Assembly (NCBI RefSeq): GCF_004010155.1
Contig: NZ_RRYH01000004.1
Location: 1 to 32,737 of the forward strand
DNA length: 32,737 nt
From: Solirhodobacter olei
GTDB lineage: Bacteria > Pseudomonadota > Alphaproteobacteria > Rhodobacterales > Rhodobacteraceae
Direction: 5' to 3'
Under the pieces are notes generated by a model. That model did no database searches. It was not told where the DNA came from and saw nothing but the letters and a program-made list of their open reading frames with translations. Positions 1-32,737 of the stretch are shown one piece after another (position 1 is the stretch's first letter; every line of letters begins with the position of its first letter). The translations under genes and the position numbers were made by a program.

Positions 1-90
1 CACGCAACCTTTCCCTCAGATTTGCGCGAATATGGCGGGTTCACAGGAGCAGCAGAAGTCGATCTTGCCCTACCAGCTGTGGTCAAGTGA
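1..90 (+). CDS. Possible 3' end of a truncated gene
   Basis: The first frame is open from the window edge to a TGA and encodes 29 residues ending in LPAVVK. I do not recognise it. Its codons (TTT, TCA, TTG, GAA, TAT, ACA, GGA, GCA) are clearly less GC-rich than those of the other genes here, which could mean a recently acquired gene or simply that this is not coding. A second frame is also open for about 290 bases but is Pro/Arg-rich and looks like chance high-GC read-through. The upstream sequence is needed to decide. Seen: open frame and unusual codon use. Inferred: gene end. Confidence 0.25.
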   Translation, partial: HATFPSDLREYGGFTGAAEVDLALPAVVK

Positions 91-340
91 TTGCAGGTCA
101 GGGACGTGGGTCCGCTTCAGGCCCTGAGCAGACCTTCGGCCACTGGGAGCCAGCCCTGCTCCGGCCCAGTCGCCCCGCCTGGCCCGTGCGGCGTCCCAAA
201 TTTGGTCACTCCCCCTCCGCATCCCCCCGCCCCCGGAACCGCGGCAATCCCGCGCAGCCCGCCCCCCTGTCCCTCGGCCGCCGGCCGTGCTAACCCGCCC
301 CCAACCCGCCACGGCGGATCGCGAGGAAAGGACCCCCGAC
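91..340. other. Non-coding stretch before the micro-protein gene
   Basis: This C-rich stretch has no convincing gene on either strand; the open frames crossing it are dominated by Pro, Arg and Gly and have no ribosome binding site. No tRNA-like fold or clear terminator was seen. It presumably holds the promoter of the micro-protein gene, but I could not place it. Confidence 0.4.
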
Positions 341-445
341 ATGCTCTCAGGCTCGCTGATCTCCATCGGTCTCCTGCTCGTTCATGTCGTGCTGATCGGG
401 ACCGTGATCTACATCATCCGCGTCATCCGCGAGCCGGAGAACTAA
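341..445 (+). CDS. 34-residue single-span membrane micro-protein
   Basis: This short gene starts with ATG preceded, ten bases upstream, by a very strong GAGGAAAGGA ribosome binding site and encodes 34 residues. Residues 5 to 26 are almost entirely hydrophobic (LISIGLLLVHVVLIG then TVIYII), and the tail is charged (RVIREPEN), so the product should be one transmembrane helix with the short charged C-terminus in the cytoplasm by the positive-inside rule. No family is recognised. It lies on the same strand as the downstream acyl-responsive regulator but is separated from it by about 260 bases of repeats and operator-like sites, so co-transcription is uncertain. The coding call rests on the strong ribosome site, the coherent hydrophobic segment and the clean stop. 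Confidence 0.6.
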   Translation: MLSGSLISIGLLLVHVVLIGTVIYIIRVIREPEN

Positions 446-515
446 GCGCCCCGCCGCCCCCGCGCCCTGCCGCGCCCGGCCCGTCTCGCGCGCCGTCCCC
501 GGCGCCGGTGGACTG

Positions 516-559
516 CGGTGCCAAAACGGTGCGAAAGCGGTGTAAAGGCGGTATGGTTC
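516..559 (+). repeat. Four-copy 11-bp CGGTGC direct repeat, array 1
   Basis: Four units begin at 516, 527, 538 and 549, exactly 11 bp apart. They read CGGTGCCAAAA, CGGTGCGAAAG, CGGTGTAAAGG and CGGTATGGTTC, so they decay towards the regulator gene. The 18 bases at 525-542 recur identically at 20057-20074 in a second four-copy array of the same period. Eleven base pairs is about one helical turn, so the CGGTGC faces lie on one side of the DNA. The last unit runs into a palindrome. Function unknown; a protein-binding array or a mobile repeat family are both possible. Confidence 0.75.
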
Positions 560-573
560 AACCATTGAACCAT
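553..573. promoter_or_regulatory. 21-bp perfect palindrome, operator-like
   Basis: ATGGTTCAA and TTGAACCAT are perfect inverted 9-bp arms around the trinucleotide CCA. The site sits about 130 bp upstream of the start of the acyl-responsive regulator gene and overlaps the last unit of the 11-bp repeat array. No T-run follows, so a dimeric repressor site is more likely than a terminator. The binding protein is unknown. Confidence 0.5.
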
Positions 574-659
574 CTCCCCGCACCGCGCCAGCTTTTCTCA
601 ATATTTCCAGTGCCTTGCGGCCCGCCCGTTGCGCCCGTGCGCCATCTTGCGCACGGTCC

Positions 660-689
660 TTTGCAAACCTATCCTGCAAAGACTGCAAA
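660..689. promoter_or_regulatory. TTTGCAAA boxes before the acyl regulator gene
   Basis: A perfect TTTGCAAA box (660-667) is followed by CCTGCAAA (673-680) and ACTGCAAA (682-689), ending 15 bases before the start codon of the regulator. From family knowledge, PccR of Rhodobacter sphaeroides and RamB of actinobacteria recognise paired TTTGCAAA-like boxes. Finding them immediately before the gene of such a regulator suggests negative autoregulation. The spacing here (5 bases between the first two boxes) differs slightly from the four-base spacing I recall for PccR. Confidence 0.6.
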
Positions 690-704
690 CCGGGGGACCC
701 GCCC

Positions 705-2084
705 ATGCCCGCCCAGAAGCTCTACGCCGGCACCACCCTGCGCGAGACGCGCACGGGCCTCGGCCTCACCCAGCGGGCCTTTGCCGAAAAGCTCGGCATT
801 TCATTGCCTTACCTGAACCAAATGGAGAACAACCACCGCCCGCTCTCCGCCGCGGTGGTGCTGGCGCTGGCGGCCGAGTTCGGCTTCGACGTGACAGAGC
901 TGACCACCGGCGACCCGGAGCGCCTCGTGACCGATATGAGAGAAGCCCTTGCGGATCCGGTCTTCCAGGCTACAACACCTGGTATCGCCGACCTACGGCT
1001 GACCGCCTCGAACGCCCCCGCGCTGGCCCGCGCCTTCCTCCATCTCCACCGCGCCTACCGCCAGACCCACGAGCGCCTCGCCTCCCTCGACGAGGCGCTC
1101 GGCCGCGACGACGCCCAGCCCTCCCCGTGGGAGGAGGTCCGCGATTTCTTCCACTACTGCGACAACTACATCGACGCCGTCGACCGCGCCGCCGAACGGG
1201 TCGCGCCCCCCGGCGAGGACCCGGCGGAGGCTGCCCGCAAGGCCTTGGAATCCCGGGGAATAACCCTGGCCCAGGGCGACGCGGCAGAGCTGCGCGCCTA
1301 TGATCCCGTGCGCCGCACCCTGACCCTGTCGGCCCGCGCCGCGCCCGCCACGCGGCGCTTCCAGCTTCTCCACCAGCTCGCGCTCCTGACCCAGGACGAG
1401 CTTCTGGAGGCGACGCTGGACCTCGCCCGCTTCCAGACCGAGACCGCCCGCGCCATCGCCAAGATCGGCATGGCCAACTACTTCGCCGGCGCGGCGCTGC
1501 TGCCCTATCGCCCCTTCCTCGCCGCCGCGCAGGAGATGCGCCACGACCTCGAACGCCTCGCCGACCGCTTCGGTGCCTCGATCGAACAGGTGGCCCACCG
1601 CCTGTCCACCCTGCAACGCCCTGGTGCGAAAGGGATTCCCTTCTTCTTCGTCCGCGTCGACCAGGCCGGAACGATCACCAAGCGCCACTCCGCCACGCGG
1701 CTGCAATTCGCCCGCTTCGGCGGCGGCTGCCCGCTCTGGAACGTCCATGCCGCCTTCGAGACCCCGGGCCGCTTCCTGCGCCAACTGGCCGAGACGCCGG
1801 ACGGCATCCGCTACCTCTGCCTCGCCCGCGACATCTCCAAGCCCGGCGGCAGTTTCCACGCCCGGACCCGCCGCTACGCCATCGGTCTGGGCTGCGAGAT
1901 CGCCCATGCGCGGGAACTGGTCTATTCCGACGGGCTGGACCTCGGCGGCGGGTTCGAACCGATCGGGATCTCCTGCCGGATCTGCGAGCGGCCGGATTGC
2001 CACCAGCGCTCCGTCCCGCCGCTGGAGCGGCGCCTGAGGATCGAGGCCGACCGCCGCGGCCTCCTGCCCTACGAGATCGGCTGA
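705..2084 (+). CDS. Short-chain acyl-responsive transcriptional regulator (PccR/RamB type)
   Basis: The 459-residue product starts with an XRE-type helix-turn-helix (about residues 10-65, with LTQRAFAEKLGISLPYLNQ). A central region resembles the ImmA/IrrE fold but reads HQLAL where a peptidase would have HExxH, so no protease activity is expected. The C-terminal DUF2083-like region carries the cysteine cluster CRICERPDC. This architecture is that of ScfR-family regulators such as PccR and RamB, which sense short-chain acyl-CoA status and control propionyl-CoA or glyoxylate/ethylmalonyl-CoA pathway genes. The ATG at 705 was preferred to an in-frame upstream start at 615 because the homology begins there, GGGGGA precedes it, and the TTTGCAAA boxes would otherwise lie inside the gene. 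No target carboxylase gene is present in the window. Its specific ligand cannot be told from sequence. Confidence 0.85.
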   Translation: MPAQKLYAGTTLRETRTGLGLTQRAFAEKLGISLPYLNQMENNHRPLSAAVVLALAAEFGFDVTELTTGDPERLVTDMREALADPVFQATTPGIADLRLTASNAPALARAFLHLHRAYRQTHERLASLDEALGRDDAQPSPWEEVRDFFHYCDNYIDAVDRAAERVAPPGEDPAEAARKALESRGITLAQGDAAELRAYDPVRRTLTLSARAAPATRRFQLLHQLALLTQDELLEATLDLARFQTETARAIAKIGMANYFAGAALLPYRPFLAAAQEMRHDLERLADRFGASIEQVAHRLSTLQRPGAKGIPFFFVRVDQAGTITKRHSATRLQFARFGGGCPLWNVHAAFETPGRFLRQLAETPDGIRYLCLARDISKPGGSFHARTRRYAIGLGCEIAHARELVYSDGLDLGGGFEPIGISCRICERPDCHQRSVPPLERRLRIEADRRGLLPYEIG

Positions 2085-2096
2085 GCGCAACGAAAA

Positions 2097-2120
2097 ACCG
2101 CCCGGCGCAGGCCGGGCGGT
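2097..2120. terminator. Bidirectional terminator between convergent genes
   Basis: Perfect 10-bp arms ACCGCCCGGC and GCCGGGCGGT enclose a GCAG loop between the convergent regulator and DUF465 genes. The five A residues at 2093-2097 become a U-run for leftward transcripts, so it is a strong terminator for the DUF465 gene and a weaker one for the rightward gene. Confidence 0.85.
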
Positions 2121-2150
2121 CGGTTCATGTCATGGGCAGGCCGGCGCGGC

Positions 2151-2384
2151 TCAGACCGCCTGCAGCATCCGCCGGATCTCGTCCTTCAGGGCAAGGCGGC
2201 GGCGGCGCAGCTCCTCCTCATGGGCCTCGTCGGTCGGGGCCAGGCGGGTCTCGGCCTCATGGACCGCCTCGTTGACCTCTTCGTACTCCGCCACCAGCCG
2301 GGCGAAATGCGCGTCGCGGCCCTTCAGGGCATGCAGCTTGGCGGCATCCTCGGGAAACTCTTCCGTCAAATCATGCGGTTTCAT
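2151..2384 (-). CDS. DUF465 / YdcH family protein
   Basis: The 77-residue product is rich in Glu, Arg, Leu and Ala, with heptad-like spacing that predicts two helices forming a hairpin or coiled coil, as in the small YdcH (DUF465) proteins of 70-80 residues. Their role is not established. The start at 2384 was chosen over an upstream frame extension (to 2435) because an AAAGGA ribosome site lies correctly before it and the family usually begins about here. It is read towards the acyl regulator gene and ends in a shared strong terminator; its own promoter must lie in the 95 bases downstream of the betA stop. Confidence 0.75.
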   Translation of the reverse strand: MKPHDLTEEFPEDAAKLHALKGRDAHFARLVAEYEEVNEAVHEAETRLAPTDEAHEEELRRRRLALKDEIRRMLQAV

Positions 2385-2479
2385 CTGGGCCAGGTCCTTT
2401 TCCAGTCGCGTCGGGGGAAGGCTATCGCCCGCCACCCGACGCGGCCTTGACCCCGATCAAATCCGCCGCCGCGCCGCCG

Positions 2480-4129
2480 TTATCTCTGGCTCTCCTGCCA
2501 GTGCGGATTGACCCAGGGCTCGTCGTTCGAGGGCGCCAGCATCCCGCGCCCCAGCACGTGGTCCGCCGCCTTCTCGCCCACCATGATCGAGGGGCCGTTG
2601 AGGTTGCCGTTGGTGATCCGCGGGAAGACGGAGCTGTCGGCGACGCGCAGCCCCTCCACCCCGATCACCCGGCATTCGGGATCGACCACGGCCATCGGGT
2701 CGTCCGCCCGGCCCAGCCGCGCCGTGCCGCAGGGGTGATAGGCGCTTTCGGCATGTTCGCGGATGAAGGCGTCGATCTCGGCATCGCTCTCCACCGCCTT
2801 GCCGGGCTGGATCTCGTGCTTGACGAACGGGGCGAAGGCCTCCTGCCCGAAGATCTCCCGCGTCAGCCGGATGCAGGCGCGGAAGTCGATCCAGTCCTGC
2901 TCGGTCGACATGTAGTTGAACCGGATGACGGGCGCGTCCTCCGGCCGGGCCGAGCGCAGCGTCACCGCCCCGCGCGAGGGCGAGCGCATCGGGCCGACAT
3001 GGGCCTGGAAGCCATGCCCCTCTGCCGCCGCCTTGCCGTCGTAGCGCACCGCGATGGGCAGGAAGTGATACTGGATATCCGGGTAATCGATCCCGGCGCG
3101 CGAGCGGATGAAGGCGCAGCTTTCGAACTGGTTTGACGCGCCCAGCCCCTTGCCGGTGAACAGCCACTGCGCCCCGATCACCGCCTTGCCGATCAGGTTC
3201 CAGTACTTGTAAAGCGTCACCGGCTTCAGCGAGGCATATTGCATATAGATTTCAAGGTGATCCTGCAGGTTCGCGCCCACGCCGGGGCGATCCGCGACAA
3301 CCTCGATCCCATGCTCCGCCAGGTGCGCCGCCGGGCCGATTCCGGAGAGCATCAGCAGTTTCGGCGTGTTCAGCGAGGAGGCGGCGAGGATCACCTCCGC
3401 CCGCGCCCGGATCACCTCGACCGCGCCGCCCCGGCTGACCTCGACGCCCACGGCGCGGCCCTGCTCGATCACCACCTTGCGGGCGAAGGCGCGCACGACC
3501 GTCACCTTCCCGGTCTTTAGCGCGGGCTTCAGATAGGCATTGGCGGCGGACCAGCGGCGGCCCTTCCAGATCGTCGCCTCCATCGGGCCGAAGCCCTCCT
3601 GCTGGCGGCCGTTGTAATCCGCCGTCACAGGGTAGCCGGCCTCCTTGCCGGCCTCCACGAAGGCATGGAACAGCGGGTTGGTGCGCGGCCCCCGGGTGAT
3701 GTGGAGCGGCCCGTTCGTGCCGCGCCAGCCCTCGTCCGGCCCGCCGTGCCAGCTTTCCATCCGCTTGTAATAGGGCAGCACGTCGGCGAAGGACCAGCCG
3801 GTGGCGCCTGCCTCGGCCCAATGGTCGAAGTCATGCGCATGGCCGCGGACATAGACCATCCCGTTGATCGAGGACGACCCCCCAATCACCTTGCCGCGCG
3901 GCGTGGCCAGGCGGCGGTTGCCCAGATGCGGCTCCGGCTCCGACTGATAGCCCCAGTCGTACGTCTTCATGTTCATCGGGTAGGAGAGCGCCGCCGGCAT
4001 CTGGATGAACGGTCCGGCGTCCGATCCGCCATGCTCGATCACCAGAACCTGCCGCCCCGCCTCGGCAAGGCGATAGGCCATGGCGCACCCGCCGGACCCG
4101 GCGCCGACGACGACGTAATCAGCTTCCAT
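2480..4129 (-). CDS. betA: Choline dehydrogenase, GMC oxidoreductase
   Basis: This FAD flavoprotein (549 residues, normal for BetA) oxidises choline to betaine aldehyde and can often continue to glycine betaine. The N-terminal Rossmann motif GAGSGG is at residues 9-14, the GMC signature [14 protein letters not shown] near 85, and the catalytic HPCGT motif begins at His465, with the conserved NGNLN asparagines near 508-511. The C-terminal EPWVNPHW ending is typical of alphaproteobacterial BetA-like enzymes. The ATG at 4129 follows GGAGGGGG; a GTG one codon upstream is less likely. Its first base is the last base of the preceding glutathione transferase stop codon (TGATG), so the two are translationally coupled and follow betI. 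Other GMC alcohol dehydrogenases are possible, but the adjacent betI and choXWV make choline the natural substrate. Confidence 0.9.
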
Positions 4130-4773
4130 CACGCCCCCTCCACGCTCAGCGGGTCGTAAGAGACCATGACATGTTCGGCAAAGGCCGGGCGTTCGGTCAG
4201 GCGCCGGTAATAGGCCTCCACCACCGGGCGGGGGCGGCGCGGCACGTCGATGTCGAACCAGCGGTAAAGCACGTGGCCGATGACGATATCGGCAAGCGTG
4301 AAGGGTCCGCAGACATGGGCCTTGTCGCCCAGCTGCGCCTCCAGCCGGTCAAGCCGGCCCTCGAACCGCTCCAGCGCCCGGGCCAGCGCCGCCGCGTCCC
4401 GGTCCTTCGCCGGCGTGCGCACCCGCGACCAGAAGATCGGCCCGGTGAAATCGCCACTGAACGAGGTCTTGCCCCATTCGGCCCACATGTCCACCAGCGC
4501 CCGCATCGCGGGATCGGCCGGCCAGAACGCCCCGCCATCGCCGTAGCGCGCCGCGAGGTAGCGCAGGATCGCGCAGCTTTCCCAGACCACCAGCTCGCCA
4601 TCCCGGATCGTGGGGACGAGGCCATGCGGGTTCATCGCACGGTATTCGGCCGTGTCGAGCCCGCCGTGGGTATGGCCGTAGTCAAGCCGCTCATGGGCCA
4701 GCCCCAGCTCGCCGATGCCCCACATCACCGCCTGCACATTCGAGGAGGTGGCCCGCCCGTATACCGTAATCAT
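4129..4773 (-). CDS. Glutathione S-transferase family protein
   Basis: The 214-residue product has the two-domain GST layout. Residues 1-80 form the thioredoxin-like domain, with candidate catalytic serines at 10-11 (RATSSN), the cis-proline motif GLVPT near 52 and the glutathione gamma-glutamyl contact [10 protein letters not shown] near 65. Residues 90-205 form the helical domain with the N-capping motif FTLADIVIG. The ATG at 4773 is preceded by AAGGA; the longer frame upstream is Arg/Pro-rich and not protein-like. It sits between betI and betA, where betB or betC is found in many relatives, and its stop overlaps the betA start. The substrate is unknown; the location suggests a role with choline or betaine aldehyde metabolism, for example aldehyde handling, but that is inference. 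Confidence 0.85.
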
Positions 4774-4846
4774 CTTCCGTCCTTGCCTCGGCCCCTGCGG
4801 GCCGTCTTCCCGTCTCGCCCGGCGTGCCCGGCGATCCTCCGGCCCG

Positions 4847-5443
4847 TCAGCCGGGTACCGCCACGCCCGTGTCGCGGATCCGCGCCGCGGCATAGGCCAG
4901 CACCATCTCTGCCGCCTGCCCACGCTCGGCCGGCCGCTCACTCAGCGCCTCGCGGATGTAGACGCCGTCGATCATCGCGCCGATCCCGTCGGCGATCCCG
5001 AGCGCCTGCGCCCCCACCAGCGGGCGCAGGCCCGCCATCAGGTTCGAGCGCAGCCGGCTCTGGTAGATGTGCAAAAGCCGCTTCGCCTCCGGCACCGTCT
5101 GCGCCAGCACGTAGAAGTTCAGCCAGGCCCCCACCGCCTCGCGCCGGAAACTGCCGGAGGCGAAGGAGCCGCGGATCACCGCCTCCAGCCGCTCGCGCGG
5201 GCCGGTCGCGGTTTCCAGCGCGCCGCGCACCTCGGCGCCGTAGAGCGAAAGGACATGACGCATCGCCGCCAGGAACATCTGTTCCTTGTTGCCGAAATAG
5301 TGATGTGCCAGCGCCGAGGACATACCTGCCCGCCTTGCGATCTGGCTCACCGTGACGTCCAGAGAGCGTGCAGAGCCGATCTCCGCGATGGTTGCTTGGA
5401 CCAGCGCGGCCTTTCGGATAGGTTCCATTCCGAGCTTCGGCAT
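4847..5443 (-). CDS. betI: Choline-responsive TetR repressor
   Basis: BetI represses choline uptake and oxidation genes and is released by choline. The 198-residue product has an N-terminal TetR helix-turn-helix (about residues 25-60, with QIARRAGMSSALAHHYFGNK) and begins with the MPKLGMEPIRK sequence characteristic of BetI. Two ATG codons occur in tandem; the second (5443) gives the family N-terminus and lies at better distance from GAGGG. It is read away from choX, 83 bases apart, with a palindrome in the gap, and is followed 73 bases later by the GST-betA pair, with which it probably forms an operon. Confidence 0.92.
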   Translation of the reverse strand: MPKLGMEPIRKAALVQATIAEIGSARSLDVTVSQIARRAGMSSALAHHYFGNKEQMFLAAMRHVLSLYGAEVRGALETATGPRERLEAVIRGSFASGSFRREAVGAWLNFYVLAQTVPEAKRLLHIYQSRLRSNLMAGLRPLVGAQALGIADGIGAMIDGVYIREALSERPAERGQAAEMVLAYAAARIRDTGVAVPG

Positions 5444-5490
5444 CATGCCCTCGCGAAACACTCTTGCCAAACGGGGCTAGCCTGAAGTTT

Positions 5491-5504
5491 ATTGACTCGT
5501 CAAT
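5491..5504. promoter_or_regulatory. Probable BetI operator between betI and choX
   Basis: Perfect 6-bp arms ATTGAC and GTCAAT flank a TC spacer in the middle of the divergent betI-choX gap. The TTGA...TCAA core resembles the BetI operator region known from Escherichia coli. Placement lets one repressor control both the oxidation operon and the importer. Confidence 0.7.
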
Positions 5505-5526
5505 CAACAAAAGCAGGGAGCGCTTG

Positions 5527-6453
5527 ATGACATCCTTCCGTTCAGCCCTCATCGCCGCCACGGCGGCCTTGAGTCTCGCCGGTCCGGCCCTCGGCGCGGG
5601 CTGCGACAAGATCACCTTCTCCGATGTCGGCTGGACCGACATCACCTCCACCACCGCCGTGACGACCTACATGCTGAAGGCGCTCGGCTATAAGACCGAC
5701 ATCAAGGTGCTGTCGGTGCCGATCACCTACACCTCGATGGCCAAGGGCGACGTCGATGTCTTCCTGGGCAACTGGATGCCGTCGATGGAACCGAACATCG
5801 CGCCCTACACCAAGGCCGGCACGGTCGACACCGTGCGCGCCAACCTGACCGGCGCGAAATACACGCTGGCCACCAACAAGTACGGCGCCGCCATCGGCAT
5901 CAAGAGCTATTCCGACCTCGCCGGCCACGCCAAGGCGCTCGACGACAAGATCTACGGCATCGAGCCGGGCAACGACGGCAACGCGATCATCCTGAAGATG
6001 ATCAAGGCGAACTTCGACAACATGAAGAATTTCCACCTCGTCGAAAGCTCGGAACAGGGCATGCTCGCCCAGGTCGCCCGCCTGACCAAGCAGAAGAAGC
6101 CGATCGTCTTCCTCGGCTGGGCGCCGCACCCGATGAACACCAAGTTCCAGCTGACCTACCTGCCGGGCGGCGAGAAATACTTCGGCGGTGATTCGACCGT
6201 CTACACCAACACCCGCGCCGGTTACGTGAAGGACTGCCCGAACGTCGGCCAGCTTCTGAAGAACCTCGTCTTCACCCTGCCGATGGAGAACCAGATCATG
6301 GGCTACATCCTCGACGACGGGATGAAGCCGCAGGCGGCGGCGGTGAAATGGCTGAAGGCCAACCCGAACGCCATCAAGCCCTGGCTCGCAGGCGTGAAGA
6401 CCAAGGACGGCGGCGATGCCGTCGCCGCGGTCGACAAGGCGCTGAAGATGTAA
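5527..6453 (+). CDS. choX: Choline ABC transporter periplasmic binding protein
   Basis: The 308-residue product has a signal peptide (MTSFRSALIA followed by a hydrophobic run, cleavage after about ALGA, residue 24) and a mature glycine-betaine/choline type II binding fold. It keeps every choline contact I recall from Sinorhizobium meliloti ChoX at a constant offset of seven: Trp36, Asp38, Trp83, Tyr112, Asn149 and Trp198 here against Trp43, Asp45, Trp90, Tyr119, Asn156 and Trp205. The aromatic box for the trimethylammonium group is therefore intact. The ATG at 5527 follows AGGGAG; an in-frame TTG/ATG further upstream would overlap the operator. It is the first gene of choXWV, separated from choW by a strong hairpin that probably sets a higher level for this protein than for the membrane parts. 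Confidence 0.95.
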   Translation: MTSFRSALIAATAALSLAGPALGAGCDKITFSDVGWTDITSTTAVTTYMLKALGYKTDIKVLSVPITYTSMAKGDVDVFLGNWMPSMEPNIAPYTKAGTVDTVRANLTGAKYTLATNKYGAAIGIKSYSDLAGHAKALDDKIYGIEPGNDGNAIILKMIKANFDNMKNFHLVESSEQGMLAQVARLTKQKKPIVFLGWAPHPMNTKFQLTYLPGGEKYFGGDSTVYTNTRAGYVKDCPNVGQLLKNLVFTLPMENQIMGYILDDGMKPQAAAVKWLKANPNAIKPWLAGVKTKDGGDAVAAVDKALKM

Positions 6454-6474
6454 TCGGTCTGTGTGACCGACGAC

Positions 6475-6498
6475 GGGCCCCGGCCACAGCCGGGGCCC
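6475..6498 (+). terminator. Intercistronic hairpin between choX and choW
   Basis: Perfect 10-bp arms GGGCCCCGGC and GCCGGGGCCC enclose a CACA loop 21 bases after the choX stop. No U-run follows, only GAACTTT. In ABC operons such hairpins protect the upstream binding-protein mRNA or cause partial termination, giving more ChoX than ChoW/ChoV. Which effect applies here is inference. Confidence 0.7.
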
Positions 6499-6654
6499 GA
6501 ACTTTCCACGAATGGTTGACATTCGCCCCGGGGACACCGTTCCCTGAAGCGGATAAGGGCGTGCGCGAGGCGCCGCCGCCATGACCGCAGGGCCCGGCCG
6601 GGGGGACGCCGGCGCGGCCCCGCAAGCGAGGCTGAAGGGGGCCGGCGCAGAGCA

Positions 6655-7491
6655 ATGCTCAACTGGGTAACCGACTACAAGATCCCTGTCGGCGATGTGG
6701 CAAGCGCCGTCGTCGATTGGGTGCAGGGCCATCTCGGCTGGCTACTGAACGGCCTGTCGGACGTGATGAGCACGGCCATCAACATCATCGAATGGCTGCT
6801 GCAGACGCCGCCGCCGATCGTCATCGTCATCGCCTTCGTGGCGCTGACCTGGGGGCTGCAACGCTCTTGGAAGACCTGTCTTCTGGTCTTCCTCGGGCTG
6901 CTCTTCATCCTCAACCAGGGCTACTGGCAGGAGACGACGCAAAGCCTGACGCTGGTGCTCGCCGCCTGCATCGTGTGCATGGGGATCGGCGTGCCGATCG
7001 GCATCTATGCCGCGCACCGGCCCGCGGTCTACCGCGCCATCGCCCCGATCCTCGACCTGATGCAGACGCTGCCGACCTTCGTCTACCTCGTTCCCACCAT
7101 CGTCTTCTTCGGGATCGGCATGGTGCCGGGCCTGCTTGCCACGGTGATCTTCGTGCTGCCCGCCCCGATCCGGATGACCCAGCTCGGCGTCGCCGAAACC
7201 CCGGCCGCGCTGATCGAGGCGGCCGAGGCCTTCGGCGCCACCTCCCGCCAGAAGCTCTGGAAGGTGGAGCTGCCCTACGCCTTTCCGCAGATCATGGTCG
7301 GTCTGAACCAGACCATCATGCTCTCGCTCTCCATGGTGGTGATCTCGGCGCTGGTCGGCGCCGACGGGCTCGGCGTGCCGGTGGTGCGCGCGCTCGGTTC
7401 GGTCAACACCGCGCTCGGCTTCGAATCGGGCTTCGTCATCGTCGTCGTGGCGATCCTTCTCGACCGCATGCTGAGGGTGAGCCGAAAATGA
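6655..7491 (+). CDS. choW: Choline ABC transporter permease
   Basis: The 278-residue inner-membrane permease has about six hydrophobic segments (near residues 52-68, 74-87, 96-116, 140-168, 218-233 and 258-272). Between the fourth and fifth lies the EAA loop that contacts the ATPase (EAAEAFGATSRQKLWKVELP, about 186-205). This is the ProW/ChoW layout. The 201-base gap after choX is unusually long for this operon and carries a hairpin; only a weak GAAGGGGG precedes the start, at greater than ideal distance. The stop overlaps the choV start as ATGA, so the permease and ATPase are translationally coupled. Confidence 0.93.
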   Translation: MLNWVTDYKIPVGDVASAVVDWVQGHLGWLLNGLSDVMSTAINIIEWLLQTPPPIVIVIAFVALTWGLQRSWKTCLLVFLGLLFILNQGYWQETTQSLTLVLAACIVCMGIGVPIGIYAAHRPAVYRAIAPILDLMQTLPTFVYLVPTIVFFGIGMVPGLLATVIFVLPAPIRMTQLGVAETPAALIEAAEAFGATSRQKLWKVELPYAFPQIMVGLNQTIMLSLSMVVISALVGADGLGVPVVRALGSVNTALGFESGFVIVVVAILLDRMLRVSRK

Positions 7492-8540
7492 GCCAAGCAA
7501 ATCCAGTCCCCGCCGTCGAATTCGACAATGTCTCCATCGTCTTCGGCGACAAGCCGAAGTCCGCCCTGCCGCTCATGGACGAGATGAAGACCCGCTCCGA
7601 GGTGCAGCAGGCGACCGACCAGGTGCTGGGCGTCCACAACTGCTCGCTCACCGTCGACACCGGCGAGATCCTGGTGCTGATGGGCCTGTCGGGCTCCGGC
7701 AAATCGACCCTGCTGCGCGCGGTCAACGGGCTGAACCCGGTGGTGCGCGGCGAGGTCCGCGTGCACGACGGCGACCGCATGGTCTCCGTCACCAATGCCG
7801 ACACGGCTACCCTGCGCCGCCTGCGGCTTACCCGCATCGCAATGGTCTTCCAGCAGTTCGGCCTGCTCCCCTGGCGCTCGGTGCGCGAGAACGTGGGCCT
7901 CGGGCTGGAACTCGCCGGCATGAAACCGGCAGAGCGGCGCCAGAAGGTCGACGCCCAGCTGGAGCTTGTCGGCCTCTCGCAATGGGCCGAGCGCCGGGTG
8001 GGAGAGCTCTCCGGCGGGATGCAGCAGCGCGTCGGCCTCGCCCGCGCCTTCGCCACCGACGCGCCGATCCTGCTGATGGACGAGCCGTTCTCCGCCCTCG
8101 ACCCGCTGATCCGCACCCGGCTGCAGGACGAGCTGATGGCGCTTCAGGAAAAGCTCAAGCGCACCATCGTCTTCGTCAGCCACGACCTCGACGAGGCGTT
8201 CAAGATCGGCAACCGCATCGCGCTGATGGAAGGCGGTCGGATCGTCCAGTGCGGCACCGCGCGGCAGATCTTCCAGAACCCCTCCTCCGATTACGTCGCC
8301 GATTTCGTGGCGCACATGAACCCGCTGGGCGTACTGACCGCGCGCGACGCGATGCAGCCGCTCAGCGGCACGCCCGAGATCACCGTCGCGGCAGAAGAGA
8401 CGATCCAGGCGGTGATGGAGCGTGTGCAGGGCTCCGCCCATCCCGTGGGCGTGGAAGACGGCGGCCAGATCATCGGCGAGGTGACGCGCGACAGCGTGCT
8501 GGCCCGCATCCTCGACCCCACCGGCGGGCGCACGGGCTGA
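7488..8540 (+). CDS. choV: Choline ABC transporter ATP-binding protein
   Basis: This 350-residue ATPase energises choline import with ChoX and ChoW. Walker A is GLSGSGKST (residues 66-74), the ABC signature LSGGMQQRVGLARA lies near 174, and Walker B ILLMDEPFSALD near 194. The N-terminal extension before the first strand (about 45 residues) is normal in ProV/ChoV proteins. The last 70 residues form a shortened regulatory region with one CBS-like repeat (TARDAMQPL to SVLARIL), shorter than the two-CBS tail of E. coli ProV. It starts inside the choW stop codon. It ends the operon before a GC-rich hairpin. Confidence 0.94.
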   Translation: MSQANPVPAVEFDNVSIVFGDKPKSALPLMDEMKTRSEVQQATDQVLGVHNCSLTVDTGEILVLMGLSGSGKSTLLRAVNGLNPVVRGEVRVHDGDRMVSVTNADTATLRRLRLTRIAMVFQQFGLLPWRSVRENVGLGLELAGMKPAERRQKVDAQLELVGLSQWAERRVGELSGGMQQRVGLARAFATDAPILLMDEPFSALDPLIRTRLQDELMALQEKLKRTIVFVSHDLDEAFKIGNRIALMEGGRIVQCGTARQIFQNPSSDYVADFVAHMNPLGVLTARDAMQPLSGTPEITVAAEETIQAVMERVQGSAHPVGVEDGGQIIGEVTRDSVLARILDPTGGRTG

Positions 8541-8545
8541 CGCCC

Positions 8546-8567
8546 GGCCGGGGGGCTTCCCCCGGCC
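8546..8567 (+). terminator. Hairpin after choV
   Basis: GGCCGGGGG and CCCCCGGCC form perfect 9-bp arms around GCTT directly after the choV stop. It lacks a U-run, so termination may be Rho-aided. The following GGATATT resembles half of the GGGATATTT arm of the large hairpin at 30921-30976. Confidence 0.55.
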
Positions 8568-8608
8568 CCCGCAGGATATTCCCCGACTGCATATGGCGGC
8601 CCCGCGGC

Positions 8609-8638
8609 GATCACGGACGCGTGATATTGGCCGTGATC
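8609..8638. promoter_or_regulatory. Multi-half-site operator upstream of the GYD gene
   Basis: ATCACG (8610-8615) and CGTGAT (8620-8625) form a palindrome with a 4-base spacer. A third half-site CGTGAT starts at 8632, and GATCACGG (8609-8616) also pairs perfectly with CCGTGATC (8631-8638) at longer distance. TATCCT at 8644-8649 is a possible -10, which would place the sites over the -35 region. The regulator is unknown. Confidence 0.5.
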
Positions 8639-8762
8639 CGTGCTATCCTGCGGTCTGCGCGCCCCGACCATAGCGCCGCGATTTCGCGCGGCAGCTCCGG
8701 GCCTGTCGGACAACCTGAAACGGGGCGCGCCCGAGCCGGCCCGGATTGCGGGAGGATATCCG

Positions 8763-9095
8763 ATGGCGTTCTACCTGTACCAGTTGAGCTATACGCCCGA
8801 GGCCATGAAGGCGATGATCTCCCATCCCTCGGACCGCCGTGCGGCGGCCGAGAAAATCATCTCCGCCGTGGGCGGCAAGCTGCATAACATGTTCTTCGCA
8901 ATGGGAACCTGGGACGTGATCTGCCTGATCGAGGGCAAGGACGACATGTCGGCGGCCGCCTCCGCCATGGTCGTCGGCGCCTCCGGCACGGTGGCCAGCG
9001 CCTCGACGGTCAAGCTGCTGACGATGGAGGAGGCTGCGGCGGCGATGAAGCTCGCCCATTCGGTGGCCGCCAGCTACAAGGCGCCGATGAACTGA
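8763..9095 (+). CDS. GYD domain-containing protein
   Basis: The 110-residue product matches the small GYD proteins: an opening MAFYLYQLSYTPEAMKAM, a central GGKLHNMFFAMGTWDVI and a dimeric alpha-beta barrel-like pattern of strands and helices. The function of the family is not established; some members sit with redox or stress genes. The ATG follows GGGAGGA with good spacing. It is a single-gene unit 222 bases beyond the choline operon, with its own repeat-rich upstream region, and its stop is only four bases from that of the convergent EamA gene, leaving no room for a separate terminator. Confidence 0.85.
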   Translation: MAFYLYQLSYTPEAMKAMISHPSDRRAAAEKIISAVGGKLHNMFFAMGTWDVICLIEGKDDMSAAASAMVVGASGTVASASTVKLLTMEEAAAAMKLAHSVAASYKAPMN

Positions 9096-9099
9096 CCCG

Positions 9100-10038
9100 T
9101 CAGACTTCGGTCGCCCCCACCGGCGGGGTGATGCCCCGCCGGTTCAGCACCGCCTCGCGCCAGGTGATGAAGGCGATGGCGGAAATGATCAGCAGCCCGC
9201 CCCCGATGACGTAGACATCGACCGGCTCGGCGAAAAAGATCACCCCCAGAAGCGTGCCCCAGAGAAGCTGCAGAAAGGTCACCGGCTGGGTCACCGTCAC
9301 CGGCGCCAGCCGGAAGGCGTGGGTCATGCAGAGATGGCCCATCGTCGCGAAGCCGGCGGTGACGAACAGAAGCCCCACCTCGCCCATCGTCGGCGCCCGC
9401 CAGACCGCGATCGCGAAGGGCGCAAGGCAGATCGTCACCCAGATCGAGAGCATGGCCACGATCACCGGCGGCGCGGCGAAGCTCGTCAGCTTCTTCGCCG
9501 TCAGGTAAGAGCCCGCGAACAGCACCGCGACGAAAAGCATCGCCGTCTCGCCCGGGCCGACGGCCTGGATCCCCGGGCGCAGGATGATCAGCACGCCGAG
9601 CATCGCCACCACCACGGCAGCGATGCGGCGGAAGGCCAGCCGCTCGCCCAGGAAGATCGCCGCGCCGACCGTGACGAGCACGGGCGACAGGTAGTTGATC
9701 GCCTGCACCTCGGCGATCGGGATCCGCGCCATGGCGAAGAACCAAAGGATGACCGCCAGCGCATGCATCAGCCCGCGCCCGGCGAAAAGCCCCAGCTGGC
9801 GCGGCGTGATCCGGGCGCGCAGCAGCGGCCGCAACATCGGGATCAGGAAGACGAGGCCCAGAACGTAGCGCAGAAACGCCCCCTCCGCCGCGGGCAGCGC
9901 CGTGCCGAGGTATTTGACGATGCCGTTGACCGCGATGAACGAAAGCCCCGAAGCCAGCATCCAGAGCGCGCCGGCTACCGGCCGGTCGGCAGAGGGCCCG
10001 GCGGCAGGTCCGGCGGCGGGAATCGGGGTCTTGCTCAT
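9100..10038 (-). CDS. EamA/DMT-family transporter, copy A
   Basis: This 312-residue protein has ten predicted transmembrane helices arranged as two EamA repeats. It is a close paralogue of the gene immediately upstream: both share RRIAAVVVA, YLSPVLVTVGAAIFLGER, LAPVTVTQPVTFLQL and the ending TWREAVLNRR. The family exports or imports small metabolites such as amino acids or nucleosides; the substrate cannot be read here. The start overlaps the stop of copy B as ATGA. An N-terminal extension rich in Ala/Gly/Pro (about 20 residues) is absent from copy B. It ends convergently with the GYD gene. Confidence 0.88.
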   Translation of the reverse strand: MSKTPIPAAGPAAGPSADRPVAGALWMLASGLSFIAVNGIVKYLGTALPAAEGAFLRYVLGLVFLIPMLRPLLRARITPRQLGLFAGRGLMHALAVILWFFAMARIPIAEVQAINYLSPVLVTVGAAIFLGERLAFRRIAAVVVAMLGVLIILRPGIQAVGPGETAMLFVAVLFAGSYLTAKKLTSFAAPPVIVAMLSIWVTICLAPFAIAVWRAPTMGEVGLLFVTAGFATMGHLCMTHAFRLAPVTVTQPVTFLQLLWGTLLGVIFFAEPVDVYVIGGGLLIISAIAFITWREAVLNRRGITPPVGATEV

Positions 10039-10949
10039 ATCTTGGTCGCTCCGGTCGGCGGGGTGACGCGGCGGTTCAGCACCGCCTCGCGCCAGGTCAT
10101 GAAGGCGATGGCGGCGATGATCATCGCCCCGCCGATCACCACCCAGATGTCCACCGGCTCGCCGAACATCACCGCGCCCATGGCGATCCCGAACGGCAGC
10201 TGCAGGAAGGTCACCGGCTGGGTGACGGTCACCGGCGCCAGCTTGAAGGCCTGGGTCATGGCGTAATGCCCGAGGCTGGCGAAGCCCGCCGTCACCGCGA
10301 GCCAGGCCACCACCGCCAGCGGCGGCGCGACCCAGGCCGCGATGGCCATCGGCGACAGCCAGATCGTCACCCAGATCGACATCATCGCCACGATCACGCC
10401 GGGCGCCACGGTCTCGGTCAGCCGCTTGGCGACGAGATAGGACCCGGCGAAGAAGAAGGCCACGGCGACCAGCGCCACCTCGCCCAGGCTGACCGCGGCG
10501 AAGCCGGGCCTGAGGATCACCCCCACGCCGAGGATCGCCACCACCACGGCGGCGATGCGCCTCAGCGCCAGCCGCTCGCCCAGGAAGATCGCCGCACCTA
10601 CCGTGACCAGCACGGGAGAGAGGTAGCCGATCGCCTGCACCTCGGCGATCGGCACCGTCGCCATGCCGTAGAACCACAGCCCCACGCCGCCGGCATGCAG
10701 CAGCCCGCGCCCGGCGAAGAGCTTCATCGCCCGCGCCGAGGGCCGCTGGCGCAGCAGCGGCCGCAGCGTCGGCAACAGGATCAGGCTGCCAAAGGAATAC
10801 CGCAGGAACGCCGCCTCGGCCGCCGGGATCGTGGTCCCGATGTATTTCACGATGGCATTGACGCCCAGAAAGGCCACGCCGGAGAGAACCATCCAAAGCG
10901 CGCCGGCGGCCGGCCGGTCCGCCGGTTGAGGTATCACCGCTGCAGTCAT
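10035..10949 (-). CDS. EamA/DMT-family transporter, copy B
   Basis: The 304-residue product has the same ten-helix two-EamA-repeat layout as copy A, which it overlaps by four bases. Shared blocks such as PIAEVQAI and YLSPVLVTVGAAIFLGER show that the pair arose by tandem duplication and then diverged mainly in the membrane helices. Both may act alone, or the pair may form a heterodimer as some paired small transporters do; that is inference. The ribosome site (CAGGT) is weak. A 21-bp palindrome lies 61-81 bases before the start. Confidence 0.88.
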   Translation of the reverse strand: MTAAVIPQPADRPAAGALWMVLSGVAFLGVNAIVKYIGTTIPAAEAAFLRYSFGSLILLPTLRPLLRQRPSARAMKLFAGRGLLHAGGVGLWFYGMATVPIAEVQAIGYLSPVLVTVGAAIFLGERLALRRIAAVVVAILGVGVILRPGFAAVSLGEVALVAVAFFFAGSYLVAKRLTETVAPGVIVAMMSIWVTIWLSPMAIAAWVAPPLAVVAWLAVTAGFASLGHYAMTQAFKLAPVTVTQPVTFLQLPFGIAMGAVMFGEPVDIWVVIGGAMIIAAIAFMTWREAVLNRRVTPPTGATKI

Positions 10950-11009
10950 GGGGGCGACCTGACAGCATCACCCGGACGATGGCAAGGCCGCCCGGCCGCC
11001 CTTTCTGCG

Positions 11010-11030
11010 CGCGCATGGCTGCCATGCGCG
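11010..11030. promoter_or_regulatory. 21-bp perfect inverted repeat before the EamA pair
   Basis: CGCGCATGGC and GCCATGCGCG are perfect 10-bp arms around a single T, in the gap between yebC and the paired transporters. With a one-base centre it cannot form a normal hairpin and no U-run follows, so an operator for a dimeric regulator of the transporter pair is more likely than a terminator. Confidence 0.55.
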
Positions 11031-11068
11031 TGACGCGGGTCTCAGGGCGGAAACGCAGAGGCCGGAAG

Positions 11069-11086
11069 GCCCCGGCGGGCCGGGGC
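11069..11086 (-). terminator. Terminator-like hairpin after yebC
   Basis: GCCCCGGC and GCCGGGGC form a compact GC-rich inverted repeat directly after the yebC stop; in leftward transcripts it is followed by CTTCCGGCCTC, with few U residues. Likely a weak or Rho-assisted end. Confidence 0.5.
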
Positions 11087-11827
11087 TCAGAGCGCCTCGG
11101 CCACCTCGTCGGGAATGTCGAAGTTGCCGGTCACGTTCTGGACGTCGTCGTCGTCCTCCAGCGTGTCGATCAGCTTCATCAGCTTCTGCGCCGTCTCGGC
11201 ATCGACCTCGGTCCGGGTCTGCGGCTTCCAGATCAGCTTCGCCGTCTCGCTTTCGCCAAGGCTCGCCTCGAGCGCGGTGGAGACCTCGTTCAGATCGGTA
11301 TCGGCGCAATAGATCCAGTGACCGTCCTCGTCGCTCTCGACGTCATCGGCGCCGGCCTCGATGGCGGCCATCATCACGGTGTCGGCGTCGCCAGCCTCGG
11401 GCTTGTAGGTGATCTCGCCCACCCGGTCGAACATGAAGGCGACCGAACCGGTCTCGCCCAGGTTGCCGCCGCATTTGGCGAAATAGCTGCGCACGTTGGA
11501 GGCGGTGCGGTTGCGGTTGTCGGTCATCGCCTCGACGATGATGGCGATCCCGCCGGGCCCGTAGCCCTCGTAACGGATCTCGTCATAGCTTTCCGCATCG
11601 CCGCCGATCGCCTTCTTGATGGCGCGGTCGATCACGTCCTTCGGCATCGACTGGCCCTTGGCTTCCTTCACCGCAAGGCGCAGGCGCGGGTTCTTCTCGG
11701 GATCCGGGTCGCCCATTTTGGCGGCCACCGTGATTTCCTTGGAGAGCTTGGAAAAGAGCTTCGACCGGGCGGCGTCCTGCCGGCCCTTGCGATGCTGGAT
11801 ATTGGCCCATTTCGAATGGCCTGCCAT
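11087..11827 (-). CDS. yebC: YebC/PmpR family protein (TACO1-like)
   Basis: The 246-residue product starts [18 protein letters not shown], the near-invariant N-terminus of the family, and contains [14 protein letters not shown] and the acidic C-terminal stretch [10 protein letters not shown]. Family members bind DNA as PmpR-type regulators in some bacteria, and others help ribosomes through polyproline-rich stretches as mitochondrial TACO1 does. The ATG at 11827 follows GGAG; an upstream ATG six codons earlier would add MTTETD before the conserved start. It is not linked here to ruvC as in many bacteria but follows an SLC13/lipoprotein pair. Confidence 0.93.
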
Positions 11828-11900
11828 GTCCGTCTCCGTCGTCACATTCCGGGATGCGCGCCTCTATAGGACGAAGCGCAGCAGGCCTGCAAGCTCCCCG

Positions 11901-12281
11901 TCAGTGGGTAAGGCGTTGCTGCGGGGGAGAGACGAAGACATGGTGGGTGCCCCGCGCGTCCGTCACCCGCACCTCGCCCCCCGGGGCCAGCAGGCCCTTC
12001 GCGCCGACGGCCCCGAAAAGCTCGACCAGCAGCCCCTGCAGCAGGTTGCGATGCGGGTCCATCCGCACCTCGTAGGGCAGCGCCTGCCCGCAGCCCTGAA
12101 GCGTGCCGGACCAGCCGCGCGCGGGCGCCTGCCCGGCGGGCCGCGGGCCGGTGCAGATCTCGCCATTGCTCAGCGTGACGGTCAGCCGGTCCTGGCTCAG
12201 CCGCGCCGCCGTGGGGACGGGCGTGGTCAGCCCCGCGCAGGCGGCGGCGAGAACGGGAAGCAGAAGGAACGCAAGGCGCAT
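11901..12281 (-). CDS. Small predicted lipoprotein
   Basis: The 126-residue product has a short charged start, a hydrophobic segment and a lipobox-like LAAAC, with Cys15 as the lipidated residue. The mature part of 112 residues includes a Cys pair (Cys43 and Cys64) that could form a disulfide in the periplasm. I do not recognise the family. It starts four bases after the stop of the SLC13 transporter gene, whose 3' end supplies its ribosome site (GGGGTGAT), so the two are almost certainly co-transcribed and perhaps work together at the envelope. Confidence 0.75.
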   Translation of the reverse strand: MRLAFLLLPVLAAACAGLTTPVPTAARLSQDRLTVTLSNGEICTGPRPAGQAPARGWSGTLQGCGQALPYEVRMDPHRNLLQGLLVELFGAVGAKGLLAPGGEVRVTDARGTHHVFVSPPQQRLTH

Positions 12282-12285
12282 CGGA

Positions 12286-14064
12286 TCACCCCAGGGGCCA
12301 GAAGACGGGAACGAGCAGGCTGACGACCACCGCCATCACAAGGCTCAGCGGCAGGCCAAAGCGCATATAGTCGGTGAACTTGTAGCCGCCAGGGCCGTAG
12401 ACGAGCGTATTCGTCTGATAGCCGATCGGCGTGCCGAAGCTGGCGGAGGAGGCGAACATGACCGTCACCACGATCGGCCGCGGGTCGATGTGCAGCGCAT
12501 GACCAAGCCCGATGGCGATCGGCGTCAGGATCAGCGCGACGGCGTTGTTGGTGACAAGCTCCGTCATCAGCCAGGCGACGAAGAAGACCGCGAAGATCAC
12601 CAGATGCGCCGGAAGCTGCGCCAGCGCCGGCGTCACCGCCTGCACGATCAGCCGCGCCGCGCCCGAATGCTCCAGCCCCGCGCCCACGCCGAGCATGCCG
12701 AAGATCATCGCCAGAAGCCGGCCCTCGATCGCACCGAAGGCCTCGTCGGCGTCGATCGCCCGGCTCAGAAGCACCACAGCCACCCCGATCGCGGCAAGGA
12801 TCACGATCGGCGCCAGATCGAACGCCGACAGTAGCACCACGCCCGCCAGCACTCCGATCACCAGGGGCGCATGGCGGCGGCGATAGGCCCGCTCGCGCGG
12901 CCGGCCGATGTCGACCAGCTCCATGTCGGCCGCCAGCCGCTGGATATCGGCCATCGCCCCTTCCAGAAGCAGCGTGTCGCCGACGCGCACGACCAGATCG
13001 TCAAGCTGTCGCCCGATGTTCTGGTTTCTCCGATGCACGGCCAGCGGGTAGACCCCGTAACGCCGGCGCAGACGCATGGTGCCCAGCGATCGCCCCACCA
13101 TCAGGCAGCCGGGCGAGATCAGCACCTCGACCGTCGTTGTCTGGACGGAGGAGAGCTTGTCGACCGGCTGCACCTCCTTGCTCGACTGCAGGCCCAGAAG
13201 CTCCGCCATCGGCGTGCGCAGCACCACCCGGTCGCCCGCCTCCAGCGTCACCGCTGCAAGGTCGCGGCGCAGCGAGGCGTCGCCGCGCAGGACGTCGATC
13301 ACCCGCACCGTCTCGCGCTTGAAGATCTCCACCTCGTCCGGCTTCTTCCCGATCAGGCTGGAGCCCTCCGGCACCGCCACCTCGGTAAAGAACTTCGCCC
13401 GGCTGCGGTCGCCCAGCAGCGCGCTCATCGAGGCGCGCTCGGGCAAGAAGCGCGAGAAGAGCGCCAGGTAGGTCATCCCCACCGCGGCATAGACGATGCC
13501 CAGCGGCGTGATCTCGAACAGCGTGAACGGCCGCATGTGCGCCTGCCGCACCACCCCGTCCACCAGCAGGTTGGTCGAGGTCCCCAGAAGCGAGATCGTG
13601 CCGCCGAAGATGGTCAGGAAACTCAGCGGGATCATGAGCTTGGAGGGCGAGACGCCAAGCGCGCGCGCCAGCTGCATGAAGACCGGGATCATCACGATCA
13701 CGACCGGGGTGTTGTTGACGAAGGCCGAGACGACCACCACCCCCACCGAAAGCACCACCAGCGTGGTCTTCGGCCGGGACTGGATCTGCTGGCTGGCGAG
13801 CTGCGTCACCCATTCCAGTGCCCCGGTCCTGACCAGGGCGCCGACGATGATGAAGAGCGCCGCGATGGTCCAGGGCGCCTCGTTCGACAGGACCGACAGC
13901 GCGGTCTTCTGCGGCAGGATCCCCAGCACGATCATCACCACGGCGCCGGAGATCGCGACCACCTCGACCGGGTAGCTTTCGCGGACGAACATCACCAGCA
14001 TCACGAGGACGATCGAGATCGCGGCGATGGCCGCAGGCGTGCCGGTCAGGTCGATGCCGAACAT
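12286..14064 (-). CDS. SLC13/DASS-family permease with RCK_C domains
   Basis: The 592-residue membrane protein has the N- and C-terminal halves of a SLC13-type sodium/anion permease, each with its Asn-Asn motif (SAFVNNTPVV near 110-120 and TELVTNNAVALILTP near 515-530). Between them, about residues 205-390, are two TrkA-C (RCK_C) cytoplasmic domains, each with a hydrophobic beta pattern and RVGDTLLL or EAGDRVVL signatures. This domain order is found in transporters annotated for sulfate, citrate or dicarboxylates; the substrate is not determinable. It starts ten bases after the stop of the third EamA gene and is followed four bases later by the lipoprotein. Confidence 0.88.
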   Translation of the reverse strand: MFGIDLTGTPAAIAAISIVLVMLVMFVRESYPVEVVAISGAVVMIVLGILPQKTALSVLSNEAPWTIAALFIIVGALVRTGALEWVTQLASQQIQSRPKTTLVVLSVGVVVVSAFVNNTPVVIVMIPVFMQLARALGVSPSKLMIPLSFLTIFGGTISLLGTSTNLLVDGVVRQAHMRPFTLFEITPLGIVYAAVGMTYLALFSRFLPERASMSALLGDRSRAKFFTEVAVPEGSSLIGKKPDEVEIFKRETVRVIDVLRGDASLRRDLAAVTLEAGDRVVLRTPMAELLGLQSSKEVQPVDKLSSVQTTTVEVLISPGCLMVGRSLGTMRLRRRYGVYPLAVHRRNQNIGRQLDDLVVRVGDTLLLEGAMADIQRLAADMELVDIGRPRERAYRRRHAPLVIGVLAGVVLLSAFDLAPIVILAAIGVAVVLLSRAIDADEAFGAIEGRLLAMIFGMLGVGAGLEHSGAARLIVQAVTPALAQLPAHLVIFAVFFVAWLMTELVTNNAVALILTPIAIGLGHALHIDPRPIVVTVMFASSASFGTPIGYQTNTLVYGPGGYKFTDYMRFGLPLSLVMAVVVSLLVPVFWPLG

Positions 14065-14074
14065 GGGGCGCCTT

Positions 14075-15028
14075 TCAGATCGATTCGACCGATGGTTCCC
14101 CAGCCCGCGCCGGCTGGCAAGCCTCCGCGGCCCCGCGCGGCTGCACCAGCGCCAGACCGCACAGCATCAGGGCAAGCGCCGCCCAGACCCACGAAGAAAA
14201 CCGCTCTCCCAGAAGCACCATCGACCACAGCACGCCGGCGCCGGTCACAAGATAGGAAACCTGCGCGGCAAAAACCGATCCCGCCCGCCCGATCAGCCAG
14301 ACATAGCTGGCATAGACCAGCGCGCTGATCGCGGCAGAGGCCATCAGCGCGTAATCCGGCGCCCCCCAGGGCGGCAGCGGGTCGATCCACTGGCCCGAGA
14401 TCAGCCCCATCGGCACGGCGATGCAGATCCCGATCAACGAGGCCCCGAACAGAAGCTGGATCGGGTCGAGCCCCATCGTTCCCCATTTCCCGACGATATT
14501 GCTCTCGAGCGCATAGAAGGCCGGCGCGACCAGCGCGACCGGCAGCCAGATCGCCATGCCCGGCCCCGGCAGGCTCGCCCCCGGCAGGGCGATCAGCGCC
14601 ACCCCCGCCAGCCCGCAGAGCAGCCCGCCCAGCCGGGCGAACCCGAACCGGTCGGTCCTGAGGGCGAGCGCGATCGGAAAGGCCAGCATCGGCACCGAGG
14701 ACAGCAGGATCGCCACCACCCCCGCCGGCAGGTGCCGGACCGCCACGAAAGAGGCCGTGTTGGGCAGGATCGAGCCCACAAGAGAGATCGCGAGGCAGAT
14801 CCGCCAGGACCGTCCCCGCGGCAGCCTCCGCCCGGTCACAAGCATCAGCGTGCCCAGAACGCAGGAGCCGATCACCAGCTGCCAGACGATCAGCCCGAAA
14901 GGCCCGTAGCCGGTCGAGACGGCGATCTTGGCGAAGGGCACGGTGGCCCCCCACCCGATCCCCTGCGCCAGCAGGATCGCGTAGGGCGCCGCGCGCGCGC
15001 CCCTCGGGCCCGGCCCCGGGCTTCTCAT
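14075..15028 (-). CDS. EamA/DMT-family transporter, distinct lineage
   Basis: This 317-residue protein again has about ten hydrophobic helices in two EamA repeats (GWGATVPFAKIAV at the start; SYLVTGAGVLWSMVLLGER in the second repeat). It is clearly different in sequence from the tandem pair at 9-11 kb and not a recent copy of them. Its start overlaps the ymdB stop as ATGA. Substrate unknown. The C-terminal tail (about 25 residues, Ala/Pro/Glu-rich) is hydrophilic and probably unstructured. Confidence 0.86.
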   Translation of the reverse strand: MRSPGPGPRGARAAPYAILLAQGIGWGATVPFAKIAVSTGYGPFGLIVWQLVIGSCVLGTLMLVTGRRLPRGRSWRICLAISLVGSILPNTASFVAVRHLPAGVVAILLSSVPMLAFPIALALRTDRFGFARLGGLLCGLAGVALIALPGASLPGPGMAIWLPVALVAPAFYALESNIVGKWGTMGLDPIQLLFGASLIGICIAVPMGLISGQWIDPLPPWGAPDYALMASAAISALVYASYVWLIGRAGSVFAAQVSYLVTGAGVLWSMVLLGERFSSWVWAALALMLCGLALVQPRGAAEACQPARAGEPSVESI

Positions 15029-15837
15029 GGCGCGCTGTCCTGCAGCCGTCCGCCGTTGCGCACCATCGCGACGCGCTTGGCGCGCCCGGTGCGGTCGTCG
15101 GTCTCGACATAGACGCCGGACAGCGTGACCGCGCCGCGGGCCGGCTCGAAGCGCGTCTTCGGCATGCCGGTGATGAAGCGGCGCATCGGCTCGGTCTTTT
15201 CCATGCCGATGACCGAATCGTAATCCCCGCACATGCCCGCGTCCGTCAGATAGGCCGTGCCGCCCGGCAGGACCTGCGCATCGCCGGTCGGCACATGGGT
15301 ATGGGTCCCCACGACCAGGCTCGCGCGCCCGTCGCACCAATGGCCCATGGCCATCTTCTCGCTCGTCGCCTCGGCATGGAAATCGACGATGCTGGCCTGC
15401 GCCAGCCCGCCCAGGGGATGGGTCTTGAGAACCTGGTCCAGGGCGGAGAACGGATCGTCGAAGGGCCGCTTCATGAAGACCTGGCCCAGCGCCTGCGTCA
15501 CCAGCACCTTGCGCCCGCCCGTCGCGGTGAAAAGACGCGCGCCCTTGCCGGGCGCCTGCTTGGAGAAGTTCAGCGGGCGCAGTATGCGCGGCTCGCTCTC
15601 GATGAACTGCAGCATGTCCTTCTGGTCGAAGGCATGATCGCCAAGCGTCAGGCAATCCGCCCCCGCCTGAAGCAGCGCCTTGGCGTGCTCCGGCGTCAGC
15701 CCCATCCCGCCGGTCGCGTTCTCTCCGTTGACCACGACGAAGTCGAGGCCCCAGTCCGTCCGCATCTTCGCCAGCCGCTCGACAATCGCCGCCCGGCCGG
15801 CGCGGCCCACAACATCGCCCAGGAAAAGAATTTTCAT
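15025..15837 (-). CDS. ymdB: YmdB-family metallophosphoesterase
   Basis: The 270-residue protein belongs to the TIGR00282/YmdB phosphodiesterases, which hydrolyse 2',3'-cyclic nucleotides and affect development in Bacillus subtilis. Metal ligands are in place: Asp8 (FLGDVVG), Glu39 and Asn40 (NGENATGG) and the GTHTHVPT histidines. The position equivalent to the usual Asn67 is Asp (TLGDHAFD). The numbering matches the family exactly, so this is a true substitution; I recall the same variant in other Rhodobacteraceae. It is followed by an EamA gene with an ATGA overlap. Confidence 0.9.
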   Translation of the reverse strand: MKILFLGDVVGRAGRAAIVERLAKMRTDWGLDFVVVNGENATGGMGLTPEHAKALLQAGADCLTLGDHAFDQKDMLQFIESEPRILRPLNFSKQAPGKGARLFTATGGRKVLVTQALGQVFMKRPFDDPFSALDQVLKTHPLGGLAQASIVDFHAEATSEKMAMGHWCDGRASLVVGTHTHVPTGDAQVLPGGTAYLTDAGMCGDYDSVIGMEKTEPMRRFITGMPKTRFEPARGAVTLSGVYVETDDRTGRAKRVAMVRNGGRLQDSAP

Positions 15838-15887
15838 GGCCCGCAGGATTAGGGGGCCGGAGAGGCTCGGGCAAGCGGAAACGGCGG

Positions 15888-15906
15888 CGGGGTGGCAGGC
15901 ACCCCG
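15888..15906 (-). terminator. Hairpin between the cyclo-ligase gene and ymdB
   Basis: CGGGGTG and CACCCCG arms enclose GCAGG just after the cyclo-ligase stop; leftward transcripts continue CCGCCGTTTCC. It plausibly separates the mgtE transcript from the ymdB unit. Confidence 0.5.
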
Positions 15907-15917
15907 AGGCGCACGCC

Positions 15918-16466
15918 TTAGGCGCGACGAACGTCCGCCTCGGTCACCACCAGGTCAAGCGGCTGGTCGGTCGGCTCCAGCGGCAGATCCGCCATTTCCT
16001 GCGCCGAGAAGGCGAAGCCTATGGCGAGCGTCGGACGCCTGGCGCGCAGGCCCTCCAGCGTCCGGTCGTAGAAGCCGCCGCCGTAGCCCAGGCGGTAAAG
16101 CCGCGCATCGAAGGCCACCAGCGGCACGATCAGGACCTCCGGCTCCAGCCAGTCGCCCGCCTCCGGGATCAGCGCGCCGAAATCGCCGGCGACCATCCGC
16201 GCCCCCGGGGTCCAGCGCCGAAAGCGAAGCGGGCGGCCCGGCCCTTCGATCACCGGCACACAGACCGGGCCGTCATGCGCGGCCATCGCGGGCAACGGGT
16301 CGATCTCCGTCCGCATTGGCATATAGCCCGCAAGCACCTTGCCAGCCTGCGCCGCCAGCACCTCGGAAAGCCGCGCGGCGGCATCGCCCTGCCCGGCGGC
16401 AAAGGCCGCCTTGCGCGCGGCGAAGGCGGATTTGCGGGCGGCGGCCTTGGCCTCGGGCAGGCTCAC
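15918..16466 (-). CDS. 5-formyltetrahydrofolate cyclo-ligase
   Basis: The 182-residue enzyme converts 5-formyl-THF to 5,10-methenyl-THF with ATP, returning stored folate to one-carbon metabolism. The diagnostic LGYGGGFYDRTL motif is near residues 126-137 and an N-terminal Lys/Arg-rich helix is present, both as in the family (YgfA/MTHFS). Translation begins at GTG, which overlaps the mgtE stop as GTGA, so it is coupled to mgtE. No 6S RNA gene lies next to it, unlike the ssrS-ygfA arrangement of many proteobacteria. Confidence 0.92.
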   Translation of the reverse strand: MSLPEAKAAARKSAFAARKAAFAAGQGDAAARLSEVLAAQAGKVLAGYMPMRTEIDPLPAMAAHDGPVCVPVIEGPGRPLRFRRWTPGARMVAGDFGALIPEAGDWLEPEVLIVPLVAFDARLYRLGYGGGFYDRTLEGLRARRPTLAIGFAFSAQEMADLPLEPTDQPLDLVVTEADVRRA

Positions 16467-17845
16467 AGCAGCACCATCCCGGCAAGCCAGAGGAAGGAGA
16501 AGAAGCCCACGACATCGGTCACCGTCGTCACGAAGGCGCCCGAAGCCAGCGCCGGATCGAAGCCCATCTTTTCAAGGCCCAGCGGGATCAGCAGCCCCGC
16601 CAGCGCGGCGGCGAAGAGGTTGATCACCATCGCCATGCCGATCACCAGCCCGATCAGCGGTTGGCCGAACCAGAAATAGGCGATGATCCCCATGATCACC
16701 GCGAAGAAGGCGCCGTTGGCCAGCCCCTGCGCGATCTCGCGCCAGATCACCCGCAGGGCGTTCGACCGTGTCAGGCTCTTCGTCGCCAGCGCCCGCACCG
16801 CCACGGCAAGCCCCTGCGTCGCGGCGTTGCCGCCCTGCGAGGCCACGATCGGCGCCAGCACCGCCAGCGCCACGATCTTCTGGATCGTGCCTTCGAAGAG
16901 CGAGATCACGCCGGAGGCGAGGATCGCCGTCAGCAGGTTCACGAAGAGCCAGGGGAAGCGCTGCTTGGTCACCTCGATCCAGTTGTCGGTGATCGAGCCC
17001 TCGCCCACACCGGCGAGGCGCAGGATGTCCTCCTCGTGCTCCTCGTCCAGCACGTTCATCGCGTCGTCGATGGTGATGACGCCGACCAGCCGGTCCGCCT
17101 CGTCCACCACCGGCATCGAGATCAGATGGTACTGGTTGAAGAGGTAGGCGACCTCGCGCTCCTCCTCGGTGGCGCGGATGGTGCGGAAAACCTCCTCGGC
17201 GAGGTCCTTCAGCTTCGCCGTCCGCTTGGCCGACAGGATCCGGCCAAGCGTCACGTTCCCGATCGGCCGCATCCGGGGGTCGACGAGGATAACATGGTAG
17301 AACTGGTCCGGCAGCCATTCGGCCGAGCGCAGGAAGTCGATCGTCTGGCCCACGGTCCAGTCTTCCGCCGCCGTCACCGTCTCGCGCTGCATCAGGCGGC
17401 CGGCGGAATATTCCGGATAGCCCATCGCCTGTTCGACGGCGACCCGGTCGGCATCCTCCAGCGCGCCGAGGATGAACTCCTGCTGCGGCTCCTCCAGGTC
17501 CTCGAGGATGTCGACGACATCGTCCGACTCGAGTTCCCGCACCGCCTCGGTCAGGACCTCCGGCGGCAGCGCCTCGATCACCTCCTCGCGGATCGACTCG
17601 TCGAGCTCGGAGAGGATCTCGCCGTCGATCTCCCGCGACCACAGCCGCAGAAGGTCGCGCCGCTCGGCCCCGCTGATCTGCTCCAGAAGGTCGGCGATGT
17701 CGGCCGGGTGCAGCGGATCGATCAGCGTGTTCAGCTGGGCCGTGTCGCCCGCCTCCACCGCCTCGCGGATCGCCTCGAAGCGTCGTGAGTCGAGGGCAGG
17801 CGGTTCCTCGCCATGGACCTCTTCAGCGATCGCCTCGTCGGTCAT
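16463..17845 (-). CDS. mgtE: Magnesium transporter MgtE
   Basis: The 460-residue protein has the MgtE order: an acidic N-terminal superhelical domain (to about residue 135), two CBS domains (about 140-260, with VILVDPRMRPIG and VVDEADRLVGVITIDD), a linking helix, and five membrane helices (about 290-455). The pore-region signature ASQGGNAATQ is intact. Acidic residues of the N and CBS domains sense cytoplasmic Mg2+ and close the channel. The ATG at 17845 has GGAGGG at good distance; an upstream in-frame extension is not family-like. It is divergent from guaD and drives the folate gene through a GTGA overlap. No Mg2+ riboswitch is evident in the short leader. Confidence 0.94.
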   Translation of the reverse strand: MTDEAIAEEVHGEEPPALDSRRFEAIREAVEAGDTAQLNTLIDPLHPADIADLLEQISGAERRDLLRLWSREIDGEILSELDESIREEVIEALPPEVLTEAVRELESDDVVDILEDLEEPQQEFILGALEDADRVAVEQAMGYPEYSAGRLMQRETVTAAEDWTVGQTIDFLRSAEWLPDQFYHVILVDPRMRPIGNVTLGRILSAKRTAKLKDLAEEVFRTIRATEEEREVAYLFNQYHLISMPVVDEADRLVGVITIDDAMNVLDEEHEEDILRLAGVGEGSITDNWIEVTKQRFPWLFVNLLTAILASGVISLFEGTIQKIVALAVLAPIVASQGGNAATQGLAVAVRALATKSLTRSNALRVIWREIAQGLANGAFFAVIMGIIAYFWFGQPLIGLVIGMAMVINLFAAALAGLLIPLGLEKMGFDPALASGAFVTTVTDVVGFFSFLWLAGMVLL

Positions 17846-17881
17846 GCGCACGCCCTCCGCCGGAAATTGGCCGGACCCTAG

Positions 17882-17896
17882 CCGAAAGTCTTTCGG
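17882..17896. promoter_or_regulatory. Inverted repeat in the mgtE-guaD divergent gap
   Basis: CCGAAA and TTTCGG flank GTC between the two start codons. It could be an operator shared by the divergent genes. Six-base arms are short, so chance cannot be excluded. Confidence 0.3.
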
Positions 17897-17975
17897 GGAA
17901 ACAGAGGCAATGGGGAAATTTACCCCGGCCGACAAACTGCCTAGAGTGCGCGGGTTTTGAGCAATGGAGACGCCG

Positions 17976-19271
17976 ATGGCGGAGCTGATCCTGGGCCAGA
18001 CCCTCGCCTTCACGGCGGACCCGTTTGCCCACGGGCCCGAGGCCGCAAGGCATGAAGCGAAGGGCGCCATCCTCGTGGAAGATGGCCGCATCGCCGATCT
18101 TGGCCCCGCGGACAGGCTGCGCGCCGCGCATCCGCAGGCGAAGGTCACGGATTGCGGCTCCGCGCTGCTCTCGGCGGGTTTCATCGACGCCCATGCGCAT
18201 TACCCGCAGACCGCGATGATCGCCTCCTGGGGCAAGCGGCTGATCGACTGGCTGATGAGCTACACCTTCCCGGAAGAGATGCGGTTTTCCGATCCCGCCT
18301 ATGCCGCCACTATCGCGCGGCGCTACTTCGACCTCACGCTGTCCTACGGCACGACGACGGTCTGTTCCTTCGGCACGATCCACCCCGACAGTGTCGAGGC
18401 CTATTTCACCGAGGCCCGGGCCCGCGGCCTGCGCGCGCTGACCGGCAAGACCTGCATGGACCGCGACACCGCGCCCGAGGGCCTGCGCGACACCGCCCGT
18501 TCCGCCTACGACGACAGCAAGCGCCTGCTGGAGAAATGGCACGGGGTCGACCGGCTCTCCTATGTCATCACCCCGCGTTTCTCGCCCACCTCCACGCCAG
18601 AGCAGCTCGCAGCCCTGGGCGCGCTCTGGGCCGAGCACCCGGACTGCCTCATGCAGACCCATCTCTCCGAACAGACGGACGAGGTCGCCTGGGTGAAGTC
18701 GCTCTACCCCGAGGCGCGCGACTACCTCGACACCTACGAGAAATTCGGCCTGCTCGGCCCCGGCGGCCTCTACGGCCACGCCATCCACCTCGAGCCGCGC
18801 GAGATCGAGCGGCTCAAGGAAGTCGACGCGAGCCTCATCCACTGCCCGACCTCCAACACCTTCATCGGCTCGGGCATCTTCGACATGGGCGGGCTAACCG
18901 CAGCGGGCCACCGCGTGGGGCTTGCCACCGACACCGGCGGCGGCTCCTCCTTCTCCATGCTGCGCACCATGGCCGCGGCCTACGAGCTGGCCCAGCTCCG
19001 CCACCGCGCGCTCCACCCGGCGGAGCTCTGGTGGCTCGCCACCCAGGGGTCGGCCCGCGCGCTCAGGCTCGACGACCGCATCGGCAACCTCGCCCCGGGG
19101 ATGGAGGCCGACATCATCGCGCTCGACCTCGCGTCCACCCCCGCCATCGCCCAGGCCAGCGCCCGGGCAGAGACGGTCTGGCAGGCGCTCTTCCCGACCA
19201 TCATGATGGGCGACGACCGCGCGGTGAAGGCCGTCTGGGTCGGCGGCAGGAAGGTCGGCGCCCCGGCCTGA
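17976..19271 (+). CDS. guaD: Guanine deaminase
   Basis: This 431-residue zinc amidohydrolase converts guanine to xanthine and ammonia. The metal HxH motif lies in DAHAHYPQ near residue 72, TCMDRD near 160, MQTHLSEQTDEVAWVK near 228, LIHCPTSNTFIGSG near 288 and LATDTGGGSSFSMLRTM near 310, all typical of GuaD. The start at 17976 is preferred to an ATG four codons upstream (17964) because GGAG lies six bases before it and the upstream ATG has no ribosome site. A long hairpin follows the gene. An 8-oxoguanine deaminase-like gene lies two genes away, convergent, pointing to a purine salvage locus. Confidence 0.93.
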   Translation: MAELILGQTLAFTADPFAHGPEAARHEAKGAILVEDGRIADLGPADRLRAAHPQAKVTDCGSALLSAGFIDAHAHYPQTAMIASWGKRLIDWLMSYTFPEEMRFSDPAYAATIARRYFDLTLSYGTTTVCSFGTIHPDSVEAYFTEARARGLRALTGKTCMDRDTAPEGLRDTARSAYDDSKRLLEKWHGVDRLSYVITPRFSPTSTPEQLAALGALWAEHPDCLMQTHLSEQTDEVAWVKSLYPEARDYLDTYEKFGLLGPGGLYGHAIHLEPREIERLKEVDASLIHCPTSNTFIGSGIFDMGGLTAAGHRVGLATDTGGGSSFSMLRTMAAAYELAQLRHRALHPAELWWLATQGSARALRLDDRIGNLAPGMEADIIALDLASTPAIAQASARAETVWQALFPTIMMGDDRAVKAVWVGGRKVGAPA

Positions 19272-19301
19272 GGCCTCCCCCCGCCCGCGCCGCCCTCTCG
19301 T

Positions 19302-19358
19302 GAGTATTTGACCCAAGGAAAGGCCATCGACCTTGGCCTTTCCTTGGCTAGAATACTC
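19302..19358. repeat. Long intergenic hairpin with GAGTATT/AATACTC ends
   Basis: Outer arms GAGTATT and AATACTC enclose perfect 13-bp inner arms, CCAAGGAAAGGCC (19313-19325) and its complement (19335-19347), around a nine-base loop. It follows guaD and probably ends its transcript. The GAGTATT...AATACTC frame is a recurrent intergenic element in Rhodobacteraceae as I recall; a related one lies at 30921-30976. Confidence 0.8.
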
Positions 19359-19396
19359 CCGCCGGAGGCGCCCCGCCTCCCCGACGGAGGTGGTCC

Positions 19397-20008
19397 ATGC
19401 CCAGCACCGACGGCTATGCCGAGGCCGCCGCCACGCTTCTCGCCGATTACGAGGCGATGCGGTTCGAGGCGATCCACGCCGGCATCCTCGACCTTCTGCC
19501 CGAACCGCCCGCCGAGGTGCTCGACATCGGCGCCGGCAGCGGGCGCGATGCGGGCTGGCTCGCCGCGCAGGGCTACCGCGTGACGGCGGCGGAGCCGGTC
19601 GCCGAGATGCGCGAGGGCGCACGCCGCCTGCACCCCTCGCCCGCGATCCGCTGGTGCGACGACGCGCTGCCGGAACTGCCAGCGCTCTCGCTCGGGCGCA
19701 CCCGCTTCGACCTGATCCTGATGACGGCGGTCTTCATGCACCTGGATGCAGAGGAGCGCGCGGCGGCGCTGCCCGTCCTCGCGGGCCTTCTCGCCCCCGG
19801 CGGGCGGCTGATCCTGTCGCTGCGCCACGGCCCCGTTCCCGCCGACCGCCAGATGTTCGAGGTGGGCGCAGAGGAGATCCGCGCGCTCGCCGCCGCTGCG
19901 GGCCTCGGCGTGATCCGCGAGCGGACGGAAGCGCCCGCCCTGCCCCGCAATGTCGCCGCCGGGGTCCGCTGGACGCGAATCGCGCTGGCCCGGCCGGACG
20001 CCGCCTGA
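19397..20008 (+). CDS. Class I SAM-dependent methyltransferase
   Basis: The 203-residue protein has a Rossmann methyltransferase fold. Motif I is VLDIGAGSGRDAGWLA near residues 41-56, the acidic residue ending strand 2 is in TAAEPV near 66, motif II lies in FDLILMTAVFMHL and motif III in LLAPGGRLILSLRHG. It lacks a recognisable substrate domain, so the methyl acceptor is unknown. GGAGG precedes the start with ideal spacing. It is separated from guaD by the long hairpin and therefore probably has its own promoter; the purine neighbours do not by themselves reveal its role. Confidence 0.88.
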   Translation: MPSTDGYAEAAATLLADYEAMRFEAIHAGILDLLPEPPAEVLDIGAGSGRDAGWLAAQGYRVTAAEPVAEMREGARRLHPSPAIRWCDDALPELPALSLGRTRFDLILMTAVFMHLDAEERAAALPVLAGLLAPGGRLILSLRHGPVPADRQMFEVGAEEIRALAAAAGLGVIRERTEAPALPRNVAAGVRWTRIALARPDAA

Positions 20009-20031
20009 CGGGGGTTGCGCGAAGCAGCAGG

Positions 20032-20091
20032 GCACCGTCCCGGAATACGGTGCTTTAACGGTGCGAAAGCGGTGCGGAAACGGTGCCCCGC
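20032..20091 (+). repeat. Four-copy 11-bp CGGTGC direct repeat, array 2
   Basis: Units begin at 20048, 20059, 20070 and 20081, again exactly 11 bp apart: CGGTGCTTTAA, CGGTGCGAAAG, CGGTGCGGAAA and CGGTGCCCCGC. The 18 bases from 20057 are identical to array 1. The first unit also pairs with an upstream GCACCGT (20032-20038) to form a 7-bp hairpin with an 8-base loop. The array lies between the convergent methyltransferase and 8-oxoguanine deaminase-like genes, a location where a promoter operator is not expected, which argues for a repeat family or an RNA-level or nucleoid role. Confidence 0.78.
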
Positions 20092-20094
20092 AGG

Positions 20095-21429
20095 TCAGCC
20101 CATCAGCCGCCGGACCAGCACATTGGCCCGGTCCACGGTGCGCTCCAGGTCGATCGTCCGGACCGCCCCGCCGGCGACCACCTGTCGCCCCTCCACGAAG
20201 AGATCGCGCACCCGCATCGGCCCGGCCAGCAGCAGGGCCACCGGGTCCCAGCTCCCCGCGCTCTCGATGCCGGAGACATCCCAGACCGCCACATCCGCGC
20301 GCTTGCCGGGTTCCAGCGCCCCGCAGTCGTCGCGGCCCAGCACCCGGGCGCCGCCCAGCGTCGCGATCTCCAGCGCCTCGCGCGCGGCCATCGCGTCGGC
20401 CCCGCCCGCAACCCTTTGAAGCAAAAGCATTTGTCGCGCTTCCGCGATCAGGTTCCCCTGGTCGTTGGAGGCCGAGCCGTCAACGCCCAGCCCGACCTTC
20501 ACGCCCCGGTCCCGCATCGCCCGCACCGGCGCGATCCCCGATCCCAGCCGGCAGTTCGAGCAGGGGCAATGCGCCACGCCAGTGCCGCTGCGGGCGAACA
20601 GATCGATCTCCCCCGCGTCGAGCTTCACGCAATGCGCATGCCAGACATCCGCGCCCGTCCAGCCCAGATCCTCGGCATATTGTCCCGGCCGGCAGCCGAA
20701 ATTCTCCCGGCTGTAAAGAATATCCTCATCGTTTTCAGCCAGATGGGTATGCAGCATCACCCCCTTGTTCCGCGCCAGCAGGGCCGCATCCCGCATCAGC
20801 TCGCGGCTGACCGAGAATGGCGAACAGGGCGCAACGCCCACCCGCACCATCGCCCCGGGGCGTGGGTCGTGGAAGGCGTCGATGACGCGGATGCAATCCT
20901 CCAGGATCGCCGGCTCCGCCTCGACAAGGCTGTCCGGCGGCAGCCCGCCCGCGCTTTCGCCGATCGACATCGCGCCGCGGGTCGGATGGAACCTCAGCCC
21001 GATCTCGCCCGCCGCCGCGATCGTGTCATCGAGCCGCGCGCCGTTCGGGAAAATATAGAGATGGTCAGAGGTTAGCGTGCACCCCGTCAAGGCCAGCTCG
21101 GCCAGCCCGATGAGGGTGGAGACATGCATCTCCTCCGGCCCGAACCGCGCCCAGATCGGGTATAGCGTCTTCAGCCAGCCGAAGAGCAGCGCATCCTGCC
21201 CGCCCGGCACCGCCCGCGTCAGCGTCTGGTAAAGATGGTGATGGGTGTTGACGAGACCCGGCGTGACGACGCAACCCCGCGCCTCGATGACCTCGCCCCG
21301 GCTCTGTAGCCCCTGCCCAACCGCCGCGATGCAGCCATCCCGGATCAGCACGTCGCCTCCGGCGATCTCCGCCCGGCCGGCATCCATGGTGACAACGCAA
21401 TCCGCGCCGCGGATCAAGACTTCCTTCAT
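20095..21429 (-). CDS. 8-oxoguanine deaminase-like amidohydrolase
   Basis: The 444-residue zinc amidohydrolase belongs to the TrzN/AtzB/8-oxoguanine deaminase branch. The metal motif is THHHLYQT (His63-65), followed by HTHLAEND, WHAHCVKL, HCPCSN and the catalytic Asp in GLGVDGSASND, a signature of this branch. Characterised members deaminate 8-oxoguanine to urate or hydrolyse s-triazines; guaD nearby makes the purine substrate more likely. The ATG has GGGAG six bases upstream. The leader carries strong competing helices over this ribosome site. It is convergent with the methyltransferase gene. Confidence 0.85.
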   Translation of the reverse strand: MKEVLIRGADCVVTMDAGRAEIAGGDVLIRDGCIAAVGQGLQSRGEVIEARGCVVTPGLVNTHHHLYQTLTRAVPGGQDALLFGWLKTLYPIWARFGPEEMHVSTLIGLAELALTGCTLTSDHLYIFPNGARLDDTIAAAGEIGLRFHPTRGAMSIGESAGGLPPDSLVEAEPAILEDCIRVIDAFHDPRPGAMVRVGVAPCSPFSVSRELMRDAALLARNKGVMLHTHLAENDEDILYSRENFGCRPGQYAEDLGWTGADVWHAHCVKLDAGEIDLFARSGTGVAHCPCSNCRLGSGIAPVRAMRDRGVKVGLGVDGSASNDQGNLIAEARQMLLLQRVAGGADAMAAREALEIATLGGARVLGRDDCGALEPGKRADVAVWDVSGIESAGSWDPVALLLAGPMRVRDLFVEGRQVVAGGAVRTIDLERTVDRANVLVRRLMG

Positions 21430-21499
21430 AGAATGCTCCCACAGTCCTCCCCTTCGGTCCGTGGGATCCGGCCGACAGAAGGGGAAAGGACTCGGCCAG
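21430..21499 (-). promoter_or_regulatory. Structured leader RNA with competing helices over the ribosome site
   Basis: In the leftward transcript three helices compete. Helix 1 pairs CTGGCCGA (21499-21492) with TCGGCCGG (21475-21468), with one G-U pair. Helix 2 pairs GTCC plus TCCCCTTC (21491-21478, two-base bulge) with GAAGGGGAGGAC (21455-21444). Helix 3 pairs TCCCAC (21466-21461) with GTGGGA (21442-21437), which contains the GGGAG ribosome site. Helix 2 interlocks with both others, while 1 and 3 are compatible, giving an on state (2) and an off state (1 plus 3), or a pseudoknot with a shortened helix 2. No known riboswitch class is recognised. Confidence 0.5.
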
Positions 21500-21504
21500 C
21501 CGCG

Positions 21505-21532
21505 ACAATATCAAATCACACCGACCAGGCAA
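21505..21532 (-). promoter_or_regulatory. Sigma-70 type promoter of the 8-oxoguanine deaminase-like gene
   Basis: TTGCCT (21532-21527) and TATTGT (21510-21505) are separated by 16 bases. Each matches four of six consensus positions. The predicted start near 21498 gives a leader of about 70 bases that begins just at the first helix. Confidence 0.45.
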
Positions 21533-21590
21533 TGCCACCGCAGCCCGGGATCAACCCCATGTTTCTTATTGGAAAATATAATGACCCGCC

Positions 21591-21607
21591 GGGGGCGTCT
21601 CGCCCCC
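21591..21607 (-). terminator. Terminator after hisN
   Basis: GGGGGCG and CGCCCCC enclose TCT, 18 bases beyond the hisN stop. Leftward transcripts continue GGCGGGTCATTATATTTT, so a diffuse U-rich stretch follows. Confidence 0.6.
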
Positions 21608-21624
21608 ACCCGTCGCCCGCCGGA

Positions 21625-22431
21625 TCAGGGCGCGCGCGACAGGATCTCCAGCGCCGCGGCGTGGATCTCGGGATTGGCCGCCGCCAGCACCCGGCCGCCG
21701 CCATGGGCCGGCCCGCCGCGCCAGTCGGTCACGATCCCGCCCGCCGCCTGGATCACCGCGATCGGGGCGTGGACGTCATAGGGCTGCAGCCCGGCCTCGA
21801 CGACGAGGTCGATCTGCCCCGCCGCGATCAGCGCGTAGGCGTAGCAATCCGTGCCGTAGCGCGTCAGCCGCACCTTTGCCGAAAGCGCGCGGAAGGCCGC
21901 GCCCTCCTCAGCGGTGCCGACCTCGGGGAAGGTGGTGAAAAGGATGGCCTCGCCAAGCGCCCGCGGCGCCCGCGCCTTCAGCGCCCGCCGGCCGAGCGGC
22001 CCGTCGACCCGCGCCTCGCCCAGCCCGCCGAGGAAGCGCTCGCCGATATAGGGCTGATCGATCACGCCCAGCCGCGGCCCGTCGGCGTCGGAAAGCGCAA
22101 CCAGAACGCCCCAGGTCGGCGTGCCCGAAAGGTAGCCGCGCGTGCCGTCGATCGGGTCCAGAACCCAGGTCAGCCCGCTCCGGGTTTGGACCGGACCCAT
22201 CTCTTCGCCGAGGATGCCGTCCTGCGGCCGCCGTTCCGCGATCAGCGCACGCATCGCCGCCTCCGCGGCGCGGTCCGCGACCGTCACCGGATCGAAGCGC
22301 TCGGTTTCCTTGCTGTCGGCACTCAGGCCCTCGGTCCGGAAATGGCGCAGGGTGGCACCCCGTGCCACCTCGGCCAGTTCCTCGGCCAGGGCGATCAGCC
22401 CGGCGCGATCCGTATCGGGAATATGGGTCAT
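21625..22431 (-). CDS. hisN: Histidinol-phosphatase, inositol monophosphatase fold
   Basis: The 268-residue Mg2+-dependent phosphatase resembles HisN, which removes phosphate from histidinol phosphate in histidine synthesis. Metal ligands are Glu76-Glu77 in GEEMG, Asp92 and Asp95 in LDPIDGT, and the Asp in YDVHAPI near the C-terminus. TRGYLSGTPTWGV after the DPIDGT motif is the HisN-like version rather than the SuhB one. The start at 22431 (MTHIPDTD) is preferred to a longer frame nine codons upstream. It lies 69 bases after the XRE regulator on the same strand. Inositol or other monophosphates remain possible substrates. Confidence 0.85.
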   Translation of the reverse strand: MTHIPDTDRAGLIALAEELAEVARGATLRHFRTEGLSADSKETERFDPVTVADRAAEAAMRALIAERRPQDGILGEEMGPVQTRSGLTWVLDPIDGTRGYLSGTPTWGVLVALSDADGPRLGVIDQPYIGERFLGGLGEARVDGPLGRRALKARAPRALGEAILFTTFPEVGTAEEGAAFRALSAKVRLTRYGTDCYAYALIAAGQIDLVVEAGLQPYDVHAPIAVIQAAGGIVTDWRGGPAHGGGRVLAAANPEIHAAALEILSRAP

Positions 22432-22500
22432 CTGGCGCCCCCGGCTTGCCGCCCCCACGCGGTAGCCGTCGGCGGGACGCCGGTCAAGGACCGGCAGCCG

Positions 22501-22863
22501 TCAGGCTGCGTCGGACAGCACGCGGGCCAAGTCGAACAGCCGGCGGCGCTGCTGCTCCGGGATCGCGTAGTAGGACCGCACCAGCTCCAGCGCTTCCTTG
22601 TCGGCGAGGATGTCGCCCTCGACCACCGGTTGCACGTCGCGCTCGGTGCCCAGGCCCTCGAAGAAGAAGCTGATCGGCACGCCCACCGCATCCGCGATGT
22701 CCCACAGGCGGGAGGCGCTGACGCGGTTCATGCCGGTCTCGTACTTCTGGATCTGCTGGAACTTGATGCCAACCTTGTCGGCCAGCTGCTGCTGGGTCAT
22801 GCCGATCATCCAGCGGCGGTGGCGGATACGCTTGCCCACATGGGCGTCTACGGGGTGCTTCAT
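22501..22863 (-). CDS. XRE-family helix-turn-helix regulator
   Basis: The 120-residue protein has a Cro/CI-type helix-turn-helix (about residues 12-68, MTQQQLADKVGIKFQQIQKY) followed by a short C-terminal helical region ending LFDLARVLSDAA. This compact form, with FQQIQKYETG and GVPISFFFEGL, is widespread and conserved in alphaproteobacteria; its targets are mostly unknown. GGAGAAG lies upstream of the ATG. The upstream region is AT-rich and carries a consensus sigma-54 promoter and a CtrA-like site, so expression is probably tied to a dedicated regulatory circuit. Confidence 0.9.
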   Translation of the reverse strand: MKHPVDAHVGKRIRHRRWMIGMTQQQLADKVGIKFQQIQKYETGMNRVSASRLWDIADAVGVPISFFFEGLGTERDVQPVVEGDILADKEALELVRSYYAIPEQQRRRLFDLARVLSDAA

Positions 22864-22907
22864 TCAAACTTCTCCAAAGCGGATATTCGTCTGCATACCA
22901 ACTAATG

Positions 22908-22926
22908 AAGCAATTTTCGTGCCAAA
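22908..22926 (-). promoter_or_regulatory. Consensus sigma-54 promoter of the XRE gene
   Basis: Read leftward the site is TTGGCACG, AAAA, TTGCT, matching the -24/-12 consensus TGGCACG-N4-TTGCW at every defined position. GG lies at 22923-22922 and GC at 22911-22910. A start about 12 bases later (near 22898) leaves a 35-base leader to the ATG. A sigma-70 reading with TTGGCA as -35 has no good -10 partner. Confidence 0.65.
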
Positions 22927-22942
22927 TCCAATACCATCGCCC

Positions 22943-22961
22943 GGTTAGCAGATTTTTAACC
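22943..22961. promoter_or_regulatory. CtrA-like binding site
   Basis: GGTTA and TAACC flank nine bases. Read on the plus strand this is TTAG-N7-TTAAC, one mismatch from the alphaproteobacterial CtrA consensus TTAA-N7-TTAAC. It lies about 20 bases upstream of the sigma-54 element. Confidence 0.4.
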
Positions 22962-23102
22962 TTTTTTGACCAATGCCTTGTCCTTTAGGATAGGCCGAAT
23001 CGCACCCGCCCGGGGCGGGAAAACGGGGCTGCTAGATACACCTTTGCGGAGAGTAACACGCGCGTGATCGACCACCCCTATGCAATCCAGCAATCTTCGC
23101 AT

Positions 23103-23145
23103 TTTGCAAATATTCCGAAACCCGTATCCTTTGCGATTCGCAAAG
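23103..23145. promoter_or_regulatory. TTTGCAAA box and 17-bp palindrome
   Basis: A perfect TTTGCAAA (23103-23110) is followed 18 bases later by the perfect palindrome CTTTGCGA-T-TCGCAAAG (23129-23145). Both share the TTTGC/GCAAA core of the boxes before the acyl regulator gene at the other end of the window. A site for that regulator or a relative is possible. Confidence 0.45.
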
Positions 23146-23201
23146 ATCGCCGCCGGAACGGCTTCGCCTGAAGGCTTCGATCGCCGCGTCCGGCGCCTCC
23201 G

Positions 23202-23231
23202 CCGGCCTGACCCGGCCTGATCCGGCCTATT
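23202..23231. repeat. Three 10-bp tandem repeats at the LysR 3' end
   Basis: CCGGCCTGAC, CCGGCCTGAT and CCGGCCTATT follow each other directly, the last covering the LysR stop codon. Probably a slippage product with no evident function. Confidence 0.6.
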
Positions 23232-24105
23232 CCGCGGCAAGCACCTGGGCCGGGCCGTCGCTATAGGCGCAGCGCAGCTGGGCGGCCAGGGCCTCGGCCA
23301 CCCGGCCGGCACCCGCGCCACGGGTATACATCGCGATGCGGATGCGGCCGAGGTCGGGCAGCGCGTTTCCGCCCTCGATCACGGCGCAGCCCTGCGGCAC
23401 CGCCCATCGCAGCCGCGCCGTCACCGCAAGATCGGCCGCCGCCGTCGCCCCCATGACCTCGCAATTACGCCCGGAGGAGCCCATCTCCCAGGCGATCCCG
23501 GCCTGCTCCAGCGCGGCGAGCGCCAGAGGGCGGAAGATGCACTGCTCCTCGAGCGCCAGCCGCAGCGGGCGTTGTTGCCAGGCGCAGCCGCCCTCTGCGC
23601 CGACCCAGACCAGGTCGCATTCGGTCAGCACCTCGGCCGCGGGGTCGGGGCGATCCTCGGTGGTCAGGATCACATCGTATTCGCCCTTGGCGAAGCCCTC
23701 GCGCAGGCCGTTGGTGTAGTTCGAGATCAGCGTGATGCGGGTGCGCGGAAACTCCCGCGCCAGCCGCTTCAGAACGCCCGGGATATGCGGATAGACGATG
23801 TCATCGGGTACGCCGAGGCGCAGCTCGCCGCAGCACGCCTCGTCGCTCAGCCGCGCCAGCAGTTCATCGTTCAGCGCCAGCATCCGGCGGGCGTAGCTGA
23901 GCACCTGCTCGCCCTCCCCGCTCATCGTCAGCTTGCGCCCGCCGCGATGGAAAAGCGCCCGCCCCATCGCCTCCTCCAGCCGCTTGACCTGCATAGAGAC
24001 GGCCGATTGCGTCAGGTTCAGAACCCCCGCCGCCTTGGTCACCCCGCCGCATTCGGCCACGGCGACGAAGGCGCGCAGGGCGGTCATGTCGAGGTTGCGG
24101 GCCAT
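23227..24105 (-). CDS. LysR-family transcriptional regulator
   Basis: The 292-residue protein has the LysR winged helix-turn-helix (about residues 5-64, GVTKAAGVLNLTQSAVSMQVKRLEE) and the two-lobed effector domain (about 90-285). The effector is unknown. AGGAG precedes the ATG with good spacing. It is divergent from the DUF1127 gene 124 bases away; the two are often neighbours in Rhodobacteraceae, and an imperfect palindrome lies in the gap, so it probably controls itself and the DUF1127 gene. Its last codon lies in a run of 10-bp repeats. Confidence 0.9.
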   Translation of the reverse strand: MARNLDMTALRAFVAVAECGGVTKAAGVLNLTQSAVSMQVKRLEEAMGRALFHRGGRKLTMSGEGEQVLSYARRMLALNDELLARLSDEACCGELRLGVPDDIVYPHIPGVLKRLAREFPRTRITLISNYTNGLREGFAKGEYDVILTTEDRPDPAAEVLTECDLVWVGAEGGCAWQQRPLRLALEEQCIFRPLALAALEQAGIAWEMGSSGRNCEVMGATAAADLAVTARLRWAVPQGCAVIEGGNALPDLGRIRIAMYTRGAGAGRVAEALAAQLRCAYSDGPAQVLAAE

Positions 24106-24135
24106 ATCGCGACTCCTGATCGGTCACGTCATAAA

Positions 24136-24152
24136 CATTCGTTTTACAAATG
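24136..24152. promoter_or_regulatory. Candidate LysR operator
   Basis: CATTCG and CAAATG form an imperfect inverted repeat (five of six pairs) around TTTTA in the LysR-DUF1127 gap. The 17-bp size suits the inverted repeat usual for LysR sites. No second site was identified. Confidence 0.45.
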
Positions 24153-24229
24153 AACCGCAAAAGCCGATCTGGATCAAGCATGGAAATGAAGTGAAGGCCA
24201 GTCATCACGGATCGGAAAGGATACTCCCG

Positions 24230-24421
24230 ATGTTCGCCGCTCTCACCCGCCCCCGCCCCGGCCCGATTGCCCGGTTTTTTGCCCGCCGCCGGATGCGGCG
24301 CGAGCTGGCCCATATGGCCAGCCTGGAGGATCGCCTGCTGAGCGACGTGGGCCTGACCCGCGAAACGGCGCGCGAAATCCAGCTGCCGAAATGGGACGCC
24401 CCGGCGCATTGGCGCGTATGA
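24230..24421 (+). CDS. DUF1127 micro-protein
   Basis: The 63-residue basic protein has an Arg-rich N-terminal half (RPRPG, FFARRRMRREL) and the DUF1127 core, LEDRLLSDVGLTRETAREI. Some DUF1127 proteins bind RNA; CcaF1 of Rhodobacter sphaeroides does so and acts in small-RNA maturation and turnover under stress, as I recall. Whether this one does is inference. GGAAAGGA lies before the ATG. It is divergent from the LysR gene and precedes a heat-shock-type promoter and BI-1 gene, which fits a stress context. Confidence 0.9.
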   Translation: MFAALTRPRPGPIARFFARRRMRRELAHMASLEDRLLSDVGLTRETAREIQLPKWDAPAHWRV

Positions 24422-24475
24422 AACGCCGATCAAGTCATTGTTTCTTGTCGCGAAGTCCGTTTTCGGCATCGCCTG

Positions 24476-24504
24476 CTTGAAATGTCTCGCCAGCTTCCCG
24501 ATAT
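24476..24504 (+). promoter_or_regulatory. Heat-shock (RpoH) type promoter of the BI-1 gene
   Basis: CTTGAAA (24476-24482) and CCCGATAT (24497-24504) are separated by 14 bases, close to the sigma-32 consensus CTTGAAA-N(13-15)-CCCCATNT with one mismatch in the -10. The expected start near 24511 leaves a leader of about 57 bases with a small GCCC-GAA-GGGC hairpin. Confidence 0.65.
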
Positions 24505-24567
24505 TGCCAGACAAGAGGTGTCGCCCGAAGGGCGGTGCCTTTCAGGAACGCAATGAGGAGGCGTCAG

Positions 24568-25290
24568 ATGGCAGACTATGAGACGATCCGCACCAGCCGC
24601 GCCGGCGCGCGCGGCGTGCAGATCGACGAGGGCCTGCGGGCCCATATGAACAAGGTCTATGGGCTGATGTCGGGGGCCATGGCGGTCACCGCGGTCGTCG
24701 CCTACGGGGTCGGCACAAATCCGGCGCTGCTGCAGGCGATCTTCGGCTCGCCGCTGCGCTGGGTCGTGATGTTCGCACCGCTGGTCGTGGTCTTCGGCTT
24801 CGGCGCGATGGTGAACCGGCTTTCGCTCGGCACCGCGCAGGGGATTTTCTTCCTCTTCGCCGCGCTGATGGGCCTGTCGCTCAGCTTCATCTTCGCCGTC
24901 TATACCGGCATCTCGATCGCGCAGACCTTCCTGGTAACCGCGATCTCCTTCGCGGGGCTCAGCCTTTACGGCTACACCACGAAGCGCGACCTGACGGGCA
25001 TGGGCACCTTCCTGATGATGGGGGTGATCGGGCTCGTGGTGGCGATGCTGGTCAACATCTTCCTGCAGTCGGCGGCGGTGACCTTCGCGGTCTCGGTCCT
25101 CGGCGTTCTGATCTTCGCCGGCCTGACCGCCTACGACACCCAGAACATCAAGTCGATGTATCTCCAGATGGCCCATTCGGGCGACAAGGAATGGCTCGGC
25201 AAGTCCGCCATCATGGGCGCGCTGCAGCTCTACCTCGACTTCATCAACATGTTCATGTTCCTGCTGCAGTTCATGGGCAACCGCAACTGA
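24568..25290 (+). CDS. Bax inhibitor-1 / YccA family membrane protein
   Basis: The 240-residue protein has seven hydrophobic segments and the BI-1 hallmarks, including LTAYDTQNIKSMY near residue 190 and a final LYLDFINMFMFLLQF. The family includes E. coli YccA, which modulates the FtsH protease, and TMBIM-type proton-sensitive calcium leak proteins. GAGGAGG precedes the ATG. A heat-shock-type promoter upstream fits a link with FtsH and membrane protein quality control. A strong terminator follows, so the gene is a single unit. Confidence 0.92.
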   Translation: MADYETIRTSRAGARGVQIDEGLRAHMNKVYGLMSGAMAVTAVVAYGVGTNPALLQAIFGSPLRWVVMFAPLVVVFGFGAMVNRLSLGTAQGIFFLFAALMGLSLSFIFAVYTGISIAQTFLVTAISFAGLSLYGYTTKRDLTGMGTFLMMGVIGLVVAMLVNIFLQSAAVTFAVSVLGVLIFAGLTAYDTQNIKSMYLQMAHSGDKEWLGKSAIMGALQLYLDFINMFMFLLQFMGNRN

Positions 25291-25314
25291 TCCGATCATT
25301 GGTCGACGGATTGG

Positions 25315-25347
25315 GGGCCGGTGGGAAACCACCGGCCCGTTTCGTTT
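25315..25347 (+). terminator. Intrinsic terminator of the BI-1 gene
   Basis: GGGCCGGTGG and CCACCGGCCC form perfect 10-bp arms around a GAAA tetraloop, followed by GTTTCGTTTT. It is the most canonical terminator in the window. Confidence 0.93.
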
Positions 25348-25565
25348 TCGGGGGGGCAGCCCACGCATCCCGGCTCAAGCAGGGCGCGTGCCTGCCCGCG
25401 GGGTGGCGCCTCGGGGCATCAGAGCTTCGCCATTTATGGTCGCCATGTCCTGCCTGAGCTGGAACGTCGCGCGGGGTGAGAAAGCGCCAGCCCGTCCGGG
25501 CGGGCAGGCGCTCGCCCTGCGCCTTCGGCGCGCACCGGGCGCAACAGGCCCCAGCCCCGCCGCCC
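25348..25565. other. Unassigned gap with a strong inverted repeat
   Basis: No convincing gene lies here, although frames are open on both strands. GCGCC-A-GCCCG (25484-25494) pairs with CGGGC-A-GGCGC (25501-25511) apart from an A-A mismatch and could end the leftward GNAT transcript. A stretch near 25430-25475 is less GC-rich; no known RNA family is recognised. Confidence 0.4.
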
Positions 25566-26051
25566 TCACAGCTCCCGCACCATCCGCTCCGCCGGAAAGC
25601 TGATGCCGGCCGCCAGCGGCACCTCCACCGGCCCCAGGGCGACGAAGCCGATGGCGGCATAGAACGGCACCGCATTGCGCGTGGCGAGGCAGTCGAGCCG
25701 CCTCACCCCTGCCGCAGCCGCCGCCTCGATCACGCGCGACAGGATCGCACGGCCGACGCCGAGGCGCAGATAATCGGGGGCCGTCGCGACATGCCGCACC
25801 TCCGCCGCCTCTCCCGCGCCGGCCGACCAGCCACCGGCCCCGATGATCCGCCCGCCCTCGCCCAGCGCCACGTAATAGCGCCCCGAGCCCACCAGACGCG
25901 GATTGACCCGGGCGAAGCGCGGCACGGCAAGAACGCGGATGGAGGGCGGATAGGCCTCCTTCAGGAGGCGCGGGAAGCTGCGGGCCATGACAGCGTCAAT
26001 CGCGGCCATGTCGGCCGGTTCGGCAGGACGCACGGTCAGGGTTCCGGTCAT
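25566..26051 (-). CDS. GNAT-family N-acetyltransferase
   Basis: The 161-residue protein has the GNAT fold. The acetyl-CoA pyrophosphate loop is YLRLGVGRAIL near residues 94-104, preceded by the strand VRHVATAPD, and the C-terminal strands include FYAAIGFVALGP. The substrate is unknown. The ribosome site is weak (CATCCCGGC). It lies downstream of rpmG on the same strand, but the strong rpmG terminator separates them, so a promoter should lie in the roughly 65 bases between. Confidence 0.88.
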   Translation of the reverse strand: MTGTLTVRPAEPADMAAIDAVMARSFPRLLKEAYPPSIRVLAVPRFARVNPRLVGSGRYYVALGEGGRIIGAGGWSAGAGEAAEVRHVATAPDYLRLGVGRAILSRVIEAAAAAGVRRLDCLATRNAVPFYAAIGFVALGPVEVPLAAGISFPAERMVREL

Positions 26052-26117
26052 GCCGGGATGCTAGCGCGGCACGGCCAGCGGGCAAGGCCCCTGCACCGCA
26101 CCGAACCCCGGAAACGC

Positions 26118-26142
26118 AAAAGGCCGCGCCCAAGGCACGGCC
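26118..26142 (-). terminator. Intrinsic terminator of rpmG
   Basis: In the leftward transcript GGCCGTGCC pairs with GGCGCGGCC around TTG, with one G-U pair, followed by TTTT. A standard intrinsic terminator. Confidence 0.88.
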
Positions 26143-26169
26143 CCCGCATATTCCGTCGGACAGGCGATC

Positions 26170-26337
26170 TTACTTGATCTTGCCTTCCTTGTATTCGACA
26201 TGCTTGCGCGCGACCGGATCGTATTTGTTCACGGTCATCTTCTCGGTCATGGTCCGGGCGTTCTTCTTGGTCACGTAGAAATGCCCGGTGCCCGCCGAGG
26301 AGTTCAGACGGATCTTGATCGTCGTCGGCTTCGCCAT
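26170..26337 (-). CDS. rpmG: 50S ribosomal protein L33
   Basis: The 55-residue basic protein ([20 protein letters not shown], with a C-terminal VEYKEGKIK) is L33 of the large ribosomal subunit. It lacks the Cys pairs of the zinc-binding version, as is usual in proteobacteria. AGGAG is correctly placed before the ATG at 26337; the longer open frame runs into the promoter. It is a single-gene unit with its own promoter and terminator, placed just downstream of the RNase P RNA gene. Confidence 0.96.
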
Positions 26338-26404
26338 TGTAATTTCTCCTGCGGCGTTCTCGTGCGGCCAGAGCCTCGGCCCCGGCGAAATCCTTGAAGC
26401 CCGC

Positions 26405-26432
26405 CTTTTACTCGGGCACGGGGCGGAGTCAA
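26405..26432 (-). promoter_or_regulatory. Sigma-70 promoter of rpmG
   Basis: Read leftward, TTGACT (26432-26427) and TAAAAG (26410-26405) are separated by 16 bases. The start would be near 26398, giving a leader of about 60 bases. Confidence 0.6.
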
Positions 26433-26436
26433 CCGC

Positions 26437-26458
26437 AAAAACCCTGCCCGGGCCAAGG
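26437..26458 (-). terminator. Probable rnpB terminator
   Basis: In the leftward transcript a short CCTTG/CAGGG stem with a GC-rich loop precedes TTTTT, about 50 bases past the mature 3' end of the RNase P RNA and directly before the rpmG -35 box. Confidence 0.4.
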
Positions 26459-26508
26459 CGTGACCGGCGGCCCCGGAAGCACCCCTGAGAGGGCCCTTGG
26501 GAAGCCAT

Positions 26509-26894
26509 GCGCGGATGGCCTGTAAGCCGGATTCTGTCCGGGGGTTCGCACCCCCTGGACGGCCATTCCTCTGCGCCCGCCGTTGCCGACGGGCTCTAGC
26601 TGCCAACCCGGGCCCCTGGGCTGAAGCGTCCCTGCGGATCCGGATCGCTCCGGCCGCGCGGGGCCCCTATTCGGCATTGCTCCCGGTGGGGCTTGCCATG
26701 CCGGTCCTGTTGCCAGTCCCGCGGTGGGCTCTTGCCCCACCGTTTCACCCTTGCCGCCGCCCGAAGGCGCAGGCGGTCTCTTCTCTGTGGCGCTTTCCCT
26801 CGGGTTTCCCCGGCCGGGCGTTACCCGGCACCGTTGCTTCATGGAGTCCGGACTTTCCTCGGGGTCGCCCCCGCGGCCGTCCAGCCATCCGCGC
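26509..26894 (-). ncRNA. rnpB: RNase P RNA (bacterial type A)
   Basis: This RNA is the catalytic subunit of RNase P, which removes the 5' leader of precursor tRNAs. The universally conserved GAGGAAAGTCCGGACTCC occurs at 26860-26843 and the 3' conserved AGAATCCGGCTTA at 26535-26523. The two ends, GCGCGGATGGC and GCCATCCGCGC, pair to form helix P1, which fixes the boundaries to within a few bases and gives about 386 nt, a normal length. GGTGCCGGGTAACGCCCGGC and GGGGAAACCC stem-loops are also recognisable. Its promoter overlaps the end of the amidase gene. Open frames crossing the RNA on both strands are spurious. Confidence 0.97.
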
Positions 26895-26901
26895 GGGCGC
26901 A

Positions 26902-26930
26902 GAGTTAGGCGCTCGCCGCGCCCCGGTCAA
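26902..26930 (-). promoter_or_regulatory. rnpB promoter inside the amidase gene end
   Basis: Read leftward, TTGACC (26930-26925) and TAACTC (26907-26902) are 17 bases apart. The predicted start, seven bases on, coincides with the 5' end set by helix P1. The TAA of the -10 is the stop codon of the amidase gene. Confidence 0.65.
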
Positions 26931-27591
26931 TGCCGAAGCGCAGGGCCAGGTCAAGCGCCAGGGCCGCATCCACTGCGTCGCGCGGCCCAGACGCCCAGGG
27001 CCGGAACCGCAACCGGAAGGCGGAGAGGATCAGCGCCTCCGGCACCTCAGGATAACCGAACGCCCGCGCCGCCGCCTCGAACCCCTCCGGGTCGGCCTCG
27101 GCCCCTACGTCCGCCCCGGGCCAGACCGACAGTCCTGCCCGCGCCAGCCGGCGCCAGTCGAAGCGGGGACCCGGGTCGACCTTGCGCGCCGGCGCCATGT
27201 CGGAATGGGCGATGACACCCTCGGGCGGGATCGCCCAGCGGTCCATGATCTCCGCCATCAGCCCCTCCAGCACGCGCATCTGCGGCTCGGGGAAGGGATG
27301 GCCGGCGGTGTTCGCAAGCTCGATCCCGATGGAACGGGAATTGATGTCGCCGAGGCCCCACCAGCTGCCCGCCCCGGCATGCCAGGCGCGCTGCTCCTCC
27401 TCCACCAGCTGCAGGACCTCTCCGCCCTCGCTGACAAGATAATGGGCAGAGACTTCCGCCGCCGGGTCGCAGAGCTTCTCAAGCGCCGCGGCCGCGCTCT
27501 CCATCCCAGTGTAATGCAGGACGATCAGCGAAGGCCGCAGCCCGTCCCGCCGCTCGCCGAAATTCGGCGAGGGATGCGGGACGGCGCGCAT
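26905..27591 (-). CDS. AmpD-type N-acetylmuramoyl-L-alanine amidase
   Basis: The 228-residue protein is an amidase_2 zinc enzyme that cleaves the bond between muramic acid and L-alanine in cell-wall fragments. Zinc ligands are His26 (VLHYTGM), His129 (IAHSDMAP) and Asp139 (VDPGPRF), with Lys137 and Glu91 (GIELAN) as likely catalytic partners. No signal peptide is seen, so it is probably a cytoplasmic AmpD acting in muropeptide recycling rather than an AmiD lipoprotein. Its ATG follows the stop codon of the upstream lipoprotein gene with no intervening base (TGA-ATG). Its own stop forms part of the rnpB promoter. Confidence 0.9.
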   Translation of the reverse strand: MRAVPHPSPNFGERRDGLRPSLIVLHYTGMESAAAALEKLCDPAAEVSAHYLVSEGGEVLQLVEEEQRAWHAGAGSWWGLGDINSRSIGIELANTAGHPFPEPQMRVLEGLMAEIMDRWAIPPEGVIAHSDMAPARKVDPGPRFDWRRLARAGLSVWPGADVGAEADPEGFEAAARAFGYPEVPEALILSAFRLRFRPWASGPRDAVDAALALDLALRFGIDRGAASA

Positions 27592-28227
27592 TCAGGGCTG
27601 GTCGTGGCGCAGCGGCGCCGGATCCCAGGCGCAGGCGTAACCGTCGCCATCGGGGTCGAGCCCCAGCGGATCGCGCCGCGGGCCGCCATGTTCGAGGAAG
27701 GCGATCTGCGCCAGGTCGGACGAGGCATACCGGCCACAGGCCCGTTCATAGGCGGCCTTGCCGGAGAGCAGCGAGAAGCGCTTGTAGATCTGATGGCCCA
27801 CCGGGTTCGTCGTGCTCAGCGCGTAGCTGACCAAGTTCGGCCCCATGTTCGAGGGCGCCTGCGGCAGCGGCTTCGGCGGGATGATCTTGTATTCCTGCCG
27901 CATCAGCTTCAGCCGCGCGGCGTCCTGCGCGATCGAGACCCGATCCTTCACCGCGTTGAAATTCTGCTCGTCCGAGATCGCCGCCCGGTTTTCTTTCGGG
28001 ATGGTGATCAGCTTGCCGTTGCTGTCGTATTCCAGCTCGCTCTGCACCGACTTGATCCCGGCCGGCGCATCGCCGCCGCGCGGGCGGTCGGGATTCTCGA
28101 TCCCGCTGCCGCCAGCCTGGCTGGTCGCCTGCTTCATCACCGCGCCATAGCTCGTCCCGGAATCGGGCACCCGGGCGCCGCACGCCGAAAGCGCAAGCAT
28201 TGCCACAACCGGAATAGTCCACCGCAT
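27592..28227 (-). CDS. Lipoprotein with Excalibur-like calcium-binding end
   Basis: The 211-residue protein has a lipoprotein signal (LALSAC, lipidated Cys16), a low-complexity stretch, a middle region of unknown fold and a C-terminal segment DPLGLDPDGDGYACAWDP. The DxDxDGxxC pattern with an earlier Cys (RACGRY) matches the Excalibur extracellular calcium-binding motif. GAGGA lies before the ATG. It abuts the amidase gene without a gap, suggesting a joint role at the cell wall, though this is inference. Confidence 0.8.
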   Translation of the reverse strand: MRWTIPVVAMLALSACGARVPDSGTSYGAVMKQATSQAGGSGIENPDRPRGGDAPAGIKSVQSELEYDSNGKLITIPKENRAAISDEQNFNAVKDRVSIAQDAARLKLMRQEYKIIPPKPLPQAPSNMGPNLVSYALSTTNPVGHQIYKRFSLLSGKAAYERACGRYASSDLAQIAFLEHGGPRRDPLGLDPDGDGYACAWDPAPLRHDQP

Positions 28228-28259
28228 CGCTGGTCCTCAATCCTGTCCCGTCGGGCGCC

Positions 28260-29747
28260 TTACCACCATTTCGCGGGTTTGGAAACGAAACCGGCGGAAC
28301 GCTCCAGCACGTGCGCGTGATTCAGCAGATCGGCCTCGGCCCAGGGCCGCCCGATCAGCTGCAGCCCCAGGGGCAGGCCCTTCTGGTCCACCCCGGTCGG
28401 CACCGCGATCCCCGGCAGCCCGGCAAGGTTCACCGTCACCGTGAAAACGTCGTTGAGATACATCGCGACCGGATCCGCATCCGCCATCTCACCCAGCCCG
28501 AAGGCGGAGGAGGGCGTCGCCGGCGTCAGGATCGCATCGATGCCTTGGGCGAAGACATCCTCGAAATCCTTCTTGATCAGCGCCCGCACCTTCCGCGCGC
28601 GGTTGTAATAGGCGTCGTAGAACCCGGCGGAAAGCACGTAGGTTCCGATCATCACCCGGCGCTGGACCTCCTTGCCGAAGCCCTCGGCCCGGGTCTTCTC
28701 GTACATCTCGGTGATGCCGTCGCCCTGGGCGAGCCGGGCGCGGTGGCCGTAGCGCACCCCGTCATAGCGCGCGAGGTTGGAAGAGGCCTCCGCCGGCGCG
28801 ATGACGTAATAGGCCGGCAGGGCGTATTTGGTGTGCGGCAGCGAGATATCGACGATCTCGGCGCCCGCGTCGCTCAGCATCTCCGCGCCCTGGTGCCAGA
28901 GCGCCTCGATCTCGGAGGGCATGCCCTCCATGCGGTATTCCTTCGGAATGCCGATCTTCTTGCCGCGGATGTCGCCGGTCAGCGCCGCCTCGAAATCCGG
29001 CACCGGGATCTCGGCCGAGGTCGAATCCTTGGGGTCCTCGCCCGCCATCGCCTGCAGCATGATCGCCGCGTCGCGCACCGTCTTCGTCATCGGTCCAGCC
29101 TGGTCGAGGCTGGAGGCGAAGGCGATGATCCCCCAGCGAGAGACCCGGCCATAGGTCGGCTTCAGTCCGACGATCCCGGTGAAGGCCGCCGGCTGGCGGA
29201 TCGAGCCGCCGGTGTCCGTCCCGGTCGCCGCCAGGCACAGATCGGCCGCCACCGCCGCCGCCGACCCGCCGGACGAGCCGCCCGGGGTCAGCGGCGTCGC
29301 GTCATTGCCGCGCCGCCAAGGGTTCACGGCGTTGCCGTAGGTCGAGGTCTCGTTCGACGAGCCCATGGCGAACTCGTCCATGTTCAGCTTGCCGAGCATC
29401 ACCGCGCCGGCCCCGAACAGCCGCGAAGTGACGGTGGATTCGTATTCCGGCTTGAAGCCTTCGAGGATGGCAGAGGCCGCCTGGCTCGGCACCCCCTTGG
29501 TGCAGAAAAGATCCTTGATCCCCAGCGGGATGCCGCACATCGCCGGCGCCTCGCCTGCCTGGATCCGCGCATCGGCCGCGCGCGCCTGCTCCAGCGCGAT
29601 CTCCGGCGTCGGATGCACGAAGGCATTGAGCGCGGAGGCCGCGTCCATCGCCGTCATGCAGGCCATCGTCAGGTCGACCGAGGTCGCCTCGCCCTTCCGC
29701 AGCGCATCGCGCGCCTCGGCGATCGTCAGTTCGTTCAGCCCGCTCAT
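28260..29747 (-). CDS. gatA: Glutamyl/aspartyl-tRNA amidotransferase subunit A
   Basis: The 495-residue amidase subunit releases ammonia from glutamine for converting Glu-tRNA(Gln) and Asp-tRNA(Asn) to the cognate amidated forms in the GatCAB complex. The Ser-cisSer-Lys triad is Lys78 ([10 protein letters not shown]), Ser158 (GGSSGGS) and Ser182 ([11 protein letters not shown]), with the expected 24-residue spacing between the two serines. The start overlaps the gatC stop as ATGA. gatB is not in the window. A longer in-frame opening upstream is spurious. Confidence 0.96.
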
Positions 29748-30031
29748 TCGACCACCTTCGGCACGGCAAAGAAGCCTTCGCGCGCATCCGGCGCGTTTTT
29801 GAGGACCTCGGCCTGGATATCGCCATCCGTCACCACGTCGGCGCGGCGCTTCAGCCGCATCGGCGTGACCGAGACCATCGGCTCGACCCCCTCGACATCG
29901 ACCTCGTTCAGCTCTTCCATGAAGGTCAGTATGCCGGAGAGCTCGCCCGCCAGCGCGGGCAGCTCCTCCTCCTCGACGCGGATGCGGGCCAGGTGGGCCA
30001 CGCGGCGCGCGGTTTCGATGTCGATCGACAT
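29744..30031 (-). CDS. gatC: Glutamyl/aspartyl-tRNA amidotransferase subunit C
   Basis: The 95-residue GatC stabilises GatA within GatCAB. It has the family core, [17 protein letters not shown] at the start and [14 protein letters not shown] near residue 60, and ends FFAVPKVVE. The start at 30031 (MSIDIETA) was chosen over an ATG four codons upstream because GGAG lies at the right distance. It overlaps gatA by four bases. It is divergent from the MBL-fold hydrolase gene, sharing a 158-base gap. Confidence 0.95.
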
Positions 30032-30189
30032 ATGGGGCTCCAAATCCGGGTTCGGGACCGTTTATCGCCGCGCGGGCGGGGCTGCAAGCATCTGGCGCCC
30101 CGCGCCCGGCGGCCACGGCACCGCGAGGGGCATTTCCTTCCGCCCGCCACGCCCTACACTCTGCCCGGACCAGACACGGAGGACATCCC

Positions 30190-30885
30190 ATGAAAATCAC
30201 CTGGCTCGGCCATTCCGGCTTCCGCATCGAGATCGAGGACGCGGTGCTGCTCGTCGATCCCTGGCTCACGGGCAACCCGATGTTCCCCGCCGACCGGCGG
30301 GCGGAGGCACTGGCCGGCGCAACCCATATCCTCATCACCCACGGCCATGGCGACCATACCGGCGACACGGTGCCGATCGCCAAGGAACTCGGCCTCCCGG
30401 TCGCGGGCATCTACGATCTGATCAGCTGGTGGCAGGCCAAGGAGGGGATCGAGGGGATCGGCTTCAACAAGGGCGGCACGGTCGACCTCGGCGGCGCCAA
30501 GGTGACCATGGTGAACGCCACCCATTCCTCCTCCGTCGGCGGCGAGAACGGCGCCCCGGTCTATGTCGGCCACGAATCGGGCTACATGATCGAGGGCGAG
30601 GGCCACACGATCTACCTGACCGGCGATACCGACGTGATGGCCGACATGAAGGTCTTCAACGACCTCCACGCCCCCGACATCGGCATCCTCTGCGCCGGCG
30701 GGCATTTCACCATGGACATGAAGCGCGCGGCCTATGCGGCGAAGACCTTCTTCAACTTCAAGACGGTCATCCCCTGCCACTACCGCACCTTCCCGCTCCT
30801 CGCCCAGAACGCCGACGCGCTGAAGGCGGCGCTGCCGGGCGTGAACGTGATCGAGCCCGATGTCCTGAAGCCAATCGAGATCTGA
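30190..30885 (+). CDS. Metal-dependent hydrolase, MBL fold (UPF0173 family)
   Basis: The 231-residue protein is a short metallo-beta-lactamase-fold hydrolase. The metal motif [10 protein letters not shown] gives His51, His53, Asp55 and His56, with further ligands expected in YLTGDTDV and the C-terminal IPCHYRTFP. This pattern is that of the UPF0173 (YtkL-like) family, whose physiological substrate is unknown. GGAGGA is placed before the ATG. It is read opposite to gatCA and is followed by a long hairpin. Confidence 0.9.
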
Positions 30886-30920
30886 GGGCTGCTTGCCGGG
30901 GGCCCGGCCCCCAGACCACC

Positions 30921-30976
30921 GGGATATTTCCGGACAGAAAGAGAGGGGCTTCCCATTTTCTGTCTGCAAATATCCC
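30921..30976. repeat. Long intergenic hairpin with GGGATATTT/AAATATCCC ends
   Basis: Outer 9-bp arms GGGATATTT and AAATATCCC and inner arms GACAGAAA (30933-30940) and TTTCTGTC (30957-30964) enclose a loop with a small GGG-GCTT-CCC stem. It lies between convergent genes and probably ends both transcripts. The plan resembles the element at 19302-19358. Confidence 0.78.
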
Positions 30977-31008
30977 ACGGGGGTCCGGAGGTGTGAAACC
31001 CCCGGCGC

Positions 31009-31461
31009 CTACTCCCGCCGCCCCGCGAAGAACTCCTTGAGCAATTCCGCGGTCTCCTCCGCCCCTATGCCGTCGTAGACCTCGGGCACATGGTGGCTTT
31101 GCGGATGGGCGAAGACCCGGGGACCATGGGCGACCCCGCCGGATTTCGGATCGGCCGCGCCATAGTAGAGCCGCGCGATGCGGGCCTGCGAGATCGCCGA
31201 GGCGCACATCGGGCAAGGCTCCAGCGTGACGTAGAGCGCGTGGCCCGGCAGCCTTTCCGACCCGGCCACCGCACAGGCCGCGCGCAGCGCCAGGATCTCG
31301 GCGTGGGCGGTGGGGTCGGAAAGCTCGCGCGTGCGGTTGCCGGCGCGGCCCACGACCCGGCCTTCGGGCGAGACGACGACGGCGCCCACCGGCACCTCGC
31401 CCCGCCCCGCCGCGGCGCGGGCTTCCTCTAGCGCATCCTGCATGAAACTGGTGAAGGCCAT
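31009..31461 (-). CDS. tadA: tRNA adenosine(34) deaminase
   Basis: The 150-residue deaminase converts the wobble adenosine of tRNA-Arg(ACG) to inosine. Zinc and catalytic residues are His53 and Glu55 (TAHAEILALR) and Cys83 and Cys86 (EPCPMCASA), followed by ARIARLYYGA, all typical of TadA. A 16-codon in-frame extension upstream is Arg/Ala-rich and not conserved in the family; the chosen ATG has only a weak ribosome site. It is divergent from the pseudouridine synthase gene, 75 bases away. Another nucleoside deaminase is possible but less likely. Confidence 0.92.
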   Translation of the reverse strand: MAFTSFMQDALEEARAAAGRGEVPVGAVVVSPEGRVVGRAGNRTRELSDPTAHAEILALRAACAVAGSERLPGHALYVTLEPCPMCASAISQARIARLYYGAADPKSGGVAHGPRVFAHPQSHHVPEVYDGIGAEETAELLKEFFAGRRE

Positions 31462-31536
31462 GCGATCTGATGGCCCGCCGCGCGCCGCTGCGCAAGCCCG
31501 CTTTCGCAAGCCTCAAAAGTGGCGTAGGGAGCCGCA

Positions 31537-32737
31537 ATGGACAAGCAGGATACATCCGGCGAGCGGATCGCCAAGGTGCTGGCGCGGGCGGGCGTCGCCT
31601 CGCGTCGCGAGGCGGAGCGGCTGATCGAGGCGGGCCTCGTCACGGTCAATGGCAAGGTCATCGACAGCCCGGCGCTGAACGTCACCGCGCGCGACCGGAT
31701 CATGGTCGAGGGCAAGCCCCTGCCCCAGCGCGAGCCGGCACGGCTCTGGCTCTATTACAAGCCCCTGGGCCTCGTCACCTCCGCCTCCGACGAGAAGGGC
31801 CGCGATACGGTCTTCGACAATCTCCCCGAGGGCCTGCCGCGGGTGATGCCCGTCGGCCGGCTCGACCTCAATTCCGAGGGCCTGTTGCTCTTGACCAACG
31901 ACGGCGGCCTGAAGCGGCGGCTGGAGCTGCCGTCGACCGGCTGGCTCCGCAAGTACCGCGTCCGCGTCAACGGCCGCCCGGAGGAGGCGACGCTGGAGCC
32001 GCTCCGCCAGGGCATCACCGTCGATGGCGAGGATTTCCAGCCGATGACGGTCAGCCTCGACCGCCAGCAGGGTGCCAATGCCTGGCTGACCGTGGGCCTG
32101 CGCGAGGGCCGCAACCGCGAGATCCGGCGCGCGATGGCGGCGGTGGGGCTTTTCGTCAACCGGCTGATCCGCGTCTCCTACGGGCCGTTCCGCCTCAACG
32201 AGCTGCAGCCCGGCGAGGTGCAGGAGGTCCGCGCCAAGGTGCTGCGCGACCAGCTCGGCCTGCCGGCGGAGGACGAGGCCGTGACGCCGCGCCAGCGCCC
32301 CGGAGCAGAGGAAGGCGCCCGCGTCCCGGTCAAGCGGGTGAACCCCCGCGCCGTGCCCGGCGAACGCCGCGTCGGCCGGATGGAAAAGCCCGGAACCCAG
32401 CCCGCGGCGCCCGAGGCCCCGGCCGACAGCCGCAAGGCCCGCCGCGCCGCCCGCTCGCCCGAAGCGCTCGCCCGCGCCCGCGCCGAACGCCCCGAGGACG
32501 ACCGGCCCGCGAAGCCCAAGGGCCCGCGCAAGCCCCGCGGCGGCGGCGAGGGCGGACCGGCGAAGAAATCCTTCGGCGGCCCCCGCCCCACGCGCGACGA
32601 TGGTGAAACCCGCCCGCCCCGCGCGAACTCCGCCGAGCGCGGCCCCCGCCCGGGCGGCCCGCGCGGTCCCGGGCGCGAGGGTGGGAAGCGCGAAGACGGT
32701 GGTGCCGGCGGAGGCAAGCCCGGCGGCCCGCGGCGCG
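31537..32737 (+). CDS. rluB: 23S rRNA pseudouridine synthase (RluB type), 3' end outside window
   Basis: The product has an N-terminal S4 RNA-binding domain (residues 8-60) and a RsuA/RluB catalytic domain (about 68-240) with the catalytic Asp110 in VGRLDLNSEGLLLLTND. RluB-type enzymes modify U2605 of 23S rRNA. After about residue 250 the chain becomes a long Arg/Pro/Gly/Ala/Lys-rich tail without hydrophobic residues, at least 150 residues long and still open at the window end, so the protein is truncated here by the edge, not by mutation. Such basic disordered tails occur in alphaproteobacterial members and may aid RNA binding. AGGGAG precedes the ATG. RluE or RsuA activity cannot be fully excluded. 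Confidence 0.92.
   Translation, partial: MDKQDTSGERIAKVLARAGVASRREAERLIEAGLVTVNGKVIDSPALNVTARDRIMVEGKPLPQREPARLWLYYKPLGLVTSASDEKGRDTVFDNLPEGLPRVMPVGRLDLNSEGLLLLTNDGGLKRRLELPSTGWLRKYRVRVNGRPEEATLEPLRQGITVDGEDFQPMTVSLDRQQGANAWLTVGLREGRNREIRRAMAAVGLFVNRLIRVSYGPFRLNELQPGEVQEVRAKVLRDQLGLPAEDEAVTPRQRPGAEEGARVPVKRVNPRAVPGERRVGRMEKPGTQPAAPEAPADSRKARRAARSPEALARARAERPEDDRPAKPKGPRKPRGGGEGGPAKKSFGGPRPTRDDGETRPPRANSAERGPRPGGPRGPGREGGKREDGGAGGGKPGGPRR

Follow-up and report, generated by a model that had tools for sequence, protein, structure and literature searches.

A covarying, Shine-Dalgarno-sequestering leader upstream of 8-oxoguanine deaminase-family genes: a candidate for a new riboswitch class

The deaminase locus and its leader

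The window analysed here is a 32,737-nucleotide stretch of Solirhodobacter olei DNA. The putatively regulated gene spans 20095..21429 on its minus strand and encodes a 444-amino acid protein of the 8-oxoguanine deaminase family. A first-pass annotation, made from the letters of the DNA, had called the gene 8-oxoguanine deaminase-like, a name borne out by a score of 670.9 bits for NCBIfam model NF006055 (cut-off 532). The second-best NCBIfam model for the protein is PRK12393, which stays below its cut-off (395.8 of 543 bits), and the best PDB chains are 3hpa_A (E 1.8e-168) and 7ww2_A (E 1.2e-164), the latter named 8-oxoguanine deaminase. For a relative in a Rhodobacteraceae bacterium, PMC13054789 (2026) demonstrated N2,N2-dimethylguanine hydrolase activity; 8-oxoguanine is thus a putative substrate in this family. 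The guaD gene that had been placed nearby was located at 17964-19271 on the plus strand, as a guanine deaminase (NF006679, 592 bits) convergent with the 8-oxoguanine deaminase-family gene. The window also holds a bacterial RNase P RNA of class A at 26507-26892 on the minus strand (272.5 bits).

The leader lies between the deaminase start at 21429 and a hisN-like gene at 21625-22458 (TIGR02067, just above cut-off). Inspection of the window sequence located all three stems that the first-pass annotation had drawn, on the minus strand and at the same coordinates. P1 pairs 21499-21492 with 21475-21468 (CUGGCCGA/UCGGCCGG; 8 bp including one U-G), and its first base would fall at about the expected transcript start. 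In the long stem, 21491-21478 pairs with 21455-21444; the portion that we call P2 joins CCCCUUC (21478..21484), within the P1 loop, to GAAGGGG (21449..21455), within the P3 loop. P3 pairs the anti-Shine-Dalgarno strand UCCCAC (21466-21461) with GUGGGA (21442-21437). Conserved letters stand between the strands: GUCCUU (L1, 21486..21491), UG (L2, 21476..21477) and a CC preceding the P2 3' strand (21456..21457). The Shine-Dalgarno sequence GGGAG (21440-21436), which the annotation had described as buried, is covered by P3 at four of its five bases, and the AUG stands at 21429.

Folding of the S. olei leader as a single sequence did not go beyond chance (minimum free energy -33.6 versus -30.2 +/- 3.6 kcal/mol, z -0.93), and 41 of 200 shuffles folded as well as the window leader. 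On comparative sequence grounds the three helices are confirmed as real; what shows them is the comparison of leaders described below, not single-sequence folding.

A sigma-70-like promoter pattern was located at 21505..21532 on the minus strand, with TTGCCT (21532-21527) separated by a 16-nt spacer from TATTGT (21510-21505), and the transcript would accordingly be expected to start at about 21499-21497, at the first base of P1. A stricter consensus scan of 21400-21660 returned no promoter, and no terminator-like site was found in the same interval. The pattern TTGN3-N16..18-TANNNT occurs in 54 of the 98 leaders compared below, whereas 200 base-shuffled sets averaged 1.4 occurrences and never exceeded 5; the 54 cases are not independent because the leaders are related. 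Counted from the guanine of L1, the preferred positions are -41 to -47 for TTG and -18 to -24 for TAnnnT. Such a positionally fixed pattern supports the plausible promoter of the first-pass annotation, which had placed the transcript start just before P1.

Comparison of orthologous leaders

Three models were used: R1, built from 21 leaders, R2, built from 98, and R3, made for a diverged group of leaders that we refer to as type II. The model and match step was entered by 100 of 115 pattern-picked leaders, and the resulting alignment (A4) has 98 rows, four of 102 matches having been omitted (L001 on the plus strand, L003 68-98, L041 1070-1100 and L057). The leaders were chosen by pattern and by a model that contained the P2 pairs, so P2 was partly selected for; P1 and P3 pairing was absent from the leader-picking model.

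The helices covary in these leaders. In the 98-row alignment, 86 cells of the P1 and P2 pairs are changed on both sides compared with 21 in shuffles, and none of 500 shuffles reached as high a count. All three pairs of the P1 core (CGA/UCG) show changes on both sides with 100% of cells paired, the variants being A-U, C-G, U-G, U-A; C-G to U-A; and G-C to A-U. For P2, both sides are changed at four of seven pairs, the other three being invariant, and 95.3% of cells are paired. Because the 98-row alignment was fitted to P2, an alignment-free test was added, in which each strand region was paired with its own partner and with the partners of other species and the duplex energies were compared. 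The mean energy with the own partner was better than in all 10,000 permutations for the outer part of P1 (z -11.2), for P2 (z -9.5) and for P3 (z -13.6), the P3 value being -14.74 versus a permuted -10.64 +/- 0.30 kcal/mol (0 of 10,000 as good). The result was repeated with 17 dereplicated leaders (z -5.1, -4.4 and -4.3, respectively). Conservation and covariation in orthologue leaders had been named beforehand as the test of the proposed structure, and P1, P2 and P3 came through it in the 98 leaders. A structured mRNA leader with covariation is one general criterion for a riboswitch, and this leader is of that kind.

In individual leaders P3 stands out less: the own partner ranks first in 5 of 98, and no more than 4 of the 97 others do better in 27 of 98, counts that include misplaced start codons in L183 and L191. 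A blunter signal is expected here because one P3 strand is always purine-rich. Unbroken P3 complementarity of at least 6 bp was found in 82 of 98 leaders, as a raw count with no control. The P3 strands of L070, L101, L105, L116, L156, L180 and L188 are often near-identical in sequence (UCACACUUC/GAAGUGUGA), a likeness beyond that required of a free pairing element. P1 length and loop length are negatively correlated (rho -0.56), a result set aside as largely built in by the way the loop was measured.

Burial of the ribosome site extends beyond S. olei. Of six Shine-Dalgarno bases, the predicted P3 3' strand holds four or more in 73 of 98 leaders, two or more in 94 and none in 4. Another general criterion for riboswitches is an expression platform that touches the Shine-Dalgarno sequence, the start codon or a terminator, and in these leaders it is the Shine-Dalgarno sequence that is touched, through P3.

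The conserved order is P1 5' strand, GUCCUU, P2 5' strand, UG, P1 3' strand, P3 5' strand, (A)CC, P2 3' strand, P3 3' strand and AUG, an interleaved A-B-A'-C-B'-C' topology (P1-P2-P1'-P3-P2'-P3') in which P2 connects the loops of P1 and P3. L1 reads GTCCTT in 93 of 98 leaders and GCCCTT in 5, the leaders having been picked by sequence and type II differing here. By simple read-out L2 is TG in 91 of 98; the remaining seven correspond to the seven rows gapped at column 35, a gap that displaces the read-out by one. CC precedes the P2 3' strand in 96 of 98 leaders, and ACC in 75.

The 12-bp helix that the first-pass annotation had drawn survives in part. Its 7-bp core, 21484-21478 with 21455-21449, is conserved, but the outer GUCC/GGAC part is no commoner than chance, as at least 4 bp are possible there in 59 of 98 leaders versus 56.4 expected. 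The full 12-bp helix is thus the S. olei version, and the two-state model that had been derived from it finds no support as a conserved feature; the conserved form is the shortened H-type pseudoknot that had been offered as a second option. Pairing of L1 with the Shine-Dalgarno sequence is enriched but carries no information on a second state: at least 5 bp are available in 66 of 98 leaders versus 43.7 in shuffles, and any Shine-Dalgarno sequence would have this effect. We know of no conserved alternative pairing that would free this site. When P2 is held open, the median folding energy of what remains, chiefly P1 and P3, is -23.5 kcal/mol; P2 is part of the optimal nested structure in 37 of 98 leaders.

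The type II leaders (alignment A5), from Ruegeria, Roseovarius and others (L072:2928-2983, L060:2922-2975, L067:2922-2973 and eight more), precede the same gene and by eye have the same helix order. Their L1 is UUCUU and their L2 is C(G/A), and the CC preceding the P2 3' strand is often lost. Changes on both sides occur in four of six P1 pairs, a count reached by 81 of 500 shuffles, and the P2 columns, perhaps badly chosen, have 79.5% and 50% of cells paired. These leaders were excluded from the energy tests of P1, P2 and P3. R3 has 16 genome matches, 15 of which precede the orthologue. Type II is possibly a variant with an altered, putative binding site.

Distribution and relation to known RNA classes

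When 149 family genomes were searched at the plain DNA level, eight other matches turned up, of 77-96% identity, and all eight lie directly upstream of the orthologous deaminase gene. We take the family to be Rhodobacteraceae because nearly all of the best 80 named genome loci are labelled with this name or those of its genera, a few being labelled only Alphaproteobacteria. At E <= 1e-100 the deaminase protein occurs in 297 of the 394 genomes of the family, and R1 matches were found in 132 of 394 (E <= 1). All R1 places to E 0.0081 were inspected, and 80 of the 81 are directly upstream of an orthologue of the 8-oxoguanine-deaminase family; the sole exception, L200, is without an orthologue, at the start of another reading frame. 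The motif starts 63-113 nt from the gene in the 50 places measured.

Model R2 recovers 41 of the 80 named loci (E <= 0.05) and R3 recovers 12 others. Among the other 27, the gene start coincides with the upstream gene's end or is within about 25 nt of it in about 11 (by eye), one is cut by a contig end, and a few may have diverged leaders. Leaderless orthologues (L061, L062, L080, L091, L097, L102, L106, L110, L118 and others) often start where the upstream gene (hisN-like by eye) ends or just inside it; this suggests that in them loss of the switch accompanies translational coupling. On the other side of the deaminase gene, the largest group of next-downstream open reading frames in the named loci (30 of the 75 with one) resembles guanine deaminase by eye.

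Before other genes, the family genomes yielded only apparent chance matches. The places inspected were the R1 rows to E 0.07 with three weaker ones and, from a later search, the 30 best with 16 others; those without an orthologue are L200, L203, L205-L208, L237-L239 and L241-L249. Outside the family, seven orthologue-less places were found in 289 class genomes (among them a few family members) and two in 249 phylum genomes, in each case with E 7.1e-4 or worse, and by eye the seven class places are motif fragments without the complete core. These class-wide and phylum-wide searches, which score a few first-look candidates per genome under strict filters and may therefore miss distant members, gave no credible member beyond the family. 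The RNA thus appears so far to occur in one family alone, Rhodobacteraceae by its named members.

In line with the statement of the first-pass annotation that no known class is recognised, no Rfam 15 family reached threshold for the leader in the window, in the leader itself or at 20 other leader loci. A low-threshold scan with 4227 Rfam families covered 21380-21660 at E <= 10 and the 20 other loci at E <= 3. At the leader it returned only matches to drz-agam-1 (RF01787; 20.5 bits, with a gathering score of 37 bits) and ffh, and no Rfam family matched at the leader in the 20 other loci. The NMT1 (xanthine riboswitch) model, which we take to be among the scanned families, gave no match in 21380-21660 or at the 20 other loci at these thresholds. 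The models of SAM-II and preQ1-II, presumably included in Rfam, and of the SAM/SAH riboswitch (RF01727) gave none in the window, the leader or the 20 other loci. Many of the motifs in a 2017 list of 224 are reportedly in Rfam by now.

SAM-II and preQ1-II are small pseudoknots with translational control, which they share with the leader; the leader differs in having the P3 stem around the P2 3' strand, a different layout from theirs, and in matching neither model. The SAM/SAH riboswitch is a small pseudoknot that sequesters the Shine-Dalgarno sequence. PMC2864571 describes it as exclusive to Rhodobacterales and as lying immediately upstream of metK. The leader resembles it in clade and in its association with a single gene, but the gene is another one, the model does not match, and the leader has a third helix that sequesters the Shine-Dalgarno sequence. 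In the text examined of PMC8632094 and PMC2864571, the Rhodobacterales motifs belong to cco, cysS and metK genes; neither main text contains the word deaminase. No such RNA is named in the accessible portions of the literature on riboswitches together with this enzyme, the ligands or the clade, a scope outside which preprints and most subscription papers fall, or in those of the literature mentioning 8-oxoguanine deaminase. According to PMC7373994, NMT1 RNAs switch genes off with xanthine or uric acid and precede, among others, PRK12393 deaminases. NMT1 is like the leader a small translational RNA of Proteobacteria before purine-degradation genes, including these related deaminases; it is unlike the leader in its two-stem structure with a bulged conserved core.

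A possible switch and its ligand

The helices, their covariation, the burial of the Shine-Dalgarno sequence, the promoter-like pattern and the association with a single gene support a candidate switch of no known class, of the pseudoknot type that sequesters the Shine-Dalgarno sequence and starting at a promoter-like site. From there we infer metabolite binding, the identity of the ligand, the direction of switching and the arrangement in three dimensions. We consider it rather likely that the leader is a cis-acting translational riboswitch of a new class, working in either direction, and it is probably a new switch controlled by a small molecule. Support comes also from the NMT1 purine riboswitch, which precedes, among others, PRK12393 deaminases, PRK12393 being the second-best model of the deaminase (below cut-off).

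In the proposed mechanism, transcription would start at P1, and the P1 hairpin loop CCCCUUC would pair with GAAGGGG in the P3 hairpin loop to form a chain pseudoknot. Closed P3 would shut the gene, with the ribosome-binding site sitting in its 3' strand. The near-invariant, unpaired GUCCUU, UG and CC adjoin the P1/P2 junction and would bind a small guanine-type molecule tied to the reaction of the enzyme. That the ligand is a purine, as the first-pass annotation had supposed, is a guess; we would infer a guanine-type base. In the ON version of the switch, the substrate would stabilise P1-P2 and loosen P3. Provided that the leader is a riboswitch, the chances of an ON switch seem about even and those of an OFF switch somewhat lower, with ON slightly favoured. 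We lean to ON because P3 alone is predicted to be stable enough to silence the gene: in 93 of 98 leaders the predicted hairpin of the P3 region reaches -8 kcal/mol or lower (median -14), which argues that it has to be opened. A point against the proposal is that P2 and P3 look sterically compatible, so that it is not obvious how a bound ligand would open P3. Taken in all its particulars, the proposal would be of a new class in which a chain pseudoknot of three helices recognises 8-oxoguanine or N2,N2-dimethylguanine and switches on the enzyme for its removal; in this form it is tentative and rather unlikely.

Product feedback would give an OFF switch instead: the enzyme's xanthine or urate would stabilise P1-P2-P3 jointly, keeping the ribosome site locked. 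NMT1 (PMC7373994), which shuts down genes for the making of oxidised purines, offers a precedent, and the P3 strands leave the seven P2 bases free, these bases having been excluded by the design of the test, so that one drawing can accommodate all three helices; against this, a P3 predicted to be closed unaided in 93 of 98 leaders leaves little to switch off. We regard this reading, which is included in the likelihood given above to a riboswitch of either direction, as a doubtful but serious one. It is clearly less probable that the pseudoknot is recognised by a protein, the deaminase itself or another RNA-binding protein, that represses translation. The verified high-scoring places are associated with one gene, as in autoregulatory leaders, but a compact pseudoknot with a small conserved core of unpaired bases would rather be expected of an aptamer for a small molecule, and to our knowledge amidohydrolases are not RNA-binding proteins. 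An RNA thermometer or a plain translation-dampening hairpin, in which P3 alone would matter, would fit a helix that is stable and variable in sequence; it is very improbable, as it would leave unexplained both the covariation of P1 and P2 and the conservation of GUCCUU, UG and CC. Least probable of all is a self-cleaving ribozyme of the HDV type, for although drz-agam-1 shares the interleaved P1/P2 and similar letters in one species (21501-21446, E 0.065), its match is below the gathering score, replaces 13 model positions by 4 nt and was not taken further after none was found at the 20 other loci, and the P3 of the leader spans the Shine-Dalgarno sequence.

If the proposed switch is real, it would be an unlisted riboswitch class with a distinct layout: two hairpins connected through their loops by 7 bp, one hairpin holding the ribosome-binding site. 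PMC13054789 describes a cluster in which enzymes such as the Rhodobacteraceae one fall together with xanthine-making N2,N2-dimethylguanine hydrolases and the Pseudomonas 8-oxoguanine deaminase; with both activities in one cluster, the question of the ligand and that of the substrate are linked. The ligand of the leader should then point to the true substrate or product of the Rhodobacteraceae "8-oxoguanine deaminase", for which 8-oxoguanine and N2,N2-dimethylguanine are the candidates.
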